A stretch of DNA of 64,000 nucleotides from Pseudomonas resinovorans NBRC 106553 (GTDB lineage Bacteria; Pseudomonadota; Gammaproteobacteria; Pseudomonadales; Pseudomonadaceae): positions 1-64,000 of the forward strand of contig NC_021499.1 in NCBI RefSeq assembly GCF_000412695.1, read 5' to 3'. Below the pieces are notes generated by a model that was given only the letters and a program-made list of their open reading frames with translations, ran no database searches and was not told the origin of the DNA. This document shows positions 1 through 64,000 of this stretch, piece after piece. How positions within the stretch are numbered: position 1 is the first letter of the stretch; each line of letters begins with the position of its first letter. A program made the position numbers and the translations under genes.

Positions 1-320
1 TTTAAAGAGACCGGCAATTCTAGTGAAACGCGACGTGCAGGTCAATTTCCAACCAACACCACTTGGTAGAAAGAAATATAGAAGGAAAAGGAATTTAAGA
101 AAGGCTGGTTATGTTTGTAGAAGCTGTGTCGGCCCCAGCCTGTGGAAAACTCCACAGGAGCTGCATTCTGCCTGTGCTTCAAGGCGCTAACAACCTTGTC
201 GACAAGAGGTGCCCTGGCTGTGGGGTGCTTGGGTAGAAGCTGGGGATGAAACGCCAGGTTACCCACAGGCTGGTTATGCAATCGGTTTTCCCCAACGCAC
301 AAGGCCGGTTTATTGGTAGG

Positions 321-329
321 TTATCCACA
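321..329 (+). promoter_or_regulatory. DnaA box
   Basis: A perfect TTATCCACA consensus lies on the plus strand in the oriC region. It is one of two perfect copies between the window start and dnaA. Confidence 0.85.
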
Positions 330-415
330 AGATTCATGCCAATCACCAGCAGCGCCCGTGCGGTGAATAACATCTTGATTTTATTCAACCATTGGCCCCT
401 TTTCGTGTGGATAAC

Positions 416-446
416 TATTCCTGCGGCGGCTACAATGACGGCTGAT
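416..446 (+). promoter_or_regulatory. dnaA promoter overlapped by a DnaA box
   Basis: A good -10 hexamer TACAAT lies at 441-446. Seventeen bases upstream a weak -35, TGGATA, lies at 418-423. A perfect reverse DnaA box (TGTGGATAA, 416-424) covers the -35, as expected for DnaA repressing its own gene. The transcript leader to the GTG at 484 would be about 30 nt. The hexamers are read by eye and the promoter is not proven. Confidence 0.6.
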
Positions 447-483
447 TTTTTGCGTCCGGCATCTTTCCGACTGGGGGACATCC

Positions 484-1947
484 GTGTCAGTGGAACTTTG
501 GCAGCAGTGCGTGGAGCTCTTGCGCGATGAGCTGCCTGCCCAGCAATTCAACACCTGGATCCGCCCATTGCAGGTTGAAGCCGATGGAGACGAGCTGCGC
601 GTTTACGCGCCCAACAGGTTCGTGCTCGATTGGGTCAACGAGAAGTACATGGGGCGGCTCCTCGAGTTGCTCGGCGAACGGGGCAATGGCCTGGCGCCCG
701 CCCTCTCCTTATTAATAGGCAGCAAACGCAGCCCGGCACCGCGCAAGGCACCACCGCCGCCGCCGCCGGTCATGGCTCCGCCGCCCCCTCCCGCACCCGC
801 GCCGTCGCAGATGCGCATCGAGACCGTGGACGAAAGTCGCGACAACCTCGATCCGCTGGCGTCCGTGGTATCCGCTCCGGCCATCCGTACCGAGCGTTCC
901 GTGCAAGTGGAGGGTGCGCTCAAGCACACCAGCTACCTGAACCGTACTTTCACCTTCGAGAACTTCGTCGAGGGCAAGTCCAACCAGCTGGCCCGCGCAG
1001 CGGCCTGGCAGGTGGCGGACAACCCCAAGCATGGTTACAACCCGCTGTTCCTCTATGGTGGTGTCGGCCTTGGCAAGACCCACCTGATGCACGCTGTGGG
1101 TAACCATCTGCTGAAGAAGAACCCGAATGCCAAGGTGGTCTACCTGCACTCCGAGCGTTTCGTGGCGGACATGGTCAAGGCCCTGCAGCTGAATGCCATC
1201 AACGAGTTCAAGCGCTTCTACCGTTCGGTCGACGCGTTGCTTATCGACGACATTCAATTCTTCGCCCGCAAGGAGCGTTCCCAGGAAGAGTTCTTCCATA
1301 CCTTCAACGCCCTGCTAGAGGGTGGTCAGCAGGTGATCCTCACCAGCGACCGCTATCCGAAGGAAATCGAAGGCCTGGAGGAGCGTCTGAAGTCCCGCTT
1401 CGGCTGGGGCCTCACCGTGGCCGTCGAGCCGCCTGAGCTGGAAACGCGTGTAGCGATCCTGATGAAGAAGGCCGAGCAGGCCAAGGTGGATCTACCCCAC
1501 GATGCGGCGTTCTTCATTGCCCAGCGCATACGCTCCAACGTGCGTGAGCTGGAGGGCGCGCTCAAGCGAGTGATCGCGCACGCTCACTTCATGGGTCGGG
1601 ACATCACGATCGAGTTGATCCGCGAGTCGCTCAAGGACCTTCTGGCCCTGCAGGACAAGCTGGTCAGCATCGACAATATCCAGCGCACGGTAGTCGAGTA
1701 CTACAAGATCAAGATGTCCGACATGCTCTCCAAGCGCCGCTCGCGCTCGGTGGCCAGGCCGCGACAGGTCGCGATGGCGTTGTCCAAGGAATTGACCAAC
1801 CACAGCTTGCCGGAAATCGGCGACGCTTTCGGCGGACGAGACCACACCACTGTGCTCCACGCCTGTCGTAAGATTGCGCAATTAAGGGAATCCGACGCGG
1901 ACATTCGCGAGGATTACAAGAATCTGCTGCGTACTTTGACCACCTGA
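484..1947 (+). CDS. dnaA: Chromosomal replication initiator protein DnaA
   Basis: DnaA is the AAA+ initiator that binds DnaA boxes and melts oriC. The 487-residue protein shows all four domains. The N-terminal helicase-loading region starts [16 protein letters not shown] strikingly proline-rich linker covers about residues 80-110. The AAA+ core has Walker A GGVGLGKT (192-199) and Walker B LLIDD (252-256). The C-terminal DNA-binding domain carries GGRDHTTV (450-457). The start is GTG at 484, because the reading MSVELWQQC matches the family N-terminus. It is the first gene of the dnaA-dnaN-recF-gyrB array, 29 nt before dnaN, and is likely autoregulated through the box over its -35. Confidence 0.98.
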
Positions 1948-1976
1948 TCGCAGCCCAAGAGGCAAGGGACTAGACC

Positions 1977-3080
1977 ATGCATTTCACAATTCAACGCGAA
2001 GCCCTGTTGAAACCCCTGCAACTGGTCGCCGGCGTCGTCGAGCGCCGCCAGACCTTGCCGGTCCTCTCCAACGTATTGCTGGTAGTCGAAGGCCAGCAGC
2101 TCTCGCTGACCGGTACCGACCTCGAGGTCGAACTGGTTGGACGGGTTGCCCTGGAAGAACCGGCTGAGCCAGGTGAGATCACCGTACCGGCGCGCAAACT
2201 GATGGACATCTGCAAGAGCCTGCCCAGCGATGCACTGATCGACATCCGTGTCGACGAGCAGAAGCTGCTGATCAAGGCAGGGCGCAGCCGCTTCACGCTT
2301 TCCACGCTGCCGGCCAACGACTTCCCCACCGTCGAGGAAGGCCCGGGTTCGCTGAACATCAGCCTGGTCCAGAGCAAACTGCGCCGCCTGATCGAGCGCA
2401 CCAGCTTCGCGATGGCTCAGCAGGATGTGCGTTACTACCTCAACGGCATGCTGCTGGAAGTGAATGCCGGCACCCTGCGCGCTGTTGCCACCGACGGTCA
2501 CCGCCTGGCCATGTGTGCCATGCAGACTGGTATCGAAGGTCTGGATCGCCACCAGGTGATCGTGCCGCGCAAGGGCATCCTGGAACTGGCGCGTCTGCTG
2601 ACCGAGCAGGACGGTGAAGTAGGTATCGTTCTGGGCCAACACCACATCCGCGCTACCACTGGCGAATTCACCTTCACCTCCAAGCTGGTGGACGGCAAGT
2701 TCCCGGACTACGAGCGTGTTCTGCCGCGTGGTGGCGACAAGCTGGTCGTTGGCGACCGTCAGGCTCTGCGCGAGGCGTTCAGCCGTACCGCGATCCTGTC
2801 CAACGAGAAGTACCGTGGCATTCGCCTGACCCTGGCGTCCGGCCTGCTGAAAATCCAGGCCAACAACCCGGAGCAGGAAGAGGCTGAGGAAGAAGTGGCC
2901 GTGGACTACAACGGCAGCAACCTGGAGATCGGCTTCAACGTGAGCTATCTCCTGGACGTGTTGGGCGTCATGTCCACCGAGCAGGTTCGTCTGATCCTGT
3001 CCGATGCCAACAGCAGTGCCCTGGTTCAGGAAGCCGACAACGACGATTCGTCCTACGTTGTCATGCCGATGCGCCTGTAA
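1977..3080 (+). CDS. dnaN: DNA polymerase III beta sliding clamp
   Basis: DnaN is the ring-shaped clamp that tethers DNA polymerase III to the template. It also docks MutS, Pol IV and Hda-type partners through its hydrophobic cleft. The 367-residue length is the family norm (three repeated clamp domains of about 120 residues). It begins [17 protein letters not shown] and ends with the conserved VMPMRL tail that forms part of the cleft. It lies 29 nt after dnaA and 7 nt before recF, which suggests co-transcription. Nothing is unusual about it. Confidence 0.98.
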
Positions 3081-3087
3081 CGACTCA

Positions 3088-6611
<3,524 letters not shown>

Positions 6612-6621
6612 TCTGCACCTG

Positions 6622-6658
6622 CCATCGATCACCGCACTCACGCAGTGCTGATCGATGG
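6622..6658 (+). other. Long stem-loop just after gyrB
   Basis: Perfect 10-bp arms (6622-6631 and 6649-6658) enclose a second 5-bp stem (GCACT at 6634-6638 with AGTGC at 6644-6648). The structure starts 10 nt after the gyrB stop and precedes the terminator, so it would form at the 3' end of the gyrB mRNA. No U-tract follows it. Confidence 0.7.
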
Positions 6659-6672
6659 ATCGGATCCAGCGT

Positions 6673-6706
6673 AAAACCCCGGCCTCCGAGCCGGGGTTTT
6701 TCTTTT
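6673..6706 (+). terminator. Rho-independent terminator of gyrB
   Basis: An 11-bp stem has arms at 6673-6683 and 6690-6700, rich in GC at its top, and is followed by a T-rich run (TTTTTCTTTT). Confidence 0.9.
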
Positions 6707-6818
6707 CTGCAGTTGTCTTTGCAGACTTCACTTTACGACCAGGCAAGCGCACCTCGGGAAGCGCTATGCTCCCCTTGGCCAAATATCAGGGACGCGATCC
6801 ATGTCAGGGAATGTCTTC

Positions 6819-7772
6819 ATGAAGCTCGCTTCGCTCGCAAGCATTCTGGGTGTGACCCTCGTACTCAGTGCCTGCACCACTCCTTCCGTGACGGCACAGT
6901 CCTACGACCAGGTCTACGAGAGCTACCTGCAAGGTCACCTGGAGATGTTGAAGACCCAGGCGCCCTGGATGACCGAAGCCCAGCGGCTGGCCCATGCCAA
7001 GGCCCAGGCGGATGAAGTCATCAAGAGCCTGAAGGCGCAGGAGCGGTTGGGTGGTGTGGTTCCGCCAGTCCTGGTCCCATTGCTGCAGCCCCCTGCTGTC
7101 GACGCGTCCAAACCGGTGGAAGTGCCCCAGCCCGCGCAATCGGCCGCACAAACCCTGGTGCCGCAGCCGCAGCCCAGCGCCACATCTGCCCAGGCTGAAC
7201 CCACTACCCTCTCGAACGCTTCTTCCCAATCGGAGGCCCCCGTTACCGCGCCGGAGAAAGGTGCGCAGGAAGAGTCGCTCGCGGGAACCTATGTGATCGA
7301 GGGTGGGAGCTATTCGATGACCGTCGAGCAGGAGGGAAACGCCCTGGTGGTTGTCGACGGGAACAAACGCTCGCGCTACGAGCCACAAGGCGACGGCAGC
7401 TACCGGTACTACAACCCGGTTAGCGGGTCGACTTTCTCCCTGCGGTTCGACGACCACGGCCGGGTTGAAGCGGACCGCGTACCGTCGGAGGGCACGCCTT
7501 CCATCCTGGCGCGGGTGGATGCACCTATTGCCGCCGATGCGGCCACCGACAACCAGGCCCATCTCGCGATAGCGCAGCGCTACAGCGAGCTGGCACAGAA
7601 CGATCCCGACAACGCCCAGGCCTGGACCATGTGTGCTGCGGTCGCATTCAAGCGCAGCCAATCCGACGGCGAAGACTTTTCACGCTACGCCCGGCAGATG
7701 GCGGACAACCTCAAGCTGATGGATGCCAACGGCAATCCCTGTTCCGATGCCATTCCGGACGTCTACTGGTGA
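6819..7772 (+). CDS. Predicted outer-membrane or periplasmic lipoprotein, function unknown
   Basis: The 317-residue reading begins MKLASLASILGVTLVLSAC, a clean lipoprotein signal with lipobox LSAC. The ATG at 6819 is preceded by AGGGA with 8-nt spacing. An in-frame ATG at 6801 would add six residues before the signal and is less natural. The mature protein has a helical segment, a Pro/Gln/Ala-rich linker (about residues 90-150) and a small beta-rich region starting YVIEGGSYSMTVEQEG. The C-terminus (about 230-310) is TPR-like: AIAQRYSELAQNDPDNAQAW. I do not recognise the family. It stands alone between the gyrB terminator and the Nmad3-like gene. Confidence 0.75.
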   Translation: MKLASLASILGVTLVLSACTTPSVTAQSYDQVYESYLQGHLEMLKTQAPWMTEAQRLAHAKAQADEVIKSLKAQERLGGVVPPVLVPLLQPPAVDASKPVEVPQPAQSAAQTLVPQPQPSATSAQAEPTTLSNASSQSEAPVTAPEKGAQEESLAGTYVIEGGSYSMTVEQEGNALVVVDGNKRSRYEPQGDGSYRYYNPVSGSTFSLRFDDHGRVEADRVPSEGTPSILARVDAPIAADAATDNQAHLAIAQRYSELAQNDPDNAQAWTMCAAVAFKRSQSDGEDFSRYARQMADNLKLMDANGNPCSDAIPDVYW

Positions 7773-7852
7773 GCTGACACGCTCCGTGTCGGGCGCAAAG
7801 CATTCAACCAGAACTGAATCGGGTTGGTTCTGCAAAGGGGGAAAGTCAGGCG

Positions 7853-8704
7853 ATGCGTATCATCCTCAGCCGCAAGGGCTTCGATTCATCGGCTGGCGGC
7901 TTCCCAAGTCCAATTCTCCCGGATGGTCGACTGTGCTCGCTGCCCATCCCGGACCCGGCATCGTCGGTGAGCTATTCGAGCATCGATCACGACGGCATCG
8001 ACCTGGGCGAGTTGCTGGTCGGCCTGACCGGAGAGGCGTCCTGGCGAAGCCGGGGCGCTCACCTGGATCCGGACCTGCGTGCCGATGCGCTGCCACGCCG
8101 TCCTGGCTGGAAGCCTCTGCTCGGGCAGAGCGGCAGCGCTCAAGGGCATCTGCGCAACGAGGGAGTGGTACCGGGGGATCTGTTCCTGTTTTTCGGCTCC
8201 TTTCGCTCCGTCCAGACGATGAAGGATGGGTGGCGTTTTTGTCCGGAGCAGACGCCCATTCAGGTCATCTGGGGCTGGCTGCAGGTGAGTGAAATCCTCA
8301 AGGTCGATGAGCTGGCGGCGGACGCCATGGACTGGGCGCGTTATCACCCACACTTCAACTATGCGGCCGATACGACCAACACCCTGTACCTGGCCAGGGA
8401 CGAGCTGAGGGTGGAGGGCGTATCAACCCCGTATCCGGGCGCCGGCACCTTCCGCTATCTGCATGAGCGCCTGCAACTCACCGTACCCGGCTCCAGGCCG
8501 CAGACCCGCTGGCAGTTGCCGCTGTGCTTGGCACCCGCCGCAGGGCACACGGGGCTGAGCTTCCACCGCAACCCCTCTCGCTGGAGCCTGGAGGCTGATC
8601 GCTGCTTGCTGGATAGCGCATTCAGGGGGCAGGAATTCGTCTTTGACGCGACGGGCCAGAAGGCGGTGCTGGGCTGGGTCGAATCGCTGCTGGCGTGCGG
8701 CTGA
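7853..8704 (+). CDS. Nmad3-like (nucleotide modification associated) family protein
   Basis: This protein has 283 residues. Its N-terminus MRIILSRKGFDSSAGGFPSP, followed by PDG and SLPIPDP, is the hallmark I associate with the Nmad3 family, described around DNA-base-modification and phage-conflict loci. Further family-like segments are AHLDPDLR, GDLFLFFGSFR and IWGWLQVSEI. The biochemical activity is not established to my knowledge, so I give no reaction. The ATG at 7853 follows a purine-rich GGGGGA. Upstream is a lipoprotein gene and downstream an sRNA locus, with no methyltransferase or nuclease partner nearby. The family call is from memory of motifs and needs a profile search. Confidence 0.65.
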   Translation: MRIILSRKGFDSSAGGFPSPILPDGRLCSLPIPDPASSVSYSSIDHDGIDLGELLVGLTGEASWRSRGAHLDPDLRADALPRRPGWKPLLGQSGSAQGHLRNEGVVPGDLFLFFGSFRSVQTMKDGWRFCPEQTPIQVIWGWLQVSEILKVDELAADAMDWARYHPHFNYAADTTNTLYLARDELRVEGVSTPYPGAGTFRYLHERLQLTVPGSRPQTRWQLPLCLAPAAGHTGLSFHRNPSRWSLEADRCLLDSAFRGQEFVFDATGQKAVLGWVESLLACG

Positions 8705-8747
8705 TCCCGCGCCGCCCATTCAAGATTTTTTCCGTTACCTGGCAATG

Positions 8748-8799
8748 GGTTACGCCACGCCAACATGGGGTAACAATTGACCGTCAAAGCTGTTACCCC
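8748..8799. promoter_or_regulatory. CbrB-type upstream activating palindromes
   Basis: GGGGTAACA (8767-8775) and TGTTACCCC (8791-8799) form a perfect 9-bp inverted repeat with a 15-bp spacer. A further half-site GGTTAC at 8748-8753 pairs with the GTAACA at 8770-8775, and a GTTACC lies at 8734-8739. TGTTAC/GTAACA palindromes are the reported binding pattern of CbrB, the sigma54 activator of crcZ. The site sits about 140-190 bp upstream of the predicted transcript start, a typical enhancer distance. Confidence 0.7.
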
Positions 8800-8915
8800 A
8801 GGCTCGAGGCAGGGGTTCCCGGACGGGTCGTATGGGAACATTCTAGGGGGAGTGTAGGCCGCGTCTGAAAGCAGATTTTTTATAAATATATGATTTATAA
8901 GGACTTTATAATTTC

Positions 8916-8931
8916 TGGCACGACTCCTGCT
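8916..8931 (+). promoter_or_regulatory. Sigma54 (RpoN) promoter
   Basis: TGGCACGACTCCTGCT carries the invariant GG (8917-8918) and GC (8929-8930) separated by exactly 10 bp, with the classic TGGCACG -24 element. Transcription should begin near 8941-8943. Confidence 0.9.
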
Positions 8932-8941
8932 CTATATCTGG

Positions 8942-9290
8942 CACAACAACAATAAAAAGCTTCAAAAAGAATATTTCGACTCTGAAAAAACAAAAACAAC
9001 AGCCCAGAGAAGAAGCAAACCGATTTTTTTGGAGAGGGTGTGCCGTTCCGCACCCGGCAACTAGAGCAACAGAACAATAAAACTACCTTGAGGTAGCGGC
9101 GCTCCGGTTGGTTCAGAAATGACGATGGCATGATCAGCGTCCAAAAAAATCCGTTTGCCCTAGGTCCATGTTGGGACTAGCCAATTCTGACTCGTTGGAG
9201 TCAGTAGCGAAGAACAACAACGAACACGATAAAAACAACAACAATAAAAGAAAAACATTTGAGGGGAGCCCAGGCTCCCCTCAGTGCTTT
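8942..9290 (+). ncRNA. CrcZ/CrcY/CrcX-family small RNA (Hfq/Crc sequestering)
   Basis: This is an untranslated locus of about 345 nt, in the size range of CrcZ-type RNAs. It has a sigma54 promoter, CbrB-like sites upstream and a terminator hairpin. It contains repeated AAnAAnAA catabolite-activity motifs at 8945-8958, 8964-8971, 8989-8999, 9073-9080, 9213-9220 and 9231-9255. Such motifs bind the Hfq distal face with Crc, so the RNA titrates Hfq/Crc and relieves catabolite repression when CbrAB is active. Internal hairpins lie at about 9036-9055 and 9187-9204. The locus is not beside cbrB-pcnB, where canonical crcZ resides, so it is probably a second family member. The ORFs overlapping it on either strand are compositionally odd and dismissed. 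Confidence 0.87.
9261..9290 (+). terminator. Terminator of the Crc-type sRNA
   Basis: Ten-base arms GAGGGGAGCC (9261-9270) and GGCTCCCCTC (9273-9282) form a very stable hairpin immediately after the last A-rich motif. The T content behind it is modest (GTGCTTTCC). Confidence 0.75.
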
Positions 9291-9451
9291 CCGGCTTCCG
9301 CAAAATCATTCCCCACCAATTCTTCCCGAAACGCCCCTGGCGAGGTTTGCGCATGTGCCAATCTTGGGCGCGCCCCTCCCCCTGCCCGGACCGAGAAGGC
9401 TACCCTGGTGGCGATTTCAGGCCCGCTGGCGGCCATACGAAGGAGTGCACG

Positions 9452-9643
9452 ATGGATGAGGACAAGGGCGACGAACTGATCACCGATGAGGAGATCAGCG
9501 CCTACATGGTGAGGCAGTTGCGTTCAGGAAGGGTCAAGCCGGCGGTGCTGGTGGTGCTCACCGAAAAGAACTACCCGCAGGTGGACCGCGAGCGGATCAT
9601 CCGCTGCTTCAACGCGCTGGATTCGACCTACCTGAAAGGCTGA
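9452..9643 (+). CDS. Small conserved-looking protein, 63 residues, function unknown
   Basis: The ATG at 9452 is preceded by AAGGAG (9440-9445) with 6-nt spacing, far better than any upstream start in this frame. The product is soluble and charged, with a motif-like stretch LITDEEISAYMVRQLRSGR and an end RCFNALDSTYLKG. It has no signal peptide or membrane segment. I do not recognise the family. It lies between the sRNA terminator and two hairpins that follow its stop. Confidence 0.65.
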   Translation: MDEDKGDELITDEEISAYMVRQLRSGRVKPAVLVVLTEKNYPQVDRERIIRCFNALDSTYLKG

Positions 9644-9654
9644 CGCATGGCGGC

Positions 9655-9683
9655 AGCGAGAAATCGTTATGCACTTTCTCGCT
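9655..9683. other. Stem-loop after the small ORF
   Basis: Nine-base arms AGCGAGAAA (9655-9663) and TTTCTCGCT (9675-9683) flank an 11-nt loop. It is either a 3' end structure of the small ORF transcript or a repeat remnant. Confidence 0.5.
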
Positions 9684-9728
9684 AAGCCTTGGCGTAAATC
9701 TCAAAGCCTTGTAGCTCGGGGCGTGGAA

Positions 9729-9758
9729 CGGTGATTCGGACGAATCACCGATATTTTG
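9729..9758 (+). terminator. Candidate terminator hairpin between the small ORF and plsC
   Basis: Perfect 10-base arms (9729-9738 and 9741-9750) are followed on the plus strand by ATATTTTG. It separates the convergent small ORF and the acyltransferase gene. The two-base loop means the inner pairs would open. Confidence 0.55.
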
Positions 9759-9759
9759 C

Positions 9760-10542
9760 TCACAGCTTATCCACAGGCTCGGTGGATTGCTCGGGTGCCG
9801 CCGCCACGAGGGGGCCTTCGAGCTCGCGCTGCGTCGCTTCCACCCAGGCATAGGCGCGCTCGTTGAGCTCGGCGATGGCCCTTGGACCCTCCCCTTCGGC
9901 GTGCATGGCCGGGCCGATGACCACCTGAATGGTGCCAGGATGCTTGGCCCAGCCTTCCTTCGGCCAGAAATGGCCGGCGTTGTGCGCCACCGGCAGCACC
10001 GGCAGCCCGGCGTTGACCGCCAGTGCCGCGCCACCACGGGAAAACTTGCCCATCTGGCCCACCGGCACGCGGGTTCCCTCCGGGAAGATCAACACCCAGG
10101 CGCCCTGCTTGAGGCGCTCGTCGCCTTGCGCGGCCAGCTGCTTGAGGGCTGCCTTGGGGTTGCTGCGGTCGATGGCGATGGGTTTCATCAGCGCCATGGC
10201 CCAGCCGAAGAAGGGCACGCGCAGCAGCTCACGCTTGACCACCTGGCTGAGGGGCTCGAAGGCGCCGGAGAGGAAGAAGGTCTCCCAGGTGCTCTGGTGC
10301 TTGGCGAGGATCACGCAGGGACGTTCCGGCACGTTCTCCAGGCCTTTCACCTCGTAGCGCACCCCCACCATGACCTTGGCCAGCCAGACCGCGAAACGGC
10401 ACCAGCGGTACACGATGAAGCCGTAGCGCATGCGGAATGGCATGAAAGGCGCGAAAAAGAGGCTCAAGGTGCCCCAGATGAAGGCGCTCAACGACAGCAG
10501 CAGGTAGAAAAGGAAGGTTCTGATGGCCTGCACTGTCGTCAT
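9760..10542 (-). CDS. 1-acyl-sn-glycerol-3-phosphate acyltransferase (PlsC/LptA type)
   Basis: This is a membrane enzyme acylating lysophosphatidic acid in phospholipid synthesis. The ATG at 10542 gives 260 residues starting MTTVQAIRTFLFYLLLSL, with a hydrophobic N-terminal anchor (about residues 8-32). The upstream extension of the frame is rejected because it overlaps gmhB. The acyltransferase box reads KHQSTWE (81-87), an HX4E variant of the usual HX4D also found in related Pseudomonas proteins. The substrate-binding FPEGTR lies at 153-158. It lies 14 nt after gmhB on the same strand, and an orthologue occupies the same place downstream of gyrB in P. aeruginosa. Confidence 0.92.
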   Translation of the reverse strand: MTTVQAIRTFLFYLLLSLSAFIWGTLSLFFAPFMPFRMRYGFIVYRWCRFAVWLAKVMVGVRYEVKGLENVPERPCVILAKHQSTWETFFLSGAFEPLSQVVKRELLRVPFFGWAMALMKPIAIDRSNPKAALKQLAAQGDERLKQGAWVLIFPEGTRVPVGQMGKFSRGGAALAVNAGLPVLPVAHNAGHFWPKEGWAKHPGTIQVVIGPAMHAEGEGPRAIAELNERAYAWVEATQRELEGPLVAAAPEQSTEPVDKL

Positions 10543-10556
10543 GGGAGCTGTTGACC

Positions 10557-11087
10557 TTACTGAAGGAGATGTGTGGCGACTGCCGCCAGATCGTCGAATA
10601 CGAGGGTTCCCGCTGGCAAGGGCTTGGCCAGGGTACGTTCGCCCTTGCCGGTCTTCACCAGAACGGGCTGACAATCGACGGCCAACGCGGCGTCCAGGTC
10701 ACCACGGCTGTCGCCGACGAACCAGGTGCCAGCAAGGTCCACGCCATAGTGCTCGGCGATGCGCAGGAGCATACCGGGGCGCGGCTTGCGGCAGTCGCAG
10801 CCGTCGTCCGGGCCGTGGGGGCAGAACTGGATCACGCCTAGCTCGCCGCCCTGCTCCGCCACCAGCTGGCGCAGGCGCGCGTGCATGGCGTCGAGGGTAG
10901 CCAGGTCGTAGTAGCCGCGGGCGATGCCGGACTGGTTGGTGGCCACGGCGACAGTCCAACCGGCCTGGCTCAGCCGGGCGATGGCCGCAATGGCGCTGGG
11001 AATGGGGATCCATTCCTCAACGGATTTGATGTAGTCGTCGGAGTCCTGGTTGATGACGCCGTCGCGGTCGAGAATCAGAAGTTTCAT
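10557..11087 (-). CDS. gmhB: D-glycero-beta-D-manno-heptose-1,7-bisphosphate 7-phosphatase
   Basis: GmhB is a HAD-superfamily phosphatase of ADP-heptose synthesis for the LPS inner core. The 176-residue protein begins MKLLILDRDGVIN, with the catalytic Asp pair D7/D9. It contains the second motif VATNQSGIARG, the zinc-loop-type CPHGPDDGCDCRKP that marks GmhB among HAD enzymes, and GDSRGDLDAA. Length fits the family. It lies downstream of glyS across a stable hairpin and upstream of the acyltransferase, the order seen in other Pseudomonas. Confidence 0.93.
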   Translation of the reverse strand: MKLLILDRDGVINQDSDDYIKSVEEWIPIPSAIAAIARLSQAGWTVAVATNQSGIARGYYDLATLDAMHARLRQLVAEQGGELGVIQFCPHGPDDGCDCRKPRPGMLLRIAEHYGVDLAGTWFVGDSRGDLDAALAVDCQPVLVKTGKGERTLAKPLPAGTLVFDDLAAVATHLLQ

Positions 11088-11118
11088 AGAGAAGTCGCAC
11101 GCATCAAGCCACGGGCCT

Positions 11119-11148
11119 CGGGGCTGCAGGTCGCAACCTGCAGCCCCG
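11119..11148 (-). other. Stable stem-loop between glyS and gmhB
   Basis: A 13-bp perfect stem (11119-11131 with 11136-11148, loop CGCA) begins about 9 nt beyond the glyS stop. There is no T-run on the minus strand, so it may be a processing or stability element or a weak terminator. Confidence 0.6.
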
Positions 11149-11156
11149 GGACGGGA

Positions 11157-13202
11157 TCAGCCCAGTACCGAGATGTCCGCCACGCCCAGGAACAGGCCGC
11201 GCAGCTTGGCCAGCAGCGCATAGCGGTTGCCCCGTACAGCGGCGTCTTCGGCGTTGACCAGTACCGCTTCGAAGAAGCTGTCCACCGGCTCGCGCAGGCT
11301 GGCCAGGCGCTCCAGGGTCTCGCGGTAGCTGCCGGCGTTGGCCAGGGCCTGCTCGGCCTCGGTCACGGCGCGGGCCAGGACCTTCTCGGCATCTTCCTGC
11401 AGCAGTGCGCTGTCGACGCTGGACGGCACATTGCCTTCGGCCTTGCCCAGCAGGTTGGAGACGCGCTTGTTGGCGGCGGCCAGGGCGGCGGCTTCCGGCA
11501 GCTTGCGGAAGGCCTGCACGGCCTGCACGCGCTGGTCGAAGTCGAGCGCCGAAGTCGGCTGCACGGCACGTACCGAGAGGTAGACGGCCACGTCCACGCC
11601 TTCGTCCTCGTAGCGGGCGCGCAGGCGGTCGAAGACGAACTCCAGCACCTGCTCGGCGAGGCCTTCGGCTTTCACCTTGGCGCCGTACAGGTCCACGGCG
11701 AAGGCGACGGCGGCGGCCAGGTCGAGGTCCAGCTGCTTCTCGATCAGGATGCGCAGCACGCCCAGGGCCTGGCGGCGCAGGGCGAAGGGGTCCTTGCTGC
11801 CGGTGGGCAGCATGCCGATGCCGAAGATACCCACCAGGGTGTCCAGCTTGTCGGCCACGGCCAGGGCGGCGCCGGTCTGGGTCTGCGGCAGCTCGGCGCC
11901 GGCGCCACGGGGCATGTACTGCTCGTTCAGCGCCAGGGCCACGTCGCTCGGCTCGCCATCGTTGACGGCGTAGTAGTAGCCGGCGATGCCCTGCATCTCG
12001 GGGAACTCACCAACCATCTCGGTGGCCAGGTCGCACTTGGCGAGGATGCCGGCGCGCTCGGCGCGGGCGGTGTCGGCGCCGATCTGCCCGGCGACAAAGC
12101 CGGCCAGGCGGGAGACGCGTTCGGCCTTCTCGTACACGGTGCCGAGTTGGGCCTGGAACACCACGTTCTTCAGGCGCTCGTTGAAGGTCTCCAGCTTCTG
12201 CTTCTTGTCCTGCTTGAAGAAGAATTCGGCGTCGGTGAGGCGCGGGCGCACCACCTTCTCGTTGCCGGAGATTATCTGCGCCGGGTCCTTGCTGACCACG
12301 TTGGCCACGGTGATGAAGCGCGGCAGCAGCTTGCCGTTGGCGTCCAGCAGGCAGAAGTACTTCTGGTTGTCCTGCATGGTGGTGATCAGGGCTTCCTGGG
12401 GCACGTCGAGGAAGCGTTCCTCGAAGGAGCACACCAGCGGCACCGGCCATTCCACCAGGGCGGTCACTTCGTCCAGCAGGTCGGCGGGCACCACGGCGCT
12501 GCCGTTCTGCTCGGCGGCCAGCTCGGCCACGCGCTTGGTGATGATCTCGCGGCGCTCGTCGAAATCGGCCAGTACGTGGGCGCTGCGCAGGTCCTCCAGG
12601 TAGGTGGAAGGCTTGCCGATGCGGATGTTGTCCGGGTTGTGGAAGCGGTGGCCACGGGATTCACGACCGGCTTTCTGGGCGAGGATCTCGCAGTCGACCA
12701 CCTCGTCGCCAAAGAGCATCACCAGCCACTGGGTCGGACGCACGAACTCTTCGCGACGGGCGGCCCAACGCATGCGCTTGGGGATGGGCAGTGCGGCCAG
12801 GGAGGCCTCGACAATACCGGGCAGCAGGCCCGCGGCCGGTTGGCCGGCGATGTTCTGGCTGAACTTCAGCTTCGGGCCGCTCTTGTCGATCTGCTCGAGG
12901 TCGACGCCGCACTTGCGGGCGAAACCGAGGGCGGCCTGGGTCGGCTTGCCTTCGGCGTCGAAGGCTGCCTGGATCGGCGGGCCGTCGAGGTTGACGCTGC
13001 GGTCGGGCTGCTGGGTGGCCAGTTGCTCAACCAGTACCGCCAGGCGGCGCGGAGCGGCGAACACCTGCGCCTTGGCATAGCCCAGGCCAGCGGCCTTGAG
13101 GCCTTGCTCGATGCCGCCGAGGAAGGCGGCACCCAGGGATTTCAGGGCCTTGGGAGGCAGCTCTTCGGTGCCCAGTTCTACCAGGAAATCTTGTGCACTC
13201 AT
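11157..13202 (-). CDS. glyS: Glycyl-tRNA synthetase beta subunit
   Basis: GlyS is the large subunit of the alpha2beta2 bacterial glycyl-tRNA synthetase, carrying tRNA recognition. The 681-residue protein starts [20 protein letters not shown], the conserved N-terminus. It contains an HD-like region ([28 protein letters not shown]) and ends with the anticodon-binding domain region ...[12 protein letters not shown]. Its ATG overlaps the glyQ TGA (ATGA), so the subunits are translationally coupled. Confidence 0.97.
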
Positions 13203-14146
13203 TCTTGAGCCTCCAGCTTGGCCAGTACTTCGTCACGCAGTTCGGGAGTGGCCATGGGGAAGCCAAGGCGCGCGCGCGCCTGCAGGTAGCTTTGCGCCAC
13301 GGCGCGGGCCAGGGTGCGCACGCGCAGGATGTAGCGCTGGCGCTCGGTCACCGAGATGGCGCGACGGGCGTCCAGCAGGTTGAAGGTGTGGGAGGCCTTG
13401 AGGACCATTTCGTAGGTCGGCAGCGGCAGCTCCAGCTCGATCAGGCGATTGGCCTCGCTCTCGTAGAAGTCGAAGAGCTCGAACAGCTTCGGCACGTTGG
13501 CGTGCTCGAAGTTGTAGGTGGACTGCTCCACTTCGTTCTGGTGGAACACGTCGCCGTAGCTGACCTTGCCGAAGGGACCGTCGGCCCAGACCAGGTCGTA
13601 CACCGAATCGACACCCTGGATGTACATGGCCAGGCGTTCCAGGCCGTAGGTGATCTCGCCGGTGACCGGGTAGCACTCGATGCCGCCCACCTGCTGGAAG
13701 TAGGTGAACTGGGTGACTTCCATGCCGTTCAGCCAGATTTCCCAGCCCAGGCCCCAGGCGCCGAGGGTCGGCGATTCCCAGTTGTCTTCGACGAAGCGGA
13801 TGTCGTGCACCAGCGGGTCGATGCCGATGGCTTTCAGCGAGCCGAGGTACAGCTCCTGGAAGTTCTCCGGGTTGGGCTTGAGGACCACCTGGAACTGGTA
13901 GTAGTGCTGCAGGCGGTTGGGGTTTTCGCCGTAGCGGCCGTCAGTCGGACGGCGGGACGGCTGCACGTAGGCGGCGTTCCAGGTTTCCGGGCCGATGGCG
14001 CGGAGGAAGGTGGCGGTGTGGAAGGTACCGGCGCCCACTTCCATGTCGTAGGGCTGGAGCACCACGCAGCCCTGCTCGGCCCAGTACTGCTGGAGGGCTA
14101 GGATCAGGTCCTGGAAGGTGCGCACGGCAGGCTTGGTCTGGCTCAC
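13199..14146 (-). CDS. glyQ: Glycyl-tRNA synthetase alpha subunit
   Basis: GlyQ is the catalytic class II aminoacyl-tRNA synthetase subunit. The likely start is GTG at 14146 (reading [19 protein letters not shown]), giving 315 residues, the size of Pseudomonas GlyQ. It has AGGT 8-11 nt upstream. The longer open frame upstream has no family similarity. Landmarks are [38 protein letters not shown] and [10 protein letters not shown] (motif 3). It forms a two-gene operon with glyS and is divergent from tag across a 230-bp region. Confidence 0.95.
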
Positions 14147-14230
14147 GAAATTTACCTGTGCTGAGGCTGCGACAAAGCCGGGGAGTATACCCGATCGAAT
14201 CCCGTCAAACCCAGCAACCACGAGTGTTTC

Positions 14231-14268
14231 GCTGTAGGCCGGGGCGGAAGTGCGAATCACCCTACAGC
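14231..14268. repeat. Short inverted repeat between glyQ and tag
   Basis: GCTGTAGG (14231-14238) and CCTACAGC (14261-14268) are exact inverted copies around a GC-rich spacer in the glyQ/tag divergent region. The GTAGG/CCTAC ends resemble those of the other intergenic repeats in this window. Confidence 0.4.
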
Positions 14269-14376
14269 CGGGCCGGACGGCGCCCACCGGGTAACGTCGA
14301 TCACTTCGATACTGGTTTTTCATACAGTGTCGTAGCTATAGTCTCACCTCTTCCCATGACCCAGGATGGACATGCC

Positions 14377-14931
14377 ATGGCCCGTTGCTTCTGGTGCAAT
14401 GACGACCCGCTCTACATCGCCTACCACGACACCGAATGGGGGGTGCCGCTGCGGGACCCCGCGGCGCTCTTCGAGCTGCTGCTGCTGGAAGGTTTCCAGG
14501 CCGGCCTGTCCTGGATCACCGTGCTGAAGAAGCGCCAGCGCTACCGCGAAGTGCTGTTCGGCTTCGACCCCAAGCGCCTGGCGGTGATGAGCGACGAGGA
14601 GATCGAGAAGCTGATGCAGGACCCGGGCATCGTGCGCAACCTGCTCAAACTCAAGGCCGCGCGGACCAACGCCCAGGCCTGGCTGCGCCAGGAGGACCCG
14701 GTGGCGCTGCTCTGGTCGTTCGTCGGTGGCAAGCCCAAGGTCAACCACTTCAGCGGCCGTGGCGACGTCCCGGCGGTCACCGCCGAGGCCGAAGCCATGA
14801 GCCGCGCCCTGAAGAAGGCCGGTTTCACCTTCGTCGGCCCGACCATCTGCTACGCCTTCATGCAGGCTTCCGGCATGGTCATGGACCACACCACGGACTG
14901 CGATCGCTACCGCGAACTCACGTCGGGGTAG
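14377..14931 (+). CDS. tag: DNA-3-methyladenine glycosylase I
   Basis: Tag is a base-excision repair enzyme removing 3-methyladenine. The ATG at 14377 gives MARCFWCNDDPLYIAYHDTEWG, aligned with the family N-terminus, and 184 residues. AGGATGG lies 7 nt upstream. Upstream in-frame ATGs would add residues with no counterpart. Key features are the helix-hairpin-helix/aromatic pocket region (FQAGLSWITVLKKR) and the C-terminal zinc-ligand motif FTFVGPTICYAFMQASGMVMDHTTDC. It is monocistronic or leads into the acyltransferase 32 nt downstream. Confidence 0.95.
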   Translation: MARCFWCNDDPLYIAYHDTEWGVPLRDPAALFELLLLEGFQAGLSWITVLKKRQRYREVLFGFDPKRLAVMSDEEIEKLMQDPGIVRNLLKLKAARTNAQAWLRQEDPVALLWSFVGGKPKVNHFSGRGDVPAVTAEAEAMSRALKKAGFTFVGPTICYAFMQASGMVMDHTTDCDRYRELTSG

Positions 14932-14963
14932 AATGCGCGCTTTCGAATATCCTGGAGTTGCCT

Positions 14964-15851
14964 GTGGATAAGTTGAAAGGTGCGCTGATTGTCGGTTTCC
15001 TGCGCCTCTTCGCCATGTTGCCGTGGCGCGCCGTGCAAGCGGTCGGCGCGGCCATCGGCTGGCTGATGTGGAAATTGCCGAACCGTTCCCGCGACGTGGT
15101 GCGGATCAACCTGTCCAAGTGCTTCCCCGAGTGGTCGCCGGCCGAGCTGGACGCCCGGGTGGGCCAGAGCCTGCAGGACATCGGCAAGACCTTCACCGAA
15201 AGCGCGTGCGCCTGGATCTGGCCGGCGGAGAAGTCCATCGGCCTGGTGCGCGAGGTGGAAGGCCTGGAGGTGCTGCGCGAGGCCCTGGCCAGCGGCAAGG
15301 GCGTGGTGGGCATCACCAGCCACCTGGGTAACTGGGAAGTGCTCAACCACTTCTACTGCGCCCAGTGCAAACCCATCATTTTCTACCGCCCGCCGAAGCT
15401 GAAGGCCGTGGACGACCTGCTGCAGAAACAGCGCGTGCAGCTCGGCAACCGCGTCGCGCCGTCCACCAAGGAAGGCATCCTCAGCGTCATCAAGGAAGTG
15501 CGCAAGGGCGGTGCCGTGGGGATTCCCGCCGACCCCGAGCCGAGCCTCTCGGCTGGCGTGTTCGTGCCCTTCCTCGGCACCCTGGCGCTGACCAGCAAGT
15601 TCGTCCCCGGCATGCTCGCCGGCGGCAAGGCCCGTGGGGTGTTCCTCCATGCCCTGCGCCTGCCCGACGGTTCGGGCTTCAAGGTGATCCTCGAAGCCGC
15701 ACCGGAAGGCATGTACAGCGAGAACGTCGAAGAGGGCGTCGCCGCCATGAGCCAGGTGGTGGAGAAATACGTGCGGGCCTACCCGACCCAGTACATGTGG
15801 AGCATGAAACGCTTCAAGAAGCGCCCCGAGGGCGAGAAAAAGTGGTATTGA
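14964..15851 (+). CDS. HtrB/LpxL-type lipid A lauroyl acyltransferase
   Basis: This is an inner-membrane late acyltransferase that adds a secondary acyl chain to lipid A. The likely start is GTG at 14964 (MDKLKGALIVGFLRLF), with GGAG 6 nt upstream, giving 295 residues. The longer frame runs through tag and is rejected. An N-terminal membrane segment is followed by the catalytic HX4E motif HLGNWE (H120-E125). Family blocks PNRSRDVVRINLSKCFPE and the late GIPADPEPS region are present. P. aeruginosa has an htrB paralogue at this site. Chain specificity cannot be read from sequence. The start codon region GTGGATAA also forms a perfect DnaA box. Confidence 0.9.
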   Translation: MDKLKGALIVGFLRLFAMLPWRAVQAVGAAIGWLMWKLPNRSRDVVRINLSKCFPEWSPAELDARVGQSLQDIGKTFTESACAWIWPAEKSIGLVREVEGLEVLREALASGKGVVGITSHLGNWEVLNHFYCAQCKPIIFYRPPKLKAVDDLLQKQRVQLGNRVAPSTKEGILSVIKEVRKGGAVGIPADPEPSLSAGVFVPFLGTLALTSKFVPGMLAGGKARGVFLHALRLPDGSGFKVILEAAPEGMYSENVEEGVAAMSQVVEKYVRAYPTQYMWSMKRFKKRPEGEKKWY

Positions 15852-15856
15852 CGAGG

Positions 15857-15879
15857 AAGGCGCCGGTAGGCGCCTTTTT
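15857..15879 (+). terminator. Rho-independent terminator of the lipid A acyltransferase gene
   Basis: AAGGCGCC (15857-15864) pairs with GGCGCCTT (15869-15876) around a GGTA loop, followed by TTT. It begins 5 nt after the stop codon. Confidence 0.88.
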
Positions 15880-15965
15880 CACGTCTTGCTTGCCGTCCCT
15901 TGTGCCAAATCGCGATAAGCCGTATTAACGTCGGCAGCTAAATCCGCTCAGGACGATGGGATCAC

Positions 15966-16229
15966 ATGGCGAACCAGCGGCAATATCCACGAACTCCGAT
16001 GCGATGCAGGATCAAGATCAGCCACCCGAACTTCGGCGAGCTGATCGCCCAGACCCGCGACCTGTCCGATGGCGGCGTGTATGTCCGGCACCCTGACCTG
16101 GCCGCCCTGCCCGTCGGCAGCATCGTCCGTGGCCAGGTGCAGGACCTGCCCATGGAGGCGCCGATCCTGGAAATGGAAGTGATGCGGGTGGACGCCGAAG
16201 GCGCCGGCCTGCGTTTCCTCGCGTCCTGA
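15966..16229 (+). CDS. PilZ domain protein (c-di-GMP binding)
   Basis: This is an 87-residue single-domain protein. It has the two c-di-GMP contact motifs of PilZ domains: RQYPR (R5 to R9, RxxxR) and DLSDGG (32-37, DxSxxG). It therefore probably binds c-di-GMP and acts as a small adaptor, since no output domain is attached. The output pathway is not evident from the neighbours. A hairpin at 16239 separates it from the convergent SDR gene. Confidence 0.9.
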   Translation: MANQRQYPRTPMRCRIKISHPNFGELIAQTRDLSDGGVYVRHPDLAALPVGSIVRGQVQDLPMEAPILEMEVMRVDAEGAGLRFLAS

Positions 16230-16238
16230 TCTCGGCGT

Positions 16239-16268
16239 TGCCCCCGCGCGGTTATCCGGTCGGGGGCA
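16239..16268. terminator. Bidirectional hairpin between PilZ and SDR genes
   Basis: TGCCCCCG (16239-16246) pairs with CGGGGGCA (16261-16268), and the T-rich tail is weak. It lies exactly between two convergent stop codons. Confidence 0.6.
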
Positions 16269-16276
16269 GCGGTTTC

Positions 16277-17023
16277 TCAGCTCAGGGTGTAGCCGGCGTC
16301 CACCACCAGGTCCTGGCCGTGCAGGCCGCGCGCTGCCTGGGAGAGCAGGAAGAGAATGGCATCGGCCACCGCGCCGGGTTCGAGGAAGCGGCCCCCCAGC
16401 AAGCGCTGGCTGACGCTGCCGGCGACCGCCGCAAGTGCTTCATCCGCCAGGCCCAGGCTGGACCATATGGAGGTGTCGGTGGGGCCGGGCGACACCATGT
16501 TCAGGCGTACGCCACGGGGCGCCATCTCCACCGCCAGGGTGCGCATGTGGGCTTTCAGCGCGGCCTTCGACGCGATGTAGGCGGCGAGGCCCGGAAAGCT
16601 CACCTGGGAGAGGAAGGTGCCGATGAACACCACCGAGGCGGGCGCCGCCAACTGGTTTTCGAGGGCCGCCAGGGTATCCAGGGCGCCGGCGCCGTTGACC
16701 GCCCACTGCCCGTCGAAGGCCGAGGTTTCCAGGCCGTCCGCGAGGCGTGCGATGCCTGCGTTGGGTACGACGAAATCCACCGGGCCGAAATCCCGCGCCA
16801 ATTGGGCCAGCGCGGCGCGATCGGCGGGCTGGGTGACATCGCCGGCTTGCCACTGCAATTGATCGCCGAAGCGCGGCTGCAGCGCCGCCAGTTCGCCCTG
16901 GCCCCGGCTCATGGCCAGGACGCGGGCACCGCGCTCCAGCAGACGCTCGACCACGGCCAGGCCGATACCGGAGCTGGCGCCGGTGACCACGGCCAGGCGA
17001 TTCTCGAATTCGTGTTGTGACAT
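16277..17023 (-). CDS. Short-chain dehydrogenase/reductase (SDR) family oxidoreductase
   Basis: This is a 248-residue classical SDR. The NAD(P)-binding TGASSGIG spans 14-21, NAG is at 88-90, and the active site is YIASK with Tyr149 and Lys153. At position -13 from the Tyr, where the catalytic Ser normally sits, the protein has Thr136 (VFIGTFLS). This conservative swap may retain or alter activity. Asn110 fits the tetrad Asn. Substrate is unknown. The gene is monocistronic and convergent with the PilZ gene. Confidence 0.9.
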   Translation of the reverse strand: MSQHEFENRLAVVTGASSGIGLAVVERLLERGARVLAMSRGQGELAALQPRFGDQLQWQAGDVTQPADRAALAQLARDFGPVDFVVPNAGIARLADGLETSAFDGQWAVNGAGALDTLAALENQLAAPASVVFIGTFLSQVSFPGLAAYIASKAALKAHMRTLAVEMAPRGVRLNMVSPGPTDTSIWSSLGLADEALAAVAGSVSQRLLGGRFLEPGAVADAILFLLSQAARGLHGQDLVVDAGYTLS

Positions 17024-17201
17024 GGCACTTTCCTGTTCCAGAAGAGAGGTAGTCGCGGCATTGGCGCGACGCGAGCCTCGTGGAACAAGAAACGGGCCAG
17101 AAAATCAGCCCTTATGAATCAATGCCTTGGAAAATACTGTGGTCCATATGACTGCTTTTGATGGAGTCATAAGGACGCGCAAGGCTGTCAATCCGACCGG
17201 G

Positions 17202-17525
17202 TCAGGTCGAAGCGGCGTCGCGCTTGTCCAGGCGCTTGAGGAACACCGTCATCTCCTTCTCCGCCTGCTTGTCGCCATGGGCCTGGGCGGCCGCCAGGCC
17301 ATCGGTCCAGGCCGCGCGGGCGGCGGCGTGGTCGCCCTGGGTTTCCAGGGCCTTGCCCAGCAGCTTCCAGGCGGCGGAATACTTCGGGTCCTGCTCCACG
17401 CAGCGCCGCAGGTGCTCGGCAGCCTTGGCGGCGTCGCCCTGGTCGAGGTAGCCCTTGCCAAGGCCGAAGCGCAGCAGGGCGTTGTCCACGCCCTTGGCCA
17501 GCATCTTTTCCAGTCCTTCGAGCAT
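17202..17525 (-). CDS. Tetratricopeptide-repeat protein, function unknown
   Basis: This is a 107-residue soluble helical protein with two to three TPR units, for example GLGKGYLDQGDAAKAAEHLRRCVEQDPKYSAAWKLLGKALETQGDHAAAR. It has no signal peptide or membrane segment. It lies 14 nt downstream of trkA on the same strand, so it is probably the last gene of the def-fmt-rsmB-trkA run. A small TPR protein occupies the same place in P. aeruginosa. The partner is unknown. Confidence 0.85.
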   Translation of the reverse strand: MLEGLEKMLAKGVDNALLRFGLGKGYLDQGDAAKAAEHLRRCVEQDPKYSAAWKLLGKALETQGDHAAARAAWTDGLAAAQAHGDKQAEKEMTVFLKRLDKRDAAST

Positions 17526-17539
17526 CTCGCACTCCTCTA

Positions 17540-18913
17540 TCAGAAGAAGGTCAGGCCCACCTGGAACAACCGCTCGGCATCGCGGATGTACTTCTTGTCC
17601 ACCAGGAACAGGATCACATGGTCGCCGGATTCGATCACGGTGTCGTCGTGGGCGATCAGCACTTCCTCGTCGCGGATGATGGCGCCGATGGTGGTGCCCG
17701 GCGGCAGGACGATGTCCTCGATCATCTTGCCCACCACCTTGCTCGACTTGGCGTCGCCGTGGGCGATGGCTTCGATGGCCTCGGCCGCGCCACGACGCAG
17801 GGAGTGCACGCTGACGATGTCGCCGCGGCGCACGTGGGTCAGCAGGGTGCCGATGGTCGCCAGCTGCGGGCTGATGGCGATGTCGATGTCGCCGCCCTGC
17901 ACCAGGTCCACGTAGGCCGGGTTGTTGATGATGGTCATCACCTTGCGCGCGCCCAGGCGCTTGGCCAGCAGCGAGGACATGATGTTGGCCTCGTCGTCGT
18001 TGGTCAGGGCCAGGAAGATGTCGGCATCGTTGATGTTCTCTTCCACCAGCAGGTCGCGGTCGGAGGCGCTGCCCTGCAGCACGATGGTGCTGTCGAGGAC
18101 TTCCGAGAGATGGCGGCAGCGCGCCGGGTTCATCTCGATGATCTTCACCTGGTAGCGGCTCTCGATGGCCTCGGCCAGGCGTTCGCCGATATGCCCGCCG
18201 CCGGCGATCACCACGCGCTTGTAGTTGTCTTCCAGGCGGCGCAGCTCACTCATCACGGCGCGGATGTGCGCCTTGGCGGCGATGAAGAACACTTCGTCGT
18301 CGGCCTCGATCACGGTATCGCCCTTGGGCAGGATCGGCCGGTTGCGGCGGAAGATGGCCGCCACGCGGGTATCCACGTTGGGCATGTGCTCGCGGATCTG
18401 GCGCAGTTCCTGGCCCACCAGCGGGCCGCCGTAGTAGGCCTTGACGCCTACCAGCTGGGCCTTGCCCTCGGCGAAGTCGATCACCTGCAGGGCGCCGGGG
18501 TACTCGATCAGGCGCTTGATGTAGTTGGTGACCACCTGCTCGGGGCTGATCAGCACGTCCACCGGGATGGCTTCGTTGTCGAACAGGCCGGTGCGGGTCA
18601 GGTAGGCCGCTTCGCGCACCCGGGCGATCTTGGTCGGGGTGTGGAACAGGGTGTAGGCCACCTGGCAGGCGACCATGTTCACCTCGTCGCTGTTGGTCAC
18701 CGCCACCAGCATGTCGGCGTCGTCGGCGCCGGCCTGGCGCAGTACCGTGGGGAAGGAGCCGCGACCCTGCACCGTGCGGATGTCGAGGCGGTCGCCGAGG
18801 TCGCGCAGGCGGTCGCCGTCGGTGTCCACCACCGTGATGTCGTTGGCCTCGCCCGACAGGTGTTCGGCCAGGGTGCCACCCACCTGACCCGCGCCGAGAA
18901 TGATGATCTTCAC
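17540..18913 (-). CDS. trkA: Trk potassium uptake regulatory NAD-binding protein TrkA
   Basis: TrkA is the peripheral cytoplasmic subunit that gates the TrkH/TrkG potassium channel by nucleotide binding. The 457-residue protein is a tandem of two RCK units. The first Rossmann motif is GAGQVG (7-12) and the second is GGGHIGE (238-244). Each is followed by a TrkA_C region, the second including [23 protein letters not shown]. It lies 11 nt after rsmB. Confidence 0.96.
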
Positions 18914-18924
18914 TGCTAACTCCG

Positions 18925-20238
18925 TTAGCCGCGCGCTGAGGCGGCGATCTTGATCAGCTTGGCATAGTAGAAACCATCATGGCCGTCTTCCTGCGCCAGC
19001 AACTGGCGGCCATGGGGTTGCTTCAGGCCGTAGGGGCCCGGGATGTCCAGCTCGCGGGCACCCGGGGTGCGGGCGAGGAAGGCGGCGATGTTGTCGCTGT
19101 TTTCCATGGGCAGTGTGGAGCAGGTGGCGTACAGCAGCACGCCGCCCACTTCCAGGGTCTGCCAGAGGGCGTCCAGCAACTCGCCCTGGAGCTGCGCCAG
19201 GGCGGGGATGTCTTCCTGTTTGCGGGTCAGTTTGATGTCCGGATGACGGCGGATCACGCCGGTGGCTGAACAGGGCGCGTCCAGCAGGATGCGCTGGAAG
19301 GGCTTGCCGTCCCACCAGCGGGCGGTGTCGCGGCCATCGGCGGCGATCAGGCGTGCTTCCAGGCCCAGTCGCTGGAGGTTCTCGCGGACCCGCACCAGGC
19401 GGCTTTCCTCGAGGTCGACCGCAACCACTTCGGCCAGGCCGGGCTCGGCTTCCAGCAGGTGGCAGGTCTTGCCGCCGGGGGCGCAGCAGGCGTCCAGCAC
19501 CCGTTGGCCGGGCGCCAGTTCGAGCAGGTCGGCGGCCAGTTGCGCGGCTTCGTCCTGCACGCTGACGCGGCCTTCGGCGAAGCCGGGCAGGGTCTTCACG
19601 TCGCAGGCTTCGGCGAGGCGGATGCCATCGCGGCTGTAGCTGCAGGGCTCGGCCTTGATCCCGGCCTGCTCCAGCTCGGCGAGGTAGGCGTCGCGGCTGC
19701 CGTGGCGGCGGTTGACCCGCAGGATCAGCGGCGGGTGGGCGTTGTTGGCGGCGCAGACCGCTTCCCAATGCTCCGGCCAGGCGGCCTTGAGGGCCTTCTG
19801 CAGCCAGCGCGGGTGAGCGGTGCGCGCCGCCGGGTCGCGTTCCAGTTCGGCGAAGATGGCTTCGCCCTGGCGCTGGGCGTTGCGCAACACGGCGTTGAGC
19901 AGGCCCTTGGCCCAGGGCTTCTTCAGTTTTTCCGAGCAGCCGACGGTTTCGCCGATGGCGGCATGGGCGGGAATGCGGGTGTAGAACAGCTGGTAGAGCC
20001 CCACCAGCAACAGGGCTTCCACATCCCTGTCGGCGGCCTTGAAGGGCTTTTGCAGCAGGCGCTCGGCGAGCATCGCCAGGCGTGGTTGCCAACGTGCCGC
20101 GCCAAAGGCCAGGTCCTGGGCCAGGGCGCGGTCGCGGGGATCGACCTTGTCCAGCTGGGGCGGCAGGCTGCCACCCAGGGAGGCCTTGCCGGACAGTACG
20201 GCGGCCAGGGCGCGCGCGGCGGCGAGGCGTGGGTTCAT
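18925..20238 (-). CDS. rsmB: 16S rRNA (cytosine-967-C5)-methyltransferase RsmB
   Basis: RsmB (Sun/Fmu) methylates C967 of 16S rRNA using SAM. The 437-residue protein has an N-terminal NusB-like RNA-binding domain (about 1-140) and the Rossmann methyltransferase domain. Motif I is CAPGGKT (252-258). Motif IV is DAPCSATG with Cys323. Motif VI is YATCSTLP with the nucleophile Cys373. Its ATG overlaps the fmt TGA (ATGA). Confidence 0.96.
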
Positions 20239-21179
20239 GCGCCCAGCACCTTGCCCGCAGTGAACTGCTCGCGGCGGCTGTTGTAGAGATCGGCGAAATT
20301 CAGCGGCTTGCCACCCGGCAATTGCAGGCGGGTGAGCAGCAGGGCGCCGTCGCCACAGGCCACGGTCAGGCCTTCCTTGCTGGCGGCGAGGATCTGCCCG
20401 GGCTGGCCCTTGCCTTCGCCCGGGGCGGCGGACAGTACCTTCACGGGCTCGCCGTCGAGGCTGCTGTGGCAGATCGGCCAGGGGTTGAAGGCGCGCACCA
20501 GGCGTTCCAGTTCCACGGCCGGGCGGCTCCAGTCCAGGCGCGCTTCGTCCTTGTTCAGCTTGTGGGCGTAGTTGGCCAGGGTATCGTCCTGCACTTCACC
20601 CTCGAGAGTGCCGGCGGCCAGGCCCTCGATGGCTTCGAGCACGGCCTTCGGGCCGAGCTGGGCGAGGCGGTCGTGCAGGCTGCCGCCGGTATCGGTGGCG
20701 GCGATCGGGGTGGTCACCTTGAGCAGCATGGGGCCGGTATCCAGGCCCGCTTCCATCTGCATCACGGTCACGCCGCTTTCCGCGTCGCCCGCCTGCACCG
20801 CACGCTGGATGGGCGCGGCGCCGCGCCAGCGCGGCAGCAGCGAGGCATGGCTGTTGATGCAGCCCAGGCGCGGGGTGTCGAGCACCACCTGGGGCAGGAT
20901 CAGCCCGTAGGCCACCACTACCATCAGGTCGGCGCCCAGGGCACGGAGTTCTTCCTGGGCCGCCGGGTCGCGCAGGGTCGGCGGCTGCAGCACCGGTACG
21001 CCATGGGTGAGGGCCAGTTGCTTGACCGGGCTGGGCATCAGCTTCTGGCCACGGCCGGCCGGGCGGTCCGGTTGGGTGTAGACGGCGATCACCTGGTGGC
21101 GGGAGTCCAGCAAGGCTTTGAGGTGCTCCGCGGCAAACTCCGGGGTGCCGGCGAAGACGAGGCGCAGTGGCTCAGTCAT
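20235..21179 (-). CDS. fmt: Methionyl-tRNA formyltransferase
   Basis: Fmt formylates Met-tRNAfMet using 10-formyl-THF for translation initiation. The 314-residue protein has the catalytic triad positions Asn109, His111 ([17 protein letters not shown]) and Asp147 (EAGLDTG). It also has the C-terminal OB-like tRNA-binding domain. It lies downstream of def with a hairpin between them, and overlaps rsmB by 4 nt. Confidence 0.97.
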
Positions 21180-21188
21180 GGGTACTCG

Positions 21189-21220
21189 CTAAAGAAAAAG
21201 GCTTGCCGGGGCAAGCCTTT
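21189..21220 (-). terminator. Hairpin with T-tail between def and fmt
   Basis: Ten-base arms (21197-21206 and 21211-21220) with a 4-nt loop are followed on the minus strand by TTCTTT. It has the form of an intrinsic terminator inside the def-fmt gene pair, so it may attenuate read-through into fmt. Confidence 0.75.
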
Positions 21221-21230
21221 GGGATGGGGA

Positions 21231-21737
21231 TCAAGCCTGCTGGCGGTGCTGCTTTTCCAGCTTCTTCTTGATGCGGTCGCGCTTGAGGGACGACAGGTAG
21301 TCGACGAAGAGCTTGCCGTTGAGGTGGTCGCACTCGTGCTGGATGCACACGGCGAGCAGGCCCTCGGCGATCAGCTCATAGGGCTGGCCATCGCGGTCCA
21401 GGGCCTTGATCTTGACCTTCTGCGGCCGGTCGACGTTCTCGTAGAAGCCGGGTACCGACAGGCAACCTTCCTGGTACTGGTCCATCTGCTCGGTGAGGGA
21501 CTCGAACTCGGGGTTGATGAAGACCCGCGGCTCGGACTTGTCTTCCGAGAGGTCCATCACCACCACGCGCTTGTGCACGTTCACCTGGGTTGCGGCCAGG
21601 CCGATGCCTGGTGCGGCGTACATGGTTTCGAACATGTCGTCGATCAGCGTGCGAATGGAGTCGTCGACCACATCCACGGGTTTGGCAATGGTGCGCAGGC
21701 GCGGATCGGGGAATTCGAGAATGTTCAGAATCGCCAT
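21231..21737 (-). CDS. def: Peptide deformylase
   Basis: Def is the Fe/Zn metalloenzyme removing the N-formyl group from nascent proteins. The 168-residue protein has all three family motifs: GIGLAATQ (44-51), EGCLS (90-94) with metal-ligand Cys92, and QHECDH (133-138) with His134, Glu135 and His138. It is divergent from tsaP across about 140 bp, which must contain promoters for both. It pairs functionally with fmt. Confidence 0.97.
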
Positions 21738-21878
21738 ATGCGTTTGTGATGCACTTGTGGAATAAGTTGAAAATCCGCTGCTAAGATGGTGAGCAGCATC
21801 GAAAAACGGCTACAGAGCCCGGTTGGGGCGGCTCTCAGGGCGTTTCATGTGAATGGACATAATAAAGGGATTCACCGC

Positions 21879-22904
21879 ATGAGGAAATCACTACTCGCCC
21901 TGCTGCTCCTGGCCGCCAGTGGGCTGACCCAGGCCGCGGTGGAACTCAAGGCTGGGTATCCGGAGCGCTATACAGTGGTTCGGGGCGATACGTTATGGGA
22001 CATCTCCGGCAAGTTCCTGACCAAGCCGTGGAAGTGGCCGGAAATCTGGCACGCCAACCCGCAGATCGAGAACCCGCACCTGATCTTCCCGGGTGATGTG
22101 CTGAGCCTGGTCTACGTAGGTGGCGAACCTCGCCTGATGCTGAACCGCGGCGCGTCCCGCGGCACCATCAAGCTGTCGCCGCAGGTGCGCAGCACGCCGA
22201 TGGCCGAGGCGATTCCGGCAATCCCGCTGGAGGCTATCAACGCCTTCCTGCTGCAAAACCGCATCGTCGACGAGGCCAGCCAGTTCGATTCCGCGCCCTA
22301 CATCGTCGCCGGCAATGCCGAGCGCGTGGTCAGCGGCGCCGGTGACCGGGTCTACGCCCGCGGCAACTTCTCCCAGGATCAGCCGGCCTACGGCATCTTC
22401 CGCCAGGGCCGCACCTACGTGGACCCGGACACCAAGGAGTTCCTGGGGATCAACGCCAACGATATCGGCAGCGGCGAGATGGTTGCCGACGAGGGCGATA
22501 TCGCCACCCTGGAACTGTCCCGCTCCACCGAGGAAGTGCGCCTGGGCGATCGCCTGTTCCCCACCGAGGAACGCCCGATCAACTCCACCTTCATGCCCAG
22601 CGCCCCGGATCGCGACATCAGCGGCGTGATCCTCGATGTGCCCCGTGGCGTGACCCAGGTTGGCCAGTTCGACGTGGTCACCATCAACAAGGGCAAGCGT
22701 GACGGCCTGGTGGAAGGCAACGTGCTGGCGGTCTACAAGACCGGTGAAACCGTGCGCGACCGCATCACCGATGAGTTCATCAAGATCCCGGACGAGCGCG
22801 CCGGCCTGTTGATGGTGTTCCGCACCTACGACAAGCTCAGCTACGGCCTGGTGCTGGCGGCCACGCGGCAGCTGGCGGTGATGGACAAGGTACATAACCC
22901 GTAA
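21879..22904 (+). CDS. tsaP: LysM-domain secretin-associated protein TsaP
   Basis: TsaP is a periplasmic peptidoglycan-binding protein that anchors the type IV pilus secretin. The ATG at 21879 follows AAAGGGA and gives 341 residues with a cleavable signal peptide MRKSLLALLLLAASGLTQAA. A LysM domain follows directly (YTVVRGDTLWDISGKFL ... IFPGDVLSLVYV, about 33-85). The rest resembles the FlgT-like C-terminal part of TsaP (RGVTQVGQFDVVTINKGKRDGLVEGNVL). Position between def and dprA matches P. aeruginosa. The function is transferred from that orthologue. Confidence 0.85.
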   Translation: MRKSLLALLLLAASGLTQAAVELKAGYPERYTVVRGDTLWDISGKFLTKPWKWPEIWHANPQIENPHLIFPGDVLSLVYVGGEPRLMLNRGASRGTIKLSPQVRSTPMAEAIPAIPLEAINAFLLQNRIVDEASQFDSAPYIVAGNAERVVSGAGDRVYARGNFSQDQPAYGIFRQGRTYVDPDTKEFLGINANDIGSGEMVADEGDIATLELSRSTEEVRLGDRLFPTEERPINSTFMPSAPDRDISGVILDVPRGVTQVGQFDVVTINKGKRDGLVEGNVLAVYKTGETVRDRITDEFIKIPDERAGLLMVFRTYDKLSYGLVLAATRQLAVMDKVHNP

Positions 22905-22913
22905 CACCTCCAG

Positions 22914-22940
22914 GCCCCCGCATCGCGGGGGCTTGTTGTA
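22914..22940 (+). terminator. Terminator between tsaP and dprA
   Basis: GCCCCCGC (22914-22921) pairs with GCGGGGGC (22925-22932) around an ATC loop, with TTGTTGT behind it. It lies 9 nt after the tsaP stop. Confidence 0.75.
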
Positions 22941-22988
22941 TTGGTGGCTGTCCTGCCGCAATGGCGGCGCGATCATGGACCGATCGAC

Positions 22989-24083
22989 ATGCCACCAATC
23001 TCCCCCGCCGAGCTGGAAGCACGGCTGCGTCTGCACCACCTCCCCGAACTCGGCCCCGCCCGTTTCCGCCGCCTGATCGAAGCCTTCGGCAGCGCCTCCG
23101 CCGCCCTCAGTGCGCCCGCCTCCGCCTGGCGAGCCCTTGGCCTGCCGGCCGCCTGCGCCGAACCCCGGCGCAGCCCGCAGATCCGCGATGCCGCGGCGCG
23201 CGCCCTGGGCTGGCTGAAGCAGCCCGGCCAGCACCTGCTGTGCTGGGACGCTCCCGACTATCCCGCCCTGCTTGCCGAAACGGCCAATGCGCCGCCGCTG
23301 CTCTACGTCGCCGGCGACCCCAGCCTGCTGGAGCGCCCGCAGCTGGCCATCGTCGGCAGCCGGCGGGCCTCGGCGGCCGGGCTGGACACCGCCCGGGCCT
23401 TCGCCCGCAGCCTGGTTGGCGGCGGCTTCGTGGTCACCAGCGGCCTGGCGCTCGGCATCGATGGCGCGGCCCACCTGGGGGCGCTGGAGGCCGGGGGTGG
23501 GACTGTCGCGGTGCTCGGCACCGGGCTGGAACACATCTACCCCAATCGACACCGTGGCCTGGCGGCGCGAATCGGCGAGCAAGGTGGCGCGCTGCTGTCC
23601 GAGCTGCCCCTCGACTGCCCGCCGATGGCGGCCAGCTTTCCCCGCCGCAACCGCATCATCAGCGGCCTGTCCCTCGGCGTGCTGGTGGTGGAAGCCAGTC
23701 CGTCAAGCGGCTCGTTGATCACCGCGCGCCTGGCCGCCGAACAGGGTCGCGAGGTGTACGCCATTCCCGGTTCCATCCATCACCCTGGCGCGCGGGGCTG
23801 CAACCAGTTGATCCGCGAAGGCGCCACCCTGGTGGAACGCATCGACGACATACTCCAGGCCTTGCGCGGCTGGCAGGCCATGGCGCCGGAGGCCCCTGCC
23901 GAAGCGCCGCAACATGAGGCCCACCCCTTGCTGGCGCTGCTGCGCGCGGCGCCCTACAGCAGCGAGGGACTGGCCGCCGCCAGCGGCTGGGAGCTGCCGC
24001 GACTGCTCGCCGAACTCACCGATCTCGAGCTGCGCGGACGCGTCGCCCGCGAGGCCGGCTGTTGGGTGCATCGTCGGGGTTGA
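22989..24083 (+). CDS. dprA: DNA-processing protein DprA/Smf
   Basis: DprA protects incoming single-stranded DNA and loads RecA during natural transformation. The ATG at 22989 gives 364 residues. A SAM/HhH-like N-terminal part (ELEARLRLHHLPELGPARFRRLI) precedes the Rossmann core. Core landmarks are VGSRRASAAG, SGLALGIDGAAHLGAL, GTGLEHIYP, FPRRNRIISGLS and SPSSGSLITA. A C-terminal winged-helix region ends LEQ-like with ELTDLELRGRVAREAGCW. The in-frame upstream ATG at 22941 is less likely. It is followed by tsaC. Confidence 0.95.
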   Translation: MPPISPAELEARLRLHHLPELGPARFRRLIEAFGSASAALSAPASAWRALGLPAACAEPRRSPQIRDAAARALGWLKQPGQHLLCWDAPDYPALLAETANAPPLLYVAGDPSLLERPQLAIVGSRRASAAGLDTARAFARSLVGGGFVVTSGLALGIDGAAHLGALEAGGGTVAVLGTGLEHIYPNRHRGLAARIGEQGGALLSELPLDCPPMAASFPRRNRIISGLSLGVLVVEASPSSGSLITARLAAEQGREVYAIPGSIHHPGARGCNQLIREGATLVERIDDILQALRGWQAMAPEAPAEAPQHEAHPLLALLRAAPYSSEGLAAASGWELPRLLAELTDLELRGRVAREAGCWVHRRG

Positions 24084-24124
24084 GCCCTGTACACTTTGCC
24101 GAACAGGTCTTGTGGGAGTAGGCG

Positions 24125-24668
24125 ATGGTCAGCAGTTGGCGGGTGCAGCAAGTGGCGCGGGTAGTGCGCGAGGGTGGCGTGATCGCCTACCCGACCGAGG
24201 CGGTCTGGGGCCTGGGCTGCGATCCCTGGAACGAAGATGCGGTGTACCGCCTGCTGGCGCTCAAGGAGCGGCCCGTGGACAAGGGCCTGATCCTGGTGGC
24301 GGACAATATCCGCCAGTTCGACTTCCTCCTCGAAGGCCTGCCGGACGCCTGGATCGACCGTCTCGCCAGCAGCTGGCCCGGCCCCAACACCTGGCTGGTG
24401 CCGCACCAGAACCTGCTGCCGGAGTGGGTAACCGGCCAGCACGACAGCGTCGCCCTGCGCGTCAGCGACCACCCGCTGGTGCGCGACCTCTGCGCCCTCA
24501 CCGGGCCACTGATCTCCACTTCCGCCAACCCCTCTGGCCGTCCTTCCGCCTACTCGCGCCTGCGGGTGCAGCAGTACTTCGGCGAAGAGCTGGACGCGGT
24601 GCTGGGTGGCGCCCTCGGCGGGCGGCGCAATCCCAGCGTGATCCGCGACCTGGCCAGCGGTCGGGTAC

Positions 24669-24679
<11 letters not shown>
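24125..24679 (+). CDS. tsaC: Threonylcarbamoyl-AMP synthase TsaC
   Basis: TsaC makes threonylcarbamoyl-AMP from threonine, bicarbonate and ATP for the t6A37 tRNA modification. The 184-residue single YrdC/Sua5 domain has [13 protein letters not shown], the active-site [12 protein letters not shown] and [11 protein letters not shown]. The length is that of the short TsaC form. The 3' end overlaps the convergent quinone oxidoreductase gene by 11 nt (24669-24679). Confidence 0.96.
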
Positions 24680-26700
<2,021 letters not shown>

Positions 26701-26701
<1 letters not shown>

Positions 26702-27525
26702 TGGACAGCTACTGCGTCTTCGGCAACCCCATCGGCCACAGCAAGTCGCCGCTGATCCACCGCCTGTTCGCCGAGCAGACCGGCGAACGGCTGACCTACG
26801 AAGCCGTGCTCGCGCCCCTGGACGATTTCAGCGGCTGCGCCCGGGCATTCTTCGCCACCGGCAAGGGCGGCAACGTCACCGTGCCCTTCAAGGAGCAGGC
26901 GTACCAGCTGGCCGGCAGCCTCAGCGCCCGCGCCCAGCGCGCCGGCGCGGTGAACACCCTGAAGAAGCTCGACGACGGCAGCCTGCTGGGTGACAACACC
27001 GACGGCGCCGGCCTGGTGCGCGACCTCATCCGCAACGCCGGGCTGACCCTGGCCGGCAAGCGCATCCTGCTGCTGGGTGCCGGCGGTGCCGCACGCGGGG
27101 TGATCGAGCCGATCCTGGCCGAGAAGCCGGCGGCCCTGGTGATCGCCAACCGCACCGTGGAAAAGGCCGAGGACCTGGCCCGGCTGTTCGCCGACCTGGG
27201 CCCGGTGTCCGCCAGCGGTTTCGACTGGCTGGAGGAGCCGGTGGACCTGATCATCAACGGCACCTCGGCGAGCCTGTCCGGCGACCTGCCGCCCATTTCG
27301 CCGAGCCTGATCCAGCCGGGCCACACGGTCTGCTACGACATGATGTACGGCAAGGAAATGACCGCCTTCAACCGCTGGGCCAGCGAGCACGGCGCGCTGC
27401 GTACCCTGGATGGCCTCGGTATGCTGGTGGAGCAGGCCGCAGAAGCCTTCCTGCTCTGGCGCGGCGTGCTGCCGGACAGCGCTCCGGTGCTCGCCGAGCT
27501 GCGCCGCCAACTGGCCCAGGGCTGA
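26701..27525 (+). CDS. aroE: Shikimate 5-dehydrogenase (NADP+)
   Basis: AroE reduces 3-dehydroshikimate to shikimate in aromatic amino acid synthesis. The 274-residue protein has the shikimate-binding N-terminus [10 protein letters not shown] (8-17). The catalytic Lys64 is in [10 protein letters not shown] and Asp101 in GDNTDGAG. The NADP-binding GAGGAARG starts at 126. It overlaps hemF by one base. A REP pair follows its stop. Confidence 0.97.
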
Positions 27526-27545
27526 TCTTTATTCCCCTCCCAGGT

Positions 27546-27596
27546 CCGTAGGCGCTGCTCGCGAACAGCCTTCGCGAGCAGCGCTCGCTCCTACGG
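27546..27596. repeat. REP-type palindromic pair (family A) between aroE and SulP gene
   Basis: A shortened left arm (27548-27565) and a full right arm (27571-27594) of the Pseudomonas REP type, GTAGGAGCGAGC...GCTCGCGAA, are arranged head to head. The last bases CTAC provide the TAG stop of the minus-strand SulP gene. Confidence 0.85.
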
Positions 27597-29159
27597 ATTG
27601 CTCCCCTCGATCAACAGCCCACTGCCCTCTCCCTCCAGCTTGCGCAGCTCCCGCTCCACCTGCGGCCGGGCGCGGCGCAGCACCAGGCTGCGGCCCTCCC
27701 CGCCGAGGCGCCGCGCTTCTTCATGCAGCATGCTTACCCCGGCGTAGTCGATGAAGTTCACATGGTGCGCATCCAGCACCAGGCGCCCGGCGCGGCTGCG
27801 CTGGATCAGCTTCTGCAGGTAAGGGCAGGCGCCGAAGAAGATCGAGCCTTCGATGCGCAACACCTCGGCATCCCCCTCATGGGCCTGATGCACCCGTGGC
27901 TTTGAGGTGCGCTTGAGGTAGAAGAACAGCGACGCCAGCACCCCGGCGTATATGGCCGTCTGCAGTTCCAGCAGCAGGGTGGCGGCGCAGGTCAGCGCCA
28001 TCACCGCGAACTCCGCCCGGCTGACCCGCCAGAGTTGGCGCAGGCGACGCCCGTCCAGTAGCCCCCAGCAGATCAGCAGGATGCTCGCGGCCATGGCCGG
28101 CAGCGGGATATGGGCAATCAGACTTGCCCCCAGCAGGGCGAACAGCGCTACCCAGAGCGCCGAGAACACCCCGGCCAGGGGCGACTGCGCGCCGGCCTGG
28201 AGATTCAAGCCGGAGCGGGTGAAGGAGCCCGCCGAGAGGTAACCCGAGAAGCAGGCGCCGATCAGGTTGGACAGCCCCTGGCCACGGGCCTCCTGGTTGG
28301 CGTCCAGCAGCTGGCGCGACTGGCTGGCCAGGGCGCGGGCGATGGACAGGCTGGTGACCAGGCCGAGCAGGCCGCAGGCCACCGCCGAGGGCAGCAGGCG
28401 CAGCAGGTCCTCGGCATCGAAGCGGATCGCGGCGAGCGGTGGCAGGCTGCCGCTGAAGGGCTGTACCCGCGCGACCTCGGCAAAGAGTCCGGGCAGGGCC
28501 AGCACCAGCAGGCTACCGCCCACCAGGCCGATCAGCAGCGCCGGCAGGCGCGGCCACAGGCAGCGCACCAGCATCGACAGGCCGAGGGTCACAGCCGCCA
28601 CCAGCAGCGACGGCCAGTGCAGCTCACGGACATGGTCGGCCAGCTGCAGCGCGCTCTGCCAGGCGGTGGCGCGGCCTTCCAGGTTGGCCAGGCCGAGCAG
28701 GTTGGGGACCTGGCCTAGGGCGATCACCAGGGCCGCGCCCAGGCTGAAGCCGAGCACCACCGACTGTGAGACGAAGTTGGCCAGGGTGCCGAAACGCAGC
28801 CATCCCAGCAGCCACTGGAAGGCGCCGGCGAGGAAGGTCAGCAGCAGCACCAGGGCGATGTACTCCTGGCTGCCGGGCAGGGCCAGCGGGCTGACGCTGG
28901 CCAGCAGCACCACCGAGATGGCCGCCGTCGGCCCGCAGATCAGGTGTTTCGACGAGCCCCAGAGGCAGGCGACCATCACCGGCACCACCGCCGCGTAGAG
29001 CCCGTACTCCGCCGGCAGGCCGGCGATCAGCGCATAGGCGATGGACTGCGGCAGGGCGAGGATGGCGCCGGTCAGCCCCACCATCGCGTCGCGGCCAAGG
29101 CCGGGCGCTCGCACGCCCGGTAGCCAGGTGAGGAAGGGGAAGAGGTTGTGGAGTTTCAT
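27591..29159 (-). CDS. SulP family inorganic anion transporter
   Basis: This is an inner-membrane SLC26/SulP transporter, probably for sulfate or bicarbonate. The 522-residue protein starts near the conserved GLTGAILALPQSIAYALIAGLPAEYGLYAA. It has about ten to twelve membrane helices and a C-terminal cytoplasmic STAS domain (about 420-515, with VLDAHHVNFIDYAGVSMLHEEARRL). The final codons and stop fall in a REP element. Placement next to the choline sulfate genes, as in P. aeruginosa, suggests sulfate transport, but the substrate is inferred. Confidence 0.9.
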   Translation of the reverse strand: MKLHNLFPFLTWLPGVRAPGLGRDAMVGLTGAILALPQSIAYALIAGLPAEYGLYAAVVPVMVACLWGSSKHLICGPTAAISVVLLASVSPLALPGSQEYIALVLLLTFLAGAFQWLLGWLRFGTLANFVSQSVVLGFSLGAALVIALGQVPNLLGLANLEGRATAWQSALQLADHVRELHWPSLLVAAVTLGLSMLVRCLWPRLPALLIGLVGGSLLVLALPGLFAEVARVQPFSGSLPPLAAIRFDAEDLLRLLPSAVACGLLGLVTSLSIARALASQSRQLLDANQEARGQGLSNLIGACFSGYLSAGSFTRSGLNLQAGAQSPLAGVFSALWVALFALLGASLIAHIPLPAMAASILLICWGLLDGRRLRQLWRVSRAEFAVMALTCAATLLLELQTAIYAGVLASLFFYLKRTSKPRVHQAHEGDAEVLRIEGSIFFGACPYLQKLIQRSRAGRLVLDAHHVNFIDYAGVSMLHEEARRLGGEGRSLVLRRARPQVERELRKLEGEGSGLLIEGSNP

Positions 29160-29176
29160 CGATCGCCTGGTGCTCT

Positions 29177-29271
29177 TGTGGGGGCGAATTCATTCGCCAA
29201 GGGCCGCGAAGCGGGCCCAGGGACTTCCCGGCAGACCTTCAGTCTGCTTGGCGAATGAATTCGCCCCTACA
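29177..29271. repeat. Intergenic palindromic repeat, family B, copy 1
   Basis: A left arm TGTGGGGGCGAATTCATTCG (continuing CCAAG) from 29177 and its inverted copy (29247-29271) flank a GC-rich centre that contains a further hairpin. It lies between choX and the SulP gene. A second copy of the same design occurs at 40597-40691. Confidence 0.85.
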
Positions 29272-29293
29272 GAGATTGTGCGAACGATCCGCG

Positions 29294-30220
29294 TCAGAGC
29301 TTCGCCTGCACCGCCGCCACGGCGTCGCCGCCATCGCGGGTGGTGACGCCCTGCAACCAGCCTTCGACCACCGCCGGGTTGGCTTTCAGCCAGGCCTTGA
29401 TGGCCGCGTCGTTGCTGGTGTTGCCGTTGAGCACCTGGTTCATCACGGCGTTCTCCATTTCCTGGGTGAACTGCAGGTTGCCCAGCAGCTTGCCGACGTT
29501 CGGGCACTGCTCGGCGTAACCCTTGCGCGCCAGGGTGTTCACGCTGCCGCTCTCGCCGAAGTACTTTTCGCCGCCCTTGAGGTAGGCCATGTCGTACTGC
29601 ACGTTCATCGGGTGCGGGGTCCAGCCGAGGAAGACCACGAACTGGTCGCGCTTCACCGCCCGGCCCACCTGCACCAGCATCGCCTGCTCGCTGGACTCCA
29701 CCAGCTTCCAGTCGCCGAGGCCGAACTCGTCCTTGGCGATCATCTGCCGGATCGACTCGTTGGCGGGGGAGCCGGAGGCGATGCCGTAGAGGGTCTTGTC
29801 GAACTTGTCGGCGAACTTGTCCAGGTCGGCGAAGGACTTCACCCCCGCGTCATGGGCGTAGCGCGGCACAGCCAGGGTGTACTCGGTGCCGCCGAGGTTC
29901 TGCGCCAGCTTGTCGACGCTGCCGGCGGCGACGAACTTGTCGTAGTTGCTCTGTTGCGCCGGCATCCAGTTGCCGAGGAAGGCGTCGATCTGCCCCTTGT
30001 GCAACCCGGCGAAGATGATCGGCACCGCCAGGGTCGGGGTTTCCGTGCGGTAGCCCAGGCCATCGAGGAGCAAGCGCGCCACACCGTTGGTGACGGCTAT
30101 GTCGCTCCAGCCCGGATCGCCCAGCTTCACCGTGGCGCAACTGGCGTCCTCCGCCTGGGCCTCGAAGGTCAGGCCGCCCAGCAGCGCGGCGGCGGCGAGC
30201 ATCGTATTGATCGTCTTCAT
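29294..30220 (-). CDS. choX: Choline ABC transporter substrate-binding protein
   Basis: This is a periplasmic binding protein of the OpuAC/ProX class. Signal peptide MKTINTMLAAAALLGGLTFEAQA precedes a mature domain with KLGDPGWSDIAVTNGVARLLLDGLGY and FLGNWMPAQQ, typical of choline-specific ChoX. The 308 residues match the family. It is 11 nt downstream of betC on the same strand, so choline released from choline-O-sulfate would be captured by its partner. The permease and ATPase genes are not in the window. Confidence 0.9.
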   Translation of the reverse strand: MKTINTMLAAAALLGGLTFEAQAEDASCATVKLGDPGWSDIAVTNGVARLLLDGLGYRTETPTLAVPIIFAGLHKGQIDAFLGNWMPAQQSNYDKFVAAGSVDKLAQNLGGTEYTLAVPRYAHDAGVKSFADLDKFADKFDKTLYGIASGSPANESIRQMIAKDEFGLGDWKLVESSEQAMLVQVGRAVKRDQFVVFLGWTPHPMNVQYDMAYLKGGEKYFGESGSVNTLARKGYAEQCPNVGKLLGNLQFTQEMENAVMNQVLNGNTSNDAAIKAWLKANPAVVEGWLQGVTTRDGGDAVAAVQAKL

Positions 30221-30231
30221 GCCTTGGTTCC

Positions 30232-31737
30232 TCAGGGTTGGGGGAAGCGCGCGCGGCGTTCCAGGTCGTCCAGGTCGATGTGGTTGCGCATGTACTGCTG
30301 GCTGGCGTCGACGAAGGGCTGGTGGTCCCAGCTCGCCAGCTTGCCCTGGCCCAGGGCCTCGGCGACGAAGCGGCGGCGGCGCTGGCTGGCCAGGGTGGCG
30401 GCGGCGATCGTCGGGATGTCCCAGCGGGCGCGGGCCTCCGCCCGGAAGTCTGCCAGCAGGGCCTGGTGGTCTGGCGACGGGGCGAGGTTTTCCAGCTCCT
30501 GCGGGTCGTTGGCCAGGTCGAAGAGCAGGCAGGGGTCCTGCTCCGAGTAGATGAACTTGTAGGGGCCGCGACGGATCATCATCAGCGGGCTGGTGGTGCC
30601 CTCGGCCATGTACTCGCCGAGCACCTCGTCGTGGCCACCCTGCCCTTCGAGGTGCGGCAGCAGCGAACGGCCATCCAGCGGCAGGCCGGGTTCCAGCGCG
30701 CCACCCGCCAGCTCCACCAGGGTGGGCAGCAGGTCGACGGTGGACACCGACTGGCTCACCCGCGCAGCGCGGAAGCGGCTCGGCGCATGCACCAGCAGCG
30801 GCACGCGGGCGGCCATCTCGAACCAGTGCATCTTGTACCAGAGGCCGCGCTCGCCAAGCATGTCGCCGTGGTCGCCGGAGAAGACGACGATGGTGTCCTG
30901 GTCCAGGCCGCAGTCGGCCAGGGTCTTGAGCAGTCGGCCGACCTGTTCGTCGACGTAGCTGCAGGCGCCGTAGTAGGCGCGACGGGCATCACGCACCTTG
31001 TGCGGCGGCAGCGGCTTGCCCCAGAGGTCGATGACCTTGAGCAGGCGCTGGGAATGCGGGTCCTGTTCGGCATCGGCGAACTGCACGCGGGGTGGTTCGA
31101 TGTCCTCGTCGCGGTACAGGTCCCAGTACTCCGCCGGGATGGTGTAGGGGTCGTGGGGATGGGTCAGCGACACCGTCAGGCAGAACGGCTGGCCGTCGCC
31201 TTCGCGCACATGGTCGTAGAGGTACTGGCGGGCCTTGAACACCACTTCCTCGTCGAAATCCAGCTGGTTGGTGCGCACGCAGGGACCGGCCTGCAGCACC
31301 GACGACATGTTGTGGTACCAGCTCGGGCGTACGTCCGGCTCGTCCCAGTTCACCGCCCAGCCGTAGTCCGCCGGGTAGATATCGCTGGTCAGTCGTTCTT
31401 CGTAGCCGTGCAACTGGTCGGGGCCGCAGAAGTGCATCTTGCCGGACAGCGCGGTGCGGTAGCCCAGGCGGCGCAGGTAGTGGGCGTAGGTGGGGACGTC
31501 GGCGGGGAAGTCGGCGGCGTTGTCGTAAGCGCCGATCTTCGACGGCAGCTGGCCGCTCACCAGGGTGAAGCGCGAAGGCGCGCAGAGCGGGCTGTTGCAG
31601 TAGGCCGAGTCGAACACCACGCCCTCACTGGCGAGCCGTGAGAGGTTGGGTGCCTTGATCGGAGAAGGGGCGTAGAAGGGCAGCAGCGGCGCGGCCATCT
31701 GGTCGGCCATGATGAAGAGGATATTGGGGCGTTTCAT
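30232..31737 (-). CDS. betC: Choline-sulfatase BetC
   Basis: BetC hydrolyses choline-O-sulfate to choline and sulfate, feeding glycine betaine synthesis and sulfur supply. The ATG at 31737 (MKRPNILFIMADQMAAPLLP) gives 501 residues. A second ATG 15 nt upstream is possible. The sulfatase signature CAPSR places the formylglycine precursor at Cys52. Other blocks are PNILFIMADQ (metal Asp) and VFSGDHGDMLGERGLWYKMHWFE. No signal peptide is seen, so it is cytoplasmic. It is divergent from the LysR regulator, and choX follows. Confidence 0.96.
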   Translation of the reverse strand: MKRPNILFIMADQMAAPLLPFYAPSPIKAPNLSRLASEGVVFDSAYCNSPLCAPSRFTLVSGQLPSKIGAYDNAADFPADVPTYAHYLRRLGYRTALSGKMHFCGPDQLHGYEERLTSDIYPADYGWAVNWDEPDVRPSWYHNMSSVLQAGPCVRTNQLDFDEEVVFKARQYLYDHVREGDGQPFCLTVSLTHPHDPYTIPAEYWDLYRDEDIEPPRVQFADAEQDPHSQRLLKVIDLWGKPLPPHKVRDARRAYYGACSYVDEQVGRLLKTLADCGLDQDTIVVFSGDHGDMLGERGLWYKMHWFEMAARVPLLVHAPSRFRAARVSQSVSTVDLLPTLVELAGGALEPGLPLDGRSLLPHLEGQGGHDEVLGEYMAEGTTSPLMMIRRGPYKFIYSEQDPCLLFDLANDPQELENLAPSPDHQALLADFRAEARARWDIPTIAAATLASQRRRRFVAEALGQGKLASWDHQPFVDASQQYMRNHIDLDDLERRARFPQP

Positions 31738-31848
31738 CGTTCGCTTATCCATATTGTCGAATTATGCGAAAGTGCTGGCTTCGATGATTGCGCCAGATAT
31801 CCACCCGGTAAACCGCACGGTGGAACATGACTCGGATAAGCAAACCTT

Positions 31849-32802
31849 ATGGCAGAACTGCACGCTGAACTGTCCCTGGACCTGCTGCGGGTGTTCGAGT
31901 CCGCCGCCCGTCACCTGAGTTTCACCGCCGCCGCGGTGGAGCTGGGCACCACCCAGCCGGCGGTGAGCCAGCAGATCCAGCGCCTGGAAAAGCAGCTGGC
32001 CACCCGGCTCTTCGATCGGGTCTATCGCGGCATCGAGCTGACCGACGCCGGCCGCCTGCTGCTGCTCCATGTGCAGGAGGGGCTGCAGGCGATCAACGCC
32101 GGTCTCGACGCCATCGGTTCGCGGCGCCAGCACGAGGTGCTGCAGGTGGCCACCGACTTCGCCTTCGCCGCCTACTGGCTGATGCCGCGCCTGCACCGCT
32201 TCCACGAGGCCAACCCGGAGATCGACGTCAGCATCGTCACCAGCGATCGCACCATGAACATGCTGCGCTCGGATGTGGATATCGCCATCGCCTTCGGCGA
32301 CGGCCGCTTCAAGCATGGCGAGGCGTTGCTGCTGTTCCGCGAGGAGGTCTTCCCCGTCGCCAGTCCGCGCCTGCTGGCCGGGCGCGAGCAGCCGTTGCCG
32401 GCGGCGGCGCTGGCCGAGTTGCCGCTGCTGCATCTGAAACCCGAGGTGCGCACCCGCTGGTTCGACTGGAACGGGCTGTTCCGCGAACTGGGGATCGCCC
32501 AACCCCCCGGTTCGGGCATGCTGCGCTTCGACAACTACACCCTGCTGATCCAGGCCGCCATCGCCGGCCAGGGCGTGGCCATCGGCTGGCGCTACCTGGT
32601 GGACGACCTGCTCGACCAGGGCCTGCTGGTACCCTTGTTGGACAGCAGCGTCCGTTCGGACTTGGGTTACTACCTGGTGCAGCCGGAACGCAAGCGCCGC
32701 GCGCGGCTGATGAACTGTTTCGTCGACTGGTTGCAGCAGGAGCTGGGCGACGAGACCCGCCAGGCCCAGCTCATCCGGCATCGTGAAGGAATCGCCATAT
32801 GA
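31849..32802 (+). CDS. LysR-type regulator of choline sulfate use
   Basis: This is a LysR-family activator of 317 residues. It has an N-terminal winged helix-turn-helix (LRVFESAARHLSFTAAAVELGTTQPAVSQQIQRLEKQLATRLFDR) and a periplasmic-binding-like effector domain. It matches the dedicated regulator found beside betC in Pseudomonas. It probably controls the divergent betC-choX operon from the 110-bp shared region (31738-31848). Effector identity (choline-O-sulfate or choline) is inferred. Its TGA overlaps the next ATG (ATGA). Confidence 0.9.
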   Translation: MAELHAELSLDLLRVFESAARHLSFTAAAVELGTTQPAVSQQIQRLEKQLATRLFDRVYRGIELTDAGRLLLLHVQEGLQAINAGLDAIGSRRQHEVLQVATDFAFAAYWLMPRLHRFHEANPEIDVSIVTSDRTMNMLRSDVDIAIAFGDGRFKHGEALLLFREEVFPVASPRLLAGREQPLPAAALAELPLLHLKPEVRTRWFDWNGLFRELGIAQPPGSGMLRFDNYTLLIQAAIAGQGVAIGWRYLVDDLLDQGLLVPLLDSSVRSDLGYYLVQPERKRRARLMNCFVDWLQQELGDETRQAQLIRHREGIAI

Positions 32803-33161
32803 CCCCCACGCCCCGTATCAAGGGCTTCCACGCCCACGTCTACTTCGATGCCGCCAGCCTCGACCAGGCTCGCGAGCTCTGCGAGGAAGCCGCGCGGCGC
32901 TTCCCTCTGAAGATGGGCCGCGTCCACGAGAAACCCGTGGGCCCCCACCCGGACTGGAGCTGCCAGCTGGCCTTCAAGCCCGAGCTGTTCGGCGAGGTGA
33001 TCCCCTGGCTGGCGCTGCACCGCGACGGCCTCACGGTGCTGGTGCACCCCATCACCGGCAGCGACCTGCGCGACCACCGCGACTACCCCATGTGGATGGG
33101 CGCGATACGGCCGCTGGACCTGTCCTGCCTGGAAGACGGAGAGATCGAGTACGAGCTGTAA
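32799..33161 (+). CDS. DOPA 4,5-dioxygenase family protein
   Basis: This is a 120-residue protein with the DOPA-dioxygenase-like fold signature: IKGFHAHVYFD (His11, His13), MGRVHEKPVGPHPDWSCQLAF and LTVLVHPITGSDLRDHRDYPMWMG. Histidine spacing supports a metal-binding extradiol-dioxygenase-like site. The substrate in bacteria is unclear. Its start overlaps the stop of the LysR gene, so the two are co-translated, the same arrangement as in P. aeruginosa. A role linked to choline sulfate catabolism is only contextual. Confidence 0.88.
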   Translation: MTPTPRIKGFHAHVYFDAASLDQARELCEEAARRFPLKMGRVHEKPVGPHPDWSCQLAFKPELFGEVIPWLALHRDGLTVLVHPITGSDLRDHRDYPMWMGAIRPLDLSCLEDGEIEYEL

Positions 33162-33172
33162 GGACCCAGCTC

Positions 33173-33265
33173 GTAGGATGGGGCGGGCGGCGTTCCGCGA
33201 GCCTGCGAAACCCATCGAATCCCGCGCACGTCCGCATGGGTTTCGCTCCGCTCTACCCATCCTAC
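33173..33265. repeat. Intergenic inverted repeat, family C, copy 1
   Basis: Ends GTAGGATGGG (33173) and CCCATCCTAC (to 33265) are inverted. The inside contains GCGAAACCCATCG and its partner ATGGGTTTCGC. The same design occurs at 47587 and 57165. Confidence 0.8.
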
Positions 33266-33285
33266 GGGTCCAATGTCCGCCCATG

Positions 33286-33321
33286 AAAAAGCCGCTGCCC
33301 TTTCGGGACAGCGGCTTTTTT
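33286..33321. terminator. Bidirectional terminator between the DOPA-dioxygenase gene and trpA
   Basis: AAAAAGCCGCTG (33286-33297) pairs with CAGCGGCTTTTT (33309-33320), with an inner CCC/GGG stem. A and T runs on both sides allow termination in both directions. Confidence 0.9.
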
Positions 33322-33338
33322 CGTACTGCGGGCGCGAA

Positions 33339-35460
<2,122 letters not shown>

Positions 35461-36351
35461 ATGAGCCGAGAGCTGCCCCCGCTCAATGCACTGCGCGCCT
35501 TCGAAGCTGCCGCCAGGCTGGAGAGCATCAGCCGTGCGGCGGAGGAGCTGCACGTTACCCACGGTGCCGTGAGCCGGCAGGTGCGCCTGCTCGAGGAAAC
35601 CCTGGGCGTCGCGTTGTTCAGCAAGGATGGCCGTGGCGTAAAACTCACCGATGCCGGCGAACGCCTGCGCGATGCCAGCGGTGAGGCCTTCGAGCGCCTG
35701 CGCAGCGTCTGCGCCGACCTCGCCAAGCGCAGCGAGGACGCGCCTTTTGTCCTCGGTTGCCCGGGCAGCCTGCTGGCGCGCTGGTTCATCCCGCGCCTGG
35801 ACCGGCTCAACCGCGAACTGCCCGAACTGCGCCTGCAGCTTTCCGCCAGCGAAGGCGAGCTGGACCCGCGCCGCCCTGGCGTCGACGCCACCCTGTGCTT
35901 CGCCGCGCCGCCCTGGCCGGCGGACATGCGGGTGTTCGAGCTGGCCGCCGAGTCCATCGGCCCGGTGCTCAGCCCGCGCTATGCCCGCCACGACGCGCTG
36001 GCCGCCGCCGCGCCAGAGGCGCTGCTGGAGGAAGTCCTGCTGCACACGGTGTCGCGTCCCCAGGCCTGGCCGCAGTGGGCGCGGGCCCAGGGTCTGGACG
36101 ACGGCCGACTGCGCCTCGGCCAGGGCTTCGAGCACCTCTACTACCTGCTGGAAGCGGCAGTGGCCGGGCTCGGGGTGGCCATCGCCCCGCAGCAACTGGT
36201 GGCCGACGAGCTCGCCTCTGGCCGCCTGGTCGCCCCCTGGGGCTTCGTCGAGACCCCGGCGCGCCTGGCGCTCTGGGTGCCGGCCCGCCAGCTCGACCGC
36301 CGCGCCGAGCGCCTGGCCCACTGGCTGCGTCAGCAGCTGACAAGCCGATAG
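35461..36351 (+). CDS. trpI: LysR-type activator TrpI
   Basis: This is a 296-residue LysR regulator. Its DNA-binding region is [46 protein letters not shown]. It sits directly divergent from trpBA, the diagnostic Pseudomonas arrangement, and belongs to the GcvA/TrpI-like subgroup. Its effector is indole-3-glycerol phosphate in characterised species. Confidence 0.94.
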
Positions 36352-36410
36352 CGACTTTCTTGGCTAGCCTTGCTGAGGCGCTCTTTCGCCCTGCCACAAG
36401 GAGATACGCC

Positions 36411-36626
36411 ATGAGTGACCACCGCACCTACAAACTGATCGAGATAGTCGGCACCTCGCGCAACAGCGTCGATGACGCGATCAACAACGCCGTCACCGAA
36501 GCGTCGCGGACGATTCGCAACATGGACTGGTTCGAGGTGGTGGAGACTCGAGGGCATATCGAGAACGGCCGGGTAGGGCACTACCAGGTGACGCTGAAGA
36601 TAGGTTTCCGCATCAGCGACAGTTGA
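36411..36626 (+). CDS. Dodecin flavoprotein
   Basis: Dodecin is a 71-residue protein that forms a dodecameric flavin (or CoA) storage shell. The sequence YKLIEIVGTSRNSVDDAINNAVTEASRTIRNMDWFEVVETRGHIENGRVGHYQVTLKIGF matches it over its full length, including the flavin-stacking Trp (MDWFEV). The ATG at 36411 has AAGGAG 7 nt upstream. The longer frame through trpI is a shadow. It occurs next to trpI in other Pseudomonas. Confidence 0.94.
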   Translation: MSDHRTYKLIEIVGTSRNSVDDAINNAVTEASRTIRNMDWFEVVETRGHIENGRVGHYQVTLKIGFRISDS

Positions 36627-36748
36627 GATTCGGCTCCCTTGTCCATTTGGGTTAGGCTCTGGCCATTCGTCCTCGGCCTCGCTGGAACCAGGCGGGGGCG
36701 GATGGCTCGCCAACCGGGCCGTTCATTCATCACGAGGGAGCGTTATCC

Positions 36749-36973
36749 ATGAAGAAACTGTTGTTGGGCCTCGGCCTGTTCGCCCTGGCCGGTTCGACCT
36801 TCGCCGCCGTCAAACCCTGCGAGGAGCTCAAGGCGGAAATCGACGCCAAGCTCCAGGCCAAGGGCGTCACCTCCTACAGTCTGGAGATCGTCGAGAAGGG
36901 GGCCGGCGGTGGCATGCAGGTGGTGGGTACCTGCGAGGGTGGCAGCAAGGAAGTCGTCTACCAGCGCAAATGA
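36749..36973 (+). CDS. DUF1161 family periplasmic protein (copy 1)
   Basis: This is a 74-residue protein with signal peptide MKKLLLGLGLFALAGSTFAA. The short mature domain has two cysteines (KPCEELKAEIDAKLQAKGV ... VVGTCEGGSKEVVYQR), which probably form a disulfide. This is the DUF1161 pattern; function unknown. A paralogue lies at 40356-40589. Confidence 0.88.
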   Translation: MKKLLLGLGLFALAGSTFAAVKPCEELKAEIDAKLQAKGVTSYSLEIVEKGAGGGMQVVGTCEGGSKEVVYQRK

Positions 36974-36988
36974 TCGCGCGCCATCCCT

Positions 36989-37011
36989 GGGCCGGCGCCA
37001 TGCGCCGGCCC
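36989..37011 (+). terminator. Hairpin after DUF1161 copy 1
   Basis: GGGCCGGCGC (36989-36998) pairs perfectly with GCGCCGGCCC (37002-37011) around a CAT loop, 15 nt after the stop. The following sequence GATCCTTACTTT is only moderately T-rich. Confidence 0.65.
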
Positions 37012-37141
37012 GATCCTTACTTTCTGGTGCCCTGGTTACCGAAAAGTGCCTTCTAGCGGCCCGCAGCGGCAATCCCTAGAGTAAGACCTACTGATTCACT
37101 CGGATTAGGTCCCGCACCTGTCCCCTGCCAAGGTCTTGCCC

Positions 37142-38140
37142 ATGTCTGCCCTTTCCAACCTGCCCTTCTCCGTCCTCGATCTCGCGCCCGTCCGCGACCA
37201 CGGTGGCGCAACCCAGGCCCTGCACAACTCCCTGGAGCTGGCGCGCCACGTCGAGCGCCTGGGCTTCTCGCGCTTCTGGGTGGCCGAGCACCACAACATG
37301 GAAGGCATCGCCAGCTCGGCCACTGCCGTGCTGCTGGCCTACCTGGCTGGAGGTACCTCCAGCATCCGCCTGGGTTCGGGCGGGGTCATGCTGCCCAACC
37401 ACGCGCCGCTGGTGATCGCCGAGCAGTTCGGCACCCTCGCCAGCCTCTATCCGGGCCGCATCGAACTGGGCCTGGGACGCGCCCCCGGCGCCGACCACTT
37501 CACCGCGCGGGCCTTGCGCCGCGATCGCCTGGGCAGTGCCGATGATTTCCCCCGCGACGTGGAAGAACTGGAAGCCCTGCTCGGCCCTCGCCAGCCGGGG
37601 CAGCAGGTGATCGCCATGCCGGGGATGGATACCAACGTGCCGATCTGGCTGCTCGGTTCCAGCCTGTTCAGCGCCCAGCTTGCGGGGCAAAAAGGTTTGC
37701 CCTATGCCTTCGCCTCGCACTTCGCGCCGCGCTACATGCACGAGGCGATCCGTGTCTATCGCAATCATTTCCGCCCTTCGGCGGTGCTCGACAAGCCCTA
37801 TGTGATGCTCGGCGTACCCCTGGTGGCCGCTCCCACCGACGAAGAGGCGGAGTTCCTCGCGACTACCGTGTTCCAGCGGGTGCTGGCGCTGATCCGTGGC
37901 GAAAGCCTGGTGCTGCGCCCGCCGGTGGAGAGCATGGCGGGCCGCTGGCTGCCCCATGAGAAGGAGGCGGTGGGCAGTTTCCTGGCGATGTCGATGGTGG
38001 GCGGGCCGGAGAAGATCCGCGCGCGCCTGCAGGTGCTGCTGGACCAGACCGACGCCGACGAGCTGATCTTCACCTGCGACCTCTACCAGCACGAGCACCG
38101 GCTGCGCGCCTTCGACATCCTGGCCAGCCTGCGGGATTAG
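37142..38140 (+). CDS. LLM-class (luciferase-like) flavin-dependent oxidoreductase
   Basis: This 332-residue protein is of the bacterial luciferase-like monooxygenase superfamily, MsnO8 subgroup. It shows LSVLDL-type start [80 protein letters not shown] and a late VGGPEKI segment. It probably uses FMNH2 from a separate reductase; the substrate is unknown. The ATG at 37142 ([14 protein letters not shown]) is chosen over a TTG six bases upstream. A MITE-like element follows 6 nt after the stop. Confidence 0.9.
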
Positions 38141-38146
38141 GGTCCG

Positions 38147-38273
38147 TACGAAAAGTCGTCGAGCGCAGGTCAGGCGAGGAAAAAATCGGTGAGGAAGCGG
38201 AGTTAACGAGCTGTTAATGAGCATTCCGAACCGATTTTTAACGACGCATCACCAAGCGCAGGCACTTTTCGTA
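38147..38273. mobile_element. MITE-like element with 10-bp terminal inverted repeats
   Basis: TACGAAAAGT (38147-38156) and ACTTTTCGTA (38264-38273) are perfect terminal inverted repeats around about 107 bp of non-coding sequence. The sequence includes AAAAAATCGGTGAGGAAGCG and a facing CCGATTTTTAACG that can pair with it. No transposase is encoded. I recall similar elements in other Pseudomonas intergenic regions. Confidence 0.7.
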
Positions 38274-38279
38274 GCGAGC

Positions 38280-38699
38280 CTAGAACGGACCGCAGCGGGG
38301 GAATATCTCATGCCGCGCCAGTACCTGGCCCTGGTCGTCCAGCAGCCAGGCCCTGGGCTGGTTGGCGGCGTTGCGGGCTTCCACGCGGTAGCGCCGGCCG
38401 GCTTCGAAACCGTCGTAGCGCAAGATCATGTGGCAGGTGATGCGCGTGGGTTCGGCGCCGAACATTCCGCCGCCGCCGCGGATTTCAAACTGGTAGCGCA
38501 GCTCCAGCTCGTTCTTGCCGGGCATCACCTGGAAGAAGCGGCCGTCATCCCAGCGCTTGCCGTTCAGGCGGTTGGCCATGAGGGTGTCGCCGGGCAGTGG
38601 CGCCACGTCGATCCAGGCCAGTCGTGGATCGGGTTCGGGCAGCTTGCCGGCGCAGGCGGTGAGGCTGGCCAGCAGTATCAAGGCCAACAGCGTGCGCAT
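38280..38699 (-). CDS. Small lipoprotein, paralogue A, function unknown
   Basis: This is a 139-residue protein with a lipoprotein signal MRTLLALILLASLTAC (lipobox LTAC). The mature domain includes AWIDVAPLPGDTLMANRLNGKRW, PGKNELELRYQFEI and ITCHMILRYDGFEAGRRYRVEARN. The pattern is shared with the next gene upstream. Its stop lies 7 bp from the MITE-like element. Confidence 0.82.
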   Translation of the reverse strand: MRTLLALILLASLTACAGKLPEPDPRLAWIDVAPLPGDTLMANRLNGKRWDDGRFFQVMPGKNELELRYQFEIRGGGGMFGAEPTRITCHMILRYDGFEAGRRYRVEARNAANQPRAWLLDDQGQVLARHEIFPRCGPF

Positions 38700-38752
38700 G
38701 GTGATACTCCTGGTGAGGGACGTCTCGCCAGCATAGCCCCATGGCGGGGTGT

Positions 38753-39169
38753 TCAGACATCGCCGCAGCGGCTTTCCCGTGCTTTGGCCACTTCGCGGTT
38801 CTGCTCGTCGTACAGCCGCGCCCAGGGACGGAAACCGATGCCGCCGGCCTCCAGCTGGTAGCGCTCGCCAGCGGTGAAGTCCCCATAGGCCAGCTTGAGC
38901 AGGCAGGTACGCCGATAACTGGTGCTGTTCTCGCCGATGTCGGTGCCGCCCACGTCGAACTCCAGGCGCACCTCCAGCTCGTGGTGGCCGGGCGTTACCT
39001 GTAGGTAGTGGGAATCCGCCAGGGCCTGGTTGTCCACCCGGCTCGCCTGGATGGCCTGGCCATCCTGGGGCTTCAGGTCGATCCAGGCCTGGTCGGGGTT
39101 GGGGCCAGGCATCAGCATGGCGCAGCCGCCAAGACTGAGCAGCGGCAGGGAAAGCAGCAATGGGCGCAT
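38753..39169 (-). CDS. Small lipoprotein, paralogue B, function unknown
   Basis: The ATG at 39169 gives 138 residues. The signal MRPLLLSLPLLSLGGC has lipobox LGGC. The mature part (AWIDLKPQDGQAIQASRVDNQAL, PGHHELEVRLEFDVGG, RRTCLLKLAYGDFTAGERYQLEA) aligns with paralogue A over its length, so the pair arose by tandem duplication. The much longer open frame upstream on this strand overlaps the aminopeptidase gene and is a shadow. Confidence 0.82.
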   Translation of the reverse strand: MRPLLLSLPLLSLGGCAMLMPGPNPDQAWIDLKPQDGQAIQASRVDNQALADSHYLQVTPGHHELEVRLEFDVGGTDIGENSTSYRRTCLLKLAYGDFTAGERYQLEAGGIGFRPWARLYDEQNREVAKARESRCGDV

Positions 39170-39220
39170 GAATGACTCCGTCGATGGCAGTTGGTGGTTC
39201 CGATGCGCTAGTGTCGCGGC

Positions 39221-40297
39221 ATGCCGACCACCCTTCTTATCGAGTTGCTTGACCGCATCCGCCGCCCCTCGGTTCCCTTGCTGGGCGCCCTGCTGCTGAA
39301 CGGTTGCTCCAGCCTGGACTACTACGGCCAACTGGCCAGCGGCCAGTTGGCGTTGCTGCAGGCCCGCGAGCCGGTACAGGAACTGATCGACGACCCCCAG
39401 CAACCCCAGGTGCTGCGCGAGCGCCTGGCCCTCACCCAGCGGGCGCGCGCGTTCGCCAGCACGCAGCTGGGCCTGCCGGACAACGGCAGCTACCGGGTCT
39501 ACGCCGACATCCAGCGGCCCTATGTGGTGTGGAACCTGTTCGCCACCCCGGAGTTCTCCCTGGAGCCGAAAACCCATTGCTTCCCCATCGCCGGTTGCGT
39601 GGCCTATCGCGGCTACTACCAATTGGGACGCGCCCGGGGTGCCGCCGCGTTGCTCGACCAGGAAGGGCTGGATACCTGGGTGGGGGGCGTCGAGGCCTAC
39701 TCCACCCTCGGCTGGTTCGACGACCCGTTGCTCAACACCATGTTGCGCTGGGACGACGACCGTCTCGTCGCGCTGATCTTCCACGAGCTGGCCCACCAGA
39801 AGCGCTATGTGCCGGGCGATACCGCGTTCAACGAATCCTTCGCCAGCTTCGTCGAGCGCGAGGGCCTGCACCAATGGCGGCAGAGCCAGGGCCTCGAGGC
39901 CCACGACGATGCCGCGTCCGCGCGGCGCGACGCCCTCACCCGCCTGGTGCTGGATTGCCGTGAACGCCTGGAGAAGCTCTACGCCAGCGGCTTGCCGGCC
40001 GAGCCCATGCGCCAGGCCAAGGCCGCCGAGTTCGAGCGGCTGCGCCACGACTACCGCACCCTGCGCGACCGCCAATGGGGTGGCTACAACCGCTACGACG
40101 CCTGGATCGAAGGACCGCTGAACAACGCCAAGCTGCTCCCCTTCGGCCTCTACGACCTGTGGGTGCCGGCCTTCTCCGCGTTGTTCGACGAGGTGGGGGG
40201 CGACTGGGCGGACTTCTACCGGCGCGTCGACGAACTGGGTGAACTCCCCCAGCAGGAACGTGAACGAGCACTGGAAAGCCTGATGGCAAACCGCTAG
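39221..40297 (+). CDS. Predicted zinc aminopeptidase lipoprotein
   Basis: This 358-residue protein is of the predicted aminopeptidase family (PF10023-like). The zinc motif HELAHQ (His188, Glu189, His192) is followed by a downstream NESFASFVE that can supply the third ligand. The N-terminus has a hydrophobic stretch ending in lipobox LLNGC (Cys29), so it is probably anchored in the envelope. It is divergent from the two lipoproteins. Activity is predicted from the family only. Confidence 0.88.
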   Translation: MPTTLLIELLDRIRRPSVPLLGALLLNGCSSLDYYGQLASGQLALLQAREPVQELIDDPQQPQVLRERLALTQRARAFASTQLGLPDNGSYRVYADIQRPYVVWNLFATPEFSLEPKTHCFPIAGCVAYRGYYQLGRARGAAALLDQEGLDTWVGGVEAYSTLGWFDDPLLNTMLRWDDDRLVALIFHELAHQKRYVPGDTAFNESFASFVEREGLHQWRQSQGLEAHDDAASARRDALTRLVLDCRERLEKLYASGLPAEPMRQAKAAEFERLRHDYRTLRDRQWGGYNRYDAWIEGPLNNAKLLPFGLYDLWVPAFSALFDEVGGDWADFYRRVDELGELPQQERERALESLMANR

Positions 40298-40355
40298 AAC
40301 TTGCCTGGCTGGCCGTCAGTCAAAGGGCCAGGACCTCAAGGAAATGGAGTGGGTG

Positions 40356-40589
40356 ATGATGAGATTTGCGCTAGTCCTGGTGCTGGGCGCGTTGGCGGGC
40401 ACCGCCGTCGCGGCGCCCAAGCCGTGCGAGGAGCTGAAGCAGGAGATCGAGGTGAAGATCCAGGCCGCCGGAGTGCCCAGCTACACCCTGGAAATAGTCC
40501 CCAACGCCGAGGTGAAGGACCAGAACATGGTGGTCGGCACCTGCGAAAACGGCACCAAGAAGATCATCTATCAGCGCAACGGCAACTGA
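40356..40589 (+). CDS. DUF1161 family periplasmic protein (copy 2)
   Basis: The start at 40356 (or the ATG at 40359) has GGAG 5-8 nt upstream and gives about 77 residues with signal peptide RFALVLVLGALAGTAVAA. The mature domain PKPCEELKQEIEVKIQAAGVPSYTLEIV ... VVGTCENGTKKIIYQR closely parallels copy 1 at 36749. Function is unknown. A family B repeat follows. Confidence 0.87.
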   Translation: MMRFALVLVLGALAGTAVAAPKPCEELKQEIEVKIQAAGVPSYTLEIVPNAEVKDQNMVVGTCENGTKKIIYQRNGN

Positions 40590-40596
40590 CGAAGTC

Positions 40597-40691
40597 TGTG
40601 GGGGCGATTTCAATCGCCAAGCAGGCCGGAGGCCTGCCTCTCAGCCATTGGGGGCGCTGCGCACCCCTTGGCGAATAAATTCGCCCCTACA
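40597..40691. repeat. Intergenic palindromic repeat, family B, copy 2
   Basis: Ends TGTGGGGGCGATTTCAATCG (from 40597) and the inverted GGCGAATAAATTCGCCCC arm (to 40691) match copy 1 at 29177-29271. Two internal hairpins fill the centre (GCAGGCC/GGCCTGC; GGGGCGC/GCGCACCCC). It lies between convergent genes. Confidence 0.83.
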
Positions 40692-40706
40692 TCCTTTCTC
40701 CGCGTT

Positions 40707-41351
40707 TCAGCCCAACGCCCGGCTCAACTCGTCCAGGCTGGCGAAGTAATGAGCCGGCCCTTCCGCCAGCAGCTCCTCGCGGCTGCCGAAGCCATAGCCC
40801 ACCCCCGCCCCGTGCAGGCCATTGCGGCTGGCGCCGATCAGGTCGTGCTTGCGATCGCCGATCATCAGGGTGTCGGCAGGGGCCAGGCCCTCCTCGTCCA
40901 GCAGGTGGGCGATCAGCTCCACCTTGTTGGTGCGGGTGCCGTCCAGCTCGCTGCCGTAGATGTGCTTGAAGTGCCGGTCGAAGCCGAAGTGGCGGGCGAT
41001 CTCGCGGGCGAACACCGTCGGCTTGCTGGTGGCGATGTACAGCGTGCGGCCCTGCTCGACGAGGCGCGCCAGCAGCGCGTCGATGCCGTCGAACACGCGG
41101 TTCTCGTAGAGGCCGGTGACCTTGAAGCGGTCGCGGTAGTGGTTCACCGCGTCCCAGGCGCGTTCCTCGGAGAGGGAGTAGGTCTGCATGAAGCACTGCA
41201 GCAGCGGCGGGCCGATGAAGTGTTCAAGCTTCGCCAGGTCGGGCTCGTGGATATCCAGCTTGGCGAGTGCGTACTGCACCGAGCGGGTGATGCCCTCGCG
41301 GGGGTCGGTGAGGGTGCCGTCGAGGTCGAAGAGGATGTTGCGGTAATCCAT
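40707..41351 (-). CDS. HAD family phosphatase, Gph-like
   Basis: This is a 214-residue HAD-superfamily hydrolase with motif I FDLDGTL (nucleophile Asp9), motif II ATSKP and motif IV GDRKHDLIGA, plus an alpha-helical cap. It resembles phosphoglycolate phosphatase-like enzymes, but the substrate cannot be fixed. It lies 3 nt downstream of the gamma-carbonic anhydrase-like gene, an order also found in P. aeruginosa. Confidence 0.9.
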   Translation of the reverse strand: MDYRNILFDLDGTLTDPREGITRSVQYALAKLDIHEPDLAKLEHFIGPPLLQCFMQTYSLSEERAWDAVNHYRDRFKVTGLYENRVFDGIDALLARLVEQGRTLYIATSKPTVFAREIARHFGFDRHFKHIYGSELDGTRTNKVELIAHLLDEEGLAPADTLMIGDRKHDLIGASRNGLHGAGVGYGFGSREELLAEGPAHYFASLDELSRALG

Positions 41352-41354
41352 CGA

Positions 41355-41900
41355 TCAGACTCCGTAGCCTTCGGCGATATGCAGGTCTTTCAGCTTCACG
41401 TAGTTCGCCGCGCTGTAGGTGAAGAAGGCCTTCTCCTTGTCGCTCAGCGGGCGGGCCTGCTTCACCGGGCTGCCCACATAGAGGTAGCCGCTTTCCAGGC
41501 GCTTGCCCGGCGGCACCAGGCTGCCGGCGCCGAGCACCACGTCGTCCTCGATCACCGCGCCGTCCATGACGATGCTGCCCATGCCGATCAGCACCCGGCT
41601 GCCGACCTTGCAACCGTGCAGCAGCGCCTTGTGGCCGATGGTCACGTCGTCGCCGATTTCCAGCGGATAGCCGTCCGGGTTGAAGGGGCCGGCGTGGGTG
41701 ATGTGCAGCACGCTGCCGTCCTGCACGCTGGTGCGCGCGCCTATACGGATGCGATGCATGTCGCCGCGGATGGTCACCAGGGGCCAGACCGAGGCGTCGT
41801 CGCCGAGCCGCACGTCGCCGATGACCACGGCGGAGGCGTCGACGAAGACCCGCTCGCCGAGCTCTGGGGTGGTGCCCTGGTAGGTTCTGATCGGGTTCAT
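41355..41900 (-). CDS. Gamma-carbonic anhydrase-like hexapeptide-repeat protein
   Basis: This is a 181-residue left-handed beta-helix protein with hexapeptide turns (VFVDASAVVIGDVRLGDDASVWPLVTIRGD ... VTIGHKALLHGCKVGSRVLIGMGSIVMDGAVIEDDVVLGAGSLV). Histidines HITHAG and GHKALLHG match the trimer-interface zinc ligands of the YrdA/gamma-CA group. Actual carbonic anhydrase activity in this group is variable. AGGAA lies 6 nt upstream of the start. It is divergent from prlC. Confidence 0.9.
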   Translation of the reverse strand: MNPIRTYQGTTPELGERVFVDASAVVIGDVRLGDDASVWPLVTIRGDMHRIRIGARTSVQDGSVLHITHAGPFNPDGYPLEIGDDVTIGHKALLHGCKVGSRVLIGMGSIVMDGAVIEDDVVLGAGSLVPPGKRLESGYLYVGSPVKQARPLSDKEKAFFTYSAANYVKLKDLHIAEGYGV

Positions 41901-42011
41901 AGCTATTCCTGAGGCTGCGTCAGGCGCCGATTGTAATTAAGATGACCAGCATTCGGGCTGCGTATCGTCTCCCCGCGCCGCCCGCCTCCTCCCCGAATAC
42001 AGGTGAATGCC

Positions 42012-44060
42012 GTGACGCTGAGCAATCCCCTCCTGCAAGACTTCGACCTGCCGCCCTATTCCGCCATTCGTCCGGAACATGTCGAACCGGCCGTCGACCA
42101 GATCCTCGCCGACAACCGCGCGGCCATCGCCGAGCTGCTGGCGCGCCAGGATGGCGCCCCCACCTGGCAGGGCCTGGTGCAGGCCCTGGACGAACTGGGC
42201 GAGCGCCTGGGTCGCGCCTGGAGCCCGGTGAGCCACCTCAACGCGGTGTGCAACAGCGCCGAGCTGCGCAACGCCTATGAGGCCTGCCTGCCCAAGCTGT
42301 CCGAGTACTGGACCGAAATGGGCCAGAACCGTGCCCTGTTCCAGGCCTACGAGGCCTTGGCCAATGGCCCGGAGGCCGCCGGCTTCGAGGTGGCGCAGAA
42401 GACCATCCTCGAACACGCCCTGCGCGACTTCCGCCTGTCCGGCATCGACCTGCCGGCGGACCAGCAACAGCGTTACGGCGAAATCCAGATGAAGCTCTCG
42501 GAGCTGGGCAGCCGCTTCTCCAACCAGCTGCTGGACGCCACCCAGGCCTGGACCAAGGAAGTCCAGGATGAAGCCGTGCTGGCCGGCCTCACCGATTCGG
42601 CCAAGGCGCAGATGAAGCAGGCCGCCGAGGCCAAGGGCCTGGACGGCTGGCTGATCAGCCTGGAATTCCCCAGCTACTACGCGGTGATGACCTACGCCGA
42701 CGACCGCGCGTTGCGTGAAGAGGTCTATACCGCCTACAGCACCCGCGCCTCCGACCAGGGGCCCAATGCCGGGCAGAACGACAACGGCCCGGTGATGGCC
42801 GAGATCCTCGACTTGCGCCAGGAACTGGCCCGCCTGCTGGGCTTCGCGCATTTCTCCGAGCTCAGCCTCGCCACCAAGATGGCCGAGTCCACCGATCAGG
42901 TCCTGGGCTTCCTGCGGGACCTGGCCAAGCGCAGCAAACCCTTTGCCGCCAAGGACCTGGACGAGCTCAAGGCCTTTGCCGCCGAGCGGGGCGTGGCCGA
43001 TCTGAAGAGCTGGGACGTGGGTTACTTCGGCGAGAAGCTGCGCGAACAGCGCTACAGCATTTCCCAGGAAACCCTGCGCGCCTACTTCCCGGTGGACAAG
43101 GTCCTGTCGGGCCTCTTCGCCATCGTGCAGAAGCTCTACGGCATCGAGATCCGCGAGCTGTCCGGTTTCGATACCTGGCACCCGGACGTGCGCCTGTTCG
43201 AGATCAGCGAGAACGGCCAGCACGTCGGCCGCTTCTTCTTCGACCTCTACGCCCGCGCCAACAAGCGTGGCGGCGCCTGGATGGACGGTGCCCGCGACAA
43301 GCGCCGCAACGCCCGTGGCGAGGTGGTCGCGCCGGTGGCCAACCTGGTGTGCAACTTCACCCCCGCCGTTGGCGACAAGCCCGCGCTGCTGACCCACGAT
43401 GAAGTCACCACCCTGTTCCACGAATTCGGCCATGGCCTGCACCACCTGCTGACCCGCGTCGAGCATGCCGGCGCCTCCGGCATCAACGGCGTGGCCTGGG
43501 ACGCGGTGGAGCTGCCCAGCCAGTTCATGGAGAACTGGTGCTGGGAGCCCGAGGGCCTGGCGCTGATCTCCGGCCACTACCAGAGCGGCGAAGCCCTGCC
43601 CCAGGACCTGCTGGACAAGATGCTGGCGGCGAAGAACTTCCAGTCCGGCCTGATGATGGTGCGCCAGCTGGAGTTCTCCCTGTTCGACTTCGAACTGCAC
43701 GCCACCCACGGCGACGGCCGCAGCGTACTGGACGTGCTGGAAGCGATCCGGGGCGAGGTGGCGGTGATGCGTCCGCCGGCGTTCAACCGTTTCGCCAACA
43801 GCTTTGCGCACATCTTCGCCGGCGGTTACGCGGCCGGTTACTACAGCTACAAGTGGGCCGAAGTGCTGTCCGCCGACGCCTTCTCGCGCTTCGAGGAAGA
43901 AGGCGTGCTCAACGAAGCCACCGGCCGCGCCTTCCGCGAGGCCATCCTGGCCCGTGGCGGCTCCCAGGAGCCGATGGTGCTGTTCGTCGACTTCCGCGGC
44001 CGCGAGCCGTCCATCGACGCCCTGCTGCGCCATAGCGGCCTGTCGGAGGACGCAGCATGA
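42012..44060 (+). CDS. prlC: Oligopeptidase A (M3 family)
   Basis: PrlC is a cytoplasmic zinc metallopeptidase degrading signal peptides and other oligopeptides. About 682 residues are read from GTG at 42012, which has AGGTGA 6 nt upstream. The GTG at 42003 would add three residues. The catalytic motif is HEFGHGLHHLL (His470, Glu471, His474). Other blocks are RFFFDLYARANKRGGAWMDGARDK and GYYSYKWAEVLSADAF. The stop overlaps the start of the zinc-ribbon gene (ATGA). Confidence 0.96.
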   Translation: MTLSNPLLQDFDLPPYSAIRPEHVEPAVDQILADNRAAIAELLARQDGAPTWQGLVQALDELGERLGRAWSPVSHLNAVCNSAELRNAYEACLPKLSEYWTEMGQNRALFQAYEALANGPEAAGFEVAQKTILEHALRDFRLSGIDLPADQQQRYGEIQMKLSELGSRFSNQLLDATQAWTKEVQDEAVLAGLTDSAKAQMKQAAEAKGLDGWLISLEFPSYYAVMTYADDRALREEVYTAYSTRASDQGPNAGQNDNGPVMAEILDLRQELARLLGFAHFSELSLATKMAESTDQVLGFLRDLAKRSKPFAAKDLDELKAFAAERGVADLKSWDVGYFGEKLREQRYSISQETLRAYFPVDKVLSGLFAIVQKLYGIEIRELSGFDTWHPDVRLFEISENGQHVGRFFFDLYARANKRGGAWMDGARDKRRNARGEVVAPVANLVCNFTPAVGDKPALLTHDEVTTLFHEFGHGLHHLLTRVEHAGASGINGVAWDAVELPSQFMENWCWEPEGLALISGHYQSGEALPQDLLDKMLAAKNFQSGLMMVRQLEFSLFDFELHATHGDGRSVLDVLEAIRGEVAVMRPPAFNRFANSFAHIFAGGYAAGYYSYKWAEVLSADAFSRFEEEGVLNEATGRAFREAILARGGSQEPMVLFVDFRGREPSIDALLRHSGLSEDAA

Positions 44061-44323
44061 CCGCTACGCCGAAACGCTTCATCGCCGGGGCCGTATGCCC
44101 GGCGTGCAGCGAGATGGACAAGATCCAGATGTGGGACGAGGACGGCGTGCCGCACCGTGAGTGCGTCGTCTGTGGCTATGCCGACACCCTCAACGCCCAG
44201 GGCCAGTCGGTGCCCAAGGAGCTGGGCACGCGGGTCAACCAGCCCAAGTCCAAGCCGGCCGATCCCAAGGTGCAGGGGGTGCAGTTCTTCCCCAATCCCA
44301 AGCTGAAGAAACCCGGCGAATAA
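44057..44323 (+). CDS. YheV-family zinc-ribbon protein
   Basis: This 88-residue protein has two CxxC pairs (Cys14/Cys17 in AVCPACSEM and Cys36/Cys39 in ECVVCGYAD), forming a predicted zinc ribbon. Its basic C-terminus ends VQFFPNPKLKKPGE. It is the YheV-type family always found beside prlC in gamma-proteobacteria. Function is unknown. It is translationally coupled to prlC. Confidence 0.9.
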   Translation: MTATPKRFIAGAVCPACSEMDKIQMWDEDGVPHRECVVCGYADTLNAQGQSVPKELGTRVNQPKSKPADPKVQGVQFFPNPKLKKPGE

Positions 44324-44344
44324 CGCACGGGCCAAGGAGGGCTC

Positions 44345-45118
44345 ATGTGGCACCTGGTGTGTGGTGACAACGCGGTCGACGGGGTTGCCCGCGCCATTGG
44401 CGCCGACGCTGCCAAGGGCATCCGGGTATTGCACGATGACCTGGCGGTGGGACCGCTGGCGGATATCGAGCGGCCGCCCTGTGCGGCCCGCGCGGCATTC
44501 TGGCTGGAGGTCTGGCCCCAGGCGGTGACGCCCAGGCCCGACTTCGGCAGCGGTCTCAGCGGTGACGCCGATTGGCTAGCGGCCCTGGCGCAGCAAGCGC
44601 GGCCGGTGACCGTCTGGCACGGCGACAGCTGCTCCGAGCAACTGCTGCTGGCCCGCGTGGCCGCCGCCCTGGCGCACAGCGACCTGCCGTTCTGGGAAGT
44701 GGCCTGCGGTACCGGCGACGGCGGCGTCCGCACACGTCGCGCCGTGGCCATGATCGAACCCGAGGCGATGAGCGCCTACCACCAGCCGCGTCGGGTCGAG
44801 GCCGGGCGCAAGGCACAGCTGGCTGCGCAATGGCATGGCGCCGTGGCCGCCAATGCGGATATCCGCCGCTGGCGCGACGGCGATTTCCAGGGGGAGGACC
44901 ACGCAGTCGTGGATGCCATCTTCCTGGCGGCCTGCACGCCGGACTGGCAGCCGTTGCCCCGGGTGATGGCCGAGCTGATGGCGGGTGTCGACGGTTTCTT
45001 CGTCACCGATTTCTTCGCCTTCTGGCGCGCACGCGAGCTGGCTGACCAGGGCCGCGTCGAACTGGGTGGGACTGCCGGCCAGCATGGCTACGGTGGGCTT
45101 AACGTCCGTCTCGTTTGA
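44345..45118 (+). CDS. DUF1835 domain-containing protein
   Basis: This is a 257-residue soluble protein. The N-terminal MWHLVCGDNAVDGVARAI with VLHDDLAVGPLAD is the DUF1835 signature. The C-terminal part resembles the DUF3658-like region usually attached. A strong AAGGAGGG precedes the ATG at 44345. Function is unknown; it follows the yheV-like gene by 21 nt and may be part of the prlC transcript. Confidence 0.82.
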   Translation: MWHLVCGDNAVDGVARAIGADAAKGIRVLHDDLAVGPLADIERPPCAARAAFWLEVWPQAVTPRPDFGSGLSGDADWLAALAQQARPVTVWHGDSCSEQLLLARVAAALAHSDLPFWEVACGTGDGGVRTRRAVAMIEPEAMSAYHQPRRVEAGRKAQLAAQWHGAVAANADIRRWRDGDFQGEDHAVVDAIFLAACTPDWQPLPRVMAELMAGVDGFFVTDFFAFWRARELADQGRVELGGTAGQHGYGGLNVRLV

Positions 45119-45213
45119 TCTTGCCCTTGCAGGCGCGAATTCAATTGTGGTGACGAAATACACGGCGTTGACATGAGAACCGGTGCCGATCCCTGCCGTC
45201 CGGCAGAGACCCC

Positions 45214-45254
45214 TTGGCGTAGGAAAGGGCTATGTATACTGTATGAATATACAG
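45214..45254 (+). promoter_or_regulatory. SOS promoter with LexA box upstream of the radical SAM gene
   Basis: CTGTATGAATATACAG (45239-45254) is a perfect CTGT-N8-ACAG LexA box. It overlaps a -10 TATACT (45235-45240) with a -35 TTGGCG (45214-45219, spacing 15). The coding start is 17 nt downstream of the box, so LexA would block transcription. Confidence 0.88.
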
Positions 45255-45270
45255 CTATCGGAGCCCTGCC

Positions 45271-46329
45271 ATGCCTGCCCCTCTCCCGCCCCGTGGCCGT
45301 GGTACGGCCAGCAACCCGTTCAACCGCTTCGCCCCGACCACCTCGGTGGCTCTGGATGACGGCTGGTTCCAGGAAGTCCCGCCCAGCCGCGCCACCGAGG
45401 TACGGCTGGAAACCGCCAAGAGCATCATTACCCGCAACCAGTCGCCGGACCTGCCCTTCGACCGTTCGGTGAACCCCTACCGTGGCTGCGAACACGGCTG
45501 CATCTACTGCTACGCCAGGCCCAGCCACGCGTATTGGGACATGTCGCCGGGGCTGGATTTCGAGACCCGGCTGATCGCCAAGACCAACGCCGTGGCCCTG
45601 CTCGAACAACAGCTGTCCAAGCCCGGCTACCAGTGCGCGCCGATCAACCTCGGCTCCAACACCGACCCCTACCAGCCCATCGAACGGGAACACCGCCTCA
45701 CCCGGCAGACCCTCGAAGTGCTGCTGCGCTATCGGCATCCGGTGACCATAGTGACCAAGGGCTCGCTGGTGCTGCGTGACCTCGACCTGCTGACCGAGCT
45801 GGCGGAGCAGAACCTGGTGGCGGTGATGATCAGCCTGACCACCCTGGACGATGAGTTGAAACGCACCCTCGAACCCCGCGCCGCCGCTCCGTCCGCTCGT
45901 CTGCGGGCGATCCGCGTATTGCGCGAAAACCGCATTCCGGTGGGCGTGCTCTGCTCGCCGATGATCCCGATGATCAACGACATGGAACTGGAAAGCCTGC
46001 TGGAAGCGGCGCGCGACGCTGGTGCGCGGCAGGCGAACTACATGCTGCTGCGCCTGCCGAGGGAAGTGGCGCCACTGTTCGAGGAATGGCTGGAGGCGTA
46101 CTACCCGCAGCGCGCCCGTCATGTCATGAGCATCATCCGCCAGTGCCGGGGTGGCGAGGTCTACGACAGCCGCTTCGGTCACCGCTTCAAGGGCGAGGGA
46201 CCCTTCGCCGAGCTGCTGGCCCAGCGCTTCGCCGTGGCCATTCGCAAGCTCGGACTGAACCGCCGCCGCGACTATGAACTGGATTGTTCGCGCTTTTGTC
46301 CGCCGGGCGGACAGATGGCGTTACTTTAA
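45271..46329 (+). CDS. PA0069-family radical SAM protein, SOS-regulated
   Basis: This 352-residue radical SAM protein is related to spore photoproduct lyase (SplB-like). The cluster motif is RGCEHGCIYCYAR with Cys73, Cys77 and Cys80. A SAM-binding region follows (LGSNTDPYQPIERE). The ATG at 45271 has GGAG 7 nt upstream. The LexA box places it in the SOS regulon, as its P. aeruginosa orthologue PA0069 is reported to be. A role in DNA repair is plausible but not shown. A C-terminal Cys in LDCSRFCPPGGQMALL is conserved-looking. Confidence 0.9.
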   Translation: MPAPLPPRGRGTASNPFNRFAPTTSVALDDGWFQEVPPSRATEVRLETAKSIITRNQSPDLPFDRSVNPYRGCEHGCIYCYARPSHAYWDMSPGLDFETRLIAKTNAVALLEQQLSKPGYQCAPINLGSNTDPYQPIEREHRLTRQTLEVLLRYRHPVTIVTKGSLVLRDLDLLTELAEQNLVAVMISLTTLDDELKRTLEPRAAAPSARLRAIRVLRENRIPVGVLCSPMIPMINDMELESLLEAARDAGARQANYMLLRLPREVAPLFEEWLEAYYPQRARHVMSIIRQCRGGEVYDSRFGHRFKGEGPFAELLAQRFAVAIRKLGLNRRRDYELDCSRFCPPGGQMALL

Positions 46330-46440
46330 GGTGTGACTCGGCAGGCCGTAACGACTGTCCTGTAGGAATTCAAATGCCGTTAAACCGTGGATAATGGGCG
46401 GCATAACGACAAAATTCCTGAGATGACCGAGGTTGGCAGC

Positions 46441-47148
46441 ATGAGCAATGAGCATGACAAGCAAGGCGGTGAGAGTGCTGAAGAGGCGCTGCGGAACATA
46501 GTCGAGGGTCTCCAGCGCTTCCGCGACGAGGTGTTCCCGCAACAGGAAGAGTTGTTCAAGAAGCTCGCCCACGAGCAGAAACCCCGCGCCATGTTTATTA
46601 CCTGCGCCGACTCGCGCATCGTTCCCGAACTGATCACCCAGAGCTCGCCCGGCGACCTGTTCGTGACCCGCAACGTCGGTAACGTGGTCCCGCCCTACGG
46701 CCAGATGAACGGTGGCGTGTCCACCGCCATCGAGTTCGCGGTAATGGCCCTCGGCGTGCACCACATCATCATCTGCGGCCACTCCGACTGCGGCGCCATG
46801 AAGGCGGTGATGGACCCCCAGACCCTGGAACGCATGCCCACGGTGAAGGCCTGGCTGCGCCACGCCGAAGTGGCCAAGGTGGTGGTCCAGGAGAACTGCG
46901 GCTGCGCAAACCACGAAGCCCTGGGCGTGCTCACCGAGGAAAACGTGGTGGCCCAGCTCGACCACCTGCGCACCCACCCGTCGGTGGCGGCGCGCCTGGC
47001 CAGCGGCCAGTTGTTCATCCACGGCTGGGTGTATGACATCGAGACGTCGGTGATCCGCGCCTACGACGCCGAGCAGGGGCGTTTCCGCGCCATCGGCGAT
47101 GGTCCGCTGCCGATGGCTACGCCGCGGCCGCGCTACCAGGCGGAGTAA
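46441..47148 (+). CDS. Beta-class carbonic anhydrase
   Basis: This enzyme interconverts CO2 and bicarbonate. The 235-residue protein from ATG 46441 (GAGG 8 nt upstream) has zinc ligands Cys55 (FITCADSR with Asp57/Arg59), His114 and Cys117 (ICGHSDCGAM), the beta-CA pattern. In-frame ATGs at 46387 and 46423 would add residues without family support. A terminator follows. Confidence 0.94.
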   Translation: MSNEHDKQGGESAEEALRNIVEGLQRFRDEVFPQQEELFKKLAHEQKPRAMFITCADSRIVPELITQSSPGDLFVTRNVGNVVPPYGQMNGGVSTAIEFAVMALGVHHIIICGHSDCGAMKAVMDPQTLERMPTVKAWLRHAEVAKVVVQENCGCANHEALGVLTEENVVAQLDHLRTHPSVAARLASGQLFIHGWVYDIETSVIRAYDAEQGRFRAIGDGPLPMATPRPRYQAE

Positions 47149-47152
47149 GACG

Positions 47153-47179
47153 AAAAGGGCTGCGATTGCAGCCCTTTTT
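47153..47179 (+). terminator. Rho-independent terminator of the carbonic anhydrase gene
   Basis: GGGCTGC (47157-47163) pairs with GCAGCCC (47168-47174), flanked by AAAA and followed by TTTTT. It starts 5 nt after the stop. Confidence 0.92.
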
Positions 47180-47586
47180 CATGGTGCTTTGCGGGCTTTG
47201 TTGCTCGGCTCGTTTTTGCGTGGGCTGGGGGTTGTTGTTTCGCCTTCCCAGGCGACTTCCTTTGGCAGTCGTCGGAATGCCGCACCACCCAAAGGAAGCA
47301 AAAGGCTTGCCCCGACATCCGGGTTTGGCTTCGCCAAACTTCCCTCGCTCCATCCTTGCTCCGGGGGCGCGCCGCGAAGGGCCATCCATGGCCCTGCGCG
47401 GCTCTCGCGGCATCCATGCCTCTCGTCCCCCTCTACAACGATTCCGCTCGGCCTCCTGAAGGGGCGGTTTGCGCGGCCTCTGCTTCTCTGCCCCGCGTCA
47501 GGCTGGTATGGGCATCAGGTCTGTCTGTTGCTCGCCGCCGCGAGTCACCCCTCTCCCCCCAGGAGAGGGGCGGCGGAGATAGGTTC
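47180..47586. other. Non-coding GC-rich stretch with overlapping shadow ORFs
   Basis: Between the terminator and a family C repeat there are about 400 bp with many short overlapping ORFs on both strands and none with convincing ribosome sites. One minus-strand reading (FLWVVRHSDDCQRKSPGKAKQQPP) resembles sequence I recall as scattered repeats in Pseudomonas and Xanthomonas genomes. A SulP gene sits near this position in P. aeruginosa, so this may be a degenerate or repeat-derived replacement. I see no RNA gene here. Confidence 0.5.
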
Positions 47587-47654
47587 GTAGGGTGGGTTGA
47601 GTGGAACGATACCCACGCGGACAAGGCTGATGGGGACCTCAGGTTCAGCCCTAC
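47587..47654. repeat. Intergenic inverted repeat, family C, copy 2
   Basis: Outer ends GTAGGGTGGG (47587) and GCCCTAC (to 47654) are inverted, with ACGATACCCAC inside, matching copies at 33173 and 57165. Its right end supplies the TAG stop of the minus-strand gene starting at 48304. Confidence 0.7.
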
Positions 47655-48304
47655 GCGCGTTGCCCCTGGTTCAGCTCCAGCCCCACGCCCAGCTGTTGGG
47701 ACAGGCAGGGCCAGCGCTTCCAGGCCGCTTCCACCTTGGGGTCGTGAAGTTGCTGGCGGTAGGCCTGGGCCGAGGGCTGGCTGAACACCTCCTCCTCAAG
47801 CAGGCCGTCCACGGCGTGGTGCACCGCTTCATCCAGCTGGTTGGCGAACGGCTCGCCGATCAACTGATGGGCGATCAGGTTGGCCACGGTGGTGTCCAGC
47901 GGGATCAGCGGCTGGCCGAAATGCACGATGTAGCGGTCGTTGACCTCCTCCACCAGGCGATGGGCGAGGTAGGCCTCGTCGAGCAGGCCTTCGAGGCCAT
48001 CATGGCCGGCCATCAGCGCTGGCGGTTGCAGGAAGAATTGTTCGGCCACTTTGAGGACCGGCTTGATCCGCGACTCGATACCGGCTTCGCGGGCGACGTT
48101 GGCGGCGGCGTCCAGCACATCCGGCACCTGCTCCACGTAGGCGGCGATGAAGCGGGCGAGCACGCCCTGGGCATCATCTTCCGGCAGGCGGATCGCGGGG
48201 TGGAGGCTGGCGACCTGGGTTTCCAGTATCTGCTTGAGTTGGGCTGACGCGGCTTCGTTCTGGAGGGCGCGCTGAATGACTTCGCGCACTGCGGCGGTGT
48301 TCAT
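47651..48304 (-). CDS. Conserved hypothetical protein (PA0104-like position)
   Basis: The ATG at 48304 (MNTAAVREVIQRALQNEAAS) has AGGAGC 6 nt upstream, giving 217 residues. An ATG seven codons upstream is less likely. The protein is soluble and helical, with acidic tracts and no signal peptide or recognised motif. It sits just upstream of and divergent from the cox operon, where P. aeruginosa also has a hypothetical gene. Its last residues and stop overlap a repeat. Function is unknown. Confidence 0.8.
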   Translation of the reverse strand: MNTAAVREVIQRALQNEAASAQLKQILETQVASLHPAIRLPEDDAQGVLARFIAAYVEQVPDVLDAAANVAREAGIESRIKPVLKVAEQFFLQPPALMAGHDGLEGLLDEAYLAHRLVEEVNDRYIVHFGQPLIPLDTTVANLIAHQLIGEPFANQLDEAVHHAVDGLLEEEVFSQPSAQAYRQQLHDPKVEAAWKRWPCLSQQLGVGLELNQGQRA

Positions 48305-48507
48305 GACTGCTCCTGAAAAGGACATGCGTGGTGGACGTGAAGAGAAGACCTTAGCTTGCCTTGCGAAGCTGCTAAGACCGGATTGTCATAATTCCGTAGT
48401 GGTTATTCGGGTCGGATATAACAGCACTTTGCCACCCGCTGCCAACCCGTGTGAGCCGTGGCCTTTAGGACAAGGCTTACGCGCATTCGGCCATTTCCTG
48501 GACCGCG

Positions 48508-48535
48508 TTGCGCGCCGGAAGTCCGTGTCTATACT
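48508..48535 (+). promoter_or_regulatory. Predicted cox operon promoter, RpoS-like
   Basis: TTGCGC (48508-48513), a 16-bp spacer and TATACT (48530-48535) preceded by C (CTATACT) give a sigma-70/sigma-S type promoter. The C before the -10 is favoured by RpoS, and the P. aeruginosa cox operon is known to be RpoS dependent. The leader to coxB would be about 140 nt. The rest of the 375-bp gap (48305-48679) holds nothing else I can identify. Confidence 0.55.
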
Positions 48536-48679
48536 CCGACTCGAAAGGCATTACCTGATGGAACCCGACTGTGCACCTGCGTGCCGAGGTCGGCGGTCCG
48601 AGTTTTGGTAGTCCGGGCAGCCGTCCCCAAGCCGTTGGCCCAGCCGGCGGGATAACAAGAACGAGAAGGGGAACCCGCA

Positions 48680-49807
48680 ATGATGCGACATCCACGAGTC
48701 TGGATGGGACTCCTGCTGTGGTCTGTTCTAGCCCAGGCGGAGGCCGCCTGGACGGTCAATATGGCGCCCGGGGCCACCGAGGTCAGCCGCACCGTTTTCG
48801 ATTTGCACATGACCATCTTCTGGATCTGCGTCGTCATCGGCGTACTGGTCTTCGGTGCCATGTTCTGGTCGATGATCATCCACCGCCGCTCCACCGGACA
48901 GCAGCCATCGCACTTCCATGAAAGCACGACGGTCGAGATCCTCTGGACCGTCGTGCCCTTCGTCATCCTGGTGTTGATGGCGATTCCCGCCACCAAGACC
49001 CTGATCGACATCTACGACACCTCGGAATCCGACGTGGATATCCAGGTCACCGGCTACCAGTGGAAGTGGCACTACAAGTACCTGGGCCAGGACGTCGAGT
49101 TCTTCAGCAACCTGACCACGCCCTCCGAGCAGATCCACAACCAGGCGGAGAAGGGCGAGCATTACCTGCTGGAGGTGGACGAGCCGCTGGTGATCCCGGT
49201 GGGCGCCAAGGTGCGCTTCCTGATCACCGCCGCCGACGTGATCCACTCCTGGTGGGTGCCGGCCCTGGCGGTCAAGCGCGATGCCATTCCCGGCTTCGTC
49301 AACGAATCCTGGACCCGCGTCGACAAGCCCGGCCTCTACCGTGGCCAGTGCGCCGAGCTGTGCGGCAAGGACCATGGCTTCATGCCCATCGTGGTCGAGG
49401 CCAAGTCCAAGGAAGACTTCGCCAAGTGGCTGGCCGCACGCAAGGAAGAAACCGCCAAGCTCAAGGAGCTGACCGACAAGGAATGGACCCTGGAGGAACT
49501 GGTCGCGCGGGGTGACAAGGTCTACCACACCACCTGCGCCGCCTGTCACCAGGCCGAAGGCGAGGGCCTGCCGCCGATGTTCCCGGCGCTCAAGGGCTCG
49601 AAGATCGCCACCGGTCCCAAGGCCGATCACCTTTCCATCGTCTTCCACGGCAAGCCGGGCACCGCCATGGCGGCCTTCGGCAAGCAACTGTCCGAGGTCG
49701 ATATCGCCGCGGTCGTCACCTACGAGCGCAATTCCTGGGGTAACGCCACCGGGGACATGGTGACGCCCAAGGAAGTGCTGGCGCTGAAACAGGCGGAAAG
49801 CCAATGA
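48680..49807 (+). CDS. coxB: Cytochrome c oxidase subunit II with fused cytochrome c
   Basis: This is the CuA-bearing subunit of the heme-copper oxidase. The 375-residue protein has a signal peptide and two membrane helices (about 42-65 and 85-105). CuA ligands are His189, Cys224, Glu226, Cys228, His232 and Met235 (GQCAELCGKDHGFM). A C-terminal cytochrome c domain has CAACH (286-290). The fused c-domain marks a caa3-type enzyme. It is the first gene of the cox operon; the next gene begins about 30 nt later. Confidence 0.96.
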   Translation: MMRHPRVWMGLLLWSVLAQAEAAWTVNMAPGATEVSRTVFDLHMTIFWICVVIGVLVFGAMFWSMIIHRRSTGQQPSHFHESTTVEILWTVVPFVILVLMAIPATKTLIDIYDTSESDVDIQVTGYQWKWHYKYLGQDVEFFSNLTTPSEQIHNQAEKGEHYLLEVDEPLVIPVGAKVRFLITAADVIHSWWVPALAVKRDAIPGFVNESWTRVDKPGLYRGQCAELCGKDHGFMPIVVEAKSKEDFAKWLAARKEETAKLKELTDKEWTLEELVARGDKVYHTTCAACHQAEGEGLPPMFPALKGSKIATGPKADHLSIVFHGKPGTAMAAFGKQLSEVDIAAVVTYERNSWGNATGDMVTPKEVLALKQAESQ

Positions 49808-49836
49808 AAAAGACACCGGCCTATATGGAGACTGAC

Positions 49837-51426
49837 ATGAGTGCAGTGATCGACCACGATCATGCCGGGCATGATCACCACCACGGTCCGGCCAAGGGCC
49901 TGATGCGCTGGGTGCTGACCACCAACCACAAGGACATCGGCACCATGTACCTGTGGTTCAGCTTCGCCATGTTCCTGCTGGGCGGGTCCATGGCGATGGT
50001 GATCCGCGCCGAGCTGTTCCAGCCCGGCCTGCAGATAGTGCAGCCGGAATTCTTCAACCAGATGACCACCATGCATGGCCTGATCATGGTGTTCGGCGCC
50101 GTGATGCCGGCCTTCGTCGGCCTGGCCAACTGGATGATCCCGTTGATGATCGGCGCGCCGGACATGGCGTTGCCGCGCATGAACAACTTCAGCTTCTGGC
50201 TGCTGCCGGCGGCCTTCGGCCTGCTGGTGAGCACCCTGTTCAGCGCCGGCGGCGGGCCCAACTTCGGCTGGACCTTCTACGCGCCGCTATCGACCACCTA
50301 CGCGCCGGAAAGCGTCACCTTCTTCATCTTCGCCATCCACCTGATGGGCATCAGCTCGATCATGGGGGCGATCAACGTGATCGCCACCATTCTCAACCTG
50401 CGTGCCCCCGGCATGACGCTGATGAAGATGCCGCTGTTCGTCTGGACCTGGCTGATCACCGCCTTCCTGCTGATCGCGGTAATGCCGGTGCTGGCCGGCT
50501 GCGTGACCATGATGCTGATGGACATCCACTTCGGCACCAGCTTCTTCAACGCCGCCGGTGGTGGCGACCCCGTGCTGTTCCAGCACGTGTTCTGGTTCTT
50601 CGGCCACCCCGAGGTGTACATCATGATCCTGCCCGCCTTCGGTGCGGTCAGCGCGATCATCCCGGCCTTCGCGCGCAAGCCGTTGTTCGGCTACACCTCG
50701 ATGGTCTACGCCACCGCGTCCATCGCCTTCCTGTCCTTCATCGTCTGGGCGCACCACATGTTCACCGTGGGCATCCCGCTGACCGGTGAGCTGTTCTTCA
50801 TGTTCGCCACCATGCTGATCGCCGTGCCCACCGGGGTGAAGGTGTTCAACTGGGTGACCACCATGTGGGAAGGCTCGCTGACCTTCGAGACGCCGATGCT
50901 GTTCGCCGTGGCCTTCGTCATCCTGTTCACCATCGGCGGTTTCTCCGGCCTGATGCTGGCCATCGCCCCGGCGGACTTCCAGTACCACGACACCTACTTC
51001 GTGGTGGCGCACTTCCACTACGTGCTGGTGCCCGGCGCCATCTTCGGCATCTTCGCCTCGGCCTACTTCTGGCTGCCGAAATGGACGGGCCACATGTACG
51101 ACGAGACCCTCGGCAAGCTGCACTTCTGGATGAGCTTCATCGGCATGAACATGGCCTTCTTCCCCATGCACTTCGTGGGACTGGCAGGCATGCCGCGGCG
51201 GATCCCGGACTACAACCTGCAGTTCGCCGACTTCAACATGATCTCTTCCATCGGTGCCTTCACCTTCGGCGCTACCCAGTTCCTCTTCCTGTTCATCGTC
51301 ATCAAGTGCATCCGTGGTGGCGCCAAGGCCCCGGCCAAGCCTTGGGACGGTGCCGAGGGGCTGGAGTGGACGGTGCCTTCGCCGGCGCCCTATCACACCT
51401 TCAGCACGCCGCCGGAAGTGAAGTGA
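49837..51426 (+). CDS. coxA: Cytochrome c oxidase subunit I
   Basis: This is the catalytic subunit with heme a, heme a3 and CuB. The ATG at 49837 has GGAG 6 nt upstream and gives 529 residues starting MSAVIDHDHAGHDHHHG, a histidine-rich N-terminus. An in-frame ATG at 49804 is less likely. It has twelve membrane helices, heme and CuB landmarks TMHGLIMVF, FFGHPEVYI (proton-channel Glu and Tyr-crosslink His), WAHHMFTVG and HDTYFVVAHFHYVL. Confidence 0.97.
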   Translation: MSAVIDHDHAGHDHHHGPAKGLMRWVLTTNHKDIGTMYLWFSFAMFLLGGSMAMVIRAELFQPGLQIVQPEFFNQMTTMHGLIMVFGAVMPAFVGLANWMIPLMIGAPDMALPRMNNFSFWLLPAAFGLLVSTLFSAGGGPNFGWTFYAPLSTTYAPESVTFFIFAIHLMGISSIMGAINVIATILNLRAPGMTLMKMPLFVWTWLITAFLLIAVMPVLAGCVTMMLMDIHFGTSFFNAAGGGDPVLFQHVFWFFGHPEVYIMILPAFGAVSAIIPAFARKPLFGYTSMVYATASIAFLSFIVWAHHMFTVGIPLTGELFFMFATMLIAVPTGVKVFNWVTTMWEGSLTFETPMLFAVAFVILFTIGGFSGLMLAIAPADFQYHDTYFVVAHFHYVLVPGAIFGIFASAYFWLPKWTGHMYDETLGKLHFWMSFIGMNMAFFPMHFVGLAGMPRRIPDYNLQFADFNMISSIGAFTFGATQFLFLFIVIKCIRGGAKAPAKPWDGAEGLEWTVPSPAPYHTFSTPPEVK

Positions 51427-51427
51427 C

Positions 51428-51979
51428 ATGAACGGGGAAATGAGCAATCGCCGCCTGATCCTGCGCCTGCTGTTGCTGGTGGTGGCGATGTTCGGTTTCG
51501 GTTTTGCCCTGGTGCCTATCTACGACGTGATGTGCCAGGCCTTCGGCATCAACGGCAAGACCACCGGGTCGGCCTACGAAGGGGCCCAGAGCGAAGACCA
51601 GCAGCGCCAGGTGCGGGTGCAGTTCCTCGCCACCAATGCGGCGGGGATGAGCTGGGAATTCCGCCCCAAGGCGGATGACCTGGTGGTGCACCCGGGGGCG
51701 AGCAACGAAATGCTCTTCGTGGCCTACAACCCCACCGACAAGCCGATGACCGCCCAGGCGATTCCCAGCGTGGCGCCGTCAAAGGCGGCGGCTTTCTTCC
51801 ACAAGACCGAATGCTTCTGCTTCACCCAGCAGGTCCTGCAACCCGGCCAGCGCATCGAGATGCCGGTGCGCTTCATCGTCGATCGTGATCTGCCGGCCGA
51901 CGTGCATCACCTGACCCTTGCTTACACGCTGTTCGATATCACCGCCCGCAAGCCACCAGTCGCCAGGAATGACGGCTGA
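51428..51979 (+). CDS. ctaG: Cytochrome c oxidase assembly protein CtaG (Cox11)
   Basis: Cox11/CtaG delivers copper to CuB of subunit I. The 183-residue protein has one N-terminal membrane helix (RLILRLLLLVVAMFGFGFALV). The periplasmic domain has YDVMCQAFGINGKT and the copper-binding CFCF motif (Cys129, Cys131). It starts 1 nt after the coxA stop. It is not the unrelated Bacillus CtaG. Confidence 0.95.
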   Translation: MNGEMSNRRLILRLLLLVVAMFGFGFALVPIYDVMCQAFGINGKTTGSAYEGAQSEDQQRQVRVQFLATNAAGMSWEFRPKADDLVVHPGASNEMLFVAYNPTDKPMTAQAIPSVAPSKAAAFFHKTECFCFTQQVLQPGQRIEMPVRFIVDRDLPADVHHLTLAYTLFDITARKPPVARNDG

Positions 51980-52004
51980 CGGGCCGATAAGGAGAACAAC
52001 AACG

Positions 52005-52892
52005 ATGGCTAGTCACGAGAACTACTACGTTCCTGCCCAGAGCAAGTGGCCGATCATTGCCACCCTCGGCCTGCTGATCACGGTCTACGGCCTGGGCACC
52101 TGGTTCAACGATCTCAAGGCCGGGCGCCCCGACTCCAACGGGCCGATCATCTTCTTCGTCGGCGGCCTGTTCGTCGCGTACATGTTGTTCGGCTGGTTCG
52201 GCAACGTGATCCGCGAGAGCCGCGGCGGCCTCTACAGCCCGCAGATGGACCGCTCCTTCCGCTGGGGGATGAGCTGGTTCATCTTCTCCGAGGTGATGTT
52301 CTTCGCGGCCTTCTTCGGTGCCCTCTTCTACATCCGCCACTTCGCCGGGCCCTGGCTCGGCGGCGAAGGCGCCAAGGGTGTCTCCAACATGCTCTGGCCG
52401 AACTTCGAGTTCGCCTGGCCGGCGCTGAGCAACCCCGATCCCAAGCTGTTCCCGCCGCCCAAGGAAGTGATCGATCCCTGGCACCTGCCGCTGATCAACA
52501 CCATCCTGCTGGTGACCTCCAGCTTCACCGTGACCTTCGCCCACCACGCCCTGCGCAAGAACAAGCGCGGTCCGCTCAAGGCCTGGCTGGCGCTGACCAT
52601 CCTGCTGGGGCTGAGCTTCCTGGCGCTGCAGGTGGAGGAATACGTCCACGCCTACCGCGAGCTGGGGCTGACCCTGGGGTCGGGCATCTACGGCGCCACC
52701 TTCTTCATGCTCACCGGCTTCCACGGCGCCCACGTGACCATGGGTACGCTGATCCTGTTCGTGATGCTGATGCGCATCATGCGGGGGCACTTCAACAGTG
52801 AGCAGCACTTCGGCTTCGAGGCGGCGGCCTGGTACTGGCACTTCGTGGATGTGGTCTGGATCGGCCTGTTTATCTTCGTCTACGTGCTGTGA
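52005..52892 (+). CDS. coxC: Cytochrome c oxidase subunit III
   Basis: This is the integral membrane subunit III, which stabilises the enzyme and lines the oxygen path. The ATG at 52005 follows AAGGAG by 10 nt and gives 295 residues with seven predicted helices. Hallmarks are GWFGNVIRESRGGLYS, RWGMSWFIFSEVMFFAAFFGALFYIR, LLGLSFLALQVEEYVHA, TGFHGAHV and FEAAAWYWHFVDVVWIGLFIFVYV. Confidence 0.96.
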   Translation: MASHENYYVPAQSKWPIIATLGLLITVYGLGTWFNDLKAGRPDSNGPIIFFVGGLFVAYMLFGWFGNVIRESRGGLYSPQMDRSFRWGMSWFIFSEVMFFAAFFGALFYIRHFAGPWLGGEGAKGVSNMLWPNFEFAWPALSNPDPKLFPPPKEVIDPWHLPLINTILLVTSSFTVTFAHHALRKNKRGPLKAWLALTILLGLSFLALQVEEYVHAYRELGLTLGSGIYGATFFMLTGFHGAHVTMGTLILFVMLMRIMRGHFNSEQHFGFEAAAWYWHFVDVVWIGLFIFVYVL

Positions 52893-52921
52893 ATGGTGCG
52901 CCGGACGCGGGGGCGTCCGGC

Positions 52922-53125
52922 CTACCAGGTGACATGGGACACGAGCTGGCCGCTGTAGAAGCCCCAGGCGACGAGCGCCAGGGTCAGGGCGGCCAGGATC
53001 ACACGAACCGTTAGCGCATTGACCACGCGGGAGCTGCGACCTTCGTCCTTGACCAGGAAGAAAAGGCCGCTGAACAGGCTGACCAGGGTGGCAAGCAACA
53101 TGAGGACGATCGCAGCCTTGAGCAT
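52922..53125 (-). CDS. Twin transmembrane protein (DUF2909)
   Basis: This 67-residue protein (ATG at 53125, MLKAAIVLMLLATLVSLFSG) has two membrane helices (about 4-25 and 38-58) around a short charged loop DEGRSSRVVN. It is the DUF2909 family seen inside cox clusters of Pseudomonas, oriented against the operon. Function is unknown. The longer open frame upstream overlaps the SURF1 gene and is rejected. Confidence 0.88.
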   Translation of the reverse strand: MLKAAIVLMLLATLVSLFSGLFFLVKDEGRSSRVVNALTVRVILAALTLALVAWGFYSGQLVSHVTW

Positions 53126-53195
53126 GCGTGACTCCGGGGGGAAGGGGGATGTTGTGCAGTATAGCCAGCCCTGTTCGGCCTCGCGGACGGCAAGC

Positions 53196-53924
53196 ATGAG
53201 TGCCTTCCGGCCCGGCCTGGTGCCCACCCTGGTGGTGCTCGCGCTGCTGCCGATATTGCTCGGGCTGGGCTTCTGGCAGCTGTCCCGCGCCGAGGAAAAG
53301 CGCCAGCTGCTGAGCGCCGCCGAGGCTCGCCGCGTCGCCGCCCCCATCGATCTCGAACAACTCCGTTCCAGCCCCGACCCGGCCTACCTGCGGGTTCGCC
53401 TCAACGGCCATTTCGACGGCGCCCACAGCCTGCTGCTGGACAACCGGATTCGCGACGGCAAGGTCGGCGTCGAGTTGCTGCAGCCCTTCCAGGACAGCGC
53501 CAGTGGCCAGTGGCTGCTGGTCAATCGTGGCTGGCTGCCCTGGCCCGACCGCCGTGTGGCCCTGGCATTCAACACCCCGGACAGCGCACAGGAGCTGATC
53601 GCCTGGGCCTACGTGCCGCCGGGGGCCGTTTTCGAACTCAAGCACCTGCAAGGGAGCGGCTGGCCGCAACTGATCAACCAGGTGGACGCCGCCGCCCTCT
53701 GGCAGCAGCTCGGGCGCAGTGGCCTGCCCCTGGAGTTGCGCCTGGAAGAAGGCCCGGCGGCGCTTCGCACCGGTTGGCCGGTGGTCGCCATGGGCCCGGA
53801 GAAAAACCTCGGCTACGCCGTGCAGTGGTTCGCCATGGCGGCGGCGCTGCTTGGCCTGTTCATCTATTTCGGATTGCGCAAAGGACGGGAGAACAACAAT
53901 GAATCCAGCACTCGCCATGCCTGA
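53196..53924 (+). CDS. SURF1 family cytochrome oxidase assembly protein
   Basis: SURF1 helps insert heme a into oxidase. The ATG at 53196 gives 242 residues. An N-terminal helix (LVVLALLPILLGLGFWQLSRAEEK), a periplasmic domain with LLLDNRIRDGKVGVELLQPF and LLVNRGWLP, and a C-terminal helix (GYAVQWFAMAAALLGLFIYFGLRKGR) are the SURF1 layout. The last 26 nt overlap the next gene. Confidence 0.94.
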   Translation: MSAFRPGLVPTLVVLALLPILLGLGFWQLSRAEEKRQLLSAAEARRVAAPIDLEQLRSSPDPAYLRVRLNGHFDGAHSLLLDNRIRDGKVGVELLQPFQDSASGQWLLVNRGWLPWPDRRVALAFNTPDSAQELIAWAYVPPGAVFELKHLQGSGWPQLINQVDAAALWQQLGRSGLPLELRLEEGPAALRTGWPVVAMGPEKNLGYAVQWFAMAAALLGLFIYFGLRKGRENNNESSTRHA

Positions 53925-54480
53925 GGCCGCACCGCCGCGCCGCCGTGGGCGCATCCAGCTGCTGTTGATCCTGATGGTGGTGATCGGCCCGATGCTGCTC
54001 GCCACGGCCATGTACAAGTTCAGCTTCTGGGTGCCGGAGGGCCGTAGCTACCACGGGACCCTGATCGGCAACGGGCAGACCCTGGCCGACCTCGGCGTGC
54101 AGGGCGAAGCGGCCGGGGATACCTGGCGGCTGCTGGTGACTGCGCCGGCCAACTGCGAGGCGGACTGTCAGGAGCTGGTCTACATGGCCCGGCAGATCCA
54201 CATCGGCCTCGGCCGCGATGCTTCCCGGGCCACCCATGCCCTGGCCGCCAACGCCATCCCTGCCGACTACGACGAACAACTGCGCCGGGATTATCCGCGG
54301 CTCGAACGCCATGGCCTGGATGCCGCGGCCTACGGCAAGGCCACCGAAGACCTGGGCGGCGCCCGCCTGTGGATAGTCGACCCCCACGGCAACCTGGTGC
54401 TGCGTTACGACGGCGGCATCAAGGGCAAGCAGATCCTCAACGACCTGCGCCACCTGCTGAAGCTTTCCAACATAGGTTGA
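53899..54480 (+). CDS. Membrane-anchored Sco-like protein in the cox operon
   Basis: The ATG at 53899, with GGGAG 7 nt upstream and a 26-nt overlap with the SURF1 gene, gives 193 residues. A single N-terminal helix (about 19-38) precedes a periplasmic domain. It carries Cys86-x3-Cys90 (APANCEADCQELVYMARQIH) and a late thioredoxin-like LWIVDPHGNLVLRYDGG. The layout resembles Sco/thioredoxin folds, so a role in copper or thiol chemistry for CuA assembly is suggested. It is usually annotated as hypothetical. Confidence 0.85.
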   Translation: MNPALAMPEAAPPRRRGRIQLLLILMVVIGPMLLATAMYKFSFWVPEGRSYHGTLIGNGQTLADLGVQGEAAGDTWRLLVTAPANCEADCQELVYMARQIHIGLGRDASRATHALAANAIPADYDEQLRRDYPRLERHGLDAAAYGKATEDLGGARLWIVDPHGNLVLRYDGGIKGKQILNDLRHLLKLSNIG

Positions 54481-54517
54481 ACGACCCCTTTCTCAGGAAA
54501 GGTGAGGAGCGGCTGCT

Positions 54518-55603
54518 GTGGATAACTACAAGAACCGGCCCGGATTCCGCCTCGCCCTGTTCGCCACCCTGCTGGCCGTGGTGGTGGTGCTGCTGGGCGC
54601 CTATACCCGCCTGACCCACGCCGGCCTCGGCTGCCCCGACTGGCCGGGCTGCTACGGCTTCATCGGCGTACCCAAGACCGAAGCCCAGCTGGCCCACGCC
54701 GAGGCCAACTTCCCCCATGCGCCGGTGGAGGCGCAGAAGGGTTGGAACGAGATGGTCCACCGCTACTTCGCCGGCACCCTGGGCCTGGTGATTCTCGGCC
54801 TCGCCGTCCACGCCCTGCGCCTGCGCGGTCGTGATGGCCAACCGCTGAAACTGCCGCTGCTGCTGGTGGCCGTGGTCGTCGCCCAGGCCGCTTTCGGCAT
54901 GTGGACGGTGACCCTGCAGCTCTGGCCCCAGGTGGTCACCGCCCACCTGCTGGGCGGCTTCACCACCCTTTCGCTGTTGTTGCTGCTGTGTCTGCGGCTG
55001 TCCAGCGCGTTCCCGCCGCTGGCGCTGCCCGCCCGGCTGCGGCGCTGGGCGGCGCTGGGACTGGCGCTGGTGATCGGCCAGATCGCCCTGGGCGGCTGGG
55101 TCAGTTCCAACTACGCGGCGGTGGCCTGCGTCGACCTGCCCACCTGCCACGGCCAATGGTGGCCGGCGATGGACTTCGCCAACGGCTTCCACCTGACCCA
55201 GCACATAGGTCCGAACTACCTGGGCGGCCAACTGGACAGCGACGCCCGCACCGCCATCCACATGACCCACCGCCTCGGCGCCCTGGCCGTGACCCTGGTG
55301 CTGCTGGGGCTGGCCTGGCAGCTGCGCGGCGCCGGCCTGCCACGCCTCGCCGGGCTGCTGCTGGCGGCCCTGTGCCTGCAGGTGGGGCTGGGCGTCAGCA
55401 ACGTGATCTTCCATCTGCCGCTGCCGGTGGCGGTGGCCCACAACGGCGGTGGCGCCCTGCTGCTGCTGGTGCTGGTTTCGGTGAACTACCGGGTGCGCAG
55501 CCCGCAGGTTCTGGTAGGCGCGAGCTCTGCTCGCGAAAGCGGGAACACCGAAGGTTCGCGAGCAGAGCTCGCTCCTACGGTTCTGACCTCCCACAGCAAA
55601 TAA
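54518..55603 (+). CDS. ctaA: Heme A synthase (COX15/CtaA family)
   Basis: CtaA oxidises the methyl group of heme O to give heme A. The GTG at 54518 reads MDNYKNRPGFRLALFATLLAV. The 361-residue protein has eight membrane helices and conserved GAYTRLTHAGLGCPDWPGCYG, NEMVHRYFAG, GGWVSSNYAAVACVDLP and MTHRLGALAVTLVLL. The C-terminal about 30 residues (VGASSARESGN ... SRAELAPT) are translated from a REP pair and are not ancestral. AGGAG precedes the start. Confidence 0.93.
   Translation: MDNYKNRPGFRLALFATLLAVVVVLLGAYTRLTHAGLGCPDWPGCYGFIGVPKTEAQLAHAEANFPHAPVEAQKGWNEMVHRYFAGTLGLVILGLAVHALRLRGRDGQPLKLPLLLVAVVVAQAAFGMWTVTLQLWPQVVTAHLLGGFTTLSLLLLLCLRLSSAFPPLALPARLRRWAALGLALVIGQIALGGWVSSNYAAVACVDLPTCHGQWWPAMDFANGFHLTQHIGPNYLGGQLDSDARTAIHMTHRLGALAVTLVLLGLAWQLRGAGLPRLAGLLLAALCLQVGLGVSNVIFHLPLPVAVAHNGGGALLLLVLVSVNYRVRSPQVLVGASSARESGNTEGSRAELAPTVLTSHSK
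55514..55578. repeat. REP-type palindromic pair (family A) inside the 3' end of ctaA
   Basis: Two 24-nt arms at 55514-55537 and 55555-55578 are nearly exact inverted copies of the REP unit GTAGG...CTCTGCTCGCGAA. They are read in frame as the end of CtaA. The same unit occurs at 27546-27596. Confidence 0.9.
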
Positions 55604-55614
55604 GGAGAGACGCC

Positions 55615-56520
55615 ATGGCCACTCTACTCAGCCAAGGACACAGCGGGGCTCGCGCCAGCTGGCGCGACTACCTGGAACTGACCAAGCCCAAGGTGGTGGT
55701 GCTGATGCTCATCACCTCGCTGGTCGGCATGTTCCTCGCCACCCGCGCCGGCGTGCCCTGGACGGTGCTGGTGTTCGGCAACCTCGGCATCGGGCTCTGT
55801 GCCGGCGCGGCGGCGGCGATCAACCATGTGGTGGACCGGCGCATCGACTCGATCATGGCCCGCACCCTCAAGCGTCCGGTGGTCAACGGCCGCGTTTCGC
55901 CGGTGGCGGCCCTGGCCTTCGCCTTCGTCCTGGCGGTGGCCGGGCAAGCCCTGCTGCTGGCTTTCACCAATGAGCTGACGGCCTGGCTGACCCTGGCCTC
56001 CCTGATGGGCTACGCGGTGCTCTACACGGGCTTTCTCAAGCGTGCGACGCCGCAGAACATCGTCATCGGCGGCCTGGCCGGCGCCGCGCCGCCGCTGCTC
56101 GGCTGGGTTGCCGTCACCGGCCACCTGTCCGCCGAACCGTTGCTGCTGGTGCTGATCATCTTCGCCTGGACCCCGCCGCATTTCTGGGCCCTGGCCATCC
56201 ACCGCAAGGAGGAGTACGCCAAGGCCGACATCCCCATGCTGCCGGTGACCCACGGCGAGCACTACACCAAGGTGCACATCCTGCTCTACACCCTGGTGAT
56301 GTTCGCGGTCAGCCTGCTGCCCTATGCCATCCACATGAGTGGCGCGCTGTACCTGGTCTGCGCCGTGGTGCTCGGGGCGCGCTTTCTGCAGTGGGCGTGG
56401 GTGCTGTACCGTGACAGCAAACCGCACGCGGCGATACGGACCTTCAAGTACTCTATCGCCTACCTTTTCCTGTTGTTCATCGCCCTGCTGGTGGACCACT
56501 ACCTGATGCTGAGCCTATGA
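55615..56520 (+). CDS. ctaB: Protoheme IX farnesyltransferase (heme O synthase)
   Basis: CtaB/CyoE attaches a farnesyl group to heme b. The ATG at 55615 has AAGGAGA 6 nt upstream, giving 301 residues with about nine helices. The prenyl-diphosphate motif is NHVVDRRIDSIMARTLKRP, and a second site includes YTGFLKRATPQNIVIGGLAGAAPPLLGW and WTPPHFWALA. The longer frame through ctaA is rejected. The stop overlaps the next ATG (ATGA). Confidence 0.96.
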   Translation: MATLLSQGHSGARASWRDYLELTKPKVVVLMLITSLVGMFLATRAGVPWTVLVFGNLGIGLCAGAAAAINHVVDRRIDSIMARTLKRPVVNGRVSPVAALAFAFVLAVAGQALLLAFTNELTAWLTLASLMGYAVLYTGFLKRATPQNIVIGGLAGAAPPLLGWVAVTGHLSAEPLLLVLIIFAWTPPHFWALAIHRKEEYAKADIPMLPVTHGEHYTKVHILLYTLVMFAVSLLPYAIHMSGALYLVCAVVLGARFLQWAWVLYRDSKPHAAIRTFKYSIAYLFLLFIALLVDHYLMLSL

Positions 56521-57152
56521 CCAGAGTCCAGAAAACCGTCTTCATCCTCGTCGCCGTCGTCGCCCTGGTGCTCGGCCTCACCGTGCACCGGGTGCTGACC
56601 AGCCAGGGCCAGGCCGACCCCACCAAGCTGCTCGACGCCGGTATCGTGCTGCTGCCCCAGAGCCGCACCCTGCCGCCCCTGACCATGCTCGACCAGAACG
56701 GCGAAAAGGTTGCGGTGGACCAGCTCAAGGACAAGTGGAGCCTGATGTTCTTCGGCTACACCTTCTGCCCGGACATCTGCCCCACCACCCTGGCGCAGAT
56801 GCGTGAACTCAAGGGGCTGCTGCCGCCGGAGGCGCGGGACAACCTGCGCTTCGTCTTCGTCAGCGTCGACCCGAATCGCGACACCCCGCAGCAGATCAAG
56901 CAGTACCTGGGCTACTTCGATCCGGGCTTCCTTGGCATCACCAGTGACCTGCCGACCCTGCAGAAACTGGCCAACGCCGTGAGCATCCCCTTCATTCCGG
57001 CCGACACCAGCAAGGAAAACTACACCGTCGACCACAGCGGCAACCTGGTAGTCCTGGGCCCGGACGGCACCCAGCGCGGCTTCATCCGCTCGCCGCTGAA
57101 CAACCAGAAGCTCAAGGAGCAGCTGCCGGGGCTGGTGGTACCGAAAAGCTGA
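56517..57152 (+). CDS. senC: SCO1/SenC family copper chaperone
   Basis: This protein delivers copper to CuA of subunit II. The 211-residue protein has an N-terminal membrane anchor (about 8-27) and a thioredoxin-like domain. The metal ligands are Cys84 and Cys88 (FCPDICPTTLAQM) and His173 (YTVDHSGNLVVL). It is the last gene of the cox operon; a family C repeat and a bidirectional terminator follow. Confidence 0.95.
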   Translation: MTRVQKTVFILVAVVALVLGLTVHRVLTSQGQADPTKLLDAGIVLLPQSRTLPPLTMLDQNGEKVAVDQLKDKWSLMFFGYTFCPDICPTTLAQMRELKGLLPPEARDNLRFVFVSVDPNRDTPQQIKQYLGYFDPGFLGITSDLPTLQKLANAVSIPFIPADTSKENYTVDHSGNLVVLGPDGTQRGFIRSPLNNQKLKEQLPGLVVPKS

Positions 57153-57164
57153 ATGGCTCAGTAA

Positions 57165-57253
57165 GTAGGTTGGGTAGAGCGCAGCGAAACCCAACGATTC
57201 CAGGCGCATGTGGCCCCGGATGTTGGGCCTCGCTGCTCTCGGCGCCAACCTAC
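57165..57253. repeat. Intergenic inverted repeat, family C, copy 3
   Basis: GTAGGTTGGGTAGAGCGCAG (57165) and the inverted CGCCAACCTAC (to 57253) frame the element, with GCGAAACCCAACG and TGTTGGGCCTCGC inside. It parallels copies at 33173 and 47587. Confidence 0.82.
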
Positions 57254-57272
57254 GAATAGATCCCGCGCCCAC

Positions 57273-57303
57273 AAAAAAGCCCGCTCATTCGAGCGGGCTT
57301 TTT
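57273..57303. terminator. Bidirectional terminator between senC and metQ
   Basis: GCCCGCTC (57279-57286) pairs with GAGCGGGC (57291-57298) around ATTC, flanked by AAAAAA and TTTTT. It can serve the plus-strand cox operon and the minus-strand met operon. Confidence 0.92.
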
Positions 57304-57319
57304 CATGGCGCGGAAGCGA

Positions 57320-58105
57320 TCAGAACGCCGGAACCACAGCGCCCTTGTATTTCTCCTCGATGAATTTCTTCACCTCGGGGCTGGTCAGGGCCTTGGCCAG
57401 CTTCTGCATGTCGGCGCTGTCCTTGTTGTCGCCACGGGCCACCAGGATGTTCACGTAGGGCGAATCGCTGCCCTCGATCACCAGGGCGTCCTTGGTGGGG
57501 TTGAGCCCGGCTTCCAGGGCGTAGTTGGTGTTGATCAGCGCCAGGTCGACCTGGTTCAGCACGCGCGGCAGGGTGGCGGCTTCCAGTTCACGGACCTTGA
57601 TGCCCTTCGGGTTCTCGACGATGTCCTTCGGGGTGGCGGTGATGCTGGTGTTGTCCTTCAGCTTGATCACACCGGCCTTGTCCAGCAGCAGCAGCGCGCG
57701 GCCGCCGTTGGTGGCGTCGTTGGGGATGACTACCTGGGCGCCTTCGGGCAGCTCGGCCAGGGTCTTGATTTTGGTGGAGTAGGCGCCGAAGGGCTCGATG
57801 TGCACACCGGTCACCGCTTCCAGCTTCACCTTGGTCTGGCGGGCCTTGTTGAACTCGTCCAGGTACGGCTGGTGCTGGAAGAAGTTCGCGTCCAGGCGGC
57901 CTTCGGCAACCTGCACGTTGGGCTGTACGTAGTCGGTGAAGACCTTCACCTGCAGGTCCACGCCTTCTTTGGCCAGCTGCGGCTTGATGAATTCGAGGAT
58001 CTCGGCGTGGGGCACCGGGGTGGCGGCGATCTTCAGGGTATCGGCCTGGGCGGAGAGGGCGGAGAGGGCGGAGAGGGCGGCGAAGGCCACCAGCAGTTTC
58101 TTCAT
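57320..58105 (-). CDS. metQ: Methionine ABC transporter substrate-binding protein
   Basis: MetQ is a NlpA-family binding protein for methionine. The ATG at 58105, with AAGGAG 8 nt upstream, gives 261 residues. The signal peptide MKKLLVAFAALSALSALSAQA lacks a lipobox Cys, so the protein is predicted to be soluble in the periplasm. The mature part has KIAATPVPHAEILEFI, NFFQHQPYLDEFN and VIPNDATNGGRALLLL, typical of MetQ. It is the last gene of metNIQ. Confidence 0.94.
   Translation of the reverse strand: MKKLLVAFAALSALSALSAQADTLKIAATPVPHAEILEFIKPQLAKEGVDLQVKVFTDYVQPNVQVAEGRLDANFFQHQPYLDEFNKARQTKVKLEAVTGVHIEPFGAYSTKIKTLAELPEGAQVVIPNDATNGGRALLLLDKAGVIKLKDNTSITATPKDIVENPKGIKVRELEAATLPRVLNQVDLALINTNYALEAGLNPTKDALVIEGSDSPYVNILVARGDNKDSADMQKLAKALTSPEVKKFIEEKYKGAVVPAF
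58050..58080 (-). repeat. 9-bp tandem repeat in the metQ signal sequence
   Basis: GCGGAGAGG occurs three times in direct succession (58050-58076) plus a partial unit. On the coding strand this gives the ALS repeats (ALSALSALSA) of the signal peptide. Unit loss or gain would keep frame. Confidence 0.85.
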
Positions 58106-58160
58106 GAGGGGCTCCTTGTGGGAATTCATAGGGCCGGCGCGGATGGGCGCCGGCTTCGGG

Positions 58161-58826
58161 TCATTTACGGGAGAAGTGCACCACCAGCTTGTCGCCGACG
58201 GTTTGCAGTATCTGTACGAGCACCAGCAGCAGGACCACGGTGACCACCATCACGTCGGTCTGGAAGCGCTGGTAGCCGAAGCGGATGGCCAGGTCGCCGA
58301 GGCCGCCCGCGCCCACCACGCCGGCCATGGCGGTGTAGGACACCAGAGTGATGGCGGTGACGGTGATGGCGGCGAAGATGCCCGGCCGGGCTTCCGGCAG
58401 CAGGGCATTCCAGATGATCTGGCGGGTGGTCGCCCCCATGGCCTGGGTGGCTTCGAGGATGCCGCGGTCCACCTCGCGCAGGGCGGTTTCCACCAGGCGC
58501 GCGAAGAACGGCGTGGCACCCACCACCAGCGGCGGGATGGCCCCGGCGACACCCAGGGAGGTGCCGGTGATGAACACGGTGAAGGGAATCATCACGATCA
58601 GCAGGATGATGAACGGCAGTGAGCGCAGCACGTTCACCAGCAGCGACAGCAGGCCGTAGACGGCCTTCTGCTCGAACAGCTGGCGCGGTCCGGTGAGGAA
58701 CAGCAGCACGCCCAGCGGCAGGCCCAGGAGCACGGTGAACAGCAGCGAGCCACCCAGCATGAGGAAGGTGTCGAGGGTGGCGAGCCAGATTTCGTACCAG
58801 TCGATATTGGCGAGCAGGGCTTCCAT
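58161..58826 (-). CDS. metI: Methionine ABC transporter permease
   Basis: MetI is an inner-membrane permease with five predicted helices. The ATG at 58826 ([24 protein letters not shown]) gives 221 residues and shares a base with the metN stop. A TTG one codon upstream is ignored. The EAA loop that contacts MetN is seen as ALREVDRGILEATQAMGATTRQIIWNALLPEARPGI. Confidence 0.95.
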   Translation of the reverse strand: MEALLANIDWYEIWLATLDTFLMLGGSLLFTVLLGLPLGVLLFLTGPRQLFEQKAVYGLLSLLVNVLRSLPFIILLIVMIPFTVFITGTSLGVAGAIPPLVVGATPFFARLVETALREVDRGILEATQAMGATTRQIIWNALLPEARPGIFAAITVTAITLVSYTAMAGVVGAGGLGDLAIRFGYQRFQTDVMVVTVVLLLVLVQILQTVGDKLVVHFSRK

Positions 58827-59833
58827 CAACGCAGGACCTCCAGGTGCACGTCCGCCTCGCGGAAGCAGGTCAGTGCGGCGTCGATGTCGCCGCCGGTCAG
58901 GGCCAGGGTCAGCTGGCCGTAGGGGGTGTCCTTGATGCGGTCGATACGCCCGGCAAGGATGCTGTAGTCGACGCCGGTCTGGCGCGCCACGGTGCCCAGC
59001 AGCGGGGCGTAGGTGGCCTCGCCACGGAAGGTCAGGCGCAGGATGCGGCCGGACACATGGGCGAAGTCGTCGTGTTGCTCGCCCTCGTCCACCTGCTCGT
59101 CCTCCAGCACGAAGCGCTGGGTGGTGGCGTGTTGCGGGTGGAGGAAGACATCGGCCACCGGCCCCTGCTCGACGATCACGCCATCATCCATCACGGCCAC
59201 GCGGTCGCAGACCCGACGGATCACGTCCATCTCATGGGTGATGAGCACGATGGTCAGCTTCAGCTCACGGTTGATCTCGGCCAGCAGCTGCAAAACCTGC
59301 GCGGTGGTCTGCGGGTCGAGGGCGCTGGTGGCCTCGTCGCACAGCAGGATCTTCGGCTGGGTGGCCAGGGCGCGGGCGATGCCGACGCGCTGCTTCTGGC
59401 CGCCGGAGAGCTGCGCCGGGTATTTGCGGGCATGGTCGCTGAGGCCGACGCGGGCCAGCAGCTCGGCGACGCGGCGGTCGAGCTCGCTGCGGGACAGTTC
59501 GCCCGCCAGCTTCAGCGGCAGGCCGACGTTCTCGGCGACGGTCTTGGACGACAGCAGGTTGAAGTGCTGGAAGATCATCCCGACGCGCTGGCGGAAGCGA
59601 CGCAGGCCTTCGGCATCGAGGGCGGTTATATCCTCGCCGTCGACCACGATGCGCCCGCCGGAGGGTTCCTCGAGACGGTTGATCAGACGCAGCAGGGTGC
59701 TCTTGCCGGCGCCCGAATGGCCGATGAGGCCGAACACCTCACCACCTTGGATGGTCAGGTCGGTCGGCTGCAGGGCCGGGATTTCGCGGCCTTCGACGCG
59801 GTACGCCTTGTGGACGTTATGGAATTCGATCAC
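58826..59833 (-). CDS. metN: Methionine ABC transporter ATP-binding protein
   Basis: MetN powers methionine import. The 335-residue protein has Walker [10 protein letters not shown] (38-46), signature LSGGQ (142-146) and Walker [12 protein letters not shown] (Asp166-Glu167). A C-terminal NIL regulatory domain (about 260-335) binds methionine for trans-inhibition. It is the first gene of metNIQ. The promoter should lie in 59834-59997; no SAM riboswitch was recognised there. Confidence 0.96.
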
Positions 59834-59997
59834 TGCGGAAACCTTGTGGGCTCGTCGTTAGCCGGATCGGCTAAAAACCGGCAATTTTACCTGTTGGCGT
59901 ATAGGCGCAGAAAATCTTTCTGGTCCTATGTATAGAACAAGTGGGAATAAGCGATGGACGGCTCCCGTCCAGTCTAGCTGCCGCCCGGCCGGGTCGT

Positions 59998-60819
59998 TCA
60001 GCGGCGCGGGCTGAGCACCAGGCGTGGCACCTCGTCAGGCTTGAGGGCCTGGCTGTAGTGGGTCTTGAAGCCGGGGTCGAGCTTCTTCGCCCGCGCCGAG
60101 AGCAGGGCGGCGACCCAGGGGTAGTCCTTGGCTTCGCGCACCTGGATCTGCACGGCGCAGTCATGGGCGACCATGTCGGCGGCCACGCCGTCCAGCAGGC
60201 GACGCAGGTTCTCGTTGTCGTCGCGGTCGAGCATCGGCATTTCCACCAGCGGCGTCAGCGCGCGCGGTGGTTTCGGCGCATGGGCCACCTGGGCCTGGGC
60301 CTGGGCGGCGCTGGCCTGGCGCGCGGCCGCTTCGCGCAGCTGGCGTGCCTGCTCCAGCTGCTGGGCGTTCTGCTTGGCGGCGGCCGCTGCTGCTTCGGCG
60401 GCGCGGCGGCTGGCTTCGGCACGGGCCTCGGCGGCTTCGCGGGCCTTGTCGATGGCACCGTCCAGGCCGGCGCTCAGCGCAGGGGCCTGGGGCATCAGGC
60501 TGCGGGCATGGCTGAGCGCCTTGGTGGCGGAGTCCAGGTCACCCTGCTCCAGGGCGGCCTGGCCACGCTGCATCCAGGCATCGGCCAGCTGGCGCTGGTA
60601 TTGCTCCAGGCGGGTATCCCCGGTGGCGCTGGGTTCCAGGGCCTTGATGCGGCTCTCGGCTTCGGCGAGCTTGCCGTCGGCCAGCTCCAGATCAAGTTGT
60701 CGGAAGCTGCTGACCAGTTCGTCCGTTGGCACTTCAGTCGCGTGCTGGGCTGTCTGGCAAGCGGCCAGCAGCAGGGAAAAAGCGACAACAGGCAGGCAAC
60801 GAGTAGCGAAAAGCTTCAT
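59998..60819 (-). CDS. Coiled-coil lipoprotein, function unknown (PA5502-like)
   Basis: The ATG at 60819 gives 273 residues with lipoprotein signal MKLFATRCLPVVAFSLLLAAC (lipobox LLAAC). After a TPR-like helical part (about 30-110) there is a long Ala/Glu/Gln-rich coiled coil (about 115-185: AREAAEARAEASRRAAEAAAAAAKQNAQQLEQARQLREAAARQ). A compact C-terminal domain follows (DNENLRRLLDGVAADMVAHDCAVQIQVREAKDYPW). A hypothetical lipoprotein occupies the same place between metN and znuB in P. aeruginosa. Function is unknown. Confidence 0.84.
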   Translation of the reverse strand: MKLFATRCLPVVAFSLLLAACQTAQHATEVPTDELVSSFRQLDLELADGKLAEAESRIKALEPSATGDTRLEQYQRQLADAWMQRGQAALEQGDLDSATKALSHARSLMPQAPALSAGLDGAIDKAREAAEARAEASRRAAEAAAAAAKQNAQQLEQARQLREAAARQASAAQAQAQVAHAPKPPRALTPLVEMPMLDRDDNENLRRLLDGVAADMVAHDCAVQIQVREAKDYPWVAALLSARAKKLDPGFKTHYSQALKPDEVPRLVLSPRR

Positions 60820-60990
60820 TCCAGCGGATCTCTGATTGCTCAAAAAACGCGCGATTCTACACTGCGGCGGCGTTCAGGACAAAAAGTAGGGGTAAATCGG
60901 CCGCAAGGATGGCATTTCCAGAGGCATTCGGCCGATGCTGCGGGTTGCCCACCAGGGCCGAGCAACCATGACGACCAGGCGAGGAGCGCC

Positions 60991-62613
60991 ATGCATCCGT
61001 CCCACCAGGAATTCGACTACCTCATCGTCGGCGCCGGACCGGCAGGCTGCCTGCTGGCCAACCGACTCTCGGCCAACCCCAGTGTGCGCGTGCTGTTGCT
61101 GGAGGCCGGCGGACAAGACAGCTACCCCTGGATCCACATCCCGGTCGGCTACCTCTATTGCATCGGCAACCCCCGCACCGACTGGTGCTACCGCACCGAG
61201 GCGGAGCCCGGCCTGCAGGGCCGCAGCCTGGGCTACCCGCGTGGCCGGGTGCTGGGCGGCAGCTCGTCGATCAACGGGATGATCTACATGCGCGGCCAGG
61301 CCGCCGACTACGAGCGCTGGACCGAGCTGGGCAACCCGGGCTGGAGCTGGAGCGAGGTCCTGCCGCTGTTCCTGCGTAGCGAAAGCCACTTCGCCGGCGC
61401 CAGCGAGTTCCACAACGACGCCGGTGAATGGCGGGTGGAACGCCAGCGCCTGTCGTGGGAAATCCTCGACGCCTTCCGGGCGGCCGCCGGCGAGTGCGGC
61501 ATCGCCCCGGTGGAAGACTTCAATACCGGCGACAACCAGGGCTGCGGCTACTTCCAGGTGAACCAGCGCGGCGGCGTGCGCTGGAACGCGTCCAAGGCCT
61601 TCCTGCGGCCGGCACGGCAGCGGCCGAACCTGACCGTGCATACCGGCGTCGAGGTACAGCGGCTGTTGCTGGAGCAGGGGCGCGCGGTGGGCGTGGTGGG
61701 CCTCTGGGCTGGGATCGAGCAGGAGTTCCGCGCCCGCCGGGAAGTGATTCTCTGTGCCGGCGCCGTGGGCTCGCCCATGCTGCTGCAGCGCTCAGGCATA
61801 GGCCCGCGACCGCTGCTGGAACGCCTCGGCGTTGGCGTACGGCACGAGCTGCCGGGGGTGGGCGGCAACTTGCAGGATCACCTGCAACTGCGGCTGATCT
61901 TCAAGGTTTCCGGGGTGCAGACGTTGAACCAGCTGGCCGGCAGCCTGTGGGGCAAGCTGGGCATGGGCCTGCGCTACCTCGCCAGCCGCAGCGGACCGCT
62001 GGCCATGGCGCCGAGCCAGTTGGGCGCCTTCGTCCGCTCCGGCCCGGAGCAGACGCGGGCCAACCTGGAGTACCACGTGCAGCCGTTGTCCCTGGAGCGC
62101 TTCGGCGAGCCGCTGCACCCCTTCCCCGCTTTCACCGCCTCGGTGTGCAACCTGCGCCCGCAGAGCCGTGGACGGGTGGACATCCGCTCGTTGGACGCCA
62201 AGGCGCCGCCGCTGATCCAGCCCAACTACCTGAGCCATGTCGAGGACCTGCGGGTGGCGGCGGACGCCATCCGCCTGACCCGGCGCATCGTCGCCGCGCC
62301 GGCCCTGGCGCGCTATCGACCGGAGGAATACCTGCCGGGCGTTGCGCTGCAGAGCGAAGCGGAACTGCGCGAGGCCGCCGGACAGATCGGCACCACCATC
62401 TTCCACCCGGTGGGCACCTGCGCCATGGGCCGTGGCCCCGAGGCGGTGGTGGACGCCGAGCTGAAGGTGCACGGGGTGCCGGGACTGCGCATCGCCGACG
62501 CCTCGGTGATGCCGGAAATCGTCTCCGGCAACACTTGCTCGCCGACCCTGATGATCGCGGAGAAGGCCGCGGACCTGGTGCTGGCCGACCTCAGGCGCGG
62601 CGCGGCAAGGTAA
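60991..62613 (+). CDS. GMC family FAD-dependent alcohol/choline dehydrogenase-like oxidoreductase
   Basis: The ATG at 60991, after GAGGAG, gives 540 residues. The ADP-binding motif is IVGAGPAGC (Gly14, Gly16, Gly19), with GMC signature 1 PRGRVLGGSSSINGMIYMRG and signature 2 GAVGSPMLLQRSGIGP. Active-site His472 (FHPVGTCAMG) and Asn514 (VSGNTCSPTLMIAEKAADL) are present. It belongs with BetA-like dehydrogenases, but the alcohol substrate cannot be fixed. It is alone on this strand, and its 3' end overlaps znuB by 23 nt tail to tail. The longer upstream frame overlaps the lipoprotein and is rejected. Confidence 0.9.
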   Translation: MHPSHQEFDYLIVGAGPAGCLLANRLSANPSVRVLLLEAGGQDSYPWIHIPVGYLYCIGNPRTDWCYRTEAEPGLQGRSLGYPRGRVLGGSSSINGMIYMRGQAADYERWTELGNPGWSWSEVLPLFLRSESHFAGASEFHNDAGEWRVERQRLSWEILDAFRAAAGECGIAPVEDFNTGDNQGCGYFQVNQRGGVRWNASKAFLRPARQRPNLTVHTGVEVQRLLLEQGRAVGVVGLWAGIEQEFRARREVILCAGAVGSPMLLQRSGIGPRPLLERLGVGVRHELPGVGGNLQDHLQLRLIFKVSGVQTLNQLAGSLWGKLGMGLRYLASRSGPLAMAPSQLGAFVRSGPEQTRANLEYHVQPLSLERFGEPLHPFPAFTASVCNLRPQSRGRVDIRSLDAKAPPLIQPNYLSHVEDLRVAADAIRLTRRIVAAPALARYRPEEYLPGVALQSEAELREAAGQIGTTIFHPVGTCAMGRGPEAVVDAELKVHGVPGLRIADASVMPEIVSGNTCSPTLMIAEKAADLVLADLRRGAAR

Positions 62614-63376
62614 AGCTGAGGAGGAACAGGCTGGCGGCCGAGACCACGATGGAGGGGCCGGCCGGGGTGTCCTTGTACCAGGACAGCGCCAGCCCGGCGC
62701 AGACCGCCACCAGGCCCAGCAGGCTGGCGCCCAGGGCCATCTGCTCGGGGCTGCGCGCATGGCGCTGGGCGGCGGCGGCCGGGATGATCAGCAAGGAGGT
62801 GATCAGCAGTACGCCGACGATCTTCATCGCCACGGCGATGACGATGGCGATCAGCAACATCAGCGCCAGGCGGATGGCCGCCACCGGGAGGCCCTCCACC
62901 CGCGCCAGTTCCTCATGCACGGTGATCGCCAGCAGCGGCCGCCACATGGGGATCAGCACCAGCAGCACCAGGGCGCTGCCGCCGAGGATCCAGGCGAGGT
63001 CCGTGGGGCTCACGGCCAGCAGGTCGCCGAACAGGTAACCCATCAGGTCGATGCGCACCTCGCTCATGAAGCTCAGCGCCACCAGGCCCAGGGACAGGGT
63101 GCTGTGGGCGAGGATGCCCAGCAGGGTGTCCGAGGCCAGCGGCTGGCGTTGTTGCAGGGTCACCAGCAGCACGGCGAGCAGCACGCAGCCGACGGTCACC
63201 GCCAGGGTCGGGCTGACGTCCAGCATCAGGCCGAGGGCGACGCCCAGCAGCGCGGCGTGGGACAGGGTGTCGCCGAAATAGGCCATGCGCCGCCAGACCA
63301 CGAAGGAGCCGAGGGGGCCGGCCACCAGGGCCAGGGCGAGGCCGGCGAGCAGGGCGTTGAGCAGGAAATCAGCCAT
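62591..63376 (-). CDS. znuB: Zinc ABC transporter permease ZnuB
   Basis: ZnuB is the inner-membrane permease of the high-affinity zinc importer. The ATG at 63376 ([45 protein letters not shown]) gives 261 residues with eight or nine helices. An ATG six codons upstream is possible but has no better ribosome site. It overlaps znuC by 8 nt. In other Pseudomonas the operon is controlled by Zur from beyond the window. Confidence 0.95.
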
Positions 63377-64000
63377 GGTTGCAGTCGGGGCCATGCGTGT
63401 GGACGGGAGTGAATCGGGTGCCGCTGGGGAAGGGTGTCTTCACCACTTCGCCATGCAGGTCGTGGTCATGGTCGTGATGGTGGTGGTAGACGGCCAGGCT
63501 CTTGGCGTCCTGGCCGAACAGCTCGACGAAGGCCGGGTCGAAGCTGACCTGCTCCGGGTGGCCCGAGCAGCAGACGTGGCGGTTCAGGCAGACCACCTGG
63601 TCGGTGGTGCTCATCACCAGGTGCAGGTCGTGGGACACCATCAGAACACCGCAGCCGTGGCGGTCGCGCAGGCGGGTGATCAGGCGGTAGAGCTCGGCCT
63701 GGCCGGCGACGTCGACGCCTTGCACCGGCTCGTCCAGCACCAGCAGCTCGGGCTCGCGCAGCAGGGCGCGGGCCAGCAGCACGCGCTGCAGTTCACCGCC
63801 GGAAATGTTCTGCAGCGGGCTGTCGATCACCTGTGCCGCACCCACTTCGTCCAGGGCGGCCAGGGCGGTGGTGCGGTCCACTCCCGGCACCAGGCGCAGG
63901 AAGCGCAACACGGTGAGCGGCAGGGTGGCGTCCACCTGCAGTTTCTGCGGCATGTAGCCGATGCGCAGGCGCGACTTGCGCCAGACCTCGCCCTTGTCGG
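63369..64000 (-). CDS. znuC: Zinc ABC transporter ATP-binding protein ZnuC (5' end outside window)
   Basis: The reading frame stays open to the window edge, with family-like sequence before the internal Met (KGEVW ... [26 protein letters not shown]). The true start therefore lies beyond 64000, and the Met at 63953 is internal. The visible part has the signature [16 protein letters not shown] and Walker [13 protein letters not shown]; Walker A is outside. The C-terminus is histidine-rich ([15 protein letters not shown] ... [10 protein letters not shown]), usual for ZnuC and likely zinc-binding. Confidence 0.95.

Follow-up and report, generated by a model that had tools for sequence, protein, structure and literature searches.

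A second CrcZ/CrcY/CrcX-family small RNA, probably CrcY-like, at the gyrB side of the Pseudomonas resinovorans chromosome

The genome of P. resinovorans CA10, a carbazole degrader, consists of two contigs with 6,484,828 bases. The stretch analysed here, called the window, is bases 1-64000 of the larger one, C1 (6,285,863 bases). Four genes at window 484-6611 are presumably dnaA, dnaN, recF and gyrB, judging from their translations. They are followed by a gene for an Nmad3-domain protein (Pfam PF18754, 272 bits) at 7853-8704, which lies just upstream of a small RNA. Downstream of the RNA is a short open reading frame (ORF).

8943..9290, + strand: CrcZ/CrcY-family small RNA, CrcY-like (Rfam match 8943-9315; 5' and 3' ends predicted)
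9452..9643, + strand: 63-codon ORF, no Pfam match

An earlier note on this DNA had proposed an RNA at 8942..9290 between an Nmad3-like gene and a 63-residue ORF. Both flanks stand, with the ORF now placed at 9452-9643. The RNA stands as well, with its extent adjusted. The Rfam match starts at 8943, and the RNA is about 344 nt long, reaching just beyond a terminal hairpin that ends at 9283.

The Rfam CrcZ model (RF01675) matches window 8943-9315 on the plus strand with 210.5 bits, against a gathering score of 95. The match spans the whole model, positions 1-398 of 398, so the proposed CrcZ/CrcY/CrcX-type identity is borne out. The model has a single further match in this genome, at 5,395,950 (337.7 bits). 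This second match occupies L046 6051-6448, between genes that we take from their translations to be cbrB (L046 4427-5854) and pcnB (L046 6541-7953). Since it sits between cbrB and pcnB, this match is the canonical crcZ, which makes the window RNA an additional copy, as had been suspected. The window RNA lies outside the cbrB-pcnB interval that marks CrcZ proper and is 54% identical to crcZ of the same genome. A home on plasmids or phages was considered and dropped, as blastn gave no match of the window RNA among plasmids (E 1e-5) or phages (E 0.01). In viral contigs, one exact core pattern returned 14 stretches, none of which reached the Rfam CrcZ gathering score. Judged by its sequence, the window RNA is a real, conserved and ordinary member of a known family, whose mechanism would be that of its relatives.

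The site is shared across the genus. RF01675 is present in all 18 same-genus genomes searched, and 14 of them have more than one copy. In 14 of the 18, the second copy lies between gyrB and the 63-codon ORF or a nearby acyltransferase gene. The acyltransferase gene is downstream of the RNA and convergent with it in all 14 carriers. gyrB is about 1-4 kb upstream in 12 of the 14, CA10 included, and 37 kb (G001) or 44 kb (G006) upstream in the others. The view that this copy sits away from cbrB-pcnB at a non-canonical site thus needs qualifying: it is off cbrB-pcnB, yet the gyrB side is the usual place for it in the genus.

Four genomes (G004, G007, G008 and G017) have one RF01675 match only. In three of them the acyltransferase gene is close to gyrB, and the G007 stretch is without gyrB. 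The gyrB-side stretches of G004 and G008 were scanned and gave no CrcZ match. All four same-genus genomes without the RNA keep the 63-codon ORF, which is therefore an old neighbour outside the sRNA unit. The RNA was either gained between gyrB and this ORF or lost in that branch, and its absence from 4 of 18 genomes implies that it is dispensable. Outside the genus, the survey covered 119 of 130 sampled genomes. In four of these (G074, G137, G032 and G046), a copy and the acyltransferase gene share a contig and lie at most 2.5 kb apart; further cases may be masked by broken contigs. P. jinjuensis (L054, 157.9 bits) is a named case. Group g14 has two copies in 13 of 21 genomes, none of which lies on the acyltransferase contig at a distance of 2.5 kb or less. 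Among the matches listed for the CrcZ/CrcY/CrcX literature, no description of a family copy at the gyrB site was found. What is new here is this site, an A-rich Hfq tract longer than that of crcZ, and an extra, mobile-looking copy in two relatives.

Nmad3 was considered as a partner of the RNA and rejected. In G002, G014 and G016 the RNA has no nmad3 match as a neighbour, and stretches L055, L056 and L059 have nmad3 but no CrcZ match. Presence of the nmad3 gene varies at the gyrB-side spot among relatives, as in a variable region. Separately, an rsmX RNA lies no more than a few kb from nmad3 in three stretches (L037:4385-4485, L055:5802-5907 and L056:9484-9591). gyrB is also near in L056, and a gyrB-site CrcZ-family RNA is also near in L037.

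The region upstream of the RNA carries candidate elements of a CbrB-activated promoter.

8770..8775, + strand: CbrB-type subsite R1, GTAACA, at -173
8791..8796, + strand: CbrB-type subsite F1, TGTTAC, at -152
8824..8840, + strand: conserved promoter block CGGGTCGTATGGGAACA, possibly a degenerate CbrB R2 (GGAACA)
8883..8895, + strand: IHF-like AT-rich site, between the CbrB subsites and the promoter
8916..8931, + strand: sigma54 promoter TGGCACGACTCCTGCT (-24/-12), at -26 of the RNA start given by Rfam

The sigma54 match is not significant by itself, with 0.54 expected in the window and at least one in 42 of 100 shuffles. Its position and conservation make the evidence strong. It lies at -26 of an RNA start that was set independently, and GG-N10-GC is kept at -26 in 14 of 14 same-genus gyrB-site copies, so the promoter proposed in the earlier note holds. 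F1 is found at -149 to -152 in 13 of these 14 copies (inexact in G013) and at -151 in all 14 same-genus crcZ copies examined, which come from 14 of the 18 genomes. GTAACA occurs at -173 to -184 in 11 of the 14 gyrB-site copies and is absent from G001, G002 and G013. Same-genus crcZ copies have GTAACA near -130, whereas the window RNA has it at -173. The R2 position of crcZ, GTAACA near -130, has no exact counterpart in the window promoter, where GGAACA stands in the conserved block. The window RNA thus has exact F1 and R1-like subsites and an R2 position without GTAACA. The block CGGGTCGTAWGGGAACA, with variants, is conserved across 18 aligned copies, and an R2 role for it is putative. The IHF-like site at 8883..8895 has, on our assumption of the IHF consensus, one mismatch in CA10.

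The CbrB subsite sequences and the role of IHF at crcZ and crcY come from P. putida (PMC6296734). There, loss of F1 from the crcY promoter is costliest and loss of R1 is without effect. With F1 dominant and R1 dispensable in P. putida crcY, the subsite pattern of the window RNA is compatible with CbrB control, and dependence on RpoN and CbrB is predicted. An ANR site is reported for P. ogarae crcY (PMC12552145). Such a site was rejected here, since no TTGAY-N4-RTCAA lies within 260 nt upstream in any of 50 copies.

The RNA holds 15 AAnAAnAA motifs in six clusters across 8945-9255.

8945..8958, + strand: A-rich cluster 1, ARN triplets, predicted Hfq distal-face site
8964..8971, + strand: A-rich cluster 2
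8986..8999, + strand: A-rich cluster 3, in the loop of the first consensus hairpin; a six-triplet ARN run begins here
9073..9080, + strand: A-rich cluster 4
9210..9220, + strand: A-rich cluster 5
9231..9255, + strand: A-rich cluster 6, holding a run of eight ARN triplets

None of 2000 dinucleotide shuffles of the RNA reaches 15 motifs, and one of 2000 reaches six clusters. Elsewhere in the window there is at most one motif per 344-base segment (step 50, both strands). The dense motifs in at least six clusters that had been noticed are therefore real. ARN triplets are favoured by the Hfq distal face, and CrcZ is proposed to gather several Hfq/Crc units as a sponge, according to PMC6422490 (for ARN also PMC8121710). 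The eight-triplet run at 9231-9254 is the longest among the 50 RNAs compared, and the CA10 RNA has two six-triplet sites that do not overlap. Of the 14 same-genus gyrB-site copies, 13 have one or more six-triplet ARN sites, compared to just 2 of 14 same-genus crcZ copies and 2 of 22 other copies. By this count the contrast with crcZ is a matter of degree. The longer run suggests a stronger single Hfq site.

The A-rich clusters are set in a stable predicted fold.

9022..9032, + strand: 5' arm of the central helix, GATTTTTTTGG
9141..9151, + strand: 3' arm of the central helix, CCAAAAAAATC, adjoining a conserved GTTTGC
9260..9283, + strand: terminal hairpin

The minimum free energy of the window RNA has z = -5.8 against 100 shuffles. 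Together with the hairpin at 9260-9283, this agrees with the internal and terminal hairpins described earlier. The plus-strand tail of the terminal hairpin is just moderately T-rich, and a simple terminator scan called the hairpin on the minus strand alone. Alignment A1, which covers 19 of the 50 RNAs (gyrB-site lineage plus CrcY types), was made without fitting to the structure, whereas the RNAalifold consensus structure was derived from A1. Two-sided changes occur in nine of the 47 consensus pairs and fill 25 cells; shuffles give 7.7, and sliding gives no more than 6. Further pair types are not above shuffles (18 versus 16.0, 56 of 500 as high). Thirty of the 47 pairs are invariant, including most of the long central helix, and the covariation term is small (-1.93 kcal/mol). 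A conserved core, CAAA.AAAT..GTTTGC, is present in the window RNA and in the g14 second copies, and in altered form in crcZ.

A protein-coding reading was rejected because no ORF holds frame and length across relatives. In the first 345 nt of 14 copies, no plus-strand reading stays open for more than 25-59 codons and no minus-strand one for more than 49-101, depending on the copy. Of the 14, 8 have an ATG at RNA position 226-229. It opens a 103-codon ORF in CA10 (9168-9479), and its frame shifts between copies, the shortest reading being 10 codons. The lack of a credible ORF is thus confirmed as lack of one conserved over the 14 copies.

These features could also belong to a family member with a changed regulator or partner, such as a pure Hfq sponge or a base-pairing sRNA that uses GTTTGC. 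The CbrB subsite pattern unlike that of crcZ, the longer ARN runs and the conserved CAAA.AAAT..GTTTGC core would fit such a change. However, F1, the most important subsite in P. putida crcY (PMC6296734), is retained, and the core is shared by the g14 second copies and, altered, by crcZ. We consider a changed regulator or partner quite improbable.

Conservation is concentrated in the RNA. Over 13 of the 14 gyrB-site copies, with the divergent G001 copy left out, mean pairwise identity is 90.8% in the RNA and 58-62% in the promoter zones. It is 37-48% in the flank zones -400 to -200 and +360 to +500, and 58% in the zone +500 to +600, within the 63-codon ORF. In nine paired genomes the window-type RNA and crcZ are about equally conserved (mean identity 89.3% and 91.4%). 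With the divergent G001 copy, making ten genomes, the values are 84.0% and 91.3%. An idea that the window RNA changes much faster than crcZ rested mainly on this odd copy and was dropped. The slightly greater change, and the 4 of 18 same-genus genomes with a single copy only, are what a decayed relic that has lost transcription or Hfq/Crc binding might leave. A relic should not be conserved far beyond its flanks, with compensatory changes, retained sigma54 and CbrB sites, and six-triplet ARN sites commoner than in crcZ. We give a relic very little credence.

The window RNA does not group with the crcZ copies. In a tree built from 50 family members, all crcZ rows fall on one side of a branch with support 99/92 and the window RNA falls on the other; in a reduced tree, with seven of the 50 left out as long or odd, the split has 100/99. 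A recent duplicate of the resident crcZ, matching it in sequence and role, would have the family, the promoter layout and the F1 position in common with it, but is made highly improbable by the 54% identity and by these branches. The separateness of the window RNA from crcZ is well supported by the sequence trees.

Support for tying the window RNA to the g14 second copies is 96/84 when all rows are used and falls to 88/59 in the reduced tree. We infer that the g14 second copies are the P. putida-type CrcY and, from its coordinates, that one further copy is A. vinelandii CrcY. The A. vinelandii-type copy moves between the full and reduced trees, and an alternative tree, which pairs the gyrB-site lineage with crcZ and leaves the CrcY types outside, survives the AU test (p-AU 0.26). 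The window RNA comes closest to the CrcY types, and its grouping with them is not firm.

P. putida KT2440 crcY is PP3540b, at 4,013,035 (4.01 Mb), and A. vinelandii crcY lies between Avin04820 and Avin04790 (PMC6296734 and PMC5429807, respectively). In three genomes presumed to carry the P. putida type (G083, G076 and G122), the second copy and the gyrB-side acyltransferase gene share a contig but are more than 2 Mb apart. The window locus therefore differs from that of P. putida crcY. With CrcY of KT2440 and A. vinelandii the window RNA shares the Rfam family, the tree side against all crcZ rows, the sigma54 promoter, the F1 subsite, A-rich clusters and hairpins. It differs in its place between gyrB and the acyltransferase gene, in its longer 3' ARN run, and in sequence, being 57-59% identical to the rows that we assign to CrcY types. 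With CrcZ it shares the family, promoter layout and A-rich clusters, and differs in locus, identity and tree side. By its description, CrcX of P. syringae is likewise an extra family member beyond crcZ under CbrB control (PMC8871633).

We therefore think it very probable that the window encodes a second sRNA that titrates Hfq/Crc, a CrcZ/CrcY/CrcX-family member whose lineage is distinct from crcZ and probably CrcY-like, and which has settled at the gyrB side in the genus. Its transcription, induction, binding of Hfq/Crc and effect on catabolite repression are predicted by analogy. When the preferred carbon source is exhausted, CbrB would bind at about -150 to -175, with IHF assisting, and activate sigma54-RNA polymerase at the -24/-12 site. 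This activation model draws on the conserved sites and on the tested P. putida promoters. Between its stable helices, the RNA of about 344 nt would then expose five or six stretches rich in A and in ARN triplets. By binding the Hfq distal face together with Crc, these would draw Hfq/Crc off catabolic mRNAs in concert with crcZ. For CA10, this predicts a second catabolite-repression decoy to weigh in studies of aromatic degradation.

The earlier note had also suggested higher gene dosage near the origin. crcZ lies at 0.28 of the replichore from the origin. Assuming symmetric replichores, the ratio of window copy to crcZ is 1.10, 1.21 and 1.34 at C/tau 0.5, 1 and 1.5. An excess over crcZ is thus expected, but at 1.10-1.34x it is small and the idea is weak. 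Any effect should be small, because RNAs of the family should come into play when the carbon source is poor and growth is slow.

Two relatives carry a further family RNA. In G001 and G006, inserts of about 37 and 44 kb separate gyrB from the gyrB-site RNA, and each holds an extra family RNA with a promoter.

G001:C63:92241-129502: insert (L073, L031, L074, L032)
G006:C62:296311-340357: insert (L100, L075, L036, L076, L037)

Both inserts have defence genes and Tn7-like transposition genes, the latter for TnsA-like (below the Pfam cut-off in G006), Mu-transposase-C, TniB and TniQ proteins. The G001 insert also encodes a type I methylase. The G006 insert encodes a recombinase, RepB/ParB-like proteins and an AEP-TOTE (TOTE conflict) protein, with a 91% identical stretch in G001. 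The two extra RNA copies match each other at 90% identity, and no other RNA compared exceeds 69% identity to either. A 657-bp match between them, at 86%, includes the promoter. A search for Tn7-like element ends around both copies found no convincing terminal repeats, and the G001 extra copy has no blastn match in plasmids. Proteins of 387 aa (L031:6406-7569) and 398 aa (L036:4630-5826), alike by eye and without Pfam match, adjoin the extra copies, on the downstream side in one insert and on the upstream side in the second.

RNAs of the gyrB-site lineage may be carried as small promoter-plus-RNA cassettes in the gyrB-side variable region, and the CA10 copy could stem from a similar arrival that was later fixed. 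We hold this only tentatively and think it rather unlikely. If it is true, elements bearing such cassettes could loosen the catabolite repression of their host in their own interest. Extra copies in mobile-looking inserts pose the question whether such decoys travel. Extra copies of the family sit at different chromosomal sites in different genera, and the cbrB-side copy is the common one.

Copy number also varies in other groups. G051, an assembly rated complete, gave no CrcZ match at E 0.001, which may reflect an assembly gap. In g6, 12 of 13 genomes have second CrcZ-like matches of 244-254 nt and 56-69 bits, below the gathering score. Eight g10 genomes (G026, G040, G060, G068, G075, G082, G088 and G094) have two to five CrcZ-family copies. 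Three of these, G026, G060 and G082, exceed the three copies mentioned for P. syringae, with five in G082.
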